A stretch of 64,000 nt of DNA, from the NCBI RefSeq assembly GCF_026153515.1, contig NZ_CP110644.1, positions 2,323,501 through 2,387,500 on the forward strand, given 5' to 3'. The position numbers were made by a program, and so were the translations under genes. Source of the DNA: Pseudomonas sp. KU26590 (lineage in GTDB: Bacteria; Pseudomonadota; Gammaproteobacteria; Pseudomonadales; Pseudomonadaceae). Of this stretch, positions 1 through 64,000 are shown piece after piece (position 1 is the first letter of the stretch; each line of letters opens with the position of its first letter). Below the pieces are notes generated by a model. That model was not told where the DNA came from. It made no database searches and saw only the letters and a list, made by a program, of their open reading frames with translations.

Positions 1-1
1 C

Positions 2-592
2 GATCTGGCCGGCGAAGTGGCCGCAGGGCGCTTTCGCGAAGATCTGTTTTATCGTCTTTCGGTGTTCCCGCTCGCGTGGCAATCCTTGCGTCAGCGTCCC
101 GCCGACATTCTGCCGCTGGCCGAGCGTCTGCTGGCCAAGCACGTCAATAAAATGAAGCATGCCCCGGTGCGGCTGTCGGCCGAGGCGCAGAAGTGTCTGG
201 TCAGTTACGCCTGGCCGGGCAATGTCCGCGAGCTGGACAACGCCGTACAGCGGGCGCTGATTCTGCAGCAGGGCGGGGTGATTCAGGCCGAGGACTTTTG
301 TCTTGTCGGGCCGGTCACGTTCGCCGCAGCGCCTGCGCCTCAGGTGTCGGCACCCGCTGTCGGCGCCACGCAAGCGTCACCCGAAACAGGCAGCGGGGAA
401 GGGGCCGGCGCCCTGGGCGAAGACCTGCGTCGCCGCGAGTTCCAGATGATCATCGACACCCTTCGCGCCGAGCGCGGCCGTCGCAAAGAGGCCGCCGAAC
501 GCCTCGGTATCAGCCCGCGTACGTTGCGCTACAAGCTGGCGCAGATGCGTGATGCGGGGATGGATGTCGAAGGGTTTCTGTTTGCCTCCTGA
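2..592 (+). CDS. fleR: FleR, sigma-54-dependent flagellar response regulator (C-terminal part, start outside window)
   Basis: The reading frame is open from the window edge, so only the last ~197 residues are seen. They begin inside the AAA+ sigma-54 activation domain (GRFREDLFYRLSVFPL), continue through the WPGNVRELDNAVQRA segment at its end, and finish with a Fis-type helix-turn-helix (RRKEAAERLGISPRTLRYKL). The GTG at position 17 is internal and not the start. Identity as FleR rather than FleQ rests on position: in Pseudomonas fleQ-fleS-fleR directly precedes fliE. FleR, phosphorylated by FleS, activates the class III flagellar genes with RpoN. The receiver domain and Walker A lie outside the window. 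Confidence 0.9.
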   Translation, partial: DLAGEVAAGRFREDLFYRLSVFPLAWQSLRQRPADILPLAERLLAKHVNKMKHAPVRLSAEAQKCLVSYAWPGNVRELDNAVQRALILQQGGVIQAEDFCLVGPVTFAAAPAPQVSAPAVGATQASPETGSGEGAGALGEDLRRREFQMIIDTLRAERGRRKEAAERLGISPRTLRYKLAQMRDAGMDVEGFLFAS

Positions 593-610
593 ACCTTTGT
601 AAAAGGATCT

Positions 611-696
611 GTGGGAGCCGGCTTGCTGGCGAATGCTGAGGGTCAGACGCATCATTTTTACCTGCCCGTCGCGTTCGCCAGCAAGCCGGCTCCTGC
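611..696. repeat. REP pair, GGAGCCGGCTTGCTGGCGAA type
   Basis: Two inverted copies of a ~23-bp REP sequence (611-633 and 674-696) are separated by ~40 bp in the fleR-fliE gap. This is a typical BIME-like doublet. The same family recurs at 7007-7096 and, as single copies, around 38924 and 39696. Confidence 0.85.
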
Positions 697-764
697 GTCT
701 ATGTATCCGTCTCAATACCCATCCGAACACTTTCATCAAACGTGGCACATGGCCGCTATTGGTC

Positions 765-780
765 TGGCACCCTTGTTGCT
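765..780 (+). promoter_or_regulatory. sigma-54 promoter for fliE operon
   Basis: TGGCAC-CCTTG-TTGCT matches the -24/-12 consensus exactly, with the required 10 bp between GG and GC. It lies 61 bp upstream of the fliE start. A further TGGCAC at 743-748 has no -12 partner. It should drive fliEFGHIJ with RpoN and a FleQ/FleR-type activator. Confidence 0.85.
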
Positions 781-840
781 AATGCTTAGGTAACCGCTGA
801 ATCCGTGTCAAAAATTTGCGGCCCTTCTGAGAGAAACGTC

Positions 841-1170
841 ATGACCCAAGGTGTTGAATTTAATCGCTTGATGTTGGACATGCGCTCCATGCAAATGGAC
901 GCCATGGCTCAGCCCAAGGCAATCGCAGCGCCAGAACAGGCCGGTGCGAGCAGTTTCGCTGACATGCTCGGCATGGCAGTGAACAAGGTCAACGACACCC
1001 AGCAGGCGTCGAATCAGCTGTCGACCGCGTTCGAGATGGGCAAGAGCGGCGTGGACCTCACCGACGTGATGATCTCCTCGCAGAAAGCCAGCGTGTCGTT
1101 TCAGGCGCTGACCCAGGTACGCAACAAGCTGGTTCAGGCGTACCAAGACATCATGCAAATGCCGGTTTGA
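841..1170 (+). CDS. fliE: FliE, flagellar hook-basal body adaptor protein
   Basis: This 109-residue protein joins the MS ring to the proximal rod and is the first substrate of the flagellar export gate. The C-terminal half carries the family pattern ([53 protein letters not shown]). An open frame extends 36 bp further upstream, but the ATG at 841, preceded by GAGAAA, gives the usual family length and the usual [19 protein letters not shown] start. It is first in the fliEFGHIJ operon, 61 bp below a sigma-54 promoter and 14 bp before fliF. Confidence 0.95.
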
Positions 1171-1184
1171 GGACGATTTAAGTC

Positions 1185-2963
1185 ATGGCCGAAGCCGTCG
1201 TCGATAACGTACCCGCCAAAACGGGTGCGCCAGGAAGCAAGCCGCCGATGTTCGGCCTGGCCTTCCTGCAAAATCTCTCCGAGATGACCATGCTGCGTCA
1301 GGTCGGCCTTATGGTCGGTCTGGCTGCCAGCGTGGCGATTGGTTTCGCCGTCGTGCTTTGGTCGCAGCAGCCTGATTACAAGCCGCTCTATGGCAGCCTG
1401 TCAGGTATCGACACCAAGCAGGTGATGGACACGTTGGCCCAGGCTGACATTCCTTTCACCGTCGAGCCCAACTCCGGCGCGCTGCTGGTGAAGTCCGATG
1501 ACCTGTCCCGCGCCCGCATCAAGCTGGCCGGCGCCGGCATTGCGCAGAACGATGGCAATGTCGGTTTTGAAATCCTCGACAAGGATCAGGGTCTGGGCAC
1601 CAGTCAGTTCATGGAGGCCACTCGTTACCGTCGCGGCCTGGAAGGCGAACTGGCGCGGACCATCTCCAGCCTCAATAACGTCAAGGGCGCCCGTGTTCAC
1701 CTGGCGATTCCGAAGAGCTCGGTGTTCGTGCGTGACGATCGCAAGCCCAGCGCTTCCATTCTGGTTGAGCTGTACGCCGGTCGTTCGCTTGAGCCGGGTC
1801 AGGTGCTGGCAATCATGAACCTGGTCGCCACCAGTGTTCCTGAGCTGAACAAGTCGCAGATTTCCGTCGTCGATCAGAAGGGCAACCTGCTGTCCGATCA
1901 GGCCGAGAACTCCGAGCTGTCCATGGCCGGCAAGCAGTTCGACTACACCCGCCGCATGGAAAGCATGCTGACCCAGCGTGTGCAGAACATCCTGCAGCCA
2001 GTGCTGGGCAATGACCGCTATAAGGCAGAAGTGTCGGCAGACGTTGATTTCAGCGCCGTCGAATCCACCGCCGAAAGCTTCAATCCGGACCAGCCTGCAC
2101 TGCGCAGCGAGCAGACGGTCAACGAACAACGCTCCAGCAGCAGCGGTCCGCAAGGCGTGCCGGGTGCACTGAGCAACCAGCCGCCAGGCCCGGCGACTGC
2201 GCCACAGAACGCCGCCGCCGGTGCTGCCGGTGCCGCAGGCGCCATTGCTGCGGGACAACCGCTGCTGGACGCCAACGGTCAACAGATCATGGACCCGGCC
2301 ACTGGCCAGCCGATGCTGGCGCCGTTCCCGGCCGACAAGCGTAACCAGTCGACCAAGAACTTCGAGCTCGACCGTTCCATCAGCCACACCAAGCAGCAGC
2401 AGGGCAAGGTCAATCGCCTGTCGGTTGCGGTGGTGGTCGATGATCAGGTCAAGGTCAACCCGGCCAACGGCGAGACGACAATGATCCCGTGGACCGCCGA
2501 TCAACTGGCGCGCTTCACCCGTCTGGTGCAGGACGCCGTCGGCTTCGATGCCAGCCGTGGCGACAGCGTCAGCGTGATCAACGTGCCGTTCTCCACCGAT
2601 CGCGGCGAAGTGATCCCGGACATTCCGTTCTACTCGCAGTCGTGGTTCTGGGACATCGTCAAACAGGCCATGGGCGTGCTGTTCATCCTGGTGCTGGTGT
2701 TCGGCGTGCTGCGTCCGGTGCTCAAGGGCATCACCAACCCGCAAGGCAAGCGCCTCGAGGGCGACTCCGAGCTGGGCGGCATGGTCGGGATGGACGGTGA
2801 ATTGTCAAACGACCGCGTCAGTCTGGGCGGTCCGCAAAGTATTCTGTTGCCGAGCCCTACCGAGGGTTATGACGCACAGCTCAACGCAATCAAGAGCCTT
2901 GTGGCCGAGGACCCGGCGCGTGTAGCCCAGGTCGTCAAAGAGTGGATCAACGCTGATGAGTGA
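1185..2963 (+). CDS. fliF: FliF, flagellar MS-ring protein
   Basis: 592 residues, the normal length. FliF oligomerises in the inner membrane to form the MS ring on which the C ring and export gate assemble. A first membrane segment (~residues 37-58) is followed by the YscJ/FliF periplasmic ring-building domain (DYKPLYGSLSGIDTKQVMDT onward). A Gly/Ala/Pro-rich insert lies near residues 320-380. A second membrane segment (~490-510, VLFILVLVFGVL) precedes the cytoplasmic FliG-binding tail ending LVAEDPARVAQVVKEWINAD. The gene ends 8 bp inside fliG, suggesting translational coupling. Confidence 0.97.
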   Translation: MAEAVVDNVPAKTGAPGSKPPMFGLAFLQNLSEMTMLRQVGLMVGLAASVAIGFAVVLWSQQPDYKPLYGSLSGIDTKQVMDTLAQADIPFTVEPNSGALLVKSDDLSRARIKLAGAGIAQNDGNVGFEILDKDQGLGTSQFMEATRYRRGLEGELARTISSLNNVKGARVHLAIPKSSVFVRDDRKPSASILVELYAGRSLEPGQVLAIMNLVATSVPELNKSQISVVDQKGNLLSDQAENSELSMAGKQFDYTRRMESMLTQRVQNILQPVLGNDRYKAEVSADVDFSAVESTAESFNPDQPALRSEQTVNEQRSSSSGPQGVPGALSNQPPGPATAPQNAAAGAAGAAGAIAAGQPLLDANGQQIMDPATGQPMLAPFPADKRNQSTKNFELDRSISHTKQQQGKVNRLSVAVVVDDQVKVNPANGETTMIPWTADQLARFTRLVQDAVGFDASRGDSVSVINVPFSTDRGEVIPDIPFYSQSWFWDIVKQAMGVLFILVLVFGVLRPVLKGITNPQGKRLEGDSELGGMVGMDGELSNDRVSLGGPQSILLPSPTEGYDAQLNAIKSLVAEDPARVAQVVKEWINADE

Positions 2964-3972
2964 TAGAGCTGCTGCGCTTAAATTGAGCCGCGTGGATAAA
3001 GCCGCGATCCTGCTCCTCACCCTGGGTGAGACGGACGCCGCGCAGGTCCTGCGCCACATGGGCCCCAAAGAGGTTCAGCGGGTGGGCGTGGCCATGGCAC
3101 AGATGCGCAATGTGCACCGCGAGCAGGTCGAGCAGGTGATGAGCGAGTTCGTCGACGTGGTCGGTGACCAGACCGGCGTCGGCATCGGCTCGGACGGCTA
3201 TATCCGCAAGATGCTCACCCAGGCACTGGGCGAGGACAAGGCCAACGGCCTGATCGACCGGATCCTGCTGGGCGGCAACACCAGCGGTCTCGACAGCCTG
3301 AAGTGGATGGAACCGCGCGCGGTGGCCGACGTCATCCGTTTCGAGCACCCGCAGATTCAAGCGATCGTCGTCGCCTACCTGGACGCCGATCAGGCCGGTG
3401 AAGTGCTCAGCCATTTCGACCACAAAGTGCGCCTGGACATCATCCTGCGCGTGTCGTCGTTGAACACCGTGCAGCCGGCGGCGCTCAAAGAACTGAACCA
3501 GATCCTCGAGAAGCAGTTCTCGGGCAACGCCAACACGTCGCGTACCACCCTGGGTGGTATCAAGCGTGCGGCGGATATCATGAACTTCCTCGACAGCTCG
3601 ATCGAAGGCCAGCTCATGGATTCGATCCGCGAAGTGGACGAAGACCTGTCGACGCAGATCGAAGACCTTATGTTTGTCTTCAACAACCTGTCCGACGTCG
3701 ACGACCGCGGTATTCAGGCCTTGCTGCGCGAAGTCTCCTCCGATGTGCTGGTACTGGCACTGAAGGGCTCCGACGACGCCATCAAGGAAAAGATTTTCAA
3801 GAACATGTCCAAACGTGCCGCCGAACTGCTGCGCGACGACCTGGAAGCCAAAGGCCCGGTTCGCGTCAGCGATGTGGAAGGCGCCCAGAAAGAAATTCTC
3901 ACCATTGCCCGTCGTATGGCGGAGGCCGGGGAGATCGTTCTTGGCGGCAAAGGTGGCGAGGAAATGATTTAA
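2956..3972 (+). CDS. fliG: FliG, flagellar motor switch protein
   Basis: 338 residues, full length. FliG forms the rotor face of the C ring that contacts the stator and reverses rotation when FliM binds CheY-P. The N-terminal domain (KAAILLLTLGETDAAQVLRH) binds the FliF tail. The middle domain carries EHPQIQAIVVAYL, the EHPQ motif that contacts FliM. The C-terminal domain holds the charged torque helix (QIEDLMFVFNNLSDVDDRGI, RDDLEAKGPVRVSDVE). The start overlaps the fliF end by 8 bp; fliH follows after 15 bp. Confidence 0.97.
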   Translation: MSDRAAALKLSRVDKAAILLLTLGETDAAQVLRHMGPKEVQRVGVAMAQMRNVHREQVEQVMSEFVDVVGDQTGVGIGSDGYIRKMLTQALGEDKANGLIDRILLGGNTSGLDSLKWMEPRAVADVIRFEHPQIQAIVVAYLDADQAGEVLSHFDHKVRLDIILRVSSLNTVQPAALKELNQILEKQFSGNANTSRTTLGGIKRAADIMNFLDSSIEGQLMDSIREVDEDLSTQIEDLMFVFNNLSDVDDRGIQALLREVSSDVLVLALKGSDDAIKEKIFKNMSKRAAELLRDDLEAKGPVRVSDVEGAQKEILTIARRMAEAGEIVLGGKGGEEMI

Positions 3973-3987
3973 GCCCAGGTGCCGTTG

Positions 3988-4803
3988 ATGTCCAGCTCCG
4001 ATAAAGCACCACCCAGTGAGCTCATCCGCGCACAGGATTTGCGCGGGATTGACGTCTGGGCCTTGCCCAGCTTCGATCCGCTCGTCGAGAAGCCCGAGCC
4101 GGAACCGGTGGTCGAGGAAGCCGAGCTCGCCGAAAGCCAGGAAGTGCCGCTGGAGGAAGTCCAGCCGATGACCCTCGAAGAGTTGGAAAGCATCCGTCAG
4201 GACGCCTACAACGAGGGGTTCGCCATCGGCGAAAAAGAGGGTTTTCACAGCACCCAGCTCAAGGTTCGTCAGGAAGCGGAAGTGGCTCTGGCGGCCAAGC
4301 TCGACAGCATGGAAGTCCTCATGGGGCATCTGTTCGAACCCATCGCCGACCAGGACGCGCAGATCGAGAAATCGATGGTGTCACTGGTCGAGCATGTGGT
4401 CCGCCAGGTCATCCAGCGCGAGCTGAAAACCGACTCCAGCCAGATTGGCACGGTGCTGCGCGAAGCGTTGCGGCTGCTGCCGATGGGCGCAGCCAACGTG
4501 CGCATTCTGATCAACCCGCAAGACTTTGCGCTGGTCAAAGCCATGCGTGAGCGTCACGAAGAAACCTGGCGCATCCTCGAGGACGAGACACTTCAACCCG
4601 GCGGTTGCCGGGTCGAGAGCGAGCACAGCCGCATCGACGCCACGGTCGAGGCGCGCATCAGCCAGGCCCTCGGGAAAATGTTCGATCAGTTGCACGAGCA
4701 GGCCCTGCACCCGGCGCCGCCGGATGTGACCATCGAACTGGAAGAGGCGATCCAGAGCGCCGAGAAAACCACTTACCCGCTGGGTGCTGTCGATGCGCCT
4801 TGA
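3988..4803 (+). CDS. fliH: FliH, flagellar export ATPase regulator
   Basis: 271 residues from ATG 3988; a GTG nine bases earlier is in frame, but CCAGG at 3975-3979 is better spaced for the ATG and [20 protein letters not shown] resembles other Pseudomonas FliH starts. FliH dimers hold the FliI ATPase inactive and dock it at the export gate. An acidic N-terminal stretch, a glycine-containing helix ([15 protein letters not shown]) and the FliH/YscL C-terminal domain (~120-230, with [16 protein letters not shown]) are visible. It overlaps fliI by 11 bp. Confidence 0.93.
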
Positions 4804-6151
4804 ACGCACCAGTTTCGCCAAGCGCCTGAGCACCTATCCCGAGGCCATTTCCCTGCCTGCGCAGCCGATCGTCGAAGGACGACTGCTGCGCATGGTCGGC
4901 CTGACCCTCGAGGCCGAGGGCCTGCGCGCAGCCATGGGCAGCCGCTGCATGGTGATCAACGACGGCAGTCATCATGCGGTTGAGGTTGAAGCCGAAGTCA
5001 TGGGCTTCTCTGGCGGCAAGGTGTTCCTGATGCCGGTCGGCAGCGTCTCCGGCATTGCGCCGGGCGCCCGCGTCGTTCCGCTGCCGGACACCGGCCGTCT
5101 GCCGATGGGCATGACCATGCTCGGCCGCGTCCTCGACGGCGCCGGTCGCCCCCTCGACGGCAAGGGCGGCATGAAAGCCGAGGACTGGGTGCCGATGGAC
5201 GGCCCGACCATCAACCCGCTGAATCGCAACCCGATCAGCCAGCCGCTGGACGTAGGCATCCGTTGTATCAACGGTTTGTTGACGGTCGGGCGCGGTCAGC
5301 GTCTGGGCCTGTTCGCCGGTACCGGCGTGGGCAAGAGCGTGCTGCTGGGGATGATGACCCGCTTCACCGAGGCCGACATCATCGTCGTCGGGCTGATCGG
5401 CGAACGGGGTCGCGAGGTGAAGGAATTCATCGAACACAGCCTGGGCGAGGAGGGTCTCAAGCGTTCGGTTGTTGTGGCTTCTCCGGCGGATGACGCGCCC
5501 TTGATGCGGCTGCGCGCGGCGATGTATTGCACGCGCATCGCCGAATATTTTCGCGACAAGGGCAAGAACGTCCTGTTGCTGATGGATTCGCTGACGCGTT
5601 TCGCCCAGGCCCAGCGGGAAATCGCCTTGGCCATCGGCGAGCCGCCTGCGACCAAGGGTTATCCGCCGTCCGTGTTCGCCAAGCTGCCCAAGCTGGTGGA
5701 ACGCGCCGGTAACGCCGAGGCGGGCGGTGGCTCGATCACCGCGTTCTATACCGTTTTGTCAGAAGGCGACGACCAGCAGGACCCGATCGCCGACTCGGCC
5801 CGGGGCGTGCTCGACGGCCACATCGTACTGTCGCGCCGGCTGGCCGAGGAAGGCCATTACCCGGCCATCGACATCGAAGCGTCGATCAGCCGGGTGATGC
5901 CGTCCGTGGTCGATCCGCAGCACATGGTTCAGGCGCAGTATTTCAAGCAGTTGTGGTCGCGTTATCAGCAGAGCCGCGATTTGATCAGCGTCGGCGCCTA
6001 CGTGGCCGGCGGCGATCGCGAGACTGACCTGGCGATTTCGCTGCAGCCTCAGTTGGTGAAGTATTTGCGCCAGGGCTTGACGGAGAACGAGAGCATGCAG
6101 AGCAGTGAGGAGCAGTTGGCGAAGATTTTCAATCCTCAGGCCGGCGGTTAA
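4793..6151 (+). CDS. fliI: FliI, flagellum-specific export ATPase
   Basis: 452 residues from ATG 4793 ([12 protein letters not shown]); an in-frame GTG at 4784 is less likely. FliI is the F1-beta-like hexameric ATPase that powers unloading of export substrates. Walker A is [17 protein letters not shown], Walker B is [20 protein letters not shown], and the family stretch [20 protein letters not shown] follows. It overlaps fliH by 11 bp and fliJ follows 6 bp later, matching the FliH-FliI-FliJ ATPase complex. Confidence 0.97.
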
Positions 6152-6157
6152 TCGGTT

Positions 6158-6607
6158 ATGGCTCTCAGTCGCGCAGCCCGTCTGGCGCCGGTGGTCGATA
6201 TGGCCGAGAAGGTCGAGAAGGCCGCCGTGCAGCGCCTGGGGCATTTTCAGGGTCAGGTTCGGCTGGCCGAGGCGAAGCTGGGCGAGCTGGATAAATTTCG
6301 TTCTGATTATCAGCAGCAGTGGATCGACAAGGGCGCCCATGGGGTGTCGGGTCAATGGTTGATGAATTATCAGCGCTTTCTCAATCAGTTGGAGACGGCG
6401 GTGGCGCAGCAGCGCCAGAGTCTGGCGTGGCATGAGAATAATCTGAACAAGGCGCGCGGCGAGTGGCAGAAGGCGTATGCGCGGGTGGAGGGGCTGCGTA
6501 AGTTGGTGCAGCGGTATATCGATGAGGCGCGTGCGCTGGAAGATAAACGCGAGCAGAAGTTGTTGGATGAGTTGGTACAGAGGTTGCCCAGGACCGAGCA
6601 GTTTTAA
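6158..6607 (+). CDS. fliJ: FliJ, flagellar export chaperone/ATPase stalk protein
   Basis: 149 residues, nearly all heptad-rich helix (RLAPVVDMAEKVEKAAVQRL, QRQSLAWHENNLNKARGEWQ, KLVQRYIDEARALEDKREQK), as expected for the gamma-subunit-like antiparallel coiled coil that inserts in the FliI ring and contacts FlhA. Sequence conservation in the family is low, so the call leans on length, coiled coil and position as last gene of fliEFGHIJ. A long repeat element begins right after its stop. Confidence 0.92.
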   Translation: MALSRAARLAPVVDMAEKVEKAAVQRLGHFQGQVRLAEAKLGELDKFRSDYQQQWIDKGAHGVSGQWLMNYQRFLNQLETAVAQQRQSLAWHENNLNKARGEWQKAYARVEGLRKLVQRYIDEARALEDKREQKLLDELVQRLPRTEQF

Positions 6608-6608
6608 G

Positions 6609-6917
6609 AGATCAAGATCAAGATCAAGATCAACGGCATCTGCCTGGGGGCAGATTGTTTCGCCTTCGGCGAGTTACTTTTAAAAAGCACTAAAAGTAAC
6701 CAAAAGTGCCTGCTACTGGTTTGGCCCTCCTGCGTCGGGTTCCCTCACTCCGGTCTTGCTCCGTGGGCCCGCGCCGAACGGACATCCATGTCCTGACGGC
6801 GCTCTCGCCGCATCCATGCGGCTCGGCCCACTGCGCAAAACCTGCGCTCGGCCTGCACCCAAGTCGCGTTTTGTGGTGTTTGGGCTGGCGTGGGAGAAGA
6901 TCAAAAGCAAAGCAAAG
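6609..6917 (+). repeat. Long (~290 bp) hairpin-rich intergenic repeat, copy 1 (plus orientation)
   Basis: It starts with a GATCAA hexamer run and then shows successive inverted repeats: CTGCC/GGCAG, TTCGCC/GGCGAG, GCACT/AGTGC, GGACATCCATGTCC and GCCGCATCCATGCGGC. Six related copies occur in the window (7427, 17903, 18500, 23268, 49582, 50548). Short open frames within it are a by-product of the repeat. It forms an inverted pair with the copy at 7427-7707. Confidence 0.85.
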
Positions 6918-7006
6918 TAATGGTAGGGCTGAAGGGTATTGGTGAATGATCGGGCTGGAAATAACCGGCGCTTTTCGGCTAGCGCGTAGAAGATGGGTAT
7001 GAGGTC

Positions 7007-7096
7007 TGTAGGAGCCGGCTTGCTGGCGAACGCGGTTGATCATTCACTGCTGTGGTGCCTGGCCGGACGCTTTCGCCAGCAAGCCGGCTCCTACAG
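7007..7096. repeat. REP pair, GGAGCCGGCTTGCTGGCGAA type
   Basis: Inverted copies face each other across ~40 bp in the fliJ-hsbA gap, the same family and layout as at 611-696. The gap (6608-7797) holds no gene that I can support; it consists of long repeat copies 1 and 2 with REP-like elements between them. Confidence 0.85.
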
Positions 7097-7172
7097 GGAA
7101 ATTGCATCCGATCATTGAAAATGTACGAAAGGCCACCGAATCAACGCGCGCACCCGTAGGACCGGCTTCGCT

Positions 7173-7306
7173 GATCGTTCCCACGCTCTGCGTGGGAATG
7201 CCGCCCAGAACGCTCCGCGTTCCGCAGTCGCCGCAAATTTCGCCCCCTGCGCCAGGTGACGCAGAGCGTCAGGGGATGCATTCCCACGCGGAGCGTGGGA
7301 ACGATC
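7173..7306. repeat. Inverted repeat of the GATCGTTCCCACGC type
   Basis: GATCGTTCCCACGCTCTGCG at the left end is mirrored by a GCGTGGGAACGATC end at the right, ~80 bp apart, with further partial copies (CGCTCCGCG) inside. Similar elements are at 18303-18433, 50333-50463 and, as a half, near 22985. Confidence 0.85.
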
Positions 7307-7317
7307 ACGGACCAAAG

Positions 7318-7386
7318 GCTTCCCGGCTAAAGCCGGTCCTACAAAGCACCGCGTACACCCTGTAGGACCGGCTTTAGCCGGGAAGC
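7318..7386. repeat. REP pair, GTAGGACCGGCTTTAGCCGG type
   Basis: Convergent copies (GCTTCCCGGCTAAAGCCGGT at the left, its inverse at the right) are separated by ~20 bp. This is the commonest short REP family in the window. Confidence 0.85.
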
Positions 7387-7426
7387 TCTTGATGTGTTTC
7401 TACTTCTAATCTGCTTCTGATCTGCT

Positions 7427-7707
7427 TTTGATTTTCGTACACAAAAAGCCCAAACACCGCCAATCGCGACTTGGGTGCAGGCCGAACGCAGACGACGCGG
7501 AGTGGGCCGAGCCGCATGGATGCGGCGAGAGCGCCGTCAGGACATGGATGTCCGTTCGGCGCGGGCCCACGGAGCGTCGTCGGAGTGAGGGAACCCGACG
7601 AAGTCGGGCCTAGCCAGGAGCAAGCACCCTTGGTTACTTGGGGTGCTTTTCCAAGTAACTCGCCGAAGGCGAAACGATCTGCCGTTAGGCAGATGCTCTT
7701 GATCCTG
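7427..7707 (-). repeat. Long hairpin-rich intergenic repeat, copy 2 (minus orientation)
   Basis: Inverse of copy 1. Read on the plus strand it has GCCGCATGGATGCGGC and GGACATGGATGTCC hairpins, then GCACCC/GGGTGC and CTGCCGTTAGGCAG. It ends ~90 bp before hsbA. Confidence 0.85.
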
Positions 7708-7797
7708 AAACCCAAGTAAAAGCTAACCATTTGCCACGCCTCACAAGGGCTGCTAAAACTCAAGCGTCTGGCGCTGTTTCATACAAGGAATTTGCCA

Positions 7798-8100
7798 ATG
7801 TCAGTAACCTCCGAACGCTCCGCCGATGGCCAAGAGCTGACCATCACCATCAAGGGACGCTTCGACTTTTCGACGCACCAGGATTTTCGCGGCGCCTACG
7901 AAAGAGAAAACCAGGCCAAGCGCTATACGGTTGACCTCACCGGCACAACTTACCTCGACAGCTCCGCGCTGGGCATGCTCCTCCTGCTGCGCGACCATGC
8001 CGGTGGCGAGAGAGCCGAAGTCCAGCTGGTCAACTGCAACGCCGACGTCCACAAAATCCTTACCATCTCCAACTTCTCCAAACTCTTCAAAATCGTCTGA
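7798..8100 (+). CDS. hsbA: HsbA-like anti-anti-sigma factor (STAS domain)
   Basis: 100 residues forming one STAS domain: ELTITIKGRFDFSTHQDF, then the phosphorylatable-serine loop TTYLDSSALGMLLLLRD. ATG 7798 follows AAGGA at 7785. Order hsbA-hsbR-hptB next to fliK matches P. aeruginosa PA3347-PA3346-PA3345 in content. There HsbA, when unphosphorylated, binds the anti-sigma factor FlgM or a diguanylate cyclase and shifts cells between swimming and biofilm. The stop overlaps the hsbR start by one base. The assignment is from domain and operon context. Confidence 0.85.
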   Translation: MSVTSERSADGQELTITIKGRFDFSTHQDFRGAYERENQAKRYTVDLTGTTYLDSSALGMLLLLRDHAGGERAEVQLVNCNADVHKILTISNFSKLFKIV

Positions 8101-9809
8101 TGATTTCGTCTGTCGCCGATCGCCTGACGGTCCTCATCGCCGATGACAACGTCAGCGACCGGATGCTTCTGTCCGCCATCGTCAGCCGCCAGGGCCATGA
8201 TGTCCTGACGGCCAGCGACGGCGCCGAGGCCGTCGGGCTGTTCGAGCGCCGGCGGCCGCAACTGGTGCTGATGGACGCCATGATGCCGGTCATGGACGGT
8301 TTCGAAGCGGCGCGCCAGATCAAGACCCTCGCGGGTGACGCGCTGGTGCCGATCATCTTCCTGACGTCGCTGACCGAAGGCGAAGACCTCGCCCGTTGCC
8401 TCGACGCCGGGGGTGACGACTTCGTTGCCAAGCCCTACAACCAAGTGGTGCTGGCCGCCAAGATCAACGCCATGAACCGCCTTCGCGTGTTGCAGGAAAC
8501 CGTCCTGCACCAGCGCGACCTGATCACCCGTCACCATAAATACCTGCTCAACGAACAGCGCGTGGCCAAGGCGGTGTTCGACCAGATCGCCCACTCCGGG
8601 TGCCTGAGCTCACGCAACATCCGCTACCTGCAATCACCGTACGCGCTGTTCAACGGCGACCTGCTGCTGGCCGCGTGGTCGCCGTCCGGCAACATGCACC
8701 TGCTGCTGGGGGATTTCACCGGCCATGGTTTGCCGGCAGCGGTGGGGGCGATGCCCTTGGCCGAAGTGTTCTACGGCATGACCGCCAAGGGTTATGGCCT
8801 GCCCGAAACCCTGCGCGAGATGAACGCCAAGCTCAAACGCATCCTGCCGGTGGACATGTTCTGCTGCGCCGCGCTGCTGTGCCTCAACTTCAAGCAGCAA
8901 CTGGTCGAGGTCTGGAACGGCGGCCTGCCGGATGGTTACCTGCTGCATGGCGACGGCCGGGCGCATACGCCGCTGATTTCGTCGAACGTGCCCCTCGGTG
9001 TGTTGAGCGCCGGCAGCTTTGACGACAACACCCAGGTTTATCCTTTCGGGCCGGGGGACCGGGTGTTTCTGCTGTCCGACGGCGTTGTCGACAGCACCGG
9101 GCAGGACGGCGAACTGTTCGGCGCCCGGCGTCTGCAGAACGTGCTGGTGAGCAACCGCAACCCGGCGCTGCTGATCGAGGAAGTGCAGTGGGCCCTGGCG
9201 CGCTTTCGTGGCCAGGCGCGGGATGACGTGAGCATGGTCGAAGTGGCATTCACCGAGCCTGACTTGCTCGGCCCGCCGTCGGTCATCTATACCGACAGCG
9301 GCGATTCCAGCCCGCTGGATTGGTCCGCTTCGTTCGAGTACCGTGCTGCAACGCTCAAACGCTTCAATCCGCTGCCGTATCTGTTGCAATTGCTGCAGGA
9401 AGTACATGGCTTGCGCATGCAGAGCAGTGAGCTGTATATCGTGCTGTCGGAGCTGTACAGCAACGCGCTGGAGCATGGCGTGCTTGGGCTCGACTCGGCG
9501 CTGAAGCGGGACGCCGCAGGTTTTGGGCTTTACTACCAGCAACGCGCCGAACGCCTCGATCGTCTGGAGGAAGGTTTTATCCGCATCGATTTCCAGATTG
9601 TCCCGGACGGCGAGGGCGGTCGCCTGACGGTGCGGGTGCAGGACAGCGGCGCAGGTTTCGATGCCGATCGCGTGCTGGCGTTGCCGCCTGCGGTCACCCA
9701 ATTGTCCGGCCGCGGCCTTGCGCTGGTCCGGCAACTCAGCGAATGCTGTCAGTGGTCCGATGATGGCCGGACGGCCAGCGTGGAATTTGCCTGGGAGGGT
9801 CTGGCATAA
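8100..9809 (+). CDS. hsbR: HsbR-like response regulator with PP2C phosphatase and serine kinase domains
   Basis: 569 residues in three domains. A receiver (~8-125) has acidic pocket DD at 15-16 and phospho-acceptor D59 in LVLMDAMMPVMDG. A SpoIIE/PP2C-type phosphatase (~190-390) has LLLGDFTGHGLPAAVG and DDVSMVEVAF. A C-terminal HATPase/anti-sigma kinase domain (~430-565) has an N-box, ELYSNALEHG, then VQDSGAGFD and GRGLALVRQL. In P. aeruginosa HsbR takes phosphate from HptB and sets the phosphorylation state of HsbA by opposing kinase and phosphatase activities. The ATG overlaps the hsbA TGA. Confidence 0.88.
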   Translation: MISSVADRLTVLIADDNVSDRMLLSAIVSRQGHDVLTASDGAEAVGLFERRRPQLVLMDAMMPVMDGFEAARQIKTLAGDALVPIIFLTSLTEGEDLARCLDAGGDDFVAKPYNQVVLAAKINAMNRLRVLQETVLHQRDLITRHHKYLLNEQRVAKAVFDQIAHSGCLSSRNIRYLQSPYALFNGDLLLAAWSPSGNMHLLLGDFTGHGLPAAVGAMPLAEVFYGMTAKGYGLPETLREMNAKLKRILPVDMFCCAALLCLNFKQQLVEVWNGGLPDGYLLHGDGRAHTPLISSNVPLGVLSAGSFDDNTQVYPFGPGDRVFLLSDGVVDSTGQDGELFGARRLQNVLVSNRNPALLIEEVQWALARFRGQARDDVSMVEVAFTEPDLLGPPSVIYTDSGDSSPLDWSASFEYRAATLKRFNPLPYLLQLLQEVHGLRMQSSELYIVLSELYSNALEHGVLGLDSALKRDAAGFGLYYQQRAERLDRLEEGFIRIDFQIVPDGEGGRLTVRVQDSGAGFDADRVLALPPAVTQLSGRGLALVRQLSECCQWSDDGRTASVEFAWEGLA

Positions 9810-9838
9810 TCCGCGCGTCTTGATCAAGGAGTGAACAA

Positions 9839-10231
9839 GTGTCGAATAATCCGGTGGATTTCAACGTGCTCAGCACGCTGCGTGAGGTGATGGAAGCTGA
9901 ATACCCGGCGCTGCTGAAGGTGTTCATTTCCGATTCCAGCCTTCGCGTCAACGACATGACCCTGTTGCTGCGCGACCCTTCCTTCACGGCGTCCTCCACG
10001 GCGTCGTTGCAATGCCTTGGGCTGATGGCGCACAGCTTCAAAGGCAGCACCGGCAACATGGGCGCCACGCATTTGTCCGAGCTGTGCCTGCAGCTCGAAG
10101 AGCAGGGGCGCGGCATGGTGGCAGCGGATGACGCGCGGATTCGCTCGCTGGTGTCGCAGATCAGGGACGAGTTCTTCGAGGTGCGGGCGATTTTCGAACG
10201 TGAGCTTGAACTCTGCCATGCCAGCCACTGA
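9839..10231 (+). CDS. hptB: HptB-like histidine phosphotransfer protein
   Basis: 130 residues forming a single Hpt helical bundle; the phosphorylated histidine is H65 in LMAHSFKGSTGNMG. The start is GTG 9839, placed after AAGGAG at 9827-9832. HptB relays phosphate from hybrid kinases such as RetS/SagS/PA1611 to HsbR, and in P. aeruginosa also influences rsmY expression. Gap to hsbR is 29 bp. It ends the three-gene signalling module before fliK. Confidence 0.88.
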   Translation: MSNNPVDFNVLSTLREVMEAEYPALLKVFISDSSLRVNDMTLLLRDPSFTASSTASLQCLGLMAHSFKGSTGNMGATHLSELCLQLEEQGRGMVAADDARIRSLVSQIRDEFFEVRAIFERELELCHASH

Positions 10232-10318
10232 GCCTGCTCTCTGCATAGGTGCCTGGCCCGGCTTTTCAGCCTGCCCGTTGGTCTGAAGCGCACGCTCAAT
10301 CCAGCCTCTCTCGGTACT

Positions 10319-10334
10319 TGGCCCGCCATTTGCT
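10319..10334 (+). promoter_or_regulatory. sigma-54 promoter for fliK
   Basis: TGGCCC-GCCAT-TTGCT has the invariant GG and GC 10 bp apart and lies 36 bp upstream of the fliK start. It deviates from consensus only at A5 of TGGCAC. Confidence 0.7.
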
Positions 10335-10370
10335 TTGTCTCCCTGCAATTGTGCTTTTGCGGAGATTCAC

Positions 10371-11816
10371 ATGGCCCTCGCCAACAACCCATTACTGACG
10401 GCTTTGACAGCGGCCAAAGTCCAGAAAGCCGGGAATACCTCCCCGGCAAAGGCGCCGGACCCCGTCAAGCACAACACTTCCAGCTTCTCTGACGTCTTCG
10501 CCAAACAGGCGCCGGTAAAGTCCCAAAGCGCTGATAACCCGGCGCCTAAGCCGACAAGCGCCAAGAGTTCGGCAGCCGACGACAAGCCGGCCGCCAGCCA
10601 CACGTCTGCCGCCGACGACAAGGCCGTTGCCGATAACGGCAACGGCTTGCCTGCCAAACCGGTGAACGGCAAGGCCGACGATGAGGCGGGCGCGGGCAAA
10701 GGTCAGGCCGACGACAAGGATGACGCCTCGGACACCACGCAGGATCCGACAGTGGCGGATGCGCCTGCGGTCGATCCCTTGCTGGACCCGACTTTGGCCG
10801 TCACGCCGCCTGTTCAAGAGCCCGTGGCCGTCGCGCCTCCCGTTGACCCGGTCGTGGATCCGGCGCTTCTCGCCGGCGCGCTGCCAGTGATGCCGCCGCC
10901 TGCGGTGCAAGCGCCTACCCAAGCCACCGCCGCAACCGACGCCACCTACGCGGCCGGGGACGGTTTCGACCCTTCAGCCGATCCGCTGGAAGGCTTGACC
11001 GCCGTGCAGGTCGCCCTGGAAAACAAGGCGCAGCAGACGGCGCAGAACAACGGTGTGCATGGCGATGGCAAGGGCGGGGGCAAGCAAGACCCGAACGCCG
11101 ATCCTTCGCAACTGCTGGCCACTAACCTGGCAGCGCTGGGCGACCAACCCGTGGACAAGAGCACTACTGAAGGCGGCGGCGACAAGGCGTTCAGCGGCCT
11201 GCTGGCTGACGGCCTGAAAGACGTGAAGGGCGCCACCAGCGACACGCGGGTGGATAACTTCGCCGATCGGCTCGCAGCGTTGTCCCAGGCCGTTCAAGTG
11301 AAAAATACCCCGGCTTCGGCTCCGGCCACGCCGCTGCTCAATCAGCCACTGGCGATGAATCAGGGGGGATGGACCGAGGGCGTGGTCAACCGCGTGATGT
11401 ACCTGTCGAGCCAGAACCTCAAGCAGGCCGACATCCAGCTGGAACCCGCTGAACTGGGCCGTCTGGACATCCGCGTCAATATGGCGGCGGACCAGCAGAC
11501 CCAGGTCACGTTCATGAGCGCCCACGTCGGCGTGCGTGAAGCACTGGAAAGCCAGATGTCGCGCCTGCGTGATTCCTTCGTTCAGCAGGGCATGGGTCAG
11601 GTCAACGTCAACGTCTCCGACCAGTCCCAGGGCTGGCAGCAACAGGCTCAGCAGCAGTCTGGCGGTGATGGTCAGCGCAACGGCGGCAGCAGCCGCGTCA
11701 ACGGTGCCGGCGGCAGCGACCTCATCGCCGACGGTGCTCCGGTGGACGCCGCATCGGCGGCTGCCAACGCATCGCTGACCGTGGTGGGTTCCAGCGCAGT
11801 CGATTATTACGCCTGA
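10371..11816 (+). CDS. fliK: FliK, flagellar hook-length control protein
   Basis: 481 residues from ATG 10371 (GGAG at 10361); the frame is open 36 bp further but without a good start. FliK is exported as a molecular ruler and switches export from hook to filament proteins through FlhB. The N-terminal ~320 residues are low-complexity (Ala, Pro, Asp, Lys; KSSAADDKPAASHTSAADDK). The conserved Flg_hook domain is C-terminal (~360-440: LKQADIQLEPAELGRLDIRV, VREALESQMSRLRDSFVQQG). A Gln/Gly-rich tail follows. A second FliK-like gene lies at 40159-41796. Confidence 0.93.
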   Translation: MALANNPLLTALTAAKVQKAGNTSPAKAPDPVKHNTSSFSDVFAKQAPVKSQSADNPAPKPTSAKSSAADDKPAASHTSAADDKAVADNGNGLPAKPVNGKADDEAGAGKGQADDKDDASDTTQDPTVADAPAVDPLLDPTLAVTPPVQEPVAVAPPVDPVVDPALLAGALPVMPPPAVQAPTQATAATDATYAAGDGFDPSADPLEGLTAVQVALENKAQQTAQNNGVHGDGKGGGKQDPNADPSQLLATNLAALGDQPVDKSTTEGGGDKAFSGLLADGLKDVKGATSDTRVDNFADRLAALSQAVQVKNTPASAPATPLLNQPLAMNQGGWTEGVVNRVMYLSSQNLKQADIQLEPAELGRLDIRVNMAADQQTQVTFMSAHVGVREALESQMSRLRDSFVQQGMGQVNVNVSDQSQGWQQQAQQQSGGDGQRNGGSSRVNGAGGSDLIADGAPVDAASAAANASLTVVGSSAVDYYA

Positions 11817-11875
11817 TCTAAACGGCAAGCACGTTTCTGCGGGACGCAAACACCGGTTCCGCTTCTGCCGCAGGC

Positions 11876-12004
11876 GTAGGAGCGCGCTTGCCCGCGATCT
11901 GTCACGCAGCGGCAGTAAACCAGTGAATGCGGTGTGTCAGATTTAACCCCCTTGGCAGGTTTTGCGACTGCTTCGCAGCCGATCGCGGGCAAGCGCGCTC
12001 CTAC
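11876..12004. repeat. REP pair, GTAGGAGCGCGCTTGCCCGC type
   Basis: Inverted copies (GTAGGAGCGCGCTTGCCCGC at 11876 and its inverse ending 12004) flank ~80 bp downstream of fliK. The right copy runs straight into the 38-bp tandem array. Confidence 0.85.
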
Positions 12005-12007
12005 GCC

Positions 12008-12233
12008 CTTCGGGCAGAATCCAGAACCGACGTCGCGGTTTCGGCCTTCGGGCAGAATCCAGAACCGACGTCGCGGTTTCGGCCTTCGGGCAGAATCCAG
12101 AACCGACGTCGCCGTTTCGGCCTTCGGGCAGAATCCAAAACCGACCTCGCGGTTTCGGACTTCGGGCAGAATCCTAAGCCGGCATTGCGGTTTCGCCCTC
12201 GGGCAGAATCCAGAACCGACATCACGGTTCGGC
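12008..12233. repeat. Six-unit tandem array of a 38-bp repeat before fliL
   Basis: Units start CTTCGGGCAGAATCC, then AGAACCGACGTCGCGGTTTC, repeating at 12008, 12046, 12084, 12122, 12160 and 12197. The first two are identical, later ones diverge, and the last two are 37 bp. Each unit contains an AACCG/CGGTT dyad around ACGTCG. The unit length is not a multiple of three, so the open frames across it are not evidence of coding. There are no unique spacers, so it is not a CRISPR. The array ends ~38 bp above the fliL sigma-54 promoter. Confidence 0.9.
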
Positions 12234-12270
12234 CCGCCAGGCACAATCAGCCGACCCCTCTCGCCAACTC

Positions 12271-12286
12271 TGGCACAACCCTTGCT
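12271..12286 (+). promoter_or_regulatory. sigma-54 promoter for fliLMNOPQR
   Basis: TGGCAC-AACCC-TTGCT is a full consensus match with correct spacing, 51 bp upstream of fliL. Activator sites would be expected 80-150 bp further up, which is where the 38-bp array sits. Confidence 0.85.
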
Positions 12287-12337
12287 CTTCCTCTGTCACG
12301 CAACACCGAACCCCTTGGATAGTGACGGATTATTGGC

Positions 12338-12844
12338 ATGGCGAAGAGCGACGACGCAGCAGTGGCGGACCCCGCAAAAAAGGGCAAGTTGAAAGTCATC
12401 ATCCTCATTGTGGTGGGGCTGCTGCTGGCCATTGGTGTGTCGGTAGGTGCGACCTGGTTCATCATGCACAAGGCCGAGAGCAAGCCGGATGCAGCCGCCA
12501 TTGCGGAAGCGGCGAATGCCAAAAAAGAGGCGATCTTCGAACCCCTGACGCCGCCCTTCGTCGTCAACTACAACGTCAACGGCCGTCAGCGCTACATGCA
12601 GGTCAGCATTACCTTGCTGGCCCGTGACAAGGCCGACCTCGAAGCGTTGAAAGCGCACATGCCGGTCATCCGTAATAACCTGGTGATGATGTTCTCCGGT
12701 CAGCCATTCGATACCATCGCAACGCCGGTGGGTATGGAAATGCTGCGCCAGAAGGCTGCCGCCGTGGTCCAGGAAGTGGGTCAGAAAGAGCTGAACAAGA
12801 GCGTGATCGAACAAGTACTTTTCACTAACTACGTACTGCAGTAG
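12338..12844 (+). CDS. fliL: FliL, flagellar basal body-associated protein
   Basis: 168 residues. A Lys-rich cytoplasmic start is followed by one membrane segment (~18-40, VIILIVVGLLLAIGVSVGAT) and a periplasmic FliL domain (FEPLTPPFVVNYNVNGRQRY, ISITLLARDK-like strand, ending EQVLFTNYVLQ). FliL rings surround the stator and support torque at high load. First gene of the fliLMNOPQR-flhB operon; fliM follows after 9 bp. Confidence 0.95.
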   Translation: MAKSDDAAVADPAKKGKLKVIILIVVGLLLAIGVSVGATWFIMHKAESKPDAAAIAEAANAKKEAIFEPLTPPFVVNYNVNGRQRYMQVSITLLARDKADLEALKAHMPVIRNNLVMMFSGQPFDTIATPVGMEMLRQKAAAVVQEVGQKELNKSVIEQVLFTNYVLQ

Positions 12845-12853
12845 GACCACGAC

Positions 12854-13822
12854 ATGGCCGTGCAAGACCTGCTGTCCCAGGATGAGATCGACGCGCTGCT
12901 GCATGGCGTCGACGACGGTCTGGTACAGACCGATAGTGTTGCCGAGCCTGGCAGCGTAAAAAGTTATGACCTGACCAGTCAGGATCGCATCGTCCGCGGA
13001 CGCATGCCGACCCTGGAAATGATCAACGAGCGTTTCGCCCGTTACACCCGCATCAGCATGTTCAACCTGCTGCGCCGCTCGGCCGATGTGGCCGTGGGGG
13101 GTGTACAGGTGATGAAGTTCGGCGAATACGTGCACTCGCTGTACGTGCCGACCAGTCTCAACCTGGTCAAGATCAAACCCCTGCGCGGCACCGCGCTGTT
13201 CATCCTCGACGCCAAGCTGGTGTTCAAGCTGGTGGACAACTTTTTCGGCGGCGACGGACGTCACGCCAAGATCGAGGGCCGTGAATTCACCCCGACCGAG
13301 CTGCGCGTGGTGCGCATCGTGCTGGATCAGGCCTTCATTGATTTGAAGGAAGCCTGGCAGGCGATCATGGAAGTCAACTTCGAGTACATCAACTCGGAAG
13401 TGAACCCGGCCATGGCCAACATCGTCGGCCCGAGCGAAGCGATCGTGGTGTCCACGTTCCATATCGAACTGGACGGCGGTGGCGGCGATCTTCACGTGAC
13501 CATGCCGTATTCGATGATCGAGCCGGTGCGCGAAATGCTCGACGCCGGTTTCCAGTCGGATGTCGACGATCAGGACGAACGCTGGGTCAACGCGCTCAAG
13601 CAGGACGTGCTCGACGTGTCGGTGCCATTGCGCGTCGCGGTCGCCACGCGTCAGCTCAAGCTGCGCGACATCCTGCACATGCAGCCGGGCGACGTGATCC
13701 CGGTCGAGCTGCCGGAACACCTGGTCATGCGCGCCAACGGCGTGCCGTCCTTCAAGGTCAAACTGGGTTCGCACAAGGGCAACCTGGCCCTGCAAGTGGT
13801 CGAACCCATAGAACGCCGCTGA
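12854..13822 (+). CDS. fliM: FliM, flagellar motor switch protein
   Basis: 322 residues, full length. The N-terminal peptide LLSQDEIDALLHGVDDG is the CheY-P docking motif. The CheC-like middle domain (~45-230) includes a GGDGRHAKIEGREF-type loop, the FliG contact. The C-terminal SpoA/FliN-like domain (~250-320) has LRDILHMQPGDVIPVELPEH. FliM transmits CheY-P binding to FliG in the C ring. Confidence 0.97.
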   Translation: MAVQDLLSQDEIDALLHGVDDGLVQTDSVAEPGSVKSYDLTSQDRIVRGRMPTLEMINERFARYTRISMFNLLRRSADVAVGGVQVMKFGEYVHSLYVPTSLNLVKIKPLRGTALFILDAKLVFKLVDNFFGGDGRHAKIEGREFTPTELRVVRIVLDQAFIDLKEAWQAIMEVNFEYINSEVNPAMANIVGPSEAIVVSTFHIELDGGGGDLHVTMPYSMIEPVREMLDAGFQSDVDDQDERWVNALKQDVLDVSVPLRVAVATRQLKLRDILHMQPGDVIPVELPEHLVMRANGVPSFKVKLGSHKGNLALQVVEPIERR

Positions 13823-13884
13823 CGCTCCGTCGCCGGCAAAACGAATGTGCTGCGTAAACGAATCAATGTTCCCCCGAGGCAACC

Positions 13885-14343
13885 ATGGCTAATGACAACG
13901 AAATGACTTCTGCTGAAGACCAGGCCCTGGCCGACGAGTGGGCGGCTGCACTGGGTGAATCCGGTGACGGGCAAGCGGACATCGACGCGCTGCTGGCCGC
14001 CGACGCCGGCAACTCCGGCAGTCGCATGACGATGGAAGAGTTTGGCGGCCTGCCGAAAAGCAACGGCGCGGTCACCCTGGACGGCCCGAACCTGGACGTG
14101 ATCCTTGACATCCCGGTGTCGATTTCCATGGAAGTGGGCAGCACCGACATCAACATTCGCAACTTGCTGCAACTCAACCAAGGCTCGGTGATCGAGCTGG
14201 ACCGTCTGGCCGGCGAGCCGCTGGACGTGCTGGTTAACGGCACCCTGATCGCCCACGGCGAAGTGGTTGTGGTGAACGAAAAGTTCGGCATCCGTCTGAC
14301 CGACGTGATCAGCCCGAGCGAACGTATCAAGAAGCTGCGTTAA
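13885..14343 (+). CDS. fliN: FliN, flagellar motor switch protein
   Basis: 152 residues. An acidic N-terminal extension (EDQALADEWAAALGESGDGQ) is followed by the SpoA domain (~70-150: LDVILDIPVSISMEVGSTDI, GSVIELDRLAGEPLDVLVNG, FGIRLTDVISPSERIKKLR). FliN forms the bottom of the C ring and docks FliH. It sits 62 bp after fliM; fliO follows with no gap. Confidence 0.97.
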   Translation: MANDNEMTSAEDQALADEWAAALGESGDGQADIDALLAADAGNSGSRMTMEEFGGLPKSNGAVTLDGPNLDVILDIPVSISMEVGSTDINIRNLLQLNQGSVIELDRLAGEPLDVLVNGTLIAHGEVVVVNEKFGIRLTDVISPSERIKKLR

Positions 14344-14916
14344 GTGCGCGGCGTGATCAGAACCCTGTCGAGCCTGCCGTTGCTGGCATTGTCCTGGACG
14401 GTGATGGCGGCCGATCCGGCGACGCCCGCCACGACTGCAACGCCTGCGGTCGCCGCACCGGTGGCCGGTACGCTGAACAGCGGGATGGGCGGTCAGTTGC
14501 TGCAACTGGTGCTGGGTCTGCTGCTGGTGATCGGGCTGATCTTCGTGCTGGCCTGGCTGATGCGCCGGGTGCAGCGCGCCGGGCCGGCCGGCAATCAGGT
14601 GATCAAACTGGTGGGCTCCCGCGCTTTGGGAACCCGCGATCGGTTGGTGCTGGTGCAGGTCGGCAATGAGCAGGTGTTGCTTGGCGTCTCCCCCGGCAGC
14701 ATCACCGCGTTGCACGTGATGAACGAGCCGGTCGAGGTCCCTGACGCCCAGGGCGCGCAGCCGGAATTCGCCAGGCGCCTGCTTGAAGCATTGGGCAACA
14801 AGGGCGCGGCCGGGCCACGCACGGGCAAGAATGTGTTCGGCGGTGCGAGTAGAAATGCAGGTACGCCCGGCACGACGGGCGCGACACGTACTACGGATCA
14901 GAAGGACACGAACTGA
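14344..14916 (+). CDS. fliO: FliO, flagellar export gate assembly protein
   Basis: 190 residues starting at GTG directly after the fliN stop. A cleavable-looking signal peptide ([17 protein letters not shown]) and an Ala/Thr/Pro linker precede one membrane segment (~55-78, [20 protein letters not shown]) and a small cytoplasmic domain ([20 protein letters not shown]). FliO helps FliP-FliQ-FliR gate assembly. The low-complexity tail is typical. It overlaps fliP by one base. Confidence 0.9.
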
Positions 14917-15659
14917 TGCGCATTGTTTTGACGCTGCTGTTGTTGCTTGCAGCGCCGCTGGCGTTCGGCGCCGATCCGTTGTCGATCCCGGCCATTACGC
15001 TGGGCACCGGCGCCAACGGTCAGCAGGAATACTCGGTCAACCTGCAGATCCTGTTGATCATGACGGCGCTGAGCTTCATCCCGGCGTTCGTCATGCTGAT
15101 GACCAGCTTCACGCGGATCATCATCGTCTTCTCCATCCTGCGTCAGGCCCTCGGCCTGCAACAGACGCCGTCCAACCAGATCCTCACCGGCATGGCACTG
15201 TTCCTGACGATGTTCATCATGGCGCCCGTGTTCGACCGGGTGAACAACGATGCCCTGCAGCCTTATCTGGCAGAAAAACTCACTGCCCAGGACGCTGTGG
15301 CCAAGGCCGAAGTGCCGATCAAGGATTTCATGCTGGCGCAGACCCGCTCCAGCGACCTTGAGCTGTTCATGCGACTGTCCAAGCGCACCGATATTCAGAC
15401 CCCTGATGCGGCGCCGCTGACGATTCTGGTGCCGGCGTTCGTGACCTCCGAATTGAAAACGGCGTTTCAGATCGGCTTCATGATCTTCATTCCGTTTCTG
15501 ATCATCGACCTGGTGGTGGCAAGTATTCTGATGGCCATGGGCATGATGATGCTGTCGCCGCTGATCATTTCCCTGCCATTCAAAATCATGCTGTTCGTGC
15601 TGGTGGATGGCTGGGCGCTGATCATCGGCACCCTGGCCGGCAGTTTTGGTGGCGTATGA
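14916..15659 (+). CDS. fliP: FliP, flagellar export gate protein
   Basis: 247 residues. A signal peptide ([17 protein letters not shown]) is followed by four hydrophobic segments of the FliP/SctR family. Family hallmarks are [39 protein letters not shown], and the C-terminal [20 protein letters not shown]. FliP5-FliQ4-FliR1 forms the helical export channel inside the MS ring. The start overlaps fliO (TGATG). Confidence 0.97.
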
Positions 15660-15684
15660 ACCTGTTTGACGTGGAGTGCGCAGC

Positions 15685-15954
15685 ATGACCCCGGAAGTAG
15701 CTGTCGACCTGTTTCGCGAAGCGCTGTGGCTGACCACGACCATGGTCGCCATTCTGGTGGTGCCGAGCCTGATCGTCGGCCTGATCGTCTCGATGTTTCA
15801 GGCCGCGACGCAGATCAACGAACAGACCTTGAGCTTCCTGCCGCGCCTGCTGGTCATGCTGGTCACGCTGATCGTGGTCGGCCCGTGGATGGTGCGCACC
15901 TTCATGGAGTACATCACCAATCTGTACACCAGCATTCCCCAAGTGATCGGCTGA
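15685..15954 (+). CDS. fliQ: FliQ, flagellar export gate protein
   Basis: 89 residues from ATG 15685 (GGAG at 15673), the standard family length; a GTG nine bases upstream is in frame but badly placed for the same ribosome site. Two membrane helices flank VSMFQAATQINEQTLSFLPR, the family signature. It is part of the FliPQR channel. Confidence 0.96.
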   Translation: MTPEVAVDLFREALWLTTTMVAILVVPSLIVGLIVSMFQAATQINEQTLSFLPRLLVMLVTLIVVGPWMVRTFMEYITNLYTSIPQVIG

Positions 15955-15961
15955 CCCCTCG

Positions 15962-16747
15962 ATGCAACCTCTGCTGGCGTTGACCGACATCCAGATCAGC
16001 ACATGGGTGGCGGCGTTCATGCTGCCGCTGTTTCGCATCGGCGCGCTGCTGATGACCATGCCGATGATCGGGACCGCGCTGGTGCCCAAGCGCGTGCGGC
16101 TTTATCTGGCGCTGGCGATCACCGTCGTGGTTGCGCCAAGCCTGCCACCGATGCCCGCCGTGAGTGCCCTCGACCTCAGCGGACTGCTGCTGATCGCGCA
16201 ACAAATCATCATCGGCGCCGGGCTGGGCCTGTCGCTGCAGCTGTTTTTCCAGGCGTTTGTGATCGCCGGGCAGATCATCGGGATTCAAATGGGCATGGGC
16301 TTTGCGTCCATGGTCGACCCGGTCAACGGCGTGTCGATCGCGACGGTCGGGCAATTCTTCACCATGCTCGTGACCCTGCTGTTCCTGGCCATGAACGCCC
16401 ACCTGGTGGTGTTCGAAATCCTTATCGAGAGCTTCACCACCTTGCCCGTCGGGCAGGGCTTCGCTACGGCGGACATCTGGTTGTTGGTGATGCGTCTGGG
16501 CTGGGTGCTCGGCGCGGCGCTGGTGCTGGTGCTGCCGGCCGTCGCGGCGCTGCTGGTGGTCAACATCGCGATGGGCGTGATGACCCGCGCGGCACCTCAG
16601 TTGAACATCTTTTCCATCGGTTTCCCGCTGACGCTGGTGCTGGGCATGGTGATTCTGTGGATCACCCTCGGCGACATTCTCAACCAATATCAACCGCTGG
16701 CGGTCGACGCCCTGCAGTTGCTCAGAGACCTGGTCAAGGCGCGCTGA
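15962..16747 (+). CDS. fliR: FliR, flagellar export gate protein
   Basis: 261 residues, about six hydrophobic segments. Family features include IGTALVPKRVRLYLALAITV near the start and FVIAGQIIGIQMGMGFASMV in the middle. FliR completes the FliPQR channel as its single-copy subunit. It starts 7 bp after fliQ and ends one base before flhB. Confidence 0.96.
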   Translation: MQPLLALTDIQISTWVAAFMLPLFRIGALLMTMPMIGTALVPKRVRLYLALAITVVVAPSLPPMPAVSALDLSGLLLIAQQIIIGAGLGLSLQLFFQAFVIAGQIIGIQMGMGFASMVDPVNGVSIATVGQFFTMLVTLLFLAMNAHLVVFEILIESFTTLPVGQGFATADIWLLVMRLGWVLGAALVLVLPAVAALLVVNIAMGVMTRAAPQLNIFSIGFPLTLVLGMVILWITLGDILNQYQPLAVDALQLLRDLVKAR

Positions 16748-16748
16748 C

Positions 16749-17888
16749 ATGGCCGAAAGCGAGAGTGGTCAGGACAAGACAGAAGACCCCACGGACAAAC
16801 GCAAGCGCGACGCCCGGGAGAAGGGCGAGATCGCACGCTCCAAGGAGCTGAACACGGTTGTGGTGATGATTGTGGGCGCTGCGGGGCTGTTGGCGTTTGG
16901 CGGCTCCATGGCGGAAATGATGATGCAGTTGATGCGCGACAATTTCACCATCACCCGCGAGGCGATTCTCGACGAGCGCAGCATGGCGATCATGCTGATG
17001 GCCTCGGGCAAGGCGGCCTTGTTATCGGTGCAGCCGATTCTGCTGGCGTTGACCGTGGCGGCGTTCGTCGGTCCTATTTCCCTGGGCGGCTGGCTGTTTG
17101 CTGCCGGCTCGCTGGCGCCCAAGTTCAGCCGCATGAACCCGGCTGCCGGCATCAAGCGGATGTTTTCGCCCAAGGCGCTGATCGAGCTGCTGAAGTCGCT
17201 GGCGAAGTTTTTGATTGTGCTGGCGGTGGCGCTGGTGGTGCTGATGAAGGACAAGGGCGATCTGGTGTCCATCGCCCATGAGCCGCTGGAGATGGCGGTG
17301 GTGCACAGTTTGCAGTTGGTGGGTTGGAGCACGCTGTGGATGGCGCTGGGGCTGTTGATCATCGCGGCGATCGATGTGCCGGTGCAGTTGTGGGACGCCC
17401 ACAAGAAGCTGCTGATGACCAAGCAGGAGGTGCGCGATGAGCACAAGGACAGTGAGGGTCGTCCGGAGGTCAAGCAGCGGATTCGTCAGTTGCAGCGGGA
17501 GATGTCGCAGCGGCGGATGATGGCGGCGATTCCCGAGGCGGATGTGATTATCACGAACCCGACGCATTATGCGGTGGCGTTGAAGTATGACGCGGAGCGG
17601 GGCGGGGCGCCGATTCTGTTGGCCAAGGGCAGTGATTTCATGGCGCTGAAGATTCGGGAGATTGCGGCGCAGCATCAGATTTTGTTGTTGCAGTCGCCGG
17701 CGCTGGCGCGGTCGATTTATTACAGTACGGAGTTGGATCAGGAGATTCCGGCGGGGTTGTATCTGGCGGTGGCGCAGGTGTTGGCGTATGTGTATCAGAT
17801 TCGGCAGTATCGGGCGGGGCGTGGCAAGCGGCCTGATCCGCTTAGGGATAATCTGCCGATTCCGCCGGATTTGAGGCGCGATTCGTAG
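16749..17888 (+). CDS. flhB: FlhB, export-gate switch protein
   Basis: 379 residues. The charged N-terminus SGQDKTEDPTDKRKRDAREK and four membrane helices are followed by a cytoplasmic domain with the autocleavage motif NPTH (IITNPTHYAVALKYDAE). Cleavage between Asn and Pro allows the FliK-triggered change from hook to filament export. Codon use toward the 3' end is unusually T- and G-rich compared with upstream genes. A 5.8-kb segment now separates it from flhA. Confidence 0.97.
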   Translation: MAESESGQDKTEDPTDKRKRDAREKGEIARSKELNTVVVMIVGAAGLLAFGGSMAEMMMQLMRDNFTITREAILDERSMAIMLMASGKAALLSVQPILLALTVAAFVGPISLGGWLFAAGSLAPKFSRMNPAAGIKRMFSPKALIELLKSLAKFLIVLAVALVVLMKDKGDLVSIAHEPLEMAVVHSLQLVGWSTLWMALGLLIIAAIDVPVQLWDAHKKLLMTKQEVRDEHKDSEGRPEVKQRIRQLQREMSQRRMMAAIPEADVIITNPTHYAVALKYDAERGGAPILLAKGSDFMALKIREIAAQHQILLLQSPALARSIYYSTELDQEIPAGLYLAVAQVLAYVYQIRQYRAGRGKRPDPLRDNLPIPPDLRRDS

Positions 17889-17902
17889 GGCTTTAGATCG
17901 TT

Positions 17903-18197
17903 GAGATCAAGATCAAGATCAAGGGCGTCTGCCTGGGGGCAGACTGTTTCGCCTTCGGCGAGTTACTTGGAAAAGCACCCCAAGTAACCAAGGGTGCTTG
18001 CTCCTGGTTGGGCCCGACTTCGTCGGGTTCCTTCACTCCGGTCCCGCTCCGTGGGCCCGCGCCGAACGGACATCCATGTCCTGACGGCGCTCTCGCCGCA
18101 TCCATGCGGCTCGACCCACTCCACGAGACCTGCGTTCAGCCTGCACCCAAGTCGCGTTTGGTGGTGTCTGGGCTTTTTGTGTTCGAAAATCAAAAGC
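17903..18197 (+). repeat. Long hairpin-rich intergenic repeat, copy 3 (plus orientation)
   Basis: Begins with GATCAAGATCAAGATCAAGG just after flhB. It has the GCACCC/GGGTGC stem type and the GGAC/GTCC and GCCGC/GCGGC stems around ATCCAT loops. It is paired with the inverted copy at 18500-18782. The 17889-18860 gap contains only these repeats and the cluster between them. Confidence 0.85.
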
Positions 18198-18201
18198 AAA
18201 A

Positions 18202-18482
18202 GCTTCCCGGCTGAAGCCGGTCCTACAGGGCTCGCCGCCGGTCCCACTGACTGCATGCGCTGCTGTTTGTGGGACCGGCTTTAGCCGGGAAGCTTTTGCT
18301 TTGATCGTTCCCACGCTCCGCGTGGTAACGCCGCCCCGGACGCTCCGCGTCCCGCATACGACGCGCCTCAAAGCCGGGGCAGGTGACGCGGAGCGTCACG
18401 GGATGCATTCCCACGCGGAGCGTGGGAACGATCAACTGACACACCGCGCACCCCGTAGGACCGGCTTTAGCCGGGAAGCTTC
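18202..18482. repeat. REP cluster between long repeat copies 3 and 4
   Basis: Contains a REP pair of the GGACCGGCTTTAGCCGG type (18202-18295), a GATCGTTCCCACGC inverted repeat (18303-18433) and a single REP of the first type (18453-18482). This is the same internal order as in the gap after fliJ, minus the GGAGCCGG pair. Confidence 0.85.
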
Positions 18483-18499
18483 TGCTGTTGCTTTGCTTT

Positions 18500-18782
18500 C
18501 GCTTTTGATCTTCTACGCGGTAGTCCAGACACCACAAAACGCGACTTGGGTGCAGGCCGAACGCAGACGACGCGGAGTGGGCCGAGCGGCATGGATGCCG
18601 CGAGAGCGCCGTCAGGACATGGATGTCCGTTCGGCGCGGGCCCACGGAGCGTCGTCGGAGTGAGGGAACCCGACGAAGTCGGGCCCAACCGAGAGCAGGC
18701 ACTTTTGGTTACTTTTAGTGCTTTTTAAAAGGAACTCGCCGAAGGCGAAACAGTCTGCCCCCAGGCAGACGCTCTTGATCTT
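18500..18782 (-). repeat. Long hairpin-rich intergenic repeat, copy 4 (minus orientation)
   Basis: Read on the plus strand the second stem is GCGGC/GCCGC around ATGGAT. Compared with copies 1-3 the central base pair is swapped on both arms (C-G to G-C). It ends ~80 bp upstream of the ECF sigma factor gene. Confidence 0.85.
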
Positions 18783-18860
18783 CGTGCTTAGGGCAAGCCT
18801 GATGACAGCGCAAACAAAAACCGTCTAGAGTGACCGCAGTCTCCTTCAAGGCCTTGCCAC

Positions 18861-19439
18861 TTGACCATTCGATCGAATGCAGCGCAATCCACTGACGCTC
18901 AATCCAGCGCCGAGGCGTTGAATGTCCTGTTACTGGCGTGCGCCAAAGGCAATCGACTGGCGTTCGAAGCGATGTATCACGCCACATCAGCGAGGCTGTT
19001 CGGTATCTGCCTGCACTATTCCGGCAATCGGGCCGAGGCTGAAGAGGTGCTTCAAGAGGTGTACATCATGGCGTGGCTGAAGGCATCTCGATTCGATCCT
19101 CAACTGGCCAGCGCCATGACCTGGCTCTCGACCATGGCGCGCAACAAATCAATTGACCGGCGCAGGGCCCATCGCCCTCACGACACTCTTGAAACGATCC
19201 CCGAATTACCCACCCAAGACGACTCCATCCCGGACTCCCTCGAGCGCGAGCAGCAGGGCAGTCAGCTGGATCGCTGCCTGGAAACCCTGGAAGAGGCACA
19301 GCAACGCTATATCCGCGTCGCGTTCTTCGAGGGTTGCTCCTATGCCGAACTGGCCGAGCGTCACGGTATTGCGCTGGGGACGATGAAAAGCTGGATTCGT
19401 CGCGGGCTCCTTCGACTGCGCCTGTGCCTCGGCCTATGA
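18861..19439 (+). CDS. ECF sigma factor (RpoE/SigK-like), module 1
   Basis: 192 residues from TTG 18861 (TCAAGG nine bases upstream). Region 2 (~25-95: AFEAMYHATSARLFGICLHY, AEEVLQEVYIMAWLKASRFD, ATWLSTMARNKSIDRRR-like stretch) and region 4 (~130-190: YIRVAFFEGCSYAELAERHG, GTMKSWIRRGLLRLRLCL) are both present. The gene overlaps the downstream anti-sigma gene by 4 bp (ATGA), the standard layout for an ECF and its inhibitor. The likely regulon includes the fasciclin gene two genes on, by analogy with SigK-RskA control of the fasciclin proteins MPT70/MPT83 in Mycobacterium tuberculosis. The start codon is uncertain. Confidence 0.88.
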   Translation: MTIRSNAAQSTDAQSSAEALNVLLLACAKGNRLAFEAMYHATSARLFGICLHYSGNRAEAEEVLQEVYIMAWLKASRFDPQLASAMTWLSTMARNKSIDRRRAHRPHDTLETIPELPTQDDSIPDSLEREQQGSQLDRCLETLEEAQQRYIRVAFFEGCSYAELAERHGIALGTMKSWIRRGLLRLRLCLGL

Positions 19440-20143
19440 ACGAGCATCCCGTGTCTCCCGAAGAGAACCCGGACCTGCTTATCGCAGAGTACGTGCTGGG
19501 CGTGCTCAGCCGCGAAGAGCGGGAGCGGGTGGAGGCGATGATTGCGCTGGACCCTCGTCATCAACGCGCCCTGGCACAATGGCAGGAGCAGTTTGCCGAG
19601 TGGCTCGGCCAATTGCCCGCGTCCAGTCCTCCGCTGGGTACCTGGAGCAAGATTGAGCAGCGGTTGTTTGCCGGTGCCAGCCGTTCGCCGTCACGGGCGT
19701 CAGGCTGGTGGAACAACCTTGGGCTCTGGCGCTGGACGTCAGCCGCGCTGGCTGCCGGGTTGCTGGCGTCGGTGCTGACCCTTCAGCAGCCTGGTTCTGG
19801 AACGGGGCCTGCACTGCTGGCGCGTCTCGATCAGAGCGACGGCAATACCCTGTTTGCCGCCACGATAAACCCTGACCGCCGAGGCGTGCTGTTCGTCAAC
19901 ACGGGCCACGCTGAATGGCCGGGCAAAAGTGCTGAGGTTTGGGTGATCGCCGCCGATGGCAAACCACGGTCGCTGGGCGTGCTGCCGGCCAATGCTTCCG
20001 CGACGTTGAACGTCACGCCGCAACTGGCTGACCTGCTCGCCAGCGGCGCGGTGCTCGCCGTCACCCTCGAGCCGTTGAACGGGTCACCGAGCGGGCTGCC
20101 GACCGGACCGGTCGTCGCCCAGGGAAAAATATCTTCGCTGTGA
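19436..20143 (+). CDS. Anti-sigma factor, RskA family, module 1
   Basis: 235 residues from ATG 19436, overlapping the sigma gene stop. An N-terminal anti-sigma domain (LLIAEYVLGVLSREERERVE, ALAQWQEQFAEWLGQL) faces the cytoplasm. One membrane segment (~100-118, WTSAALAAGLLASVLTLQQ) leads to a periplasmic RskA domain (~130-235: LARLDQSDGNTLFAATINPD, GKSAEVWVIAADGKPRSLGV, LEPLNGSPSGLPTGPVVAQG). It should hold the ECF factor inactive at the membrane until proteolysis. It resembles the anti-sigma at 22224 in layout and C-terminal GSPxGxPTGP motif. Confidence 0.87.
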   Translation: MNEHPVSPEENPDLLIAEYVLGVLSREERERVEAMIALDPRHQRALAQWQEQFAEWLGQLPASSPPLGTWSKIEQRLFAGASRSPSRASGWWNNLGLWRWTSAALAAGLLASVLTLQQPGSGTGPALLARLDQSDGNTLFAATINPDRRGVLFVNTGHAEWPGKSAEVWVIAADGKPRSLGVLPANASATLNVTPQLADLLASGAVLAVTLEPLNGSPSGLPTGPVVAQGKISSL

Positions 20144-20144
20144 T

Positions 20145-20170
20145 GCATCCGTTCTGGCTGCTGCTCCGTA
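20145..20170 (+). promoter_or_regulatory. Candidate ECF promoter before fasciclin gene
   Basis: GCATCC (20145-20150), 17 bp, then GTA within CCGTAT (20166-20171). The same GCATCC-N17-GTA arrangement precedes the DUF3455 gene (20933-20958). GCATCC resembles the CCATCC -35 element reported for SigK-type factors. Inference only. Confidence 0.35.
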
Positions 20171-20217
20171 TATCTCTCACCTTCATCCGAAGGACCGAAG
20201 AATCTAGGAGAAGTACC

Positions 20218-20775
<558 letters not shown>

Positions 20776-20798
20776 CCACGGGTGTAATCGCTGCTGTA

Positions 20799-20827
20799 CC
20801 CGGTGGACATAAGCCCTGTCCACCGGG
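20799..20827 (+). terminator. Stem-loop after fasciclin gene
   Basis: CCCGGTGGACA pairs with TGTCCACCGGG across a 7-base loop, 23 bp after the stop. There is no T-run behind it, so it may be a Rho-type 3' stabilising hairpin rather than an intrinsic terminator. Confidence 0.5.
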
Positions 20828-20932
20828 GTCCAGGGCCTGACTGGCGACTGACGTCATGTCGGGCAACGGACTCCCTCTGCTCATCCTCCCGCACCGCCGC
20901 TATTCCCTGCGCACATTTATTTTCAATTCACT

Positions 20933-20958
20933 GCATCCAGTTCGTTCTCCCCCGGGTA
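20933..20958 (+). promoter_or_regulatory. Candidate ECF promoter before DUF3455 gene
   Basis: GCATCC at 20933-20938, then 17 bp, then GTA, the same spacing as upstream of the fasciclin gene. It lies ~50 bp before the start codon. Two occurrences are weak evidence. Confidence 0.35.
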
Positions 20959-21009
20959 GTACAAGAAGTAGCGATGGCTGCTGACCTGTTTATCTAATGG
21001 AGAGATCGC

Positions 21010-21552
21010 ATGAACGCTAAAAAATGGCTGGGCTCGTTCGGTGTTTCATTGGCAGCCTCTTGCCTGCTGGCCACGGCGCCGGCGGCTTACGCGCAGATGG
21101 CGCTGCCTGACGCGGTGAAGGTTCCGGACGGTCACAAGATCGCGATGGAGACGGTGGGCGTGGGCGAGATCACCTATGAGTGCCGCGACAAGCCCAACGC
21201 TGCCGGCCAGACAGAGTGGACATTCGTCGGCCCGAAAGCGGTGTTGAATGATCGCAGCGGCAAGCAGGTCGGCACGTACTTCGGTCCACCGGCGACGTGG
21301 CAGGCCGCTGACGGTTCGAAGATCACCGGTACCCAGCTCGCCGTGGCCCCCGCCGGCACGGGCGATATTCCGTATCAGCTGGTGAAAGCCAACCCTGCCG
21401 AAGGCAAGGGCGCGATGAGCAACGTCAGTTACATCCAGCGCGTGGCGACCAAAGGCGGTGTGGCGCCGAAGATGGAGTGCTCGATGGCGACCAAGGGCAA
21501 GCAAGAAGTCGTGAAATATCAGGCGGACTATATTTTCTGGGCCGCCAAGTAG
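21010..21552 (+). CDS. DUF3455 domain exported protein
   Basis: 180 residues with GGAGAG at 20999. A signal peptide (GVSLAASCLLATAPAAYAQ) precedes a DUF3455 domain covering almost the whole mature protein: GVGEITYECRDKPNAAGQTE, WTFVGPKAVLNDRSGKQVGT, YFGPPATWQAADGSKITGTQ. Function unknown; two cysteines (in TYECRD and KMECSM) could form a disulfide. Such proteins often lie beside ECF/anti-sigma pairs, and this one sits between the two pairs here, just before the second sigma gene, from which it is separated by a terminator. Confidence 0.8.
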   Translation: MNAKKWLGSFGVSLAASCLLATAPAAYAQMALPDAVKVPDGHKIAMETVGVGEITYECRDKPNAAGQTEWTFVGPKAVLNDRSGKQVGTYFGPPATWQAADGSKITGTQLAVAPAGTGDIPYQLVKANPAEGKGAMSNVSYIQRVATKGGVAPKMECSMATKGKQEVVKYQADYIFWAAK

Positions 21553-21615
21553 ACCAACGTCCCACGTCATGCCGCGCCGCTGACGCACAAAGTCATCTAC
21601 GCTGCATCGACGCAA

Positions 21616-21645
21616 CCCCGGCCTTTGGGCCGGGGTATTTCTTTT
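21616..21645 (+). terminator. Intrinsic terminator after DUF3455 gene
   Basis: CCCCGGCC pairs with GGCCGGGG across TTTG, followed by TATTTCTTTT. This isolates the DUF3455 gene from the second ECF gene. Confidence 0.85.
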
Positions 21646-21663
21646 CGTTGGCGGTTGAACATT

Positions 21664-22227
21664 TTGTCCCTACCTGAAGACTGTTTTGACTACGAAGCCT
21701 GTCTGGCGGCCTGCGCTCGAGGTGAGCGGCGGGCCTTGCACGACCTCTACACCCAGGAAAGCGCACGCCTGCTCGGCGTCGCCAAGCGGATCGCCCGCAG
21801 CGACGCGCTGGCCGAGGACATCGTGCACGACGCCTTCATCAAAATCTGGACCCGCGCCGGCAGTTTCGACGCGGCGCGAGGCACTGCCCGTGGCTGGATC
21901 TTCAGCGTGACGCGGCACCTGGCGCTGAACTTCATGCGTGATAGCGCGCACATCATTCAGGTCAGCGAGGAAAGTGAAAACGCGGTGCTGGCCGAGGCTG
22001 CGATGGACGTTGCAACCGAAGTCGACAGTTTTGAATACCGCGCCCGCTCGGGGCGCATCTACGGGTGCCTTGAACAACTGGAACCGGCGCGTCGCAACTG
22101 CATCCTTCATGCGTACGTCGACGGATACTCGCACGCGGAGATCTCGCAGAAAGTCGGCGCGCCGCTGGGCACGGTGAAAGCCTGGATCAAACGCAGTCTG
22201 GTGGCATTGCGGGAGTGCATGGGATGA
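21664..22227 (+). CDS. ECF sigma factor, module 2
   Basis: 187 residues if TTG 21664 is the start (reading MSLPEDCFDYEACLAACARG); the frame is open to 21625 but that stretch overlaps the terminator. Region 2 (~25-95: ALHDLYTQESARLLGVAKRI, AEDIVHDAFIKIWTRAGSFD, ARGWIFSVTRHLALNFMRD) and region 4 (~125-185: CILHAYVDGYSHAEISQKVG, GTVKAWIKRSLVALRECMG) are clear. It overlaps its anti-sigma gene by ATGA. It has the same architecture as the module at 18861 but is clearly diverged, so any duplication is old or the two were acquired separately. Confidence 0.87.
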   Translation: MSLPEDCFDYEACLAACARGERRALHDLYTQESARLLGVAKRIARSDALAEDIVHDAFIKIWTRAGSFDAARGTARGWIFSVTRHLALNFMRDSAHIIQVSEESENAVLAEAAMDVATEVDSFEYRARSGRIYGCLEQLEPARRNCILHAYVDGYSHAEISQKVGAPLGTVKAWIKRSLVALRECMG

Positions 22228-22955
22228 CAGGCTATCCGTTGAAAGACAGCGCCGATGAACTGGACGCACTGGCCAGCGAATACGTATTGGGTACGTTACC
22301 GGCCGAGCAACGACTCGACGTGCAAAACCGCCTCGCCACGGATGCCGATTTGCGCGCGGCGGTGGACGCATGGGAAGCGCGCCTGCTCGCCTTGACCGAA
22401 CTCGCCGAACCACAAGCCCCAAGCCCGCGGCTGTGGGGACGGATCGAGCGCAGCATGGAAAGCCAGGCACGCCGAGCCCCCCGAGCAACGCCTGCTGTTG
22501 AACGGCATTCGTGGTGGGATGTGCTTGCGCTGTGGCGCGGACTGGCCGGCGCAGGCTTGGTGGCGACACTGCTGCTGGGCTCGATGCTCCTGACCCGAAC
22601 TGCCCCGGTGAACCCCACGACGTATCTGGTGGTGCTGGTCGCCCCACAGAACCAGGCCCCTGGGTGGGTCATCCAGGCCAGCAACCCGGAAGAAATCCAG
22701 CTGATCCCCCTGGGCGCCACCCAAGTCCCGACCGACAAAGCCCTCCAATTCTGGACCAAGGCTGACGGCTGGCAGGGCCCCGTGTCCCTGGGCCTGGTCA
22801 AACCCGGCCAGACCCTCTCCATCCCCGTAAACAAACTGCCGCCGCTGCAAGCCAACCAACTCTTCGAACTCACCCTCGAAAACCCCAACGGCTCCCCGAC
22901 CGGCAAGCCTACCGGCCCGATTCAGTTCATCGGGCGCGCTGTGAAAGTGATCTGA
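22224..22955 (+). CDS. Anti-sigma factor, RskA family, module 2
   Basis: 243 residues from ATG 22224. The N-terminal domain has LASEYVLGTLPAEQRLDVQN, similar to AEYVLGVLSREER in the first anti-sigma. One membrane segment (~112-132, LAGAGLVATLLLGSMLLTR) and a periplasmic RskA domain with DKALQFWTKADGWQGPVSLG and ENPNGSPTGKPTGPIQFIGR follow. It should restrain the ECF factor encoded just upstream. Confidence 0.87.
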   Translation: MTGYPLKDSADELDALASEYVLGTLPAEQRLDVQNRLATDADLRAAVDAWEARLLALTELAEPQAPSPRLWGRIERSMESQARRAPRATPAVERHSWWDVLALWRGLAGAGLVATLLLGSMLLTRTAPVNPTTYLVVLVAPQNQAPGWVIQASNPEEIQLIPLGATQVPTDKALQFWTKADGWQGPVSLGLVKPGQTLSIPVNKLPPLQANQLFELTLENPNGSPTGKPTGPIQFIGRAVKVI

Positions 22956-22980
22956 ACCGGCTGGACGCGGAGCGTCTAGG

Positions 22981-23202
22981 GCGGCATTCCCACGCAGAGC
23001 GTGGGAACGATCAGCGGTGCGCGACGCCAGATTTGCGCCGTGACACCTGACGCCTTCCCGGCTAAAGCCGGTCCCCCAAAAAGCAGCGCGTGCATTCAGG
23101 GGGAACGATCGGGTTTGCAGAGCGTGCCAGCGAACCCAGGGTGTCAGGGAATTGAAATGCAGCCGAACCACCGCGTTCGCGGGCAAGCGCGCTCCTACAG
23201 GG
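22981..23202. repeat. Mixed single REP elements after anti-sigma gene
   Basis: A half GATCGTTCCCACGC element (22981-23013), one GGACCGGCTTTAGCCGG-type REP (~23054-23078) and one GCGCGCTTGCCCGCGA-type REP (~23181-23202) stand singly rather than in pairs. No gene is seen in 22956-23711. Confidence 0.75.
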
Positions 23203-23267
23203 GAATGCATTCAGCCAGTAAAACCGCGTGCAGTCAGTGGGACCGGGTTTAGCCGGGAAGCTTTTGC

Positions 23268-23554
23268 TTTTGATCTCCGAACACAAAAAGTCCAGACACC
23301 ACAAAACGCGACTTGGGTGCAGGCTGAACGCAGACGACGCGCAGTGGGCCGAGCCGCATGGATGCGGCGAGAGCGCCGTTGCGGACATGGATGTCCGTTC
23401 GGCGCGGGCCCACGGAGCGTCGTCGGAGTGAGGGTACTCCGACGAAGGAGGAGCCCAACCAGGAGCAGGCACCCTTGGTTACTTGGGGTGCTTTTCCAAG
23501 TAACTCGCCGAAGGCGAAACCGAGGCCGTTAGGCCGACGCTCTTGATCTTGATC
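23268..23554 (-). repeat. Long hairpin-rich intergenic repeat, copy 5 (minus orientation)
   Basis: The only copy without an inverted partner in the same gap. It carries GCCGCATGGATGCGGC and CGGACATGGATGTCCG, and GAGGCC-GTTA-GGCCGA in place of the CTGCC/GGCAG stem. It ends ~80 bp before the flhA promoter and marks the right flank of the ECF segment. Confidence 0.85.
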
Positions 23555-23635
23555 CCCACCGCAGCAATGCAAAACCGTCGGACGACCACAAATCTTAATA
23601 CTGGCACTCTGATATTTTACCCCAATCCCAAATGT

Positions 23636-23651
23636 TGGACCCCTTCTTGCA
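23636..23651 (+). promoter_or_regulatory. sigma-54 promoter for flhA
   Basis: TGGACC-CCTTC-TTGCA keeps GG and GC 10 bp apart and lies 60 bp upstream of flhA. A TGGCAC at ~23602 lacks a -12 partner. flhA is RpoN/FleQ-dependent in P. aeruginosa. Confidence 0.75.
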
Positions 23652-23711
23652 ATAACCCCGATACAACGCTTCGGCGTCAAAAGATTGATTTAACGCGCAG
23701 GTGCCCAAACG

Positions 23712-25841
23712 GTGGAACGCTCACAACTCATCTCCCACGCCAGAACCGGATTGATCGGCCTGGGCCGTGGACAACTTGGCGTACCGCTGCTGCTCCTCGT
23801 CATGCTCGCCATGATGATGCTGCCCATGCCGCCGTTCCTGCTGGACGTCTTCTTCACCTTCAACATCGCCCTCTCCATCGTCGTCCTGCTCGTCTGTATC
23901 TACGCCCTGCGGCCCCTCGACTTCTCCGTATTCCCGACCATCCTCCTCGTCGCCACCCTGCTGCGACTGGCACTCAACGTCGCCTCCACCCGCGTCGTCA
24001 TGCTCCACGGCCAGGACGGCCACGCCGCCGCCGGTAAAGTCATCCAGGCCTTCGGTGAAGTCGTCATCGGCGGCAACTACGTCGTCGGTGTCGTCGTCTT
24101 CGCCATCCTCATGATCATCAACTTCGTCGTGGTGACCAAAGGTGCCGGCCGCATCTCCGAGGTGAGCGCGCGCTTCACCCTCGACGCCATGCCCGGCAAA
24201 CAAATGGCCATCGACGCCGACCTCAACGCCGGCCTCATCGACCAGCCCGAAGCCAAACGCCGTCGCCTCGAAGTCGCCCAGGAGGCCGAGTTCTACGGCT
24301 CCATGGACGGTGCCAGCAAGTTCGTCCGCGGTGACGCCATCGCCGGCCTGCTGATCCTCTTCATCAACCTTATCGGCGGCGTCCTGGTCGGCGTCCTGCA
24401 GCACAGCATGAGCTTCGGCGACGCCGCCAAGGTCTATGCACTGCTGACCATCGGTGACGGTTTGGTGGCGCAATTGCCATCCCTGCTGCTGTCCACCGCT
24501 GCCGCGATCATGGTGACCCGTGCGTCCGGTTCGGAAGAAATGGGCAAACTGGTTGGCCGCCAGATGTTCGCCTCCCACAAGGCGCTCGCGGTTTCGGCCG
24601 GGATCATGATCGTCATGGGCCTGGTCCCGGGCATGCCGCACTTCTCCTTCATCAGCCTCGGTCTGGTGGCTGCCGGCGGCGCCTACCTGCTGTGGAAGAA
24701 ACAGAACCAGGTCAAGCTCGCGGCGGTGCAAGAGGTCAAGCGTCAGCAAGAGCTGCTGCCATCGCCGACCCGTGCGCAGGAATCCAAGGAGCTGGGCTGG
24801 GACGACGTCACCCCGATCGACATGATCGGTCTGGAAGTCGGTTACCGCCTGATTCCGCTGGTGGACCGCAACCAGGGTGGTCAGTTGCTGGCGCGGATCA
24901 AGGGTGTGCGCAAGAAGCTCTCCCAGGAGCTGGGCTTCCTCATGCCGACCGTGCACATCCGCGACAACCTCGACCTGGCGCCCAGCGCCTATCGCCTGAC
25001 GCTGATGGGCGTGACCCTGGCCGAAGCCGAGATCTACCCGGACCGCGAACTGGCCATCAACCCCGGCCAGGTATTTGGCAGCCTCAACGGCATCACTGCC
25101 AAAGACCCGGCGTTTGGTCTGGAGGCCGTGTGGATCGAAATCAGCCAGCGTGCCCAGGCGCAATCCCTCGGTTACACCGTGGTGGACGCCAGTACCGTGG
25201 TGGCGACCCACTTGAACCAGATTCTCTACAAGCACTCTCATGAGCTGATCGGCCACGAGGAAGTCCAGCAATTGATGACCCTGCTGGCCAAGGGATCGCC
25301 AAAACTGGCAGAAGAACTGGTACCGGGCGTGCTGTCGCTGTCGGCCCTGCTGAAGGTGCTACAGGCGCTGCTGTCCGAACAGGTGCCGGTTCGCGACATC
25401 CGTTCCATCGCCGAAGCCATCGCCAACAACGCTGCGCGTAGTCAAGATACTGCCGCGCTGGTGGCTGCCGTACGGGTCGGATTGTCCCGCGCAATCGTCC
25501 AAAGCATTGTCGGCATTGAGCCGGAGCTGCCTGTGATCACCCTTGAGCCAAGGTTGGAACAGATATTGCTAAATAGTCTGCAGAAGGCAGGTCAGGGTCA
25601 GGAAGAAGGCGTTCTCCTCGAACCGAGCATGGCTGAGAAACTTCAGCGCTCGTTGATCGAAGCGGCGCAGCGTCAGGAGATGCAGGGGCAGCCGGTTATT
25701 TTGTTGGTCGCAGGTCCGGTTCGCGCCATGTTGTCCCGCTTTGGACGGTTGGCTGTACCGAATATGCATGTTTTGGCTTACCAGGAAATTCCTGACAATA
25801 AGCAAGTCACCATCGTAGCGACTGTCGGGCCTAACGGCTGA
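23712..25841 (+). CDS. flhA: FlhA, flagellar export gate protein
   Basis: 709 residues from GTG 23712 (MERSQLISHARTGLIGLGRG, close to other Pseudomonas FlhA starts). Eight membrane segments fill the first ~330 residues. The conserved FHIPEP loop follows (~150-230: GAGRISEVSARFTLDAMPGK, QMAIDADLNAGLI, EAEFYGSMDGASKFVRGDAI). The cytoplasmic chaperone/substrate-docking domain is C-terminal, with VTPIDMIGLEVGYRLIPLVD. FlhA forms a nonameric ring that receives export cargo and couples proton flow to export. First gene of flhA-flhF-fleN-fliA. Confidence 0.97.
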   Translation: MERSQLISHARTGLIGLGRGQLGVPLLLLVMLAMMMLPMPPFLLDVFFTFNIALSIVVLLVCIYALRPLDFSVFPTILLVATLLRLALNVASTRVVMLHGQDGHAAAGKVIQAFGEVVIGGNYVVGVVVFAILMIINFVVVTKGAGRISEVSARFTLDAMPGKQMAIDADLNAGLIDQPEAKRRRLEVAQEAEFYGSMDGASKFVRGDAIAGLLILFINLIGGVLVGVLQHSMSFGDAAKVYALLTIGDGLVAQLPSLLLSTAAAIMVTRASGSEEMGKLVGRQMFASHKALAVSAGIMIVMGLVPGMPHFSFISLGLVAAGGAYLLWKKQNQVKLAAVQEVKRQQELLPSPTRAQESKELGWDDVTPIDMIGLEVGYRLIPLVDRNQGGQLLARIKGVRKKLSQELGFLMPTVHIRDNLDLAPSAYRLTLMGVTLAEAEIYPDRELAINPGQVFGSLNGITAKDPAFGLEAVWIEISQRAQAQSLGYTVVDASTVVATHLNQILYKHSHELIGHEEVQQLMTLLAKGSPKLAEELVPGVLSLSALLKVLQALLSEQVPVRDIRSIAEAIANNAARSQDTAALVAAVRVGLSRAIVQSIVGIEPELPVITLEPRLEQILLNSLQKAGQGQEEGVLLEPSMAEKLQRSLIEAAQRQEMQGQPVILLVAGPVRAMLSRFGRLAVPNMHVLAYQEIPDNKQVTIVATVGPNG

Positions 25842-25852
25842 GGTAGTGAGTC

Positions 25853-27196
25853 ATGCAAGTTAAGCGTTTTTTCGCCGCCGATATGCGACAAGCCATGAAA
25901 CTGGTTCGCGATGAGCTGGGCGCTGAAGCTGCCATCATCGGGAACCGGCGGATCGCCGGCGGCGTGGAACTGACCGCCGCCCTGGATTACAAGTTGTCTG
26001 CGCTGGCCCCGCGTGTACCGAACATCGAACTCGAAGAAGAGCTGCGCAAGACCCAGTCGCGCATCGTCACCGCTCAGGCTGAGCTGACCCATCGCAGCGA
26101 GCTGGACACTGTTGCCAATCGCCAGTTGTTCGCTGGCCTGGCGATGGATGACAGCAAGCAGATCGAACCGACCCTGGAAGAACCGTTTCGCCCGTCGATC
26201 CACGCCGCTGTGGCCGCTGAACGTGCCGAGCGCAAGGCTGAGCCGGCGGTGGGCGATCGTGCCTACGAAGCGATGCGCTCCGAATTGAACGGTCTGCGCG
26301 AACTGCTGGAAGTCCAGCTGGGCTCGCTGGCCTGGAACCAGCTGCAAGGCAGCCGTCCGCAGCAGGCCAACCTGTGGCGCCGTCTGCAACGCGTCGGCCT
26401 CTCCGGCCCGCTGTCCCGCGATCTGCTGGCGATGGTCCCGGAATCCAGTGATCAGGCCCACACCTGGCGCATGCTGCTGGCCCATCTGGCCCGCATGATT
26501 GCCACGCCTGACGTCGAGCCACTGGAAGAGGGCGGTGTGATTGCCATGGTCGGCCCTGCCGGCATGGGCAAAACCACCACGCTGGCTAAACTGGCGGCCC
26601 GATATGTGTTGAAATACGGCGCGCAAAATATCGCGCTGGTGAGCATGGACAGTTTCCGCATTGGCGCTCAGGAACAGCTGAAAACCCTGGGTCGGATCCT
26701 CAATGTACCGGTCACCCACGTCGACCCGGGCCAGTCCCTGGCACAGGCGCTGGAGCCGCTGTTGCGCAAGCGCGTGGTGTTGATCGACACCGCCGGCCTG
26801 CAAGCCAGCGATCCGGCCCTGCGTCTGCAACTGGAAACCCTCGCCGGGCGTGGCATCAAGGCGCGCAACTACCTGGTGCTGGCGACAACCAGCCAGAAGC
26901 AGGTGCTGTCAGCGGCTTATCACAGTTATAAACGTTGCGGCCTGGCCGGGTGCATCCTGACCAAGCTCGACGAAACGGCCAGCCTGGGCGAAGTGCTCAG
27001 CCTGGCCGTGACACACGAACTGCCTGTGGCCTATCTCACTGATGGCCCACGGATACCGGATGATCTGCATTTGCCGCGTCGGCACCAATTGGTGAGCCGG
27101 GCAGTCAGCGTGCAGATGCAGGAGGAGCCTAGCGAGGAAGCGATGGCGGATATGTTTGCGGATCTTTATCACAGCACCGGCAAGCGCGCGGGCTAG
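25853..27196 (+). CDS. flhF: FlhF, SRP-type GTPase setting polar flagellar site
   Basis: 447 residues. The N-terminal segment (QVKRFFAADMRQAMKLVRDE) is typical of FlhF. The NG GTPase domain begins ~residue 180: G1 is VGPAGMGKTTTLAKLAARY, then SMDSFRIGAQEQLKTLGRIL, G3 LIDTAGL, G4-like ILTKLDETASLGEVLS. FlhF recruits the first basal body components to the cell pole. It is 11 bp after flhA. Confidence 0.96.
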   Translation: MQVKRFFAADMRQAMKLVRDELGAEAAIIGNRRIAGGVELTAALDYKLSALAPRVPNIELEEELRKTQSRIVTAQAELTHRSELDTVANRQLFAGLAMDDSKQIEPTLEEPFRPSIHAAVAAERAERKAEPAVGDRAYEAMRSELNGLRELLEVQLGSLAWNQLQGSRPQQANLWRRLQRVGLSGPLSRDLLAMVPESSDQAHTWRMLLAHLARMIATPDVEPLEEGGVIAMVGPAGMGKTTTLAKLAARYVLKYGAQNIALVSMDSFRIGAQEQLKTLGRILNVPVTHVDPGQSLAQALEPLLRKRVVLIDTAGLQASDPALRLQLETLAGRGIKARNYLVLATTSQKQVLSAAYHSYKRCGLAGCILTKLDETASLGEVLSLAVTHELPVAYLTDGPRIPDDLHLPRRHQLVSRAVSVQMQEEPSEEAMADMFADLYHSTGKRAG

Positions 27197-27314
27197 GTAT
27201 AGAAAATGACAGTGGAATTTTCCTGCATCGATGGTCTGCCAGGCATTGTTCAGGCACTGAACGTGCAGCCCGACATGTGGCTTAGGTCTAAGCAAGACAA
27301 GGTAAACAATTAAC

Positions 27315-28148
27315 ATGGGCAGCATGCATCCCGTACAGGTTATCGCGGTAACCGGTGGCAAAGGTGGCGTAGGCAAGACCAACGTTTCAGTGAATCTTTC
27401 ACTGGCACTGGCCGAGCTGGGACGTCGCGTCATGCTGCTGGACGCCGATCTGGGTCTGGCCAACGTCGACGTATTATTGGGACTGACCCCCAAACGCACC
27501 CTGGCTGACGTCATCGAGGGGCGGTGCGAACTGCGCGATGTCCTGCTGCAGGGCCCGGGCGGCGTACGCATCGTGCCGGCGGCATCGGGCACCCAGAGCA
27601 TGGTCCACCTGACCCCGGCGCAGCATGCCGGGTTGATTCAGGCGTTCAGTGACATCGGCGACAACCTCGATGTGCTGGTCATCGATACCGCCGCCGGCAT
27701 CGGCGAGTCGGTGGTGAGCTTCGTCCGCGCCGCCCAGGAAGTGCTGCTGGTGGTGTGCGACGAGCCCACGTCGATCACCGACGCCTACGCCCTGATCAAA
27801 CTGCTCAACCGCGATTACGGCATGAACCGCTTCCGCGTCCTGGCCAACATGGCCCAGAGCCCGCAGGAAGGGCGCAACCTCTTCGCCAAGCTGACGAAAG
27901 TCACCGACCGTTTTCTCGACGTGGCCCTGCAATATGTAGGCGCTGTGCCGTACGACGAATGCGTACGCAAGGCCGTGCAGAAACAGCGCGCCGTGTACGA
28001 AGCGTTTCCGCGTTCCAAATGTGCGTTGGCGTTCAAGGCCATCGCGCAGAAAGTCGACACCTGGCCGCTCCCGGCGAACCCGCGCGGCCATCTGGAATTT
28101 TTCGTAGAACGCCTCGTGCATCACACCAGCGCAGGGCCCGTCTCATGA
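27315..28148 (+). CDS. fleN: FleN (FlhG), flagellar number regulator
   Basis: 277 residues. A deviant Walker A, AVTGGKGGVGKTNVSVNLSL, marks it as a MinD/ParA ATPase; switch I/Walker B is LLDADLGLANVDVLLGL and VLVIDTAAGI. FleN binds FleQ and lowers its activator function, keeping one or few flagella per cell. The start is ATG 27315 (AAGG 12 bases upstream); an internal ATG at 27324 is less likely. The 118-bp gap to flhF holds no clear sigma-54 promoter. It overlaps fliA by ATGA. Confidence 0.96.
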   Translation: MGSMHPVQVIAVTGGKGGVGKTNVSVNLSLALAELGRRVMLLDADLGLANVDVLLGLTPKRTLADVIEGRCELRDVLLQGPGGVRIVPAASGTQSMVHLTPAQHAGLIQAFSDIGDNLDVLVIDTAAGIGESVVSFVRAAQEVLLVVCDEPTSITDAYALIKLLNRDYGMNRFRVLANMAQSPQEGRNLFAKLTKVTDRFLDVALQYVGAVPYDECVRKAVQKQRAVYEAFPRSKCALAFKAIAQKVDTWPLPANPRGHLEFFVERLVHHTSAGPVS

Positions 28149-28888
28149 CAGCAAGTGGCTATCGCATGTACAGCAAATCGTCCAAAGACTCCCAGTATGA
28201 GCTGATCGAGCGGTATGCCCCGCTGGTCAAACGAATCGCCTACCACTTGCTGGCGCGTCTGCCGGCCAGCGTGCAGGTCGAGGACTTGATCCAGGCGGGC
28301 ATGATTGGCTTGCTCGAAGTCTCGACCAAATACGACTCCACCAAAGGGGCCAGTTTCGAGACGTACGCGGGTATTCGTATCCGTGGCGCGATGCTCGACG
28401 AAGTGCGCAAGGGGGATTGGGCACCGCGCTCGGTCCACCGCAACACGCGCATGGTCAGCGACGCAATTCGTGCAATCGAAGCGAAAACCGGTCGTGACGC
28501 TAAAGATCACGAGGTTGCTGCCGAACTTGAAATGAGTCTCGACGATTACTACGGGATTTTGAACGATACCCTGGGCAGCCGCCTGTTCAGTTTCGACGAC
28601 CTGTTGCAGGACGGCGAACACGAAGGGCTGCACGAGGACGGCGCGAGCCAGTCCCTCGAACCGTCGCGGGATCTGGAAGACGAGCGCTTCCAGGCTGCGC
28701 TGGCCGAGGCCATTGCCAACTTGCCCGAACGTGAACGCCTGGTGTTGTCGCTGTACTACGACGAAGAGCTGAACCTCAAGGAAATCGGTGAGGTCCTGGG
28801 GGTCAGCGAGTCGCGGGTCAGCCAGCTGCACAGCCAATGCGCGGCGCGTTTGCGCGGTCGTCTTGGCGAGTGGCGCGCACGTTCATGA
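28145..28888 (+). CDS. fliA: FliA, sigma-28 flagellar sigma factor
   Basis: 247 residues from ATG 28145, overlapping the fleN stop. Region 2 is YAPLVKRIAYHLLARLPASV to FETYAGIRIRGAMLDEVRKG, region 3 is APRSVHRNTRMVSDAIRAIE, and region 4 is NLPERERLVLSLYYDEELNL to LGVSESRVSQLHSQCAARLR. FliA transcribes class IV genes (fliC, flgMN, several che and mot genes); the candidate site at 36850 fits its consensus. Confidence 0.97.
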   Translation: MTASGYRMYSKSSKDSQYELIERYAPLVKRIAYHLLARLPASVQVEDLIQAGMIGLLEVSTKYDSTKGASFETYAGIRIRGAMLDEVRKGDWAPRSVHRNTRMVSDAIRAIEAKTGRDAKDHEVAAELEMSLDDYYGILNDTLGSRLFSFDDLLQDGEHEGLHEDGASQSLEPSRDLEDERFQAALAEAIANLPERERLVLSLYYDEELNLKEIGEVLGVSESRVSQLHSQCAARLRGRLGEWRARS

Positions 28889-28892
28889 ATGA

Positions 28893-28914
28893 GGCGCAGG
28901 CTGCGAGGCCTGCG
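28893..28914 (+). terminator. Stem-loop after fliA
   Basis: GCGCAGG and CCTGCGC pair 7 bp around an 8-base loop, five bases after the fliA stop. It has no T-run, so it is either a weak terminator or a 3' stabiliser. Confidence 0.4.
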
Positions 28915-29128
28915 CGTTGCGTGTAAGACCGGCTGTGCAAGACGTGAGCGGGAAGTAAAGAGACACGGCAGGAGTCGGTCGAACCGGGTCGTAGAGGATC
29001 CGGTTTCGCTGCGCTTGTCCCCGTCGATTAAAACCCCTCTTCATGTTCGGCACAGCCGGTATTGATTGAACGCGCGTTCAGGTGCTGAACGCGTTAAAGA
29101 CTGCTTGGAGGTCGAATTGGACAAGAAC

Positions 29129-29503
29129 ATGAAAATCCTCATCGTTGATGACTTCTCAACGATGCGGCGGATCATAAAAAACCTGTTGCGTGACCTTGGG
29201 TTCACCAACACGGCCGAAGCAGATGACGGACTCACCGCATTGCCGATGCTGCAAAGCGGCGCCTTTGACTTCCTCGTCACTGACTGGAACATGCCTGGCA
29301 TGTCCGGCATCGACTTGTTGCGTCAGGTGCGTGCCGACGAGCGTCTGCGCAGTCTGCCGGTGCTGATGGTCACTGCCGAAGCCAAGCGCGAGCAGATCAT
29401 CGAAGCCGCTCAGGCCGGTGTGAACGGCTACGTGGTAAAGCCGTTCACGGCGCAAGTGCTCAAAGAGAAAATCGAAAAGATCTTCGAGCGCGTCAATAGC
29501 TGA
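29129..29503 (+). CDS. cheY: CheY, chemotaxis response regulator
   Basis: 124 residues from ATG 29129 ([20 protein letters not shown]), the usual family length. A TTG at 29117 (reading MDKNMKIL) is better spaced from the GGAGG at 29107-29111 and could be the true start. The acidic pocket is D8-D9, phospho-acceptor D52 in LVTDWNMPG, then the T/K switch residues in VTAEAK and YVVKPF. CheY-P binds FliM and reverses the motor. It begins the cheYZA cluster, 240 bp after fliA. Confidence 0.96.
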
Positions 29504-29522
29504 TGTCCGCTGCGAGGGCGCT

Positions 29523-30311
29523 ATGGATTCCAAAGATTCGACAATGGGTGACTTTGAGTCAACCCTGAAGAAACACGCACAAGAGCTGGTCGCGAGCCTT
29601 GAAAAAGGCAAGTTCGGCGACGCCGTGCAACTGATCCATGAGCTTAACCAGACCCGCGACCGCGGCCTGTATCAGGAAGTCGGCAAACTGACGCGCGAGC
29701 TGCACAGCGCGATCGTCAACTTCCAGATCGACCCGAACATGCCGCAGGCCGAGGAGGTCTCTCAGATCACCGACGCCACCGAGCGGCTGTCGTACGTGGT
29801 CAGGCTGACTGAAAACGCGGCCAACCGGACCATGGACCTGGTGGAGCTGAGCACGCCGTTGATGCACGGGCTCACGGATGACGCCAAGTCGTTGAGCGCC
29901 GACTGGGGACGCTTCATGCGCCGAGAGATCAGCGCTGAAGAGTTTCGTGATCTGGCACGCCGCGTCGATGTGTTCCTGACCCGCAGCGAAAAGGAGACCA
30001 CCGAAGTCTCCGCGCACCTGAATGACATTCTGCTGGCTCAGGATTACCAGGACCTCACCGGTCAGGTGATCAAGCGCGTGACCACGCTGGTCACCGAAGT
30101 CGAGCGCAACCTGCTCAAGCTGGTGCTCATGGCGAGCCAGGTGGACCGCTTCGCGGGCATCGAGCACGACCAGGAAGTGTTCCGTCAGGAAAAAGAACAA
30201 GAAAAACTTCACTCCAAGGGTGAAGGTCCGCAGATTCATGCCGATAAACGTGAAGACGTTGTATCCGGACAGGATGATGTTGACGATCTGCTATCCAGCC
30301 TCGGATTCTGA
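29523..30311 (+). CDS. cheZ: CheZ, CheY-P phosphatase
   Basis: 262 residues, a long four-helix bundle. The catalytic segment is ILLAQDYQDLTGQVIKRVTT, holding the DYQDLTGQ motif whose Gln positions the attacking water. The C-terminal DDVDDLLSSLGF is the amphipathic CheY-binding peptide. It is 19 bp after cheY. Confidence 0.95.
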   Translation: MDSKDSTMGDFESTLKKHAQELVASLEKGKFGDAVQLIHELNQTRDRGLYQEVGKLTRELHSAIVNFQIDPNMPQAEEVSQITDATERLSYVVRLTENAANRTMDLVELSTPLMHGLTDDAKSLSADWGRFMRREISAEEFRDLARRVDVFLTRSEKETTEVSAHLNDILLAQDYQDLTGQVIKRVTTLVTEVERNLLKLVLMASQVDRFAGIEHDQEVFRQEKEQEKLHSKGEGPQIHADKREDVVSGQDDVDDLLSSLGF

Positions 30312-30359
30312 TTCGGTCATTCTTATTCGGACTTCAGGTTTTCTGTGAAAGTGGCTGCT

Positions 30360-30404
30360 GGGCCCGCGCGCCAATGCTTCGACGAGAGCAATGCGCGCAG
30401 GCCC
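30360..30404 (+). other. Imperfect hairpin between cheZ and cheA
   Basis: GGGCC-C-GCGCGC on the left pairs with GCGCGC-A-GGCCC on the right around a ~21-base loop. No T-run. It may limit read-through or protect the cheZ 3' end; no promoter is recognisable in the 144-bp gap. Confidence 0.4.
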
Positions 30405-30455
30405 TCAGTGCAGCCTCCGGATCGGTTTGACGGTTAATTTTAGGAGCACCCCCCA

Positions 30456-32873
30456 ATGAGCTTCGGCGCCGATGAAGAAATCCTTCAGGATTTTCTGGTA
30501 GAGGCCGGCGAGATTCTCGAGCTGTTGTCAGAGCAGTTGGTCGAGCTGGAAAGCCGACCTGACGATGCGGACCTGCTCAATGCAATTTTTCGCGGTTTTC
30601 ACACTGTAAAAGGGGGCGCCGGCTTCCTCCAGCTCAACGAGCTGGTTGAATGCTGTCACATCGCCGAGAACGTGTTCGACATCCTGCGCAAGGGTGAACG
30701 CCGCGTCGACTCGGAGCTCATGGACGTGGTGCTCGAAGCACTCGACACCGTCAACAGCATGTTCGGTCAAGTGCGCGAGCGTTCCAGCGTCACCCCGGCC
30801 ACGCCTGAATTGCTCGCCGCGCTGGCTCGCCTGGCCGAGCCGGCATCGGCAGAAGAGATCGCTGCGGCACCGGTGGTTGAAGAGCCGGTTGCTGAAGCGC
30901 CTTCCGAAGACATCACCGATCTTGAATTCGAACAGCTTCTGGATTCGCTGAACGCCGTCAAGGCGCAAGCGGCAGGCGCTCCTGCGCCGGCTGCGTCTGC
31001 ACCAGTAGCCGCGGCAACTGTTGCAGCCTCACCGGCGGCAGCGGTTTCCGCTGCACCGGCCGGCACTGCGGCCAGCGATGAAATCACCGACGACGAATTC
31101 GAATCACTCCTCGATCAGCTGCATGGCAAAGGGCAGTTCGCCGTCGATGCCGTGCAACCGCCGGCGGCTGCGACGCCGTCTGCCGCACCGGCCAGTGACG
31201 AAATCACTGACGACGAATTCGAGTCGCTGCTGGACCAGTTGCATGGCAAAGGCTCGTTCTCGTCGGATGCCGTTGGCGCTGCTGCTCCTGGCGCTGCGGC
31301 TCCTGCTGCCCCTGCACCTGCCGCACCGGTTGCGCCCGCTGCCCCGTCGAAAGCCGCTGCCCCGGACGAAATCACCGACAACGAATTCGAAGACTTGCTG
31401 GATCAGTTGCACGGCAAAGGCAAGTTCGAACCTGCAGTCGCTGCCGCCGCACCTGCTGCCGCGCCTGCTGCACCGGCCAAGAAGCCCGAGCCTGTCAAAG
31501 CCGAACCGGTAAAAGCAACGCCTGCTGCGGCGGTTCCGGCCAAAGCCGCTCCTGCCGCTGCCGCTGCCGCTGCCGCTGCCGCTGCCGCTGCCGCTGCCGC
31601 TGCCGCTGCCGCTGCCGCTGCCGCTGCCGCTGCCCCTGCCGCTGCCCCTGCACCGGCTCGTGCTGCTGCTCCCGCGCCTAGCGAAAAACCGCCGTCTGAA
31701 GCGGAAACCACCGTGCGCGTCGACACCGCGCGGCTGGACGAGATCATGAACATGGTCGGCGAACTGGTGCTGGTGCGTAACCGCCTGGTGCGCCTGGGCG
31801 CCAACAGCGCCGACGAAGCCATGTCCAAGGCCGTGTCCAACCTAGACGTGGTCACCGCTGACCTGCAGACCGCGGTCATGAAGACCCGCATGCAGCCGAT
31901 CAAGAAAGTGTTCGGTCGCTTCCCGCGACTGGTTCGCGATCTGGCACGTCAGCTGAAGAAAGAAATCAGCCTTGAACTGGTGGGTGAAGAAACCGACCTG
32001 GACAAAAACCTCGTCGAGGCCCTGGCCGACCCGCTGGTCCACTTGGTGCGCAACGCGGTCGATCACGGTATCGAGTCGCCGGAAGAGCGGGAAGCGTCGG
32101 GCAAGCCCCGCAACGGTCGTGTGATTCTGGCGGCCGAACAGGAAGGCGATCACATCCTGCTGTCGATTTCCGATGACGGCAAAGGCATGGACCCTGCGGT
32201 TCTGCGTGCGATCGCGGTCAAGCGTGGTGTGATGGACAAGGATGCAGCGGATCGCCTCAGCGACACCGACTGCTACAACCTGATCTTCGCGCCGGGCTTC
32301 TCGACCAAAACCGAGATTTCCGATGTGTCCGGGCGTGGCGTGGGCATGGACGTGGTGAAAACCAAGATCGCCCAGCTCAACGGCTCGATCAGCATCGATT
32401 CCACCAAAGGCCTGGGTTCGAAGATCATCATCAAGGTGCCGCTGACCCTGGCGATCATGCCGACGCTGATGGTCATGCTCGGCAACCAGGCCTTCGCGTT
32501 CCCGCTGGTCAACGTCAACGAGATCTTCCACCTGGACCTGTCGACCACCAACGTCGTCGACGGTCAGGAAGTGGTCATCGTCCGCGACAAGGCGCTGCCA
32601 CTGTTCTACCTCAAGCGCTGGCTGGTCAGCTCGGCGGCTCACGAGGAGCAGCGCGAAGGCCACGTGGTGATTCTGTCGGTGGGCACGCAACGCATCGGCT
32701 TCGTGGTTGATCAGTTGGTCGGTCAGGAAGAAGTGGTGATCAAGCCGCTGGGCAAAATGCTGCAAGGCACGCCGGGCATGTCGGGCGCCACCATCACCGG
32801 TGACGGCCGCATCGCACTGATTCTCGATGTCCCGAGCATGCTCAAGCGCTACGCAGCACGACGGATGGGTTAA
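30456..32873 (+). CDS. cheA: CheA, chemotaxis histidine kinase
   Basis: 805 residues, longer than E. coli CheA (654) because of a large P1-P3 linker. The P1 Hpt domain has H49 in FHTVKGGAGFL. The linker (~150-400) carries four copies of an acidic motif: ITDLEFEQLLDSLNA (~152) and three of EITDDEFESLLDQLHGKG (~208, ~248, ~304), then 27 consecutive alanines (367-393). P3 follows (VDTARLDEIMNMVGELVLVR), then the P4 kinase with LVRNAVDHGIE, DDGKGMD and SGRGVGMDVVK, then the P5 CheW-like domain. It phosphorylates CheY and CheB. The linker motifs may bind ParP (inference). Confidence 0.97.
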   Translation: MSFGADEEILQDFLVEAGEILELLSEQLVELESRPDDADLLNAIFRGFHTVKGGAGFLQLNELVECCHIAENVFDILRKGERRVDSELMDVVLEALDTVNSMFGQVRERSSVTPATPELLAALARLAEPASAEEIAAAPVVEEPVAEAPSEDITDLEFEQLLDSLNAVKAQAAGAPAPAASAPVAAATVAASPAAAVSAAPAGTAASDEITDDEFESLLDQLHGKGQFAVDAVQPPAAATPSAAPASDEITDDEFESLLDQLHGKGSFSSDAVGAAAPGAAAPAAPAPAAPVAPAAPSKAAAPDEITDNEFEDLLDQLHGKGKFEPAVAAAAPAAAPAAPAKKPEPVKAEPVKATPAAAVPAKAAPAAAAAAAAAAAAAAAAAAAAAAAAAAAPAAAPAPARAAAPAPSEKPPSEAETTVRVDTARLDEIMNMVGELVLVRNRLVRLGANSADEAMSKAVSNLDVVTADLQTAVMKTRMQPIKKVFGRFPRLVRDLARQLKKEISLELVGEETDLDKNLVEALADPLVHLVRNAVDHGIESPEEREASGKPRNGRVILAAEQEGDHILLSISDDGKGMDPAVLRAIAVKRGVMDKDAADRLSDTDCYNLIFAPGFSTKTEISDVSGRGVGMDVVKTKIAQLNGSISIDSTKGLGSKIIIKVPLTLAIMPTLMVMLGNQAFAFPLVNVNEIFHLDLSTTNVVDGQEVVIVRDKALPLFYLKRWLVSSAAHEEQREGHVVILSVGTQRIGFVVDQLVGQEEVVIKPLGKMLQGTPGMSGATITGDGRIALILDVPSMLKRYAARRMG
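31555..31632 (+). repeat. Hexanucleotide microsatellite (CCGCTG)13 inside cheA
   Basis: Thirteen uninterrupted CCGCTG units followed by degenerate ones; it encodes the alanine run. Unit gain or loss keeps frame and changes the linker by two alanines. Confidence 0.95.
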
Positions 32874-32909
32874 GCAGGATCGGCTTCGGTAGGGCGGATT
32901 GTGATGTTC

Positions 32910-33083
32910 TGTAGGACCGGCTTTAGCCGGGAAGAGGGCAGGGTGAACACCCTTGGTTTTGTGGTGTGACACCCGACGCCTTCCCGGCTAAAGCCGGTCC
33001 TACACGGGAAGAGCCCGGTATGGACACTCCGGATTTTGCGGTGTGACGTCCGACGCCTTCCCGGCTAAAGCCGGTCCTACAGG
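32910..33083. repeat. Three REP elements, GGACCGGCTTTAGCCGG type
   Basis: One forward copy (~32910-32936) and two reverse copies (~32979-33005 and ~33056-33082), the latter two within a ~77-bp partial duplication (GTGTGAC followed by CCGACGCCTTCCCGGC). They occupy the 328-bp cheA-cheB gap, which holds no gene. Confidence 0.85.
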
Positions 33084-33201
33084 CCCTGTTTAAAGCGCGA
33101 AAACCGGTCCCACTGGCCTGTTCCACTCGCCAATGTGACCCAAGCTACGTAATACAGGGCGCGCAGACTCCTCATGGGGCGGCGCGCTCTTTGGAGTGTT
33201 T

Positions 33202-34353
33202 ATGGCAGTCAAGGTTCTCGTCGTGGACGATTCGGGTTTTTTCCGACGTCGTGTTTCGGAAATTCTCTCTTCAGATCCCACGATCCAGGTGGTCGGTACC
33301 GCCACCAATGGCAAGGAAGCCATTGACCAAGCCCTGGCCCTCAAGCCTGACGTGATCACCATGGACTACGAAATGCCGATGATGGATGGCATTACCGCGG
33401 TCCGTCACATCATGCAGCGCTGCCCGACCCCGGTGTTGATGTTCTCCTCCCTGACCCACGAAGGCGCCCGAGTGACCCTCGATGCGCTGGACGCTGGCGC
33501 GGTGGATTTCCTGCCGAAGAATTTCGAAGACATCTCGCGCAACCCCGAGAAGGTCAAACAGATGCTGTGCGAGAAAGTACACAGCATCTCCCGCAGCAAC
33601 CGTCGTTTCAGCGGTTACGGCAGCACGCCTTCTGCCACTTCGGCACCCGCGCCGTCTGCTGCACCTGCTGCCCCGCGCAGCACGTCTGCCGCACCCAGCC
33701 CGTCGCGTCCGGGGCCAGCCCCTGCGCCTGCACGTTCAGCCGCGCCGGCGTCCCATCATCACGCGTCAACCTCGGGTGCGCCCAAGCGCAAAGCCTACAA
33801 ACTGGTGGCGATCGGTACCTCCACCGGTGGCCCGGTGGCCTTGCAGCGGGTGTTGACCCAACTGCCGGCCAACTTCCCGGCGCCCATCGTGCTGATCCAG
33901 CACATGCCAGCCGCGTTCACCAAAGCCTTCGCCGAGCGTCTCGACAAGCTTTGCCGCATCAGCGTCAAGGAAGCCGAAGACGGCGACATCCTGCGTCCCG
34001 GTCTGGCATTGCTGGCCCCGGGCGGCAAACAGATGATGGTCGATGGTCGCGGTGCGGTGAAAATCCTGCCGGGGGACGAGCGCTTGAACTACAAGCCCTG
34101 CGTCGACATCACGTTCGGCTCGGCGGCAAAATCCTACAGCGATAAAGTCCTCGCGGTCGTCCTCACCGGGATGGGCGCTGACGGCCGTGAAGGCGCGCGT
34201 CTGCTCAAACAGAGCGGCAGCCAGATCTGGGCGCAGGACGAAGCCAGTTGTGTGATCTACGGCATGCCCATGGCGATCGTCAAAGCCGAACTGGCCGACG
34301 CCGTTTACAGCCTCGACGACATCGGGCGCCACCTGGTGGAGGCCTGCAGCTGA
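33202..34353 (+). CDS. cheB: CheB, chemoreceptor methylesterase
   Basis: 383 residues from ATG 33202 (TTGGAG just upstream); a GTG six bases earlier overlaps that site. The receiver has D55 in [14 protein letters not shown] Pro/Ala/Ser-rich linker (~140-190) leads to the CheB methylesterase domain, with catalytic Ser in [12 protein letters not shown], His in LIQHMP and Asp in [10 protein letters not shown]. It demethylates and deamidates receptors for adaptation. The stop overlaps the motC start by one base. Confidence 0.97.
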
Positions 34354-35093
34354 TGGATGTCTTGACGCTCATAGGGATCATTCTGGCGTTCGTCGCGATC
34401 ATCGGCGGCAACTTCCTTGAAGGCGGTCACCTGGGCGCCTTGCTCAACGGTCCGGCCGCGCTGATTGTGCTCGGCGGGACGCTGGCGGCCTGCCTGGTGC
34501 AGACGCCGATGAGCGCGTTCAAGCGGGCGATGCAGATCTTCATCTGGATTCTGTTTCCGCCACGGATTGATCTGGCGGGCGGCATCGATCGCGTCGTGTC
34601 CTGGAGCCTCACCGCGCGCAAGGAGGGCCTGCTTGGCCTCGAAGCCGTGGCGGATTCGGAGCCCGATAACTATTCACGCAAAGGCCTGCAACTGCTGGTC
34701 GACGGCGCTGAACCGGCGGCTATACGCGGCATTCTGGAAGTGGATTTCATCACCCAGGAAAGCCGCGACATCCAGGCCGCCAAGGTCTACGAAAGCATGG
34801 GCGGCTATGCGCCCACGATAGGCATCATCGGCGCGGTCATGGGCCTGATCCATGTCATGGGCAACCTGGCCGACCCCAATCAACTGGGGAGCGGGATTGC
34901 CGTCGCGTTTATTGCCACCATCTATGGCGTGGCGTCCGCCAACCTGTTTCTTCTGCCGGTGGCGAACAAGCTCAAAGCCGTGGCGATCCGTCAGTCTCGC
35001 TACCGGGAAATGCTCCTCGAAGGCCTGCTGTCGATTGCCGAAGGCGAGAACCCGCGCTCGATCGAATTGAAGCTGCAAGGCTTCATGGAGTGA
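34353..35093 (+). CDS. motC: MotC, flagellar stator subunit (MotA-like)
   Basis: 246 residues from ATG 34353. Four membrane segments; the MotA/ExbB domain has GGYAPTIGIIGAVMGLIHVM and LGSGIAVAFIATIYGVASAN, with the proline between TM3 and TM4 that couples to the MotB aspartate. The cytoplasmic loop carries the charged FliG-facing residues. MotC-MotD is the second Pseudomonas stator pair, needed for swarming in P. aeruginosa. It pairs with the downstream motD. Confidence 0.95.
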   Translation: MDVLTLIGIILAFVAIIGGNFLEGGHLGALLNGPAALIVLGGTLAACLVQTPMSAFKRAMQIFIWILFPPRIDLAGGIDRVVSWSLTARKEGLLGLEAVADSEPDNYSRKGLQLLVDGAEPAAIRGILEVDFITQESRDIQAAKVYESMGGYAPTIGIIGAVMGLIHVMGNLADPNQLGSGIAVAFIATIYGVASANLFLLPVANKLKAVAIRQSRYREMLLEGLLSIAEGENPRSIELKLQGFME

Positions 35094-35100
35094 TGGACTG

Positions 35101-35982
35101 ATGGCCCGCCGACGTCGCCACGAAGAGCACGAAAATCACGAACGCTGGTTGGTGTCCTACGCGGACTTCATCACCTTGCTGTTCGCGTTTTTCGTGGTCA
35201 TGTATTCCATCTCGTCGCTGAACGAAGGTAAATACAAGGTGCTGTCCGAGGCGCTGGTCGGGGTCTTCAACGAGCCTGAGCGCAGCGTCAAGCCGATCCC
35301 CATTGGCGAGCAGAAACCGCAGACCGTGCGACCTGCCGATCCACTGGTTCAGGACAGCGAGCAGACCGACGCCGCGCTGGGTCAGGCCGCCGACGACCCG
35401 CTGAAATCAATTGCCGATGACGTCAACGCGGCGTTCGGCGACCTGATCGCTTCCAAACAGATGACCGTGCGCGGCAACGAGCTGTGGATCGAGATCGAGC
35501 TTAACTCCAGTCTGCTGTTCGGCAGTGGCGACGCGATGCCGAGCAATCAGGCGTTCGACCTGATCGACAAGGTCGCGAAAATCATCAAGCCGTTCGACAA
35601 CCCCGTCCACGTTGAAGGGTTTACCGATAACCAGCCGATCAACACCGGACAATTCCCGACCAACTGGGAACTGTCGGCGGCGCGCTCGTCGAGCATCGTG
35701 CGCATGCTGGCTATGGACGGGATCAATCCGGCGCGGCTGGCCTCGGTGGGCTACGGCGAATTCCAGCCGCTGACCTCCAATGCCACCGCTGATGGCCGCG
35801 CGCGCAACCGTCGCGTGGTGCTGGTGATTTCGCGCAACCTGGACGTGCGCCGCAGCCTGACGGGCTCAGGCACCACGGCCAACGCAAAACCCGATGCTGC
35901 GCTGCGCCGTGCTGGCACACAAACTGCACCGGTCCCGACCAAGCCGCCACAAGGCGTCAAATCTTCGTCATCTGCCCCTTAA
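35101..35982 (+). CDS. motD: MotD, flagellar stator subunit (MotB-like)
   Basis: 293 residues. A basic N-terminus is followed by the single membrane helix with the proton-carrying aspartate D22 (LVSYADFITLLFAFFVVMYS) and a plug/linker. An OmpA-like peptidoglycan-binding domain (~160-255) has VEGFTDNQPI and NWELSAARSSSIVRML. The C-terminal tail is Pro/Ala/Thr-rich. It anchors the MotC-MotD stator to the wall. Confidence 0.95.
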   Translation: MARRRRHEEHENHERWLVSYADFITLLFAFFVVMYSISSLNEGKYKVLSEALVGVFNEPERSVKPIPIGEQKPQTVRPADPLVQDSEQTDAALGQAADDPLKSIADDVNAAFGDLIASKQMTVRGNELWIEIELNSSLLFGSGDAMPSNQAFDLIDKVAKIIKPFDNPVHVEGFTDNQPINTGQFPTNWELSAARSSSIVRMLAMDGINPARLASVGYGEFQPLTSNATADGRARNRRVVLVISRNLDVRRSLTGSGTTANAKPDAALRRAGTQTAPVPTKPPQGVKSSSSAP

Positions 35983-36018
35983 ACCCGGTCGTCGCTTTGG
36001 TCGGGGGGAAACGAGTTC

Positions 36019-36807
36019 ATGAGAGTCTGGGCAGTAGCCAATCAGAAAGGCGGGGTCGGCAAGACCACCACCTCCATCGCTTTAGCCGGGTTACTGGCGG
36101 AGGCGGGCAAGCGCGTGGTCGTGGTGGACCTCGATCCCCACGGCTCGATGACCAGCTATTTCGGGCAAGATCCCGACACCCTGGAACACAGCAGCTTCGA
36201 CCTGTTCCTCAACAAGGGCGTGGTGCCGGACGGTTTGCCGGGGCAACTGTTGTTGCCCACCAGCGACAAGCGCATTTCGCTGCTGCCGTCGAGCACCGCG
36301 CTGGCCACCCTTGAGCGCCAGTCGCCGGGGCAGAGCGGCCTGGGCCTTGTGATTGCCAAGAGTCTGGCGCAGCTGTGGCAGGACTTTGATTACGCGATCA
36401 TCGACAGCCCGCCGTTGCTCGGCGTGTTGATGGTCAACGCCCTGGCGGCCAGCCAGCAACTGGCGATCCCGGTGCAGACTGAATTCCTCGCGGTGAAGGG
36501 CCTGGAGCGCATGGTCAACACGCTGGCGATGATCAATCGCTCGCGCAAGGTGCCGCTGCCGTACACCATCGTGCCGACGCTGTTCGACCGCCGCACCCAG
36601 GCTTCGATGAGCACGCTCAAGCTGCTGCGCGACAGTTACCCGGAGCACGTCTGGAATGCCTTCATTCCGGTGGACACGCGACTGCGCGATGCCAGCCGCG
36701 CCGGCCTGACGCCGTCACAGTTCGACAACAAGAGCCGTGGCGTGCTGGCCTACCGCGCGTTGCTCAAGCACATGCTCACCGAACAGCTTGTCGGGCAGGT
36801 GGCCTGA
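36019..36807 (+). CDS. parC: ParC-like ParA-family ATPase for polar chemosensory arrays
   Basis: 262 residues. The deviant Walker A is ANQKGGVGKTTTSIALAGLL; Walker B-like segments are VVVDLDPHGSMTSYF and DYAIIDSPPLLGVL. A plain ParA reading is possible, but its place before a Pro-rich CheW-like gene and cheW matches parC-parP of Vibrio and Pseudomonas. There ParC places and segregates chemosensory arrays at the pole through ParP. Function assigned from context. Confidence 0.85.
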   Translation: MRVWAVANQKGGVGKTTTSIALAGLLAEAGKRVVVVDLDPHGSMTSYFGQDPDTLEHSSFDLFLNKGVVPDGLPGQLLLPTSDKRISLLPSSTALATLERQSPGQSGLGLVIAKSLAQLWQDFDYAIIDSPPLLGVLMVNALAASQQLAIPVQTEFLAVKGLERMVNTLAMINRSRKVPLPYTIVPTLFDRRTQASMSTLKLLRDSYPEHVWNAFIPVDTRLRDASRAGLTPSQFDNKSRGVLAYRALLKHMLTEQLVGQVA

Positions 36808-36849
36808 GTGGCCGCTGATCATTATTTGTCGAGCGGCGCGCCTGCACGC

Positions 36850-36877
36850 TCAAGTCCATCGGCTATGCAGCCGATAT
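36850..36877 (+). promoter_or_regulatory. Candidate FliA (sigma-28) promoter for parP-cheW
   Basis: TCAAG (36850-36854), 15 bp, then GCCGATAT (36870-36877). The -10 matches GCCGATAA at seven of eight bases; the spacer is one base longer than usual. It lies 44 bp before parP in a 113-bp gap. Confidence 0.55.
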
Positions 36878-36920
36878 CTGTATCAGGCGGCAATCGCATC
36901 ACTACTTTTCGGGCTCCCGT

Positions 36921-37877
36921 ATGAACCGCCCCCTGGACATCGCTACACGACCACAACTGGCGCTGCAGAACTACCTGGACGCGTTGCTGTATGACGCGAC
37001 CGAGGAGCTGCAGGTCGTCGAGTCCGTCGATGAATTTCAAGCGGCCGTGCTCGAAGAGCAGGCCCATGACGCACGCATGCGTTCCGCGGTAGCGGCGGCC
37101 GTTGCTGCTGCGTTGCCTGCTGCTCTGCCCGTGCCGCAGCCCGCGCCGATGAGCCGGCCTGCGCCGGTGTCGCTCGCCTGGTCGGCTCAGCCTGAACCGG
37201 CCGCCGCGCGGGTGATGGAACGGCCCGTGGTCTTGCCACCGGTGATTCTGCCGCCAGCCATCGTTCCGGTGGTTGAGCCGGTGGCTGAGGCCCCGATTGT
37301 TGAAGCACCGGTTGTGGATGAGCCGCCAGAGGCGCTGGTCGAGCCGGTCGTTGACGTGCATCGTTCGGCGCAGCGCACACCGACGCCGCCGCCCACGGGT
37401 GATGAGCGCCCGGCCTGGGCTGCCGAGCCGTTCGAATGCCTGCTGTTCGACGTTGCCGGTCTGACCCTCGCAGTGCCGCTGGTGTGCCTCGGTTCGATTT
37501 ATCCGTTGGCGGGCCATGATTTGACGCCGCTGTTCGGTCAGCCCGACTGGTTTCTCGGGATCCTGCCCAGCCAGGCCGGCAACCTGAAGGTGCTGGACAC
37601 TGCACGCTGGATCATGCCGGACCGCTACCGCGACGATTTCCGTCAGGGTTTGCAATACGTGATCTCGGTTCAGGGCTATGAATGGGGGCTGGCGGTGCAT
37701 CAGGTCAGCCGCTCGTTGCGCCTGGACCCCAACGAAATCAAATGGCGCACCCATCGTGGTCAGCGGCCCTGGCTTGCCGGGACGGTGATCGAGCACATGT
37801 GCGCGCTGCTCGACGTTTCCGAGCTGGCCGAGCTGATCGCCAGTGGCGCGGTCAAGCAGATGCAGAAGCTCAAATAG
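36921..37877 (+). CDS. parP: ParP-like CheW-domain protein
   Basis: 318 residues. A short conserved N-terminal helix (RPQLALQNYLDALLYDATEE) leads to a long Pro/Ala/Val-rich linker (~60-160, with PAPMSRPAPVSLAWSAQPEP). The C-terminal CheW-like domain (~165-318) contains FECLLFDVAGLTLAVPLVCL, DRYRDDFRQGLQYVISVQGY and SRSLRLDPNEIKWRTHRGQR. In Vibrio the ParP C-terminal domain binds CheA and receptor tips, and its N-terminal part binds ParC. It is followed by cheW. Confidence 0.82.
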   Translation: MNRPLDIATRPQLALQNYLDALLYDATEELQVVESVDEFQAAVLEEQAHDARMRSAVAAAVAAALPAALPVPQPAPMSRPAPVSLAWSAQPEPAAARVMERPVVLPPVILPPAIVPVVEPVAEAPIVEAPVVDEPPEALVEPVVDVHRSAQRTPTPPPTGDERPAWAAEPFECLLFDVAGLTLAVPLVCLGSIYPLAGHDLTPLFGQPDWFLGILPSQAGNLKVLDTARWIMPDRYRDDFRQGLQYVISVQGYEWGLAVHQVSRSLRLDPNEIKWRTHRGQRPWLAGTVIEHMCALLDVSELAELIASGAVKQMQKLK

Positions 37878-37961
37878 CATCAGTTATAACGAACATCACA
37901 TAAACACAGGCCGGCGTACGAAACGTCGACCGCACGGCACAACACGCAAGGGGTTAGGGGT

Positions 37962-38441
37962 ATGAAGAAGTCGTCAGCACAGGGTTCCGAAGATCCGATT
38001 CTGCAATGGGTCACCTTCCGCCTGGACAACGAGTCGTATGGCATCAACGTGATGCAGGTTCAGGAAGTGCTGCGTTACACCGAGATCGCTCCGGTCCCGG
38101 GCGCGCCAAGCTACGTGCTGGGGATCATCAACCTGCGCGGTAACGTCGTCACCGTCATCGACACCCGTCAGCGCTTTGGTCTGCCGCCGGTTGAAGTCAG
38201 CGACAACACGCGTATCGTGATCATCGAGGCCGACAAGCAAGTGGTCGGGATCCTGGTCGACAGCGTGGCTGAAGTGGTTTACCTGCGTCAGTCGGAAGTC
38301 GAAACCGCGCCGAACGTGGGCAACGACGAATCCGCCAAATTCATCCAGGGCGTGTGCAACAAGAACGGCGAACTGCTGATCCTCGTGGAACTGGACAAGA
38401 TGATGTCCGAGGAAGAGTGGTCCGAGCTGGAGAACATCTGA
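37962..38441 (+). CDS. cheW: CheW, chemotaxis coupling protein
   Basis: 159 residues of CheW fold: PILQWVTFRLDNESYGINVM, QEVLRYTEIAPVPGAPSYVL, GIINLRGNVVTVIDTRQRFG, VGILVDSVAEVVYLRQSEVE. It links CheA to chemoreceptors. The stop directly abuts the next gene. Confidence 0.96.
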   Translation: MKKSSAQGSEDPILQWVTFRLDNESYGINVMQVQEVLRYTEIAPVPGAPSYVLGIINLRGNVVTVIDTRQRFGLPPVEVSDNTRIVIIEADKQVVGILVDSVAEVVYLRQSEVETAPNVGNDESAKFIQGVCNKNGELLILVELDKMMSEEEWSELENI

Positions 38442-38840
38442 TTGATTTTTGATGTGGCGGTCATTTTTCTGGCGGTGTTGTGGGTCGCGAGCGTCGTAAT
38501 GTTCATGGCCCACACCAAGCGCTTGCGCACCCTGGCCACGCAGCAGCTGGAGGCGGATTCGCTGCGTGATCAGCGCATCCGCGAGCTGGCCCGGCGCCTG
38601 GAAAATTACCAGAGTGGCACGGTGAGAATGGGGGAGGAACTGCACGAGTTGCGTTCCACCATCGCGCTGTTGCCGGACAAGATCACTGCCCTCGAGCAGC
38701 GCGATCCCTCGACCCTGTCCTTCGCCCAGGCCGCGCGCCTGGTCGGCATGGGCGCCAGCATCGACGAACTCACCCAATCCTGCGGCCTGACCCAGGCCGA
38801 AGCGCAGCTGATGACCAAGTTGCATGGTAATAATCGGTAG
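38442..38840 (+). CDS. DUF2802 membrane-anchored protein
   Basis: 132 residues starting with TTG immediately after the cheW stop. One N-terminal membrane helix (~3-21, DVAVIFLAVLWVASVVMFM) is followed by a coiled-coil region (QLEADSLRDQRIRELARRLE, MGEELHELRSTIALLPDKI). A C-terminal helix-turn-helix-like end (AARLVGMGASIDELTQSCGL, TQAEAQLMTKLH) completes it. Pseudomonas carries a homologue in the same place after cheW; the role is unknown, and tight coupling suggests a link to the chemosensory apparatus. Confidence 0.85.
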   Translation: MIFDVAVIFLAVLWVASVVMFMAHTKRLRTLATQQLEADSLRDQRIRELARRLENYQSGTVRMGEELHELRSTIALLPDKITALEQRDPSTLSFAQAARLVGMGASIDELTQSCGLTQAEAQLMTKLHGNNR

Positions 38841-38923
38841 GTGAGGGGGGCGTCGCTGCCTCGCAGCGACATGTCCACAATGGTTTCGAAGGGTTCGAAA
38901 CATCACGGCCGTACGCAAAATCC

Positions 38924-39783
38924 GTAGGAGCCGGCTTGCTGGCGAACGCGATTTGCCTGTGGCCTGTTCGGCGACTGACACGCCGCCTTCGCGGGCAAGC
39001 GCGCTCCTACACTGGGTTTTTCAGCGTTTCACTACTTACGGTTGTACGCACAATCCTTAGGCGCCGCATCTGGTGTATGGCATTAGCCCTGCGTCTTGAT
39101 ACCCGAGGCCTTCCCGGCTAAAGCCAGTCCTACCATGGTTTGCGGTGTGTCAGTGGGACCGGCTTTAGCCGGGAAGAGGCCAGTGCGTGCGACACAAACA
39201 TTCATGATGCGCCGCTGATCCGTGTAGGAGCGACCGGGGTGGCACTCCACCTTGCCCGCGAAGACGCCAGTACAGCCGACGCATATCGATCGTCCGTGCC
39301 GACGCCTTCGCGGGCAAGCGCGCTCCTACAATGGGTTTTGCAGCGTTTCACTACTCGCGGTTGTACGCGCAATCCTTAGGCGCCGCATCTGGTGTATGGC
39401 ATTAGCCCTGCGGCGTGATACCCGAGGCCTTCCCGGCTAAAGCCAGTCCTACCATGGTTTGCGGTGTGTCAGTGGGACCGGCTTTAGCCGGGAAGGGGCC
39501 AGTGCGTGCAACACAAGCATTCATGATCCGCCGCTGATCGGTGTAGGAGCGATCGGGGTGGCGCTCCACCTTGCCCGCGAAGAGGCCAGTACAGCCGACG
39601 CATATTGATCGTCCGTGCCGACGCCTTCGCGGGCAAGCGCGCTCCTACAATGGGTTTTGCAGCGTTTAACTGGTCACGGTTGTCCGCACGATCCGTAGGA
39701 GCCGGCTTGCTGGCGAACGCGATTTGCCTGTGGACTGTTCGGCGACTGACACGCCGCCTTCGCGGGCAAGCGCGCTCCTACAG
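38924..39783. repeat. REP array with a 320-bp tandem duplication
   Basis: The ~1-kb gap after the DUF2802 gene holds no gene. Outer blocks (38924-39020 and ~39694-39783) are near identical, each a GGAGCCGGCTTGCTGGCGAA REP facing a GCGCGCTTGCCCGCG-type REP. Between them lie two near-identical ~320-bp units (39023-39342 and 39343-39661). Each unit has CTTAGGCGCCGCATCTGG, a REP pair of the GGACCGGCTTTAGCCGG type, and a pair built on GCGACCGGGGTGGC-type and GCGGGCAAGCGCGCTCC sequences. Confidence 0.9.
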
Positions 39784-39838
39784 TAAATTTGTGTCCAACC
39801 GGCCATTGGCGTGGTGCATATGGCCGGCTGAGCCGAAA

Positions 39839-40159
39839 TTAACGCGGTGTGATATCCCGCTCCACCGGCCCGGCATTCGGGTCGAAGCCCACCGGAAACT
39901 TGCCTTTCAAGTGCCAGGCAAACGCGATGATTTCGGCGATGGTCAGGTACAGCTCCTGGGGGATGCTGTCGCCCAGTTCCAGGCGGGCGAGCATTTTCAC
40001 CAGTTCGGCGTTTTCGTAGATCGGGACTTTGTATTCCCGGGCGATCGCCAGTATCGCTTCCGCCAGGGCGTCATCGCCCTTGGCCGTCAGCGTCGGAGCC
40101 TGGTGGCCGTCGTAGCTCAGGGCAATGGCCTGACGCGGTGTCTGCTCGGGTCTGCTCAT
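39839..40159 (-). CDS. FhlB: stand-alone FlhB C-terminal homologue
   Basis: 106 residues from ATG 40159. The whole protein corresponds to the cytoplasmic end of FlhB/EscU: RQAIALSYDGHQAPTLTAKG, AEAILAIAREYKVPIYENAE, LVKMLARLELGDSIPQELYL, TIAEIIAFAWHLKG. It lacks the membrane part, and the cleavage site NPTH is replaced. FhlB proteins can partly stand in for the FlhB C-terminal fragment in Salmonella. It overlaps the upstream FliK-like gene by one base. Confidence 0.88.
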   Translation of the reverse strand: MSRPEQTPRQAIALSYDGHQAPTLTAKGDDALAEAILAIAREYKVPIYENAELVKMLARLELGDSIPQELYLTIAEIIAFAWHLKGKFPVGFDPNAGPVERDITPR

Positions 40160-41796
40160 CAGGCGTTCTCGTCGATCCAGCGTTGTTCGAGCACAGTGCG
40201 TGGCCCCTGGGGCGGCACGCCGCGATTGCATTCCAGTTCCTTGACGTTCAAACCGCACGCCACCAACCGCCCGCGCAAATTGTCCAGCTCGCTGGAAATC
40301 AACTCGGCGCTGCCCTCCCGTTCAGCCCATAACTGGCTGGCGATGCTGCCGGCAATCAATTGCGCCTGCACTTGCAGCGGGCCGAGGGGCTCCAGATCAA
40401 ACGCCAGTTCCACCCGCCACAGCTTTTCTCGCTCCTTGGCTTCCTGCACCGGCGTATCGGAAGAGTCGTCGCGCTCAGGCGTGTCCTCGCGCTGCACCTT
40501 GACCTGCAACGGCACGATGTCGTGGGCGTTGCGCATCGGGATCTCCAGCTGCCAGGTGGTCACCTGGGTGCCGTCGGCGTGGGTGCGCGTCTGCTCCAGC
40601 CCGCCCAACTGATGGCTTTGCAGGCGCGAAATCGCGCCCGCCGCCAGCTTCAGCAGCATCTCCAGATCGTCTTTGCTTTCCGGATGGCCGAGGGTGCGCG
40701 GTGGTAATGGGAAGTTGATCGGATCGCTCGGCGGCGCCACCAGCCCCAAGGTGCCAAATGCGCTGCGCAAGACGCTGGGCATGGCCCGCGCCAGGGTATT
40801 GCCGGCGGCGGCAGCGTCATAACTGACGTTGTCCGGCAGGCCCGGCAATATTTGCGTGATCAGGCGAAGCAGGTTGGCCTTCATGTCCGGCACCAGCGTC
40901 GGGTTCTGCCCGGCGAGCAAGCGCGATTCCATGAACAGCCCGCTGGCATTCAGCGCCTGGGCGACGCCCCTGGCGGTGGTCATCTGCGGGATGTCCGGCA
41001 GGTCGGCCAACAGTTGCTCGATGCTCGCCCGCAGCGAAGGCGAAAGGTTATCGCCATCTCCATCGGCAGCCGGCGGCGGCATGTTTTGCAGCGCCGTGAT
41101 CAGGCCCTGCAACGAGCCCTGACGGCTTTGCTGGGTGGATAACTGCTGGGCCAGGGCGAGTTCGTCCAGACGATTGGGCAGAGCAACAAACGTCAGCGCC
41201 TGACTGTTTTGCACCTGGGCGCTGAGCAGACTGCCGACCCGCAGCGGCTGCGGGCTGTCGACGGTCAGGCTGGTGCCGGCCAGGGCCGTGTTGAGGAGGA
41301 TAACGATGGAGCGATATGTTGTCGGTTGCGCGCTGCCTGACGATTGTCCCGCTGTCTGCCCCGCCAATTGCGCGACGTTCTGCGCGGCGACTTGCGTGGT
41401 CAGCACCTTGCCTTGCAGCAGCGTGCCGGCGGGCAATTGCCGCGAGTCCATGCTGGTCAGGCTGTTGGTGACGGCTTTCTGCATGTCCTGCACGCTGATG
41501 GTCAGGGTGTCGGCCGAGCCTTGGGCGACGTTCACGCTGGTGCCGGGCGTCAGCGGCAGCGAACTGCTGACGGGGAGGGTGGTTTGCCGGCCGTTGTCCA
41601 GGGTCAGCTTGAGCAACAGCTGGAAGTCCTGCCCCAATTGCTTGAGGCTCACCACTTCAGCGCTGGCGACCTGACCCGAGGTCAACAGCCCTTCGCGGGG
41701 CTCCATCAGCTTGAGCACTTCGCCTGCGGGCACGCCTGCGCGCAGCAAGGCCGTGGCTGCTGTTACTGGAGAAAGATTGGGTATATCGCCTGTCAT
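40159..41796 (-). CDS. Second FliK-like hook-length control domain protein
   Basis: 545 residues. The middle is divergent, Gln/Ser/Leu-rich. The C-terminal region (~390-540) has Flg_hook features: LWRVELAFDLEPLGPLQVQA, QLIAGSIASQLWAEREGSAE, LISSELDNLRGRLVACGLNV, then KELECNRGVPPQGP. It pairs with a stand-alone FlhB C-terminal protein, the natural partner of FliK. Conserved Pseudomonas gene between cheW and ccmA; function not established to my knowledge. Low similarity to the canonical FliK at 10371. Confidence 0.8.
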   Translation of the reverse strand: MTGDIPNLSPVTAATALLRAGVPAGEVLKLMEPREGLLTSGQVASAEVVSLKQLGQDFQLLLKLTLDNGRQTTLPVSSSLPLTPGTSVNVAQGSADTLTISVQDMQKAVTNSLTSMDSRQLPAGTLLQGKVLTTQVAAQNVAQLAGQTAGQSSGSAQPTTYRSIVILLNTALAGTSLTVDSPQPLRVGSLLSAQVQNSQALTFVALPNRLDELALAQQLSTQQSRQGSLQGLITALQNMPPPAADGDGDNLSPSLRASIEQLLADLPDIPQMTTARGVAQALNASGLFMESRLLAGQNPTLVPDMKANLLRLITQILPGLPDNVSYDAAAAGNTLARAMPSVLRSAFGTLGLVAPPSDPINFPLPPRTLGHPESKDDLEMLLKLAAGAISRLQSHQLGGLEQTRTHADGTQVTTWQLEIPMRNAHDIVPLQVKVQREDTPERDDSSDTPVQEAKEREKLWRVELAFDLEPLGPLQVQAQLIAGSIASQLWAEREGSAELISSELDNLRGRLVACGLNVKELECNRGVPPQGPRTVLEQRWIDENA

Positions 41797-41958
41797 CAGA
41801 TCCCGACTCGGTAAATTTGCGCTCCGGGTGGCGGGTCCGGGTATGTATAATCCGGCACCGACTGCGTCGGCGGTCCACCGTTAAGCTGCATCAGTATAAC
41901 GGCCGTCATGATCCCGACTTGAACCGCCGTGCCGCTGCACCTGAAAAGAAGGTCCTTC

Positions 41959-42594
41959 ATGTCCATCCCCGTTCTTGAAGCCGTGGCGCTGACTTGCGAG
42001 CGTGACTGGCGCCTGCTGTTCGAGCACCTCGAACTGCGGTTGAGCGCGGGCGACATGGTCCAGATCAGCGGCCCCAACGGCAGCGGCAAGACCAGCCTGC
42101 TGCGCCTGTTGTGCGGGCTGATGCAGCCCACCGCCGGCAGCGTGCTGCTCGATGGCAAACCCCTCGCCAGCCAGCGCAGCGAATTGACCCGCCACCTGCT
42201 GTGGATCGGCCACGCCGCCGGCATCAAGGACGTGCTTACGCCTCTGGAAAACCTCGCCTGGCTCTGCGCGCTGCATACGCCGGTGGAATACGCCGACATC
42301 TGGCGCGCCCTCGAAGCCGTTGGCCTGCGCGGGTTTGAAGACGTGCCGTGCCACACTTTGTCGGCCGGTCAACGGCGCCGGGTGGCACTGGCCCGCCTGT
42401 ATTTGCCCGGGCCCGGTCTGTGGATGCTCGACGAACCCTTCACCGCGCTGGACAAGCAGGGCGTCGAACAACTTGAAGCGCACCTGGCGGCGCACTGTGA
42501 AAGCGGCGGCGCCGTGGTGCTGACCACCCACCACACGCTGAGCCGCACGCCCTCGCGTTATCGCGATCTGGACCTGGGGCAGTGGGCCGCATGA
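41959..42594 (+). CDS. ccmA: CcmA, heme exporter ATP-binding subunit
   Basis: 211 residues from ATG 41959 (AGAAGG upstream). Walker A is [19 protein letters not shown], the ABC signature is [18 protein letters not shown], and Walker B is [15 protein letters not shown]. With CcmB, CcmC and CcmD it releases heme-loaded CcmE for cytochrome c assembly. The 162-bp divergent gap contains a TATAAT at 41846, a possible -10 element, without a convincing -35. It overlaps ccmB by ATGA. Confidence 0.96.
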
Positions 42595-43262
42595 GTCACG
42601 TGTTTACCCTGCTGATTGCCCGTGAAGCGCGCCTGCTGTTTCGGCGCCCGGCCGAGTTGCTCAACCCGCTGGTGTTCTTCGCCATCGTCATCGCGCTGTT
42701 TCCCCTGGCTGTCGGCCCTGACACGCAACTGCTGCAGCGCCTGTCGCCGGGCTTGGTGTGGGTGGCGGCGCTGTTGTCCGTGCTGCTGTCGCTGGACGGC
42801 CTGTTTCGCAGCGATTTCGAAGACGGTTCCCTCGAACAGTGGGTGCTGTCGTCGCAACCGCTGGCGCTGCTGGTGCTGGCCAAAGTGCTGGCGCACTGGG
42901 CGTTTTCCGGGCTGGCGCTGGTGTTGCTGTCTCCGCTGCTGGCGCTGATGCTGGGCCTGCCCAGCGCATGTTTGCCGGTGCTGCTGCTGTCGCTGCTGCT
43001 GGGCACGCCGGTGCTGAGCCTGCTCGGCGCGGTGGGCGCGGCGCTGACCGTGGGGCTCAAGCGCGGCGGTCTGCTCTTGGCGTTGTTGATTCTGCCGCTG
43101 TACATCCCGGTGCTGATTCTCGGCAGCGGCGCCTTGCAGGCTGCACTTGAGGGCATGCCCGCGACCGGTTATCTGCTGTGGCTTGGCAGCCTCACCGCAC
43201 TGGCGGTTACCCTGACGCCCTTTGCAATTGCCGCTGGTTTGAAGATTAGCGTTGGCGAATAA
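42591..43262 (+). CDS. ccmB: CcmB, heme exporter membrane subunit
   Basis: 223 residues from ATG 42591. Six membrane segments; the family features [40 protein letters not shown] and [20 protein letters not shown] are present. Partner of CcmA in the CcmABCD complex. A 150-bp gap before ccmC is longer than other spacings here and contains repeated GTGATGA/AAGCACCGT bits, perhaps a small local duplication. Confidence 0.95.
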
Positions 43263-43412
43263 TCGCACCCTGACCGCGCGGACAGTTTTTCCGTCGGCAG
43301 GTCCTGGACGCTTCAGCCATAAGAAGCGCCTTGCCCTGATAGCGCCTCTTGCTGGGACGCACTGTGATGACAAGCACCGTATTAAAAAGCACCGTGATGA
43401 AAAGGCAGCGTG

Positions 43413-44222
43413 ATGAACACAAGCGCCAAGGCTAAAGGCGGCATGAGTTGGGCCTGGTTCCACAAACTCGGTTCGCCCAAATGGTTTTACGGCATCAGCG
43501 GTCGTCTGCTGCCGTGGCTGAGCATCGCTGCAGCCCTGTTGATTGGCATCGGCGTGGTCTGGGGCCTGGCGTTTGCGCCGCCTGACTATCAACAAGGCAA
43601 CAGCTTTCGCATCATTTATATCCATGTGCCGGCGGCGATGCTGGCCCAGTCCTGCTACGTGATGATGGCGGTGTGCGGCGTTGTCGGGCTGGTCTGGAAG
43701 ATGAAGATGGCCGACGTCGCCCTGCAATGCGCAGCGCCCATCGGTGCGTGGATGACCGCCCTGGCGCTGGTCACCGGCGCGATCTGGGGCAAGCCGACGT
43801 GGGGTTCGTGGTGGGTCTGGGACGCGCGGCTGACGTCGATGCTGATTTTACTGTTTCTGTATTTCGGCCTGATTGCGCTGGGCAACGCCATCACCAACCG
43901 CGACAGCGCCGCCAAAGCCTGCGCCGTGCTGGCCATTGTTGGCGTGATCAACATCCCGATCATCAAGTATTCAGTGGAATGGTGGAGCACCCTGCACCAG
44001 GGCGCGACCTTCAGCCTGACCGAAAAGCCGGCCATGCCCGCTGAAATGTGGCTGCCGCTGCTGTTCACCGTGCTGGGGTTTTACTGCTTCTTCGGGGCGG
44101 TGCTGCTGATGCGCATGCGCCTGGAAGTGCTCAAGCGCGAGGCCCGCACCGGGTGGGTCAAGGATCTGGTAATGAAGCACCTTGGCCACACAGCGCCCCC
44201 TCGCCACGGAGCCGAACGATGA
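43413..44222 (+). CDS. ccmC: CcmC, heme-handling protein of cytochrome c maturation
   Basis: 269 residues from ATG 43413 (AAAGGCAG upstream; GTG 43410 is adjacent). Six membrane segments with the tryptophan-rich heme site [20 protein letters not shown], and flanking His in [14 protein letters not shown] and [14 protein letters not shown]. CcmC loads heme onto CcmE. It overlaps ccmD by ATGA. Confidence 0.96.
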
Positions 44223-44395
44223 GCTTCGAGTCTTTCAGTGATTTTCTCGCCATGGGCAAGCACGGGCTGTATGTCTGGTCGGCTTATGGCATCTGTTTCA
44301 TCGTGCTGGCGATCAACGTCCTGGCACCGGTTTTCGCGCGTCGGCGTTACCTGCAACAAGAGGCGCGCCGTCTGCGCCGGGAGAGCATTACGTGA
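44219..44395 (+). CDS. ccmD: CcmD, heme exporter accessory protein
   Basis: 58 residues, one membrane helix ([20 protein letters not shown]) after [10 protein letters not shown], then a basic cytoplasmic tail ([15 protein letters not shown]). It stabilises the CcmABC-CcmE complex. It overlaps ccmC and ccmE by four bases each. Confidence 0.94.
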
Positions 44396-44865
44396 ATCCG
44401 CTGCGAAAAAAGCGCCTGTTGATCATCCTGGCGATCCTCGCCGGGCTCGGCATCGCGGTCAGCCTTGCACTCAGCGCGCTGAAGGAAAACATAAATCTGT
44501 TTTACACCCCGACCCAGATCGCCGACGGCGAAGCGCCCCGTGACACGCGGATTCGCGCCGGTGGCATGGTCGTTCAGGGCTCACTGCAGCGCTCGGGCGA
44601 TTCGCTGGACGTCAGCTTCGTCGTCACCGATTTCAACAAGTCGGTCCCCATCACCTATCGCGGCATCCTCCCGGACCTGTTCCGCGAAGGGCAGGGCATC
44701 GTCGCCCTCGGCAAGCTCAATGGCGACGGCGTGGTTGTCGCCGATGAAGTGCTGGCCAAACACGACGAGAAATACATGCCGCCGGAAGTCGCGAAAGCGC
44801 TGAAAGACAGCGGCCAGCCCGCGCCCGCCGCCACGCCCGCCGCTCTCCCGGAAAAACAGGGGTAA
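44392..44865 (+). CDS. ccmE: CcmE, periplasmic heme chaperone
   Basis: 157 residues from GTG 44392. An N-terminal anchor ([20 protein letters not shown]) precedes an OB-fold domain. The covalent heme ligand is H124 in [14 protein letters not shown]. The Ala/Pro-rich tail is flexible. It receives heme from CcmC and passes it to CcmF. Confidence 0.96.
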
Positions 44866-44868
44866 ATC

Positions 44869-46842
44869 ATGATTCCCGAACTCGGCCATCTGGCCATGAT
44901 TTTGGCCCTGTGCTTCGCCATCGTGCAGGCCATCGTGCCGCTGCTGGGCGCCTGGCGCGGCGACCGTCTGTGGATGAGCCTCGCGCAGCCCGCCGCGTGG
45001 GGGCAGTTTGCTTTCCTGGTGTTTGCCTTTGGCTGCCTGACACACTCGTTCATGGTCGACGACTTTTCCGTGGCCTACGTCGCCGAGAACTCTAACAGCG
45101 CCTTGCCGTGGTATTACAAATTCAGCGCCGTCTGGGGCGCGCACGAAGGCTCGTTGCTGCTCTGGGCGTTGATCCTGGGCGGCTGGACCTTCGCCGTGTC
45201 GATCTTTTCCCGGCAACTGCCCCAGGTCATGCTGGCCCGCGTACTGGCGGTGATGGGCATGATCAGCATCGGCTTTCTGCTATTCCTGATCCTCACCTCC
45301 AACCCGTTCAGCCGCATCCTGCCGCAAATTCCCCAGGACGGCCGCGACCTCAACCCGTTGCTGCAGGACATCGGCCTGATCGTCCACCCGCCGATGCTGT
45401 ACATGGGTTACGTCGGGTTCTCGGTGGCCTTCGCCTTCGCCATCGCCGCGCTGCTCGGCGGTCGTCTTGATGCGGCGTGGGCGCGCTGGTCGCGACCTTG
45501 GACCATCGTCGCCTGGGCCTTCCTCGGCATTGGCATCACCCTGGGTTCGTGGTGGGCCTATTACGAACTCGGCTGGGGCGGCTGGTGGTTCTGGGATCCG
45601 GTGGAAAACGCCTCGTTCATGCCCTGGCTGGTGGGCACGGCGCTGATTCACTCCCTGGCGGTCACCGAGAAGCGCGGCGTGTTCAAGAGCTGGACCGTGC
45701 TGCTGGCCATCGCGGCGTTTTCCCTGAGCCTGCTCGGCACCTTCCTCGTGCGCTCCGGCGTGCTGACATCGGTGCATGCCTTCGCCTCTGACCCGGCCCG
45801 TGGCGTGTTCATCTTGATCTTCCTGCTGATGGTAGTCGGCGGCTCACTGACCCTGTTCGCCATCCGCGCGCCGGTGGTGAAAAGCCATGTCGGCTTTGGC
45901 CTGTGGTCGCGGGAAACCTTGCTGCTGGGCAATAACCTGGTGCTGGTGGTGGCGGCGTCGATGATTCTGCTCGGCACGCTTTATCCGCTGGTTTTGGATG
46001 CCCTGAGCGGGGCGAAGATGTCGGTGGGCCCGCCGTATTTCAATGCGTTGTTTGTGCCGCTGATGGGCTTGCTCATGGCGGTGATGGCGGTGGGCGTGCT
46101 GGTGCGCTGGAAGGACACGCCGGTCAAGTGGCTGCTGAGCATGCTCGCGCCGGTATTGGTCGGCAGCGCGGTGCTGGCAGTGATCGCCGGTTTTGCCATG
46201 GCCGACTTCCACTGGGCCGTGCTTGCCACTTGCCTGCTGGCGGCCTGGGTGTTGCTGGCCGGCGTGCGCGACCTGTTCGACAAGACGCGGCACAAGGGTC
46301 TGCTTAAAGGGATGCGCTCGCTGACCCGCAGTTACTGGGGCATGCAAGTGGCGCACCTCGGTATCGCGGTGCTGGCGCTGGGCGTGGTGTTGTCCAGCCA
46401 GAACAGCGCCGAACGTGACCTGCGCATGGCCCCCGGCGAGTCGGTGGAGCTGGGCGGTTATAGGTTTGTGTTCGAGGGCGCCCAGCATTACCAAGGCCCG
46501 AACTTCACCTCCGATCGCGGCACCCTTCGCGTGCTGGAAGACGGCCAGGAAATCACCGTGCTGCACCCGGAAAAACGCCTGTACACGGTGCAGCGTTCGA
46601 TGATGACCGAGGCCGGCATCGACGCCGGTTTCACCCGCGATCTGTACGTGGCGCTGGGCGAACCGCTGGAAAACGGTGCGTGGGCAGTGCGCGTGCACGT
46701 CAAGCCGTTCGTGCGCTGGATCTGGTTCGGTGGGCTGATCACCGCGCTGGGCGGGCTGCTGGCGGCGCTGGACAAACGTTACCGCGTCAAGGTCCGCGCG
46801 AAAGTGCGTGACGCGCTGGGCATGACGGGAGCGGCGGTATGA
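44869..46842 (+). CDS. ccmF: CcmF, cytochrome c heme lyase subunit
   Basis: 657 residues, about 15 membrane segments. The tryptophan-rich motif is WGGWWFWDPVENASFMPWL; conserved His residues occur in WGAHEGSLLLW, LIVHPPMLYMGYVG and LIHSLAVTEKRG. A periplasmic domain is near the C-terminus. With CcmH and CcmI it attaches heme to apocytochrome CxxCH. Stop overlaps ccmG. Confidence 0.97.
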   Translation: MIPELGHLAMILALCFAIVQAIVPLLGAWRGDRLWMSLAQPAAWGQFAFLVFAFGCLTHSFMVDDFSVAYVAENSNSALPWYYKFSAVWGAHEGSLLLWALILGGWTFAVSIFSRQLPQVMLARVLAVMGMISIGFLLFLILTSNPFSRILPQIPQDGRDLNPLLQDIGLIVHPPMLYMGYVGFSVAFAFAIAALLGGRLDAAWARWSRPWTIVAWAFLGIGITLGSWWAYYELGWGGWWFWDPVENASFMPWLVGTALIHSLAVTEKRGVFKSWTVLLAIAAFSLSLLGTFLVRSGVLTSVHAFASDPARGVFILIFLLMVVGGSLTLFAIRAPVVKSHVGFGLWSRETLLLGNNLVLVVAASMILLGTLYPLVLDALSGAKMSVGPPYFNALFVPLMGLLMAVMAVGVLVRWKDTPVKWLLSMLAPVLVGSAVLAVIAGFAMADFHWAVLATCLLAAWVLLAGVRDLFDKTRHKGLLKGMRSLTRSYWGMQVAHLGIAVLALGVVLSSQNSAERDLRMAPGESVELGGYRFVFEGAQHYQGPNFTSDRGTLRVLEDGQEITVLHPEKRLYTVQRSMMTEAGIDAGFTRDLYVALGEPLENGAWAVRVHVKPFVRWIWFGGLITALGGLLAALDKRYRVKVRAKVRDALGMTGAAV

Positions 46843-47375
46843 AGCGCTGGATGTTGCTGATCCCGCTGGTGCTGTTTCTCGGCATGGCTGGGTTGCTGTA
46901 CCGAGGCTTGTATCTGGATCCGTCGGAATTACCGTCGGCGCTGATCGGCAAGCCATTCCCTGAATTCAGCTTGCCTGCGGTGCAGGATGGCAAGCCGCTG
47001 ACCCGCACCGATCTGCTTGGCAAACCGGCGCTGGTCAACGTCTGGGGCACTTGGTGCGTGGCCTGCCGCGACGAGCACCCGGTTTTGACGAAACTGGCCC
47101 AGCAGGGCGTGGTGATCTACGGCGTTAATTACAAGGATGTGAATGCCGATGCGCTGAAGTGGCTCAAGGATTTTCACGACCCGTATCAGCTGAACATCAA
47201 CGATGAAGCCGGCAGCCTGGGTTTGAACCTGGGGGTGTATGGCGCGCCGGAGACCTTTTTGATCGATGCCAAGGGGGTCATTCGCTACAAGCATGTGGGC
47301 GTGATCGACGAGACTGTCTGGCGCGAGAAACTGGCCGGTCAGTACCAGGCGCTGGTTGATGAGGGCTCGCAATGA
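46839..47375 (+). CDS. ccmG: CcmG (DsbE), thioredoxin-like protein of cytochrome c maturation
   Basis: 178 residues. An N-terminal membrane anchor (LLIPLVLFLGMAGLLYRGLY) and a thioredoxin fold with active site WCVAC (C73, C76) in VNVWGTWCVACRDEHPVL. The acidic GVNYKDVNADAL and cis-Pro region YGAPETFLIDAKG fit the family. It keeps apocytochrome cysteines reduced. Confidence 0.97.
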   Translation: MKRWMLLIPLVLFLGMAGLLYRGLYLDPSELPSALIGKPFPEFSLPAVQDGKPLTRTDLLGKPALVNVWGTWCVACRDEHPVLTKLAQQGVVIYGVNYKDVNADALKWLKDFHDPYQLNINDEAGSLGLNLGVYGAPETFLIDAKGVIRYKHVGVIDETVWREKLAGQYQALVDEGSQ

Positions 47376-47908
47376 TCAGGCGCGATGATGTGCCGGCTGG
47401 TCGGGCCTCTTCGCGGGCAAGCGCGCTCCTACAGGGGGTGCGGCGGCTGATTGCCGCTGCGGTATTGGCGTTGGGTTTTGCAGGGGTGGCCCAGGCCGCC
47501 ATTGATGCTTACACCTTCAAGGACGACGCCGAGCGGGCTCGCTACTCCGAGCTGACCCGTGAGTTGCGCTGCCCGAAATGCCAGAACCAGGACATCGCTG
47601 ATTCCAACGCGCCCATCGCCGCCGACCTGCGCAAAGAGATCTACCGCATGCTCGGCGAAGGCCAGAGCAATCAGCAGATCATCGATTTCATGGTCGATCG
47701 CTACGGCGAGTTCGTGCGCTACAAGCCTGAGCTCAATGCTCACACCTGGCTGCTCTGGTTCGGTCCGGCCGGCTTGCTGCTGGGCGGCGCGGTGTTGATT
47801 GGTGTGATCGTCGTGCGTCGTCGCCGCTCCGGCCGCGACGACGCCGATGTGCTTTCCGACGAGGAGCGTCAGCGCCTCGCCCACTTGCTGGATAAGAACC
47901 GCGAATGA
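47372..47908 (+). CDS. ccmH: CcmH, apocytochrome c thioreductase subunit, with REP-derived N-terminal extension
   Basis: 178 residues from ATG 47372, which overlaps the ccmG stop and has GAGGG six bases upstream. Residues ~12-21 ([10 protein letters not shown]) are encoded by a REP half. A GTG at 47438, preceded by AGGGGG, would give [20 protein letters not shown], a normal signal peptide, and a 156-residue protein of usual CcmH size; either or both starts may be used. The CcmH domain has [20 protein letters not shown] and [19 protein letters not shown], then one membrane helix (~131-150). Confidence 0.93.
47409..47433 (-). repeat. REP half inside the 5' end of ccmH
   Basis: A TTCGCGGGCAAGCGCGCTCC stretch followed by TACAG is the GTAGGAGCGCGCTTGCCCGC-type REP in reverse orientation, in frame within ccmH. 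Confidence 0.85.
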
Positions 47909-49110
47909 TTGATTTCTGGATGGCCGCCGGCCTGTTGTTGCTGGTGGCTCTTTGTTTCCTGCTGATCCCTGTGGTGCGCGGCCGTCGCGCACAGACTGAG
48001 GAAGATCGCACTGCCCTTAACGTCGCCTTGTATCAGGAGCGCATCGCCGAGCTGCAAACGCAGCAGGAGGAGGGCGTGCTCTCGGCGGCGCAGATGGACG
48101 GCGGTCGCGCCGAGGCTGCGCGCGAACTGCTCGCCGACACCGAAGGGGTGGGCGCCGAGCGGGTGACGCGTCTGGGCAAGCCGCTGCCATTGCTCGCCGC
48201 GATTCTGGTCCCGGTGTTGGCGTTGGGTTTGTATCTGCATTTCGGCGCGTCGGACAAGGTCGAGCTGACCCGGGAGTTCTCCCAGCCGCCGGGTTCGCTG
48301 GCGCAGATGACCGAGCGGCTGGAGCGTGCGGTCAAGGCGCAGCCTGATTCCGCCGAGAGCGCGTATTTCCTCGCCCGGACCTACATGGCCCAGGATCGCC
48401 CGGCCGATGCAGCGCGGATGTTCGAGCGCGCGTCCAAGCTGGCCGGCCGTCAGCCCGAACTGCTCGGGCAGTGGGCCCAGGCGTTGTACTTCGCCGGCAA
48501 CAAGGCCTGGACCCCGCAGATTCAAGGGATTGCCGAAGAAGCGCTGAAGCTCAATCCCAAGGAAGTCACCAGCCTGGGCCTGATGGGCATCAACGCCTTC
48601 GAAAGCCAGCATTTCGACGAGGCGGTGAGCTACTGGACGCGGCTGCTGGCGGTATTGCCGCCGAACGATCCCTCCCGCGGGGCGCTGGAAGGCGGGATCA
48701 AACGCGCCAGTGACAAGCTCGTGCAAAGCGGCGGCACGCTGGAAGACACCCCGCCGGTGGCGGTGCAGGGCGCGCATCTGAAGGTGCGTGTCACGCTGTC
48801 GGAGGCGTTGAAAGCCAAGGTGCAGCCAGGCGACACGGTGTTTGTGTTTGCCCGCGCGGTGTCAGGTCCGCCGGCGCCGTTGGCGGTCAAGCGCGTGACC
48901 GTGGCCGACTTGCCAGTGGAAGTCGAGCTGACTGACGCCGACGCGATGATGCCGCAGCTGAAACTGTCGAACTTCGCCGAAGTCCAACTCGTGGCCCGGG
49001 TGTCCCGCGCCGGTCAGCCCACGGCGGGTGAGTGGATCGGTCGCAGCCAGCCGTTGCCGAGCAACGTGACGGCGCTGCAGGCCCTGACCATCGACAGCCC
49101 CGATCAGTAA
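47905..49110 (+). CDS. ccmI: CcmI (CycH), apocytochrome chaperone
   Basis: 401 residues. Two N-terminal membrane helices ([15 protein letters not shown] and [20 protein letters not shown]) flank a cytoplasmic loop with a predicted coiled coil ([20 protein letters not shown]). A periplasmic TPR domain (~125-250: [40 protein letters not shown]) and a C-terminal beta domain (~275-401) follow. CcmI presents apocytochrome c tails to CcmF-CcmH. It overlaps ccmH by ATGA and ends the ccm operon. Confidence 0.95.
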
Positions 49111-49140
49111 TCCCGTTAACGCAGCGAGTAGAGAGCCCTT

Positions 49141-49557
49141 ATGTATCGCGTCGCCCGTTTTGCCTTGTTGAGTCTGGTAGTGGGATTGACCGCAGCCTGT
49201 GCGGTGCAGCATCCGGGGCCACAGAGTTCCGAGCCGATCCCAACCATGCCCGGCCCGTCGCCGACCCCGCAGCCGGGAACCCCGCGCACGGCGCCAGAGA
49301 CGCCGCCTTCCATGCCGATCCCGGCGCCAGGCCCGAAAACCTCCTCGCACTTCGCCCCGCCGCCGGGTGGGAACAGTCACTGGGATGCGCGCCTGGGCGT
49401 GCATGTGCTGGATAACGTGCCGAACACGTTCTACCGCCAGCGGACCTATTACCGCTGGAACGACGGCTGGACTTGGTCGACCTCGCCAAGCGGCCCGTGG
49501 CAAGAGACCGATGCCAGCGGGGTACCTCCGGGGTTGAGCAAGCAGTTCGGGAACTAA
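49141..49557 (+). CDS. Small proline-rich lipoprotein
   Basis: 138 residues. A lipoprotein signal (ALLSLVVGLTAAC, Cys at residue 20) is followed by a Pro/Thr/Ser-rich linker (~25-75). A short C-terminal domain (~80-130) reads DARLGVHVLDNVPNTFYRQR, TYYRWNDGWTWSTSPSGPWQ. I do not recognise a named family; the aromatic-rich end looks like a small envelope-associated module. It is 30 bp after ccmI and may be co-transcribed. Confidence 0.8.
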   Translation: MYRVARFALLSLVVGLTAACAVQHPGPQSSEPIPTMPGPSPTPQPGTPRTAPETPPSMPIPAPGPKTSSHFAPPPGGNSHWDARLGVHVLDNVPNTFYRQRTYYRWNDGWTWSTSPSGPWQETDASGVPPGLSKQFGN

Positions 49558-49581
49558 GTTGCCGGTGGGGCTTAGTACGCC

Positions 49582-49860
49582 AAGATCAAGGGCGTCTGCC
49601 TGGGGGCAGACTGTTTCGCCTTCGGCGACTTACTTTTGAAAAGCACCAAAAGTAAGCAAAAGTGCCTGCTCCTGGTTGGGCCCTTCCTTCGTCAGGGTTC
49701 CTTCACTCCGGTCCCGCTCCGTGGGCCCGCGCCGAACGGACATCCATGTCCTGACGGCGCTCTCGCCGCATCCATGCGGCTCGGCCCACTGCGCGAGACC
49801 TGTGTTCAGCCTGCACCCAAGTCGCGTTCTGCGGTGGCTGGACTTGCTTCGTAGGGAGAT
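49582..49860 (+). repeat. Long hairpin-rich intergenic repeat, copy 6 (plus orientation)
   Basis: Begins GATCAAGGGCGTCTGCCTGG 24 bp after the lipoprotein gene. It carries GGAC/GTCC and GCCGC/GCGGC stems with ATCCAT loops. Its inverted partner is copy 7 at 50548-50834. Confidence 0.85.
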
Positions 49861-49922
49861 CAAAAGCAGATCACAAGCAGATCACAAGCAGATCACAAGC
49901 AGATCACAAGCAGATCAAATGC
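49857..49922. repeat. Six tandem copies of AGATCACAAGC
   Basis: An 11-bp unit is repeated six times (outer units vary: AGATCAAAAGC, AGATCAAATGC), expanding the AGATCAAAAGC end found once at the inner edge of other long-repeat copies. Confidence 0.9.
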
Positions 49923-50239
49923 TTCCCGGCCAAAGCCGGTCCTACCGGAGCGCGTGGTCTGTTAGTGGGACCGGCTTTAGCCGGGAAGAGGCCGGTGTGA
50001 GCACCGAACATTCTGCAATGTTTTGATCGTTCCCACGCTCCGCGTGGTAACGCCACCCCGGACGCTCCGCGTCCCGCAGACGACGCGCATCAAGGCCCGG
50101 AGAGGTGACGCGGAGCGTCAACGGAGATTTAGCCCCATGCCACGTTCAGTGTAGGAGCGCGCTTGCCCGCGAACGCAGTCTGTCTGTGACATCCAGGTTG
50201 TCTGACCCAGCGCATTCGCGGGCAAGCGCGCTCCTACAG
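49921..50239. repeat. REP pairs of two families
   Basis: A GGACCGGCTTTAGCCGG-type pair (49921-49988), a single GATCGTTCCCACGC half (50025-50052) and a GCGCGCTTGCCCGCG-type pair (50150-50239). The gap 49558-50866 contains no supported gene. Confidence 0.85.
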
Positions 50240-50276
50240 GTTTTCAGCGTTCGACAGCCCGGCATCCGGCCCAAAT

Positions 50277-50308
50277 AAAAACGGCGACCTCTTCAGGTCG
50301 CCGTTTTT
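50277..50308. terminator. Bidirectional intrinsic terminator
   Basis: AAAAACGGCGACCT / CTTC / AGGTCGCCGTTTTT is a perfect 14-bp dyad with A-run and T-run, usable from either side. No gene with recognisable coding immediately precedes it, so a short transcript from the REP region or read-through from ccm could end here. Confidence 0.85.
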
Positions 50309-50332
50309 GCATCATCCCGCGACGTGTTCTCT

Positions 50333-50535
50333 GATCGTTCCCACGCTCCGCGTGGTAACGCCACCCCGGACGTTACGCGTCCCGCAGACGACGCGCATTA
50401 AGGTTTGGGGAGGTGACGCGGAGCGCCACGGGATGCATTCCCACGCGGAGCGTGGGAACGATCAAGACTTCCCGGCTAAACCCGGTCCTACGGGAGCGCA
50501 CGGTCTGTTAGTGGGACCGGCTTCAGCCGGGAAGC
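50333..50535. repeat. GATCGTTCCCACGC inverted repeat plus REP pair
   Basis: The inverted repeat spans 50333-50463 and a GGACCGGCTTTAGCCGG-type pair spans 50467-50535, immediately before long repeat copy 7. Confidence 0.85.
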
Positions 50536-50547
50536 GGTTGATCTGTT

Positions 50548-50834
50548 TTTGATCTAGATCTTCAAACACATGACTTCCAGACGACACCTATCGCGACTTT
50601 GGTGCAGGCTGAGCGCAGGTCTCGCGGAGTGGGCCGAGCGGCATGGATGCCGCGAGAGCCGCCCCCGCCATGGATGGCGGATGGCGGCGGGCCCACGGAG
50701 CGGGACCGGAGTGAAGGTACTCCGACGAAGGAGGAGCCCAACCGAGAGCAAGCACCCTTGGTTACTTGGGGTGCTTTTCCAAGTAACTCGCCGAAGGCGA
50801 AACCCGAGGCCGTTAGGCCGACGCTCTTGATCTT
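50548..50834 (-). repeat. Long hairpin-rich intergenic repeat, copy 7 (minus orientation, most diverged)
   Basis: Plus-strand hairpins are GCGGCATGGATGCCGC and CCGCCATGGATGGCGG. The second stem has changed completely from GGAC/GTCC in other copies yet still pairs and keeps the ATGGAT loop. Confidence 0.85.
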
Positions 50835-50866
50835 TCCAAGCCACGCCGCAGGTCTAAAACCGGGCT

Positions 50867-51868
50867 TTATTTCGCCGGGTAAATCTGGTCAAACACCCCA
50901 CCATCATTGAAGTGCGTCTTCTGCACGGTACGCCAGTCGCCGAAGGTTTTTTCCACCGACAGGAAATCCACCTTCGGGAAGCGGTCGGTGTACTTGGCCA
51001 GCACCGCCGGGTCCCGAGGCCGCAGGTAGTTGGCGGCAGCGATTTCCTGGCCTTCTGGCGACCACAGGTACTTCAGGTATTCCTCGGCCACCGCGCGGGT
51101 GCCTTTCTTGTCGACCACTTTGTCCACCACGGTGACTGGCGGCTCGGCTTCGGCGGAAACGCTTGGGTAGACCACTTCGAACTGATCACGACCAAACTCG
51201 CGGGCGATCATTTCCGCTTCGTTCTCGAAGGTCACCAGCACGTCGCCGATGTGATTGGTCATGAACGTGGTGGTCGCGCCGCGGCCGCCGGTGTCGAGCA
51301 CCGGCACGTGGCTGAACAGCTCGCCGACGAACTTCTTCGCCGCCGCTTCATCGCCGCCGTTCTTCAGCGTGTAGCCCCACGCCGAGAGGTAGGTGTAGCG
51401 CCCGTTGCCGGAGGTTTTCGGGTTGGGCACCACCACTTCGACGCCGTCTTTGATCAGGTCGGGCCAGTCTTTCAACGCCTTCGGGTTGCCCTTGCGCACG
51501 ATGAAAACCGTGGCCGAGGTGAACGGCGCGCTGTTGTTCGGCAGGCGGGTGACCCAGTTATCCGGAACCAGTTTGCCGTTGTCGGCCAGGGCGTTGATGT
51601 CGGTGGCCATGTTCATGGTGATGACATCGGCGGGCAGGCCATCGATCACCGAACGCGCCTGCTTGCTCGATCCGCCGAAGGACATCTGAATCGTCGGGCT
51701 TTCCTGATGCTCGGCGTTCCAGTGCTTCTGGAAGGCGGCGTTGTAGTCCTTGTAAAAATCGCGCATCACGTCATACGAAACGTTGAGCAGCGACGGCGCG
51801 GCGGCCTGTGCAGCGCTGCCCAGAGCCAGTCCTGCGGCAAGCAGAGAAGCGGCGAAGATCTTTTTCAC
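50867..51868 (-). CDS. sbp: Periplasmic sulfate-binding protein
   Basis: 333 residues. A signal peptide (FAASLLAAGLALGSAAQA) is followed by the sulfate/thiosulfate-binding fold: NVSYDVMRDFYKDYNAAFQK, MSFGGSSKQARSVIDGLPAD, TSGNGRYTYLSAWGYTLKNG, LVTFENEAEMIAREFG. It captures sulfate for the CysTWA permease, whose genes are not in the window, so it is an isolated sbp copy. A GAAT/CACAAGG region upstream provides the start context. Confidence 0.94.
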   Translation of the reverse strand: MKKIFAASLLAAGLALGSAAQAAAPSLLNVSYDVMRDFYKDYNAAFQKHWNAEHQESPTIQMSFGGSSKQARSVIDGLPADVITMNMATDINALADNGKLVPDNWVTRLPNNSAPFTSATVFIVRKGNPKALKDWPDLIKDGVEVVVPNPKTSGNGRYTYLSAWGYTLKNGGDEAAAKKFVGELFSHVPVLDTGGRGATTTFMTNHIGDVLVTFENEAEMIAREFGRDQFEVVYPSVSAEAEPPVTVVDKVVDKKGTRAVAEEYLKYLWSPEGQEIAAANYLRPRDPAVLAKYTDRFPKVDFLSVEKTFGDWRTVQKTHFNDGGVFDQIYPAK

Positions 51869-52002
51869 TGTGGATTCCTTGTGGCGTTGAGCATGAGGCG
51901 TTTATTGATTCGCTCTTGAAAGAGCCGTTGTTATAACCAGGCAAGATGGCCAATGGCTGGCGACTATAACCAAAGTCCCCGGCGGCTCAATAGATCAAAA
52001 AC

Positions 52003-52869
52003 TCATGTGCTTATGTCCCGTTGCGCGTCTGCCGGTGCAGGCATCGCGTCGAGCTTGGGAAACAGCGCATTGCCGCAGCGTGAACAGAAAGCCGCGTTAG
52101 GTTCATGGGCGTTCTTGGCGCAGACCGGGCAGTCGTGCTGCAGCTGATCGCCGCGCATGGCATTGGCCAGTTCGGCGGTGAAAATCCCGGTGGGCACGGC
52201 GATGATCGAGTAACCGGTGATCATCACCAGCGACGACAGGATCTGCCCGATCGGCGTCTTCGGCACGATGTCGCCAAAGCCCACCGTGGTCAGCGTGACG
52301 ATCGCCCAGTAGATGCCCTTGGGAATGCTAGTGAAGCCGTGCTCCGGGCCTTCGACGACGTACATCAGCGTGCCGAACACCGTCACCAGCGTCGACACGG
52401 TGGCCAGAAACACGATGATCTTCTGCTTGCTGCCACGCAGGGCGGCGAGCAGGTAATTGGCCTGTTTCAGATACGGGCTGAGCTTGAGCACCCGGAAGAT
52501 CCGCAGCATGCGCACCACGCGCACGATCAGCAGGTACTGCGCGTCGCTGTAATAGATCGCCAGGATGCCCGGCACGATGGCCAGCAGGTCGATCAGCCCG
52601 TAGAAGCTGAACGCGTACCTCAGGGGCTTGGGCGAGCAGTACAGGCGCACCAGATACTCGACCGCGAAAATGAACGTCAACGCCCATTCGATCCAGGCCA
52701 GCGGCGCGGCGTAATTGCGGTGCACGGCCTCGATACTGTCGATGATCGCCACGAGCAGGCTGAAAAGGATGAGCACCAGCAGGATTTTGTCGAAGCGTCG
52801 GCCGGGTTTGGTGTCACTCTGAAAAACGATGATGCGTAGCTGTTCGCGCCAGCTGATGTTGGTGTCCAT
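52003..52869 (-). CDS. Voltage-gated-type potassium channel with C-terminal zinc ribbon
   Basis: 288 residues. Six membrane segments (S1 ~28-46 to S6 ~205-225). S4 carries a regular arginine series (VRVVRMLRIFRVLKLSPYLK), the pore has selectivity filter TTVGFGD, and S6 ends in FTAELANAM. The cytoplasmic tail has CPVC and CSRCG (C~250-270), a rubredoxin-like zinc ribbon. Kch/Kv-like; physiological role unknown. The filter and S4 identify an ion channel firmly. Confidence 0.9.
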   Translation of the reverse strand: MDTNISWREQLRIIVFQSDTKPGRRFDKILLVLILFSLLVAIIDSIEAVHRNYAAPLAWIEWALTFIFAVEYLVRLYCSPKPLRYAFSFYGLIDLLAIVPGILAIYYSDAQYLLIVRVVRMLRIFRVLKLSPYLKQANYLLAALRGSKQKIIVFLATVSTLVTVFGTLMYVVEGPEHGFTSIPKGIYWAIVTLTTVGFGDIVPKTPIGQILSSLVMITGYSIIAVPTGIFTAELANAMRGDQLQHDCPVCAKNAHEPNAAFCSRCGNALFPKLDAMPAPADAQRDIST

Positions 52870-52972
52870 GGGGTCGTTCCGCGTGCAAGGTCGGCAGAGC
52901 GTGGGACAAAGCGCTCAGGAGCGCAACGTCTGAGGCGTCGCACCGCACATCTGATGGCGTTCATGCTGGCTT

Positions 52973-53066
52973 CTTCCCGGCTGAAGCCGGTCCTACGGAG
53001 AGCATTGCGTACACCCGATGGAACTGGCTACCACGATCCCTGTGGGACCGGCTTTAGCCGGGAAGG
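52973..53066. repeat. REP pair, GGACCGGCTTTAGCCGG type
   Basis: Convergent copies between the potassium-channel start and the chemoreceptor stop, in the tail-side gap of the chemoreceptor gene. Confidence 0.85.
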
Positions 53067-53076
53067 CTCCAGTCGC

Positions 53077-54708
53077 CTAAACCCGAAACTGCCGCAACAA
53101 CCCGTTCAGCTGTTCACTCAACCCCTTGAGCTGATTGCTCGCTGCGCTGGACTGTTCCGCCGCCACCGCGGTGCTCTGGGACAGTTGCGCCGCCTGGGTG
53201 ACGTTCTGGTTGATGTCTTCCACCACGTGGGATTGCTCAAGGGTCGCGCTGGCGATGGAGGCGTTGAGGCCGTTGAGGTTGCGCAGTGCCTGGCTGATCG
53301 AGGTCAGGCTCTGGCCGGCGAGGTTGGCCTGTTCAATGGTCAGTTGCGAGGAACGACTGCTGTCGGCGATCACTTTCACCGCAGCGTCCGAATGGGCTTG
53401 CAGGCGCTCGATCATCGTCTGGATTTCTGCGGTGGATTTCTGCGTGCGCTGGGCCAGCAGGCGCACTTCGTCTGCGACCACGGCGAAGCCACGGCCCTGA
53501 TCACCGGCGCGGGCGGCTTCGATGGCGGCGTTCAGGGCGAGCAGGTTGGTCTGGTCGGCAATCGAGCTGATCACCTCCAACACACCGCCGATCTGCGTGC
53601 TTTCGCTGGCCAGCGTGCGAATCACTTCCACAGCCTGATCGATGGTCCCCGACAGGTGCCCGATCTGCTCCAGGCTGCTGTCGATGTTGGCCTGACCCTG
53701 CTGCGCCTGGGATTCGGCGTTGCGCATCTCGCTGGCGGCGTGCTCGGCGTTCTTCGCCACGTCCTGCACGCCGTAAGTGACTTCATTGACGGCGGTGGCC
53801 ACCTGTTCCATCTGCAACGACTGCTGCTGACTGCGCTCCTGGGCCTGAATGGCATTGCTGCCCAGCTCACTCGACGCCTGACCGAGACCGACCGCAGACG
53901 ACTGCAACTCACTGACCACCCGCCGAAGCTTGGCGGTGAACGCGTTGAAATGCCGGGCCAGTTGCGTGACCTCGTCGTTGCCCTCGGTTGCCAAGGTGCG
54001 GGTCAGGTCGCTTTCGCCGCTGGCAATATTGGCCATCGCCTCGACGGTGGTTTTAAGCGGGCCAGCGATGCTGCGGGCAATCAGAATCAGCACAAGCGCC
54101 ATCACCAGAATGATGCCGGCACTGATCGACAGCGCCTTGACGACTTGCTTGTAGAACTCGGCCTGCACGTCATCGATGTAAACGCCGGAGCCGATGATCC
54201 AGCCCCACGGTGCGAACAGCGAGATGTACGAAGTCTTGCCGACCGCGTCAGTGGCGCCGGGCTTGGGCCAGCGGTAGTTGACCATGCCGGCGCCTTTGGC
54301 TTTGGCCAGCGTGACCATTTCATTGAAGACCTGAAAGCCGTCCGGGTCTTTGATGGCGGAAAGGTCCTGGCCAACCAACTTGGGATTGGCCGGGTGCATG
54401 ATCATCACCGGGCGCAGGTCGTTGATCCAGAAGTAGTCGGTCTGGTTGTAGCGCAGCCCGCGAATGGCATCCATCGCCTGCTGCTGCGCCTGCTCGCGGG
54501 TCAGGGTGCCGGCGGTTTCCAGGCCATGGTAGTAATCGAGCAGGCCACTGGCGGTCTGCACCACGTGCATGGTCTTGACGGTTTTGGCTTCGTACAGATC
54601 GTCGTGGATCTGCTTGAGCATCGCCCCCGCCAGCGTAAACAGCATCACTACCGCGACGATGAGAATCAGCCACAAGCGCTTGCTGATCGAGAGATTGCGC
54701 ATATTCAT
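53077..54708 (-). CDS. Methyl-accepting chemotaxis protein with single-Cache sensor
   Basis: 543 residues from ATG 54708 (GGAG 8 bases upstream; the GTG at 54717 overlaps that site). Membrane helix 1 is ~10-30 ([20 protein letters not shown]). The periplasmic sCache_2-type domain (~35-185) has [20 protein letters not shown] and YRWPKPG, ending [15 protein letters not shown]. Then come TM2, HAMP ([20 protein letters not shown]) and the signalling hairpin, with [24 protein letters not shown] tip ([20 protein letters not shown]). It has no C-terminal CheR tether. The ligand is unknown; related receptors sense organic acids. Confidence 0.93.
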
Positions 54709-54961
54709 GATCGTCACTCCGTTTCTTTGTTCTTTTTATTGGGCCAGGCTTAGGGGTAGCGCGCCGGGCAAACCGGGTGCGCAACAGCGGATCGATGACC
54801 GTCGAACGACAGACAGAGGATGCGGTGTCATTAAGCATCTCGGCCTGACGGTTATAAACCTGAGTGTGGGCGCAAGTTACGGACACAGGTATAGCGAAAG
54901 GCTTACACGCTCTGAGGAACTTGGCTCTAGGCTGAAACACCTCGGCGCGGTACATTGGATC

Positions 54962-55077
54962 CATCAACTGCAGCAACGGACCGCTGCAGGATCAAGGATG
55001 ATCGACCGTTGCCAGGCATTGGCGGCCAACAGGAAGTTGGACGGTGTTGCACAAACCCGCTTCGGCGGGTTTTTTTA
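54962..55077 (+). ncRNA. Candidate Rsm-type (RsmX/Y/Z, CsrB-like) regulatory RNA
   Basis: A ~116-nt region bounded by a probable -10 (TACATT at 54951) and an intrinsic terminator (ACCCGC-TTCG-GCGGGT with T-run, 55055-55077). It contains three hairpins with GGA in the loop: CTGCAGC-AACGGACC-GCTGCAG (54968-54989), GATC-AAGGAT-GATC (54990-55003) and CCAAC-AGGAA-GTTGG (55026-55040). Two more GGA triplets lie outside loops. This is how Rsm RNAs bind and titrate RsmA/RsmE. CTTACA at 54902 matches one half of the GacA box TGTAAG-N6-CTTACA; the other half is poor. Length is close to RsmX. The start is estimated. Confidence 0.72.
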
Positions 55078-55264
55078 TTGCCTGCGATTTGGTGAAGGAC
55101 CTTTCGACTGCATTTATTTACCGAATCTGTACGACGTTTCGACCAAATGTTGTTTCCCAATGGAATTTCCGGCGCTCGCGCCGCTCACAGTACGGACTAC
55201 ACCCGAGTCCAGGACAGGGCCGGCCGGGCAGGCATGGGAAATAATTATTGTGGATGTGGCGCAA

Positions 55265-55663
55265 ATGGCAGCAGACGTACCAAACATGGGACTCATTCTG
55301 GTGGTTGAGGACGAGGAAATCATTCGTGAGTTCGTGTGCGAGATCCTCGAGGATGAAGGCTTTACCACCCATGCGCTGGAGACGGCAGACGAGGCGGCGA
55401 ATTACCTCGAGAGCAGCTCGGCCGACGTGGCGCTCCTTCTGACCGATATCCTCATGCCGGGCACCTTGAACGGTGCAGACCTTGCGAACCTGTCGCGCAA
55501 CAAGTATCCGCACATCCCGATTCTGATCATGTCAGGTCACGAGACACCGGAGAGCTCTGGCGTCGTACATCCGGTGGTGTTCATTCGCAAACCCTGGAGC
55601 TTCGGCCAGCTTTTACAGGGCGTGAACAGGGCCTTGGGCTACGACAAAGACGAAAGCCTGTGA
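55265..55663 (+). CDS. Single-domain response regulator
   Basis: 132 residues from ATG 55265; ATG 55286 (MGLILVVEDEEIIREFVCEI) and GTG 55250 are alternatives. A receiver domain only: acidic pocket EDEE, phospho-acceptor Asp in LLLTDILMPGTLNGADL, Ser/Thr in LIMSGHE and Lys in FIRKPWSFGQL. It has no output domain. It lies ~190 bp after the Rsm-like RNA terminator and head-on to the TetR gene; its partner kinase is not in the window. Confidence 0.85.
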   Translation: MAADVPNMGLILVVEDEEIIREFVCEILEDEGFTTHALETADEAANYLESSSADVALLLTDILMPGTLNGADLANLSRNKYPHIPILIMSGHETPESSGVVHPVVFIRKPWSFGQLLQGVNRALGYDKDESL

Positions 55664-55666
55664 CCC

Positions 55667-56275
55667 TCAGCGGTCCGGCTCGCACCCTTTAAGCACCAGC
55701 CGGATAATGGTCTGGGCGGCCGCTTCGTAATCAGCGTCGTCCAGGGTCGCTTTACCCGTCACTGTAGAAATCTGCCAGTCGAAATCGGCGTAGGTCTGGG
55801 TGGCGGCCCAGATGCTGAACATCAGATGATGGGGGTCGATGGGCGCGATCAGGCCGTCATCGATCCAGCCCTGGATGCACTCGATGTTGTGCCTGGCCTG
55901 GCCATTGAGCTGTTCAACTTGTTCGGACGTCAGATGCGGCGCGCCGTGCATGATCTCGCTGGCGAACACCTTTGAAGCGAAGGGCAGGTCGCGGGAGATG
56001 CGGATCTTCGAGCGAATGTAGCTCGTGAGCACTTCTGCCGGCACACCCTCACGATTGAACGGCGTCGATGCCTGCATGATCGGCTCGATGATGCTTTCGA
56101 GCACCTCGCGGTACAGGTTGTCCTTCGATTTGAAGTAGTAATAGACGTTGGGCTTGGGCACACCCGCCTTGGCGGCGATGTCGCTGGTCTTGCTGGCGGC
56201 GAATCCCTTGTCGGCAAATTCTTCACTGGCTGCGCGCAGGATCAGTTCTTTGTTGCGCTCGCGGATGCTGCTCAT
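55667..56275 (-). CDS. TetR-family regulator, RutR-like
   Basis: 202 residues from ATG 56275 (MSSIRERNKELILRAASEEF); the longer open frame upstream is not needed. The TetR helix-turn-helix is FAASKTSDIAAKAGVPKPNV followed by YYYFKSKDNLYREV. The C-terminal domain (RSKIRISRDLPFASKVFASE, EIMHGAPHLTSEQVEQLNGQ, GLIAPIDPHHLMFSIWAATQ) resembles E. coli RutR, which senses uracil and controls pyrimidine and purine catabolism. The neighbouring nucleobase permease and urate genes fit that theme, but its targets are not shown. Confidence 0.85.
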   Translation of the reverse strand: MSSIRERNKELILRAASEEFADKGFAASKTSDIAAKAGVPKPNVYYYFKSKDNLYREVLESIIEPIMQASTPFNREGVPAEVLTSYIRSKIRISRDLPFASKVFASEIMHGAPHLTSEQVEQLNGQARHNIECIQGWIDDGLIAPIDPHHLMFSIWAATQTYADFDWQISTVTGKATLDDADYEAAAQTIIRLVLKGCEPDR

Positions 56276-56528
56276 AAACCGGTATGTCCTTGCCTGCTCG
56301 GCGGTGGCGAATGTTAGCACCGGCCTCGCGGCAGGCTCAACATTGCCACTCCCACGCAACGACATCCCTTTCCCGCACCGGCTTGTCACTGTCGCGACCG
56401 CGCGCCAGTGGTATTGTGTGGCGGATGGCTGTACCGAGAGTAGTACCGGGAGCATTAGCAGAGCAGCACGATCAGAACTGGCGCCTTATCAAGGCTGAAC
56501 GCGTATTCGGTGGCGAGGTGTTGGCAGC

Positions 56529-56753
56529 ATGAACAGCCCATTGTTTTCCAGCGTCGTTGCGTATGCCCAGCATTGCGAGCGGCAGCTGGTGGAAATCCTG
56601 CATCGCCGGCCGACCCTCGACCGGCAGCAGGTCATGACCTGGGTCGACGAGCAGAGTCATGCGATGAAGGACCGTGATCCCCTCGACCTGTTGCGCTCGC
56701 TGAATGCGAGGGTGCGAGCGGGCAAGCCGCTGCCGTGGGAAGGGCATTCCTGA
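56529..56753 (+). CDS. Small hypothetical protein
   Basis: 74 residues (YAQHCERQLVEILHRRPTLD, RQQVMTWVDEQSHAMKDRDP, LDLLRSLNARVRAGKPLPWE). Mostly helical, no signal peptide or membrane segment, no family that I recognise. GAGG about 10 bases upstream could serve as ribosome site. Divergent from the TetR gene. GC-rich third positions support coding. The 253-bp gap upstream contains no other feature that I can identify. Confidence 0.55.
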   Translation: MNSPLFSSVVAYAQHCERQLVEILHRRPTLDRQQVMTWVDEQSHAMKDRDPLDLLRSLNARVRAGKPLPWEGHS

Positions 56754-56866
56754 GCGGGTGACCCTCGCCGCGTTTGCCTGTGACCGTTGAACATCAGCCT
56801 GGGTAGCGATGGCTGAAGTGCTTCAGTACCAGGCAAGCGCGCTTTATTTCTATCTGCCGATTGCCC

Positions 56867-57625
56867 TTACTTGTCGCTGATCGCCGCAAAGGCCGGCGCG
56901 GGCTTGCGGTTGTAATACATGGCGGCGCCCACCAGCAGCACCAGAATGCCCAGCAGTACCATCGAAGAACCCACCGTGCCGAAGTCCAGCCCGCCTTTTT
57001 CATGGGGTTTGGTCAGCACGTCGCCCAACGTTGCGCCGAACGGGCGAGTCAGCACGAAGGCGATCCAGAACAACGCCACCGACGACAACCGGGTGGTGTA
57101 GTGAAGCAACACGACCACGGCAATCGCCGAGCCGATCAGCAGTGCCCCGCCCATGAAGCCCAACCCCGAGTCATCCGCCAGGAAGTCGCCCAGCGCCGTG
57201 CCCAGGGTGTTCGAGAACAGGATCGCGAACCAGTAGAACAGCTCGGCTTTCAGCGTCGTGACGCGGCTCACCGACAACGACCGTTCGCTCCAGTACCAGG
57301 CTGAGAAGATCGCCAGCAGGATCGCCACGAGAATGGCCGAACCCGCCGCGTAACCGAGCCCCAGCGTGCGGTCCATGAAGTCGGACATGGTGGTGCCCGC
57401 CGTGCTGGTGGAAAGAATCACCAACCAGTACAGCGCCGGGTTGTAGCGTTTGGAGGCCAGTTGCGTGATGAGCGTGACGACAAACACGCTGATTAAAATA
57501 AGGGAGCTGATCAGATAGCCAACGTCGAGGGTCATTGACAGCAAGTCGCCTGCTGTTTCGCCTAACGTGGTGGCACAGATTTTCATGACCCAGAACGCGA
57601 GCGTGATCTGCGGAAGTTTGTTCAT
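56867..57625 (-). CDS. Multi-pass membrane protein with four internal repeats (COG4705-like)
   Basis: 252 residues, about seven to eight membrane segments. The protein has four repeats of a glycine-aspartate motif: GETAGDLLSMTLDVGY (~22), GTTMSDFMDRTLGLGY (~77), GTALGDFLADDSGLGF (~141) and GATLGDVLTKPHEKGGLDFG (~197). Each ends one hydrophobic segment and begins the next. It resembles uncharacterised membrane-anchored proteins of COG4705. The repeated Asp in the membrane boundary suggests an ion or small-molecule carrier; this is inference. Confidence 0.8.
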   Translation of the reverse strand: MNKLPQITLAFWVMKICATTLGETAGDLLSMTLDVGYLISSLILISVFVVTLITQLASKRYNPALYWLVILSTSTAGTTMSDFMDRTLGLGYAAGSAILVAILLAIFSAWYWSERSLSVSRVTTLKAELFYWFAILFSNTLGTALGDFLADDSGLGFMGGALLIGSAIAVVVLLHYTTRLSSVALFWIAFVLTRPFGATLGDVLTKPHEKGGLDFGTVGSSMVLLGILVLLVGAAMYYNRKPAPAFAAISDK

Positions 57626-57749
57626 TGTGATTACCGGGTGGTTCAGACAGGGAGGTTCGAGTGTCTGCCCGACAGTGGCCGACGGTGCCTATCATCCCGG
57701 AGCGGAAGTTAAAAATCGGTCGTATGAAAATGAAAAGCGCATGAATTGA

Positions 57750-57768
57750 CCGGAGCGCAATGCTCCGG
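57750..57768. terminator. Perfect stem-loop downstream of the Tsx-like gene
   Basis: CCGGAGC-GCAAT-GCTCCGG, a 7-bp stem 68 bp beyond the minus-strand Tsx-like stop, without a clear T-run on that strand. Confidence 0.4.
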
Positions 57769-57835
57769 ACATTCTGCAGTAAGTCCGTCAGGTGAACTGC
57801 TTGCGAAGGCGCTTGCTAGCACCGTCCCGAAGCGA

Positions 57836-58624
57836 TCAGAAGAAGACTTTCACCAGCAAACTGGCGGTGTTCTGGTCGGTGTCAAAGGAGCGCGTGTCGT
57901 TGATCCCGTACTTGTTGCTCCAGTAGTCGTACTCGACGCCCACGTACAACTGTCGGTCCGGAAGATTAAGCGCCTTGCCCAAGTCGTACTTGATCTGCGG
58001 GTTGAAGTGCAGGTTGGAGTGGTAATCGCCCTTGCTGTTGGACTGCTTGTTGTCCACGACCCAGTCCATGAAACCGTCGATAAGAATGTCGGACTTGCCC
58101 ACTGGAATCGTGTAAGACCAGACCGGGGTGATCTGCCAGGCGCCGTAACCGGCGCGGTGGCCGTCGGTGTAGCGCTTGTAGAAGTTCAGCTGGAAGTAAT
58201 CGAAGCCGGGGATCTTCAAGTCAAAACCGGGGCCGATCAGGTACGACTCGACATCGCCTTCGCCGAACTCGTAAGTGGTTGCCAGCAACACGTCAGTGAT
58301 CGGGCCGAGCTGAAATTTTTGATCGAAGATCTTGCCCATGGACAGGCGAGGGGAGATTTCCCCGTACGTCGAGGCGTTGCCCAGGCCGCCGTCTTTCTTG
58401 CCGTTGTAGTTGATGTAATCGAGGAAGACGAAGTTGTCGCCGTATTTCCAGCCATCGGCATGTTCGTAGGTGAACGTCTGCTGGTTCTCAGGGTTCACGG
58501 CGAAGTTTTTGCCGTAGAGATAAGTCAGGCTGTTGCTCTGCCACTGCAGCAGATCACCCGACATGGCCGGCGCAGCGGCAAGCAGACTACTGGCGGCCAT
58601 CAGGCTGGAAAGCGTGCGGTTCAT
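57836..58624 (-). CDS. Tsx-like nucleoside-specific outer membrane channel
   Basis: 262 residues. A signal peptide (LMAASSLLAAAPAMSGD) is followed by a 12-strand-type barrel with Tsx features: WQSNSLTYLYGKNFAVNPEN, TYEHADGWKYGDNFVFLDYI, LSMGKIFDQKFQLGPITDVL, ending in the outer-membrane signature ASLLVKVFF. Tsx proteins pass nucleosides and related compounds. Adjacent to a nucleobase permease gene, consistent with purine uptake. The 358-bp gap upstream holds a palindromic site at 58696. Confidence 0.88.
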   Translation of the reverse strand: MNRTLSSLMAASSLLAAAPAMSGDLLQWQSNSLTYLYGKNFAVNPENQQTFTYEHADGWKYGDNFVFLDYINYNGKKDGGLGNASTYGEISPRLSMGKIFDQKFQLGPITDVLLATTYEFGEGDVESYLIGPGFDLKIPGFDYFQLNFYKRYTDGHRAGYGAWQITPVWSYTIPVGKSDILIDGFMDWVVDNKQSNSKGDYHSNLHFNPQIKYDLGKALNLPDRQLYVGVEYDYWSNKYGINDTRSFDTDQNTASLLVKVFF

Positions 58625-58695
58625 GTAAATACTCCCTTGGATTGACGTCGTGGTTTTTTGCGAACTGACGCTCTGTTATGGCGCCTTGGTTTTAA

Positions 58696-58720
58696 CTGAC
58701 TAAGTTGTCTGTTTGGTCAG
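58696..58720. promoter_or_regulatory. Palindromic operator candidate before the Tsx-like gene
   Basis: CTGACTAA and TTTGGTCAG form an imperfect dyad (7 of 9) around ~8 bases, 72 bp upstream of the Tsx-like start. TGGTCA arms resemble RutR half-sites (TTGACCA/TGGTCAA), but the spacing is wider than the E. coli consensus. Confidence 0.35.
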
Positions 58721-58982
58721 CTTCGAGTGGATAGCAAGAGCTGAGCCAACACCTTGAAAAAAGACAAAAAAGCCCTGTCGGCTGTTTAAATAACAGTCGA
58801 TGGGTCGATTTATCGATGCCGTTTGGAAGATGCACGGGCTGATCGGAGAGTTGTCCGGTCAGTCAGGTTAGTTGCAGTGTTGTTATTGGACTGAATTCGA
58901 GCGGCGGCGGAGGATACTGACTCGCGCAGCCGGGCTCAAGTGCTCTGTCACAGAGCACTCCCGTCGAAAACAGGGCAACCCC

Positions 58983-60338
58983 TCAGTGTGAGTGCAGCGG
59001 CCCGGCCATCGCATCGCGTCCGGCACCGCCGAGGACGTTGAACAGCAGGTTCAGCAACACGGCGCTCAACGTCGCCATGGCGATGCCGCTGTGGGTGATC
59101 GGGCCCATCCACTGTGGCAGCTGGCTGAAGAACTCCGGGCGCACCACCGGGATCAGGCCCATGCCGATGCTCACCGCGACCAGCAGCTGGTTACGCCGAT
59201 CAGCGATGTCCGCTTCCTGGAGGATCTTGATCCCGGTGGCGGCGACCATGCCGAACATGGCGATGGCCGCGCCGCCCAGTACGGCAGGCGGAATCGAGGC
59301 CACCAGATACGCCGCTTTCGGCAACAGGCTGAGCACGATGAGAAAACCGCCCGCGACGATGGTCACCGAGCGGCAGCGCACGCCGGTCATCTGCACCAGG
59401 CCGATGTTCTGCGCAAATGAGGAATGGGTGAAGGTGTTGAGAAAGCCCGCAAGAAACGAGGCGGCGGCGTCGCACAGCAGCCCCCGGCGCAACATGCCGG
59501 GCGTGACGTCGCGGTCGGTGATCTTGCCCAAGGCGAGGAACATCCCCGTGGATTCGACAAAGATAATCACCACCACCAGGCACATGGACAGGATCGGCGC
59601 GAGGCTGAATTGCGGCATGCCGAAGTGCAGGGGCGTGACCGCCTTCAGCCATTCGGCCTGACCCAGACCACTCAGGTCGACCATGCCGATGAAGCCGGAG
59701 AGGATGTAGCCCAGGCCCATGCCGATCAGCACCGAGATATTCACCCAGAACCCGCGCATGAAGCGGTTGATCAGCAGGATGGTCAGCAACACCAGCGCGG
59801 CAACGCCGAGGTAGGCCGGGTCGCCGAAGCTCACTGCCTTGCTGCCGCCCCCCGCCCAGTTGACCGCCACCGGGAACAGCGACAGGCCAATCGAGGTGAT
59901 CACGGTGCCGGTCACCAGCGGCGGAAAGAAGCGCACGATTTTTGACATGAACGGGGCGATCAGCATGCCGAAGAAGCCCGCCGCGATGGTCGCGCCGAAG
60001 ATGCCTGGCAGGCCGACGCCGCTCATCCCGGCCATCGCCACCATGCTGCCGACGGCGGCAAAACTGGCGCCCATCATGATCGGCATGCGAATGCCCAGCG
60101 GGCCGATGCCAAGGGATTGCACCACCGTGGCAATGCCGGCGACCAGCAGGTCGGCGTTGATCAGAAAGGCGATGTCTTCCCGTGAAAGCCCGGCGGCCTG
60201 GCCGATGATCAGCGGCACTGCAACGGCACCGCCGTACATCAACAGGACGTGTTGCAGGCCCACCAGAATCAGTTGCAGCAAGGGCAGGGGCTGTCGTGGT
60301 GGCGCGGCAGGGATGCGCGCGTGAGTTGACTCTGACAT
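58983..60338 (-). CDS. NCS2-family nucleobase permease (uracil-xanthine/urate type)
   Basis: 451 residues from ATG 60338 (GAGG six bases upstream; an ATG 12 bases earlier lies at that site). About 14 membrane segments. NCS2/NAT hallmarks are LQHVLLMYGGAVAVPLIIGQ, VIIFVESTGMFLALGKITDR and the signature SSFAQNIGLVQMTGV. Close to xanthine/uric acid permeases; with puuD and the ureide genes nearby, urate or xanthine is the likely substrate. Confidence 0.92.
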   Translation of the reverse strand: MSESTHARIPAAPPRQPLPLLQLILVGLQHVLLMYGGAVAVPLIIGQAAGLSREDIAFLINADLLVAGIATVVQSLGIGPLGIRMPIMMGASFAAVGSMVAMAGMSGVGLPGIFGATIAAGFFGMLIAPFMSKIVRFFPPLVTGTVITSIGLSLFPVAVNWAGGGSKAVSFGDPAYLGVAALVLLTILLINRFMRGFWVNISVLIGMGLGYILSGFIGMVDLSGLGQAEWLKAVTPLHFGMPQFSLAPILSMCLVVVIIFVESTGMFLALGKITDRDVTPGMLRRGLLCDAAASFLAGFLNTFTHSSFAQNIGLVQMTGVRCRSVTIVAGGFLIVLSLLPKAAYLVASIPPAVLGGAAIAMFGMVAATGIKILQEADIADRRNQLLVAVSIGMGLIPVVRPEFFSQLPQWMGPITHSGIAMATLSAVLLNLLFNVLGGAGRDAMAGPLHSH

Positions 60339-60424
60339 GCAACACCTCATTGTTTTTATTTTATGAGTACGCCCGGTGCGGCAGGGCGGTGGAACGCTAA
60401 CGTCGGGGGGATTGATACGATCCC

Positions 60425-60530
60425 TGTAGGAGCGCGCTTGCCCGCGAATGCATCTCGTCAGTCAGCACAGGCTTAGCTGACCCACCTCATTCGCGGGCAA
60501 GGTGGAGCGCCACCCCGGTCGCTCCTACAG
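60425..60530. repeat. Asymmetric REP pair
   Basis: A GTAGGAGCGCGCTTGCCCGC copy at the left faces a variant carrying GGTGGAGCGCCACCCCGGTC at the right. The same variant arm occurs twice in the array at 39.2-39.6 kb. It fills the 227-bp gap between puuD and the permease gene. Confidence 0.85.
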
Positions 60531-60565
60531 GAGATTCATTTGTTCATGAACCTGCGGCCAGTCAG

Positions 60566-61915
60566 TCAGTTCGTCTGCGCCCCTCCATCGATCCATTGCC
60601 CCAGCAGGTCACGTTCCTGTTGGGTCATCTGGGTGATGTTGCCCAGCGGCATGATCTGCGCGGTCACGGCCTGGGCCTGGATGCGCGGGGCCAGTTGCTG
60701 GATCTGCTGCGGGGTGTCGAACATGATCCCGGCCGGCGCGCTGCTGAACAGCGGGCTGGTGGGCTTGGCGGAATGGCAGACGGTGCAGCGTTCCTGAATC
60801 ACGCTGTGGACCTTCTCGAAATCCACGCCGCCGGTGCTGGCCTGCGCCGGTTGGGCGGCAGCCGGTGCGGCAGGTGCAGGTGCAGGCGCAGGCACAGGCA
60901 CAGCTTCAACAGGCGCTGGCGCCACGTCAGGCTTCGGCTCGTCGGCGCGATGCCCTCCGATGGCTGTGCCCGGCAGTGGCTGGTACTGGATGTTCGCCGC
61001 CACGTCCGGGCCGCGCGACATTGGCGCCGGGCCGGTGACGTACGCCAGGCACATCATCCCCAGCGCACCAACCGGCAGGGCCCAGGCGTATTTGTGGCTG
61101 TTGTGACGGGTGTTGAAGTAGTGACGCACCAGCACCGCACACACCGCGATCCCGGCCAGGATCAGCCAGTTGTACTGACTGCCGTAGGTGCTCGGGAAGT
61201 GGTTGCTGATCATGATGAACAGCACCGGCAGGGTGAAGTAATTGTTGTGCCGCGAACGCAGCAATCCTTTGGCGGGCAGCGACGGATCCGGCGTGCGGTT
61301 CTCGGCGATGGCGGCGACCAATGCTCGCTGGGCCGGCATGATGATGCGCAGCACGTTGCCGACCATGATCGTGCCGATGATTGCACCCGTGTGCAGGTAA
61401 GCCGCACGGCCACTGAACACCTGGCTGAAGCCGAAGCACGCCGCGATGATCAGCACGAACAGAACCAGGCCCAGCAGGGCAGGGCGCTTGCCCAGCGGCG
61501 AATCACACAGGATGTCGTAGATCGTCCAACTGGCGATCAATGAGCCGACGCCGATGGCGATGCCTGCGCCGCCGCTCAGCGTGCTGCCGGGTGCCAGCAG
61601 GTACAGCGTGGGGTTGGAATAGAACACGATGCACAGCAACGCGACGCCCGACATCCAGGTCCAGTAGGCTTCCCATTTGAACCAGTGCAGGTCGTCCGGC
61701 ATGGTGGGCGGGGCCAGCTTGTACTTTTCCAGGTGGTAAATACCGCCGCCGTGAATCGCCCAGAGGTCGCCCGACAGACCGTCACGAGGGTTGGCGCGGT
61801 TAAGGTTGTTCTCCAGCCAGACGAAATAAAAGGACGCGCCGATCCAGGCGATCCCGACGATCATGTGAATCCAGCGCACGCCCAGATTCAGCCATTCCAT
61901 CAGATGTGCAGCCAC
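60566..61915 (-). CDS. puuD: PuuD, membrane urate hydroxylase with cytochrome c domain
   Basis: 449 residues. An N-terminal eight-helix membrane domain (Urate_ox_N; GVRWIHMIVGIAWIGASFYF, DLWAIHGGGIYHLEKYKLAP, KWEAYWTWMSGVALL) contains several conserved His. A Pro/Ala linker (~345-370) leads to a C-terminal cytochrome c domain with heme site CTVCH and a distal Met in AQIMPLGN. It oxidises urate to 5-hydroxyisourate and passes electrons to the respiratory chain. The heme requires the Ccm system encoded 12 kb away. Confidence 0.94.
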   Translation of the reverse strand: MAAHLMEWLNLGVRWIHMIVGIAWIGASFYFVWLENNLNRANPRDGLSGDLWAIHGGGIYHLEKYKLAPPTMPDDLHWFKWEAYWTWMSGVALLCIVFYSNPTLYLLAPGSTLSGGAGIAIGVGSLIASWTIYDILCDSPLGKRPALLGLVLFVLIIAACFGFSQVFSGRAAYLHTGAIIGTIMVGNVLRIIMPAQRALVAAIAENRTPDPSLPAKGLLRSRHNNYFTLPVLFIMISNHFPSTYGSQYNWLILAGIAVCAVLVRHYFNTRHNSHKYAWALPVGALGMMCLAYVTGPAPMSRGPDVAANIQYQPLPGTAIGGHRADEPKPDVAPAPVEAVPVPAPAPAPAAPAAAQPAQASTGGVDFEKVHSVIQERCTVCHSAKPTSPLFSSAPAGIMFDTPQQIQQLAPRIQAQAVTAQIMPLGNITQMTQQERDLLGQWIDGGAQTN

Positions 61916-61962
61916 AGTCTTACCCTTTGCCTTCCACCCCTTAACGGGTGGTCAGACCCTTC

Positions 61963-62457
61963 TTATAGTTGGGGATCGAGAACCATCTTCTGACTCTCTT
62001 CGAAGAAATGCTCATCGCAGTTATTGCCACTGCCACTGCGATCAACCACCAGGAAGTCATCCCGCTTTTCGATCGTCAGCACCGGGTGGTGCCAGACGCC
62101 GCGATGGTAATTAACACCCTGCCTGCCATTGGTGATGAAGGCGCGGGTCAACTCGGGTTCGGGTGCATCGCCAAGGGGCGCGACCACGACCAGAAAAGGA
62201 TGGCCGAGCAGCGGAATAAAGGCCTGGCTGCCCAGCGGATGGCGCTCCAGCATGCTGATGGTCAACGGCATGTCCAGCGCCTCGGCGCGGAAGATGCTGA
62301 TGATCGCCTTGTCGTCCGTTTCAACCTCGGCCAGACGGTGAAAGCGCATGGTAGAGCCGTTGTTGATCATGAAATGATCGCTGCCATCGGTTTCGATGAC
62401 ATCGCCAAACGGGGCGAAGGCTGCCTTGGTCAACGGCTCGATGATCAGTGTGCGCAT
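61963..62457 (-). CDS. allA: Ureidoglycolate lyase
   Basis: 164 residues, cupin fold: LTKAAFAPFGDVIETDGSDH, FMINNGSTMRFHRLAEVETD, MLERHPLGSQAFIPLLGHPF, GVNYHRGVWHHPVLTIEKRD. It splits ureidoglycolate into glyoxylate and urea, the last step of the allantoate branch. It follows the allantoicase gene on the minus strand with a REP pair in between, and is 47 bp before puuD. Confidence 0.94.
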   Translation of the reverse strand: MRTLIIEPLTKAAFAPFGDVIETDGSDHFMINNGSTMRFHRLAEVETDDKAIISIFRAEALDMPLTISMLERHPLGSQAFIPLLGHPFLVVVAPLGDAPEPELTRAFITNGRQGVNYHRGVWHHPVLTIEKRDDFLVVDRSGSGNNCDEHFFEESQKMVLDPQL

Positions 62458-62521
62458 GCGGGGCCTTCTTTCTCGTTATTCGTAAATGAAAACACTGTGG
62501 TCTTTGGTCTACGCAATCTTT

Positions 62522-62656
62522 TGTAGGAGCGTGGCTTGTCCCGCGATCTGGCGCGAAGCGTCAGCAAGACCGGCGCACTCGGTGTATCAGACAGAGCGCA
62601 GTTGCCGCTATTGCGACGACTTCGTCGCCGATCGCGGGACAAGCCACGCTCCCACA
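62522..62656. repeat. REP pair of a fifth family (GGAGCGTGGCTTGTCCCGCG)
   Basis: Inverted copies 62522-62546 and 62633-62656 share the family layout but have a GTGGCTTGTCCC core not used elsewhere in the window. They lie between allA and alc. Confidence 0.85.
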
Positions 62657-62666
62657 GGGTCAGGTG

Positions 62667-63662
62667 TTATTTCGCGACCTTGCCCAACACCCGCAACCGG
62701 CTCACGCCGCCGTCCGGGAACACGTTCAGGCGAATATGGGTAATCGGCCCCAGCGCCTTGATCTGCTCGGCGAAGGTGTGTTCGGCGTGCATTTCCAGCT
62801 TCTGGCTTGGCAGCAGTTCGCGCCAGAACAGGCTCTGGGTTTCGATCTGGCTGTCGGTGCCGCCTTTGACGAACGCCGCCTGAATAGAGCAGCTGTCCGG
62901 GTAGTTGCCTTTGAAGTGCAGGGTATCGACGACGATCTGTTCCACTTCACCAGCATGACCCAGCGCCACGATCACCCAGTCATTGCCAGGGGTGCGGCGA
63001 CGTGCGGTTTCCCAGCCGTCGCCCATGTTCACGCCACGGCCCGGGTTGAGGATGTTGCTCATGCGCCCGAAATGCTCGTCGGAGCAGGCCAGCGCACGAC
63101 CACCATTCAGCGCGGCGGCCAGGTCGATCTGCTCGTTGTCGCCCACCGCCGTCCAGTCCCGATGGGGCACGCCGTACACGCGCAAACGCGCCACGCCGCC
63201 GTCGGGGTAAATATTGAAACGCAGGTGGCTGTAGGCCTTGGCGTCAGCGATCTCATGGTAATGGTGGCTGTCGCCCTTTAGCTCGACGGCCGGCAGCACT
63301 TCTGTCCATTCGGTGTTTTCATCCGGCTCACCCGATGCCAGGAAGCACGCCTCCAGCGAGGCCGAGGGCGGGTAGTTTCCGGTGAAGTACGAGGTGTCGA
63401 TGTCCACGCCCTTGATCGAACCGGCGACGCCCAGACGAATCACGGCGGTGTCGTAACCTTCGAAGCGCTTGCGGCGCGACTCCCAGCCGTCCATCCACTT
63501 GCCGTTGTCGTCGAACACGCCTTCTTTCCAGACCGCAGGCGTCGGCTGGAACAGGCGGTTGGCGTCCGCGAACCAGTCATCGGTGACGGACAGGATCTTC
63601 GTCCCCAGACGCGCATCGGCCAGGTTGACGAACTTCTCGAAGGGTGCGGCGTAAGCTTTCAT
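62667..63662 (-). CDS. alc: Allantoicase
   Basis: 331 residues, two tandem allantoicase (jelly-roll) domains. The repeats align: [20 protein letters not shown] with [40 protein letters not shown] with [40 protein letters not shown] with [20 protein letters not shown]. It hydrolyses allantoate to ureidoglycolate and urea, feeding allA. Confidence 0.96.
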
Positions 63663-63703
63663 TCTTTTTGTCTGCCTTTGATAGGGGGCGTGGGAAAGGT
63701 CGG

Positions 63704-64000
63704 TCAGAGGGCTTGCAGGCGAAACAGGGCAATCTTGTTGATCTCGGCCAGCGCGCAGGCGAACTCGACGTCGGTCGAGTTGTGAATGCGCGTCTCGAAG
63801 GCCGCCAGGATCTGATGCCGGTTGCTGCCTTTCACCGCCATGATGAAGGGGAACGCGAACGTCGCCTTGTAGGCGTCGTTCAGCTCGGTGAAGCGCTGAA
63901 ACTCTTCGGCCGTGCAGTGGTGGATACCGGCGCCAGCTTGCTCGGAGGTACTGGCTTCGGTCAGTTGGCCTTGCACGGCGGCTTTGCCGGCAAGGTCAGG
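63704..64000 (-). CDS. uraD: OHCU decarboxylase UraD (C-terminal part; start beyond window)
   Basis: The frame stays open to the window edge (PDLAGKAA before [10 protein letters not shown]), so the 5' part is missing. Visible: [48 protein letters not shown] and [20 protein letters not shown], all typical of UraD, which decarboxylates OHCU to S-allantoin. The partial sequence ends in [13 protein letters not shown]. It is 41 bp upstream of alc, probably in one operon. GTG 63976 is internal, not the start. Confidence 0.93.

Follow-up and report, generated by a model that had tools for sequence, protein, structure and literature searches.

An rsmX small RNA locus with a TATRGC-type activator site in Pseudomonas sp. 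KU26590

Introduction

What is encoded in the intergenic stretch between a chemoreceptor gene and a response regulator gene of Pseudomonas sp. KU26590, and is there anything irregular in the way that it is controlled? An earlier note on this DNA had proposed an Rsm/CsrB-type small RNA at this place, and had taken the weak left half of its putative GacA-recognised activator site to mean that its control might depart from that of classical rsm genes. We followed up both proposals in a 64-kb window (the whole stretch of DNA that was analysed, 64,000 nucleotides of contig NZ_CP110644.1), in the remainder of the same genome, and in related loci of other Pseudomonas genomes. By way of background, CsrB and CsrC of enterobacteria work in the same way as rsmX, in that they sequester CsrA via GGA motifs, although they are longer RNAs that contain more GGA sites.

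Results

The intergenic stretch contains a full-length rsmX RNA

We scanned the window with Rfam 15, a search of covariance models that the earlier note had named as a check. The sole listed match above its gathering score is to rsmX (RF02144); one lower-scoring match from the same clan, at the same place, is omitted from the listing. The rsmX match spans the entire model (1-114 of 114) with a score of 88.4 bits against a gathering score of 56, and its E value of 5e-15, which was computed for the 64-kb window, is far beyond chance. The proposal of an Rsm/CsrB-type RNA is therefore borne out, and can be narrowed specifically to rsmX, by this full-length match together with the conserved GGA loops that are described below. 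Weak Rfam matches at the same position to isrB, isrK, Trp_leader, istR, asX2, P9 and bZIP were rejected, all of them being below their gathering scores. The minimum-energy fold of 54963-55078 has a predicted free energy of -45.4 kcal/mol, compared with -34.4 ± 3.1 kcal/mol for 200 dinucleotide shuffles (z = -3.5), none of which was as stable.

The sequence motifs listed in the earlier note are found where it had placed them (TATAGC at 54890, CTTACA at 54902, AACGGACC at 54975, ACCCGC at 55055 and GCGGGT at 55065). Two of its three stems with GGA in the loop, namely a 7-bp stem with loop AACGGACC and a 5-bp stem with loop AGGAA, were recovered as described; the second stem depends upon the fold, having 5 bp and the loop AGGA in the minimum-energy structure, and 4 bp and the loop AAGGAU in the Rfam consensus. 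Of the five GGA triplets, two (54989 and 55039) had been considered unpaired; in the predicted fold, as in the Rfam consensus, both are on paired positions. The ACCCGC/GCGGGT terminator is present, with a T-run that ends at 55076, not at 55077 as had been read. Two elements of the fold had been overlooked, namely the helix ACCGU/ACGGU around hairpin 3 and an additional hairpin, UGCCA/UGGCG. All of these features are collected in Table 1.

Table 1. Features of the rsmX locus in the window, and of one paralogue elsewhere in the genome
Feature	Position	Strand	Basis
Divergent chemoreceptor gene (sCache_2, HAMP, MCPsignal)	53077..54717	-	Domain matches
GacA-type upstream activating sequence TATAGC-GAAAGG-CTTACA, -73 to -56 from predicted start	54890..54907	+	Sequence and comparison; putative GacA binding
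Predicted -10 TACATT, ending 6 nt before predicted start	54951..54956	+	Sequence; similar sequences upstream of other rsmX
rsmX small RNA	54963..55075	+	Rfam RF02144
Hairpin 1, 7 bp, loop AACGGACC, GGA 54978	54968..54989	+	Fold and Rfam consensus; double changes in 4/7 pairs
Hairpin 2, loop GGA 54996	54990..55003	+	Fold and Rfam consensus
Branched stem: outer ACCGU/ACGGU enclosing UGCCA/UGGCG and hairpin 3 (CCAAC-AGGAA-GUUGG, GGA 55032)	55005..55045	+	Fold and Rfam consensus
Rho-independent terminator AAACCCGC-TTCG-GCGGGTTT with T-run	55053..55076	+	Sequence, fold
Single-domain response regulator, 137 aa	55250..55663	+	Pfam Response_reg
Group II intron and rsmX-4070	L187 4621-6651; own genome C1 about 4070620-4072650		

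GGA loops and base pairing are conserved across rsmX sequences

We aligned 25 rsmX sequences: that of the window, those from 22 of the 27 syntenic loci (see below), and two paralogues from the same genome. Four loci (L083, L085, L086, L098) were left out, their rsmX being identical to that of the window over 113 bases, as was L102, which differs at four positions from the retained L101. In this RNA-only alignment GGA is invariant in loops 1 and 2 (25/25), and loop 3 has an invariant GG, followed by A in at least 90% of the sequences; loss of the GGA loops from orthologous regions, which the earlier note had held to be damaging to its case, is not what is observed. When the alignment included the flanks (n = 28), the GGA columns were occupied in 17 sequences for loop 1, which is apparently shifted there by gaps, in 23 at 54989, in 28 for loop 2, in 27 for loop 3, and in 28 at 55039.

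For a test of covariation, the fold of the window's RNA was laid on the 25-sequence alignment with the second stem set to 4 bp, giving 34 pairs. Across these, 95.5% of the cells are paired, and in 6 of the 34 both partners vary. Cells with double changes number 35, as compared to 1-6 when the partners are slid by one to three columns. The covariation score was attained by none of 500 shuffles and the number of doubly changed pairs by 12 of 500. Further pair types were at least as numerous in 366 of the 500 shuffles, so this last measure is uninformative. All eight pairs of the terminator are formed in 100% of cells, and one pair in the outer helix is A-U in 13 of the sequences and G-C in the other 12. 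The UGCCA/UGGCG helix is the least conserved, with 78.6% of its cells paired.

TATRGC is the usual left half-site of rsmX promoters

The start of transcription is predicted to be at 54963, the first base of the Rfam match. Relative to this start the activator site is at the usual distance (Table 1), as had been claimed; by eye, there is no good -35 hexamer upstream of TACATT. The left half-site, which had been considered weak, recurs throughout the syntenic rsmX genes (n = 28, i.e., the window plus 27 loci): CTTACA is present in all 28, and is preceded by TATAGC in 23 and by TATGGC in 5. A wider set of 57 distinct rsmX promoters was derived from 47 of the 59 loci L024-L082, the window's own place included, by removing 3 short and 19 duplicate sequences from 79 hits; these loci are the best-scoring ones and no random sample. 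Here 54 have CTTACA as their right half and 3 have CCTACA; as the left half, 31 have TATAGC and 13 have TATGGC (TATRGC in 44/57), a single promoter has TGTAAG, and 12 have some other sequence. The site finder was scored against TGTAAG-N6-CTTACA, so it carries no bias towards TATRGC.

Within the genome of KU26590, a degenerate search that allowed up to two mismatches found the site in two places, upstream of the window's rsmX and upstream of an rsmX copy at 4492786-4492905. A backward control pattern also gave two matches, and so it is the location of the two sites, and not their count alone, that is significant. An exact TGTAAG-N5-7-CTTACA occurs just once in this genome, upstream of rsmY. For its rsmZ (L017), the best GacA-like candidate, TGTAAG-CCATTT-CTTACG, is far upstream, at -189, unlike the sites of rsmX and rsmY.

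A sequence that differs by one base from the window's site, TATAGCGAAACGCTTACA, is used as the site recognised by GacA in P. brassicacearum, where rsmX-1 and rsmX-2 are reported to be exclusively GacA-dependent (PMC7911923). A gacA mutant of P. amygdali 1448A shows lowered expression of the rsmX1-5 RNAs (PMC7600136). Since TATRGC is common in rsmX promoters, and since a nearly identical site is published as a target of GacA, the deduction of a different control from the left half-site is unsupported.

rsmX keeps company with the chemoreceptor gene more widely than with the response regulator gene

Judged by the chemoreceptor, the best named relatives include P. graminis and P. petrae (97-98%), and KU26590 probably belongs with them. 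A search of a limited literature gave no paper on rsmX in P. graminis. From 80 fetched loci with an orthologous chemoreceptor gene, 30 (L083-L111 and L114) were scanned with Rfam, and in 27 of these an rsmX adjoins that gene; it was not found beside the chemoreceptor gene in L109, L110 and L114. At a tblastn threshold of E 1e-10, the response regulator was matched in 16 of the 27 syntenic loci (L083-L098, which are P. graminis-like) and was unmatched in the other 11 (L099-L108 and L111, mostly P. syringae/viridiflava-like), all of which keep rsmX together with its activator site. In 10 of these 11 loci, a TetR-type gene adjoins rsmX; it is unmatched in L103, where the contig begins 584 bases past rsmX. 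The pairing of rsmX with the chemoreceptor gene is hence wider than that with the response regulator gene. In the window the response regulator gene stands between rsmX and a TetR-type gene, and its restriction to 16 of the 27 loci suggests a lineage-specific gain or loss. Separately, in Pseudomonas sp. ICMP 561, we noted a match to C4 antisense RNA (RF01695, 76.3 bits; L105 8269-8352) close to the chemoreceptor locus.

The earlier note had also stated that no ORF explains the region. A mechanical ORF of 364 aa (54569-55663) is in fact open throughout it, in the regulator's frame, which makes that statement a loose one; but this ORF does not account for the conservation, because 11 of 27 syntenic loci keep rsmX without a match to the regulator.

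The genome encodes further components of an Rsm system

The one-contig genome (6,179,442 bases) contains three rsmX RNAs above the cut-off, at 120.3, 90.6 and 88.4 bits, plus one rsmY (RF00195, 107.9 bits) and one rsmZ (RF00166, 131.9 bits). It encodes four CsrA-family proteins, and a UvrY/SirA/GacA-type regulator that adjoins uvrC and scores 313.5 bits with NF007018, against a cut-off of 280 (278 for a query that lacked 22 N-terminal residues). For strain DC3000, a shift of RsmX1 and RsmX5 by purified RsmA proteins is reported (PMC6715622). Across the genus, 178 of 298 Pseudomonas genomes drawn have an rsmX match at E 1e-8 or better, a count from which stricter filtering has removed some of the weak matches. 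A search of plasmids gave a single record, in which an rsmX (96.9 bits; L163 3976-4089, about 80313-80426 of NZ_CP135972.1) is borne on a Pseudomonas plasmid of 97.9 kb, typed as non-mobilizable, near curli (csg) assembly genes.

One paralogue lies next to a group II intron

The best-scoring of the three rsmX RNAs, which we term rsmX-4070 (C1 4070620-4070731, minus strand; L187 4621-4732), has no recognisable activator site, the best candidate scoring 5/12. Rfam places parts of a group II intron beside it: RF02005 at L187 6442-6651 (112.7 bits against 49), and RF00029 at L187 4792-4865, which at 40.9 bits is barely above its cut-off of 40. Between the two is a gene for a group II reverse transcriptase/maturase (TIGR04416, 316.6 bits against 300). 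Judged by the RF00029 match, the last base of the intron is at -60 from rsmX-4070. Close homologues in other genomes (L192, L193, L194, L195) have an intact TATAGC-N6-CTTACA that runs into the same CACGCG.TGGAGG stretch, which puts the intron junction inside the right half-site, such that only the last two bases of that half-site remain in rsmX-4070. With the 5' end of the intron set at L187 6651, blastn at E 1e-3 finds nothing in the flanks (~1.5 kb) of L192-L194 that matches the 900 bases past it, and so a plain insertion is not demonstrated. We found no report of an rsmX with a group II intron in a search of a limited literature.

It is about an even bet, in our judgement, that the rsmX genes of this genome are split in their control, with the copies in the window and at 4492786-4492905 keeping the GacA site, and rsmX-4070 uncoupled from GacA, being perhaps silent, constitutive or intron-driven.

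Discussion

Family membership, the conserved structure and activator site, synteny, a GacA-type regulator, CsrA-family proteins and the other Rsm RNAs were all computed here, and we are highly confident that 54963-55075 is a standard rsmX gene, for an RNA that would be switched on by GacA and would sequester proteins of the CsrA/RsmA type. Its closest known counterparts are in the RF02144 family: rsmX1-5 of P. syringae pv. tomato DC3000, and rsmX-1 and rsmX-2 of P. brassicacearum NFM421. Shared with these are the full-length covariance match, the GGA hairpin loops, the terminator, a length of about 113 nt, an activator site of the TATAGC-N6-CTTACA type, and the occurrence of several paralogues per genome; we see ordinary sequence divergence and no substantive difference. 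The rsmY and rsmZ RNAs have the same proposed function and presumably the same control by GacA, but they belong to different families, and in this genome their sites have the TGTAAG form (exact for rsmY, a best candidate for rsmZ), unlike the window's rsmX.

We considered whether this might be a real rsmX that, since its left half-site departs from TGTAAG, is under some different control, for example by the neighbouring response regulator. That its left half is TATAGC, in a genome with its sole exact TGTAAG-type site at rsmY, speaks for such an arrangement, but TGTAAG is found in just 1 of 57 distinct rsmX promoters and TATRGC in 44, and the one-base-different P. brassicacearum site is published as GacA-recognised, for rsmX genes reported to depend exclusively on GacA (PMC7911923). 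The neighbouring regulator, moreover, is a receiver domain alone in Pfam, and at the tblastn threshold given above it goes unmatched in 11 of the 27 syntenic loci, all of which nonetheless have both rsmX and its site. Altered promoter control was consequently rejected, and we consider it very improbable.

Slighter still is the chance that there is no separate RNA here, and that the conserved stretch instead serves the response regulator gene downstream of it, as a cis-acting leader or as part of its coding sequence. An ORF in the regulator's frame does run through the region, which would allow for this reading; however, the RNA runs into a strong terminator, the family that it matches over its full length consists of stand-alone RNAs, and rsmX persists in the 11 syntenic loci with no match to the regulator, which led us to reject it.

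For the GacA-switched rsmX, we hypothesize the following course of events. Phosphorylated GacA would bind TATAGC-GAAAGG-CTTACA, centred near -64, and this binding would give rise to a transcript of some 113 nt, closed by the terminator. With the GGA triplets displayed in its hairpin loops, this transcript may sequester CsrA/RsmA-type proteins, by which the repression of target mRNAs would be lifted. In this scheme transcription and its start, GacA binding, GacA dependence and protein sequestration are drawn by analogy from studied relatives (PMC7911923, PMC7600136 and PMC6715622).

The main finding adds little to an annotation: this is the rsmX locus of this genome, an ordinary member of an already described and well-studied RNA family, and the oddity claimed for it is unsupported. 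It does have a practical side: because the usual left half is TATRGC, anyone looking for rsmX promoters by the exact pattern TGTAAG-N6-CTTACA would overlook 56 of the 57 that we read. As for rsmX-4070, in which a group II intron truncates the GacA site, it provides a natural case in which to test whether GacA is required by such a copy.
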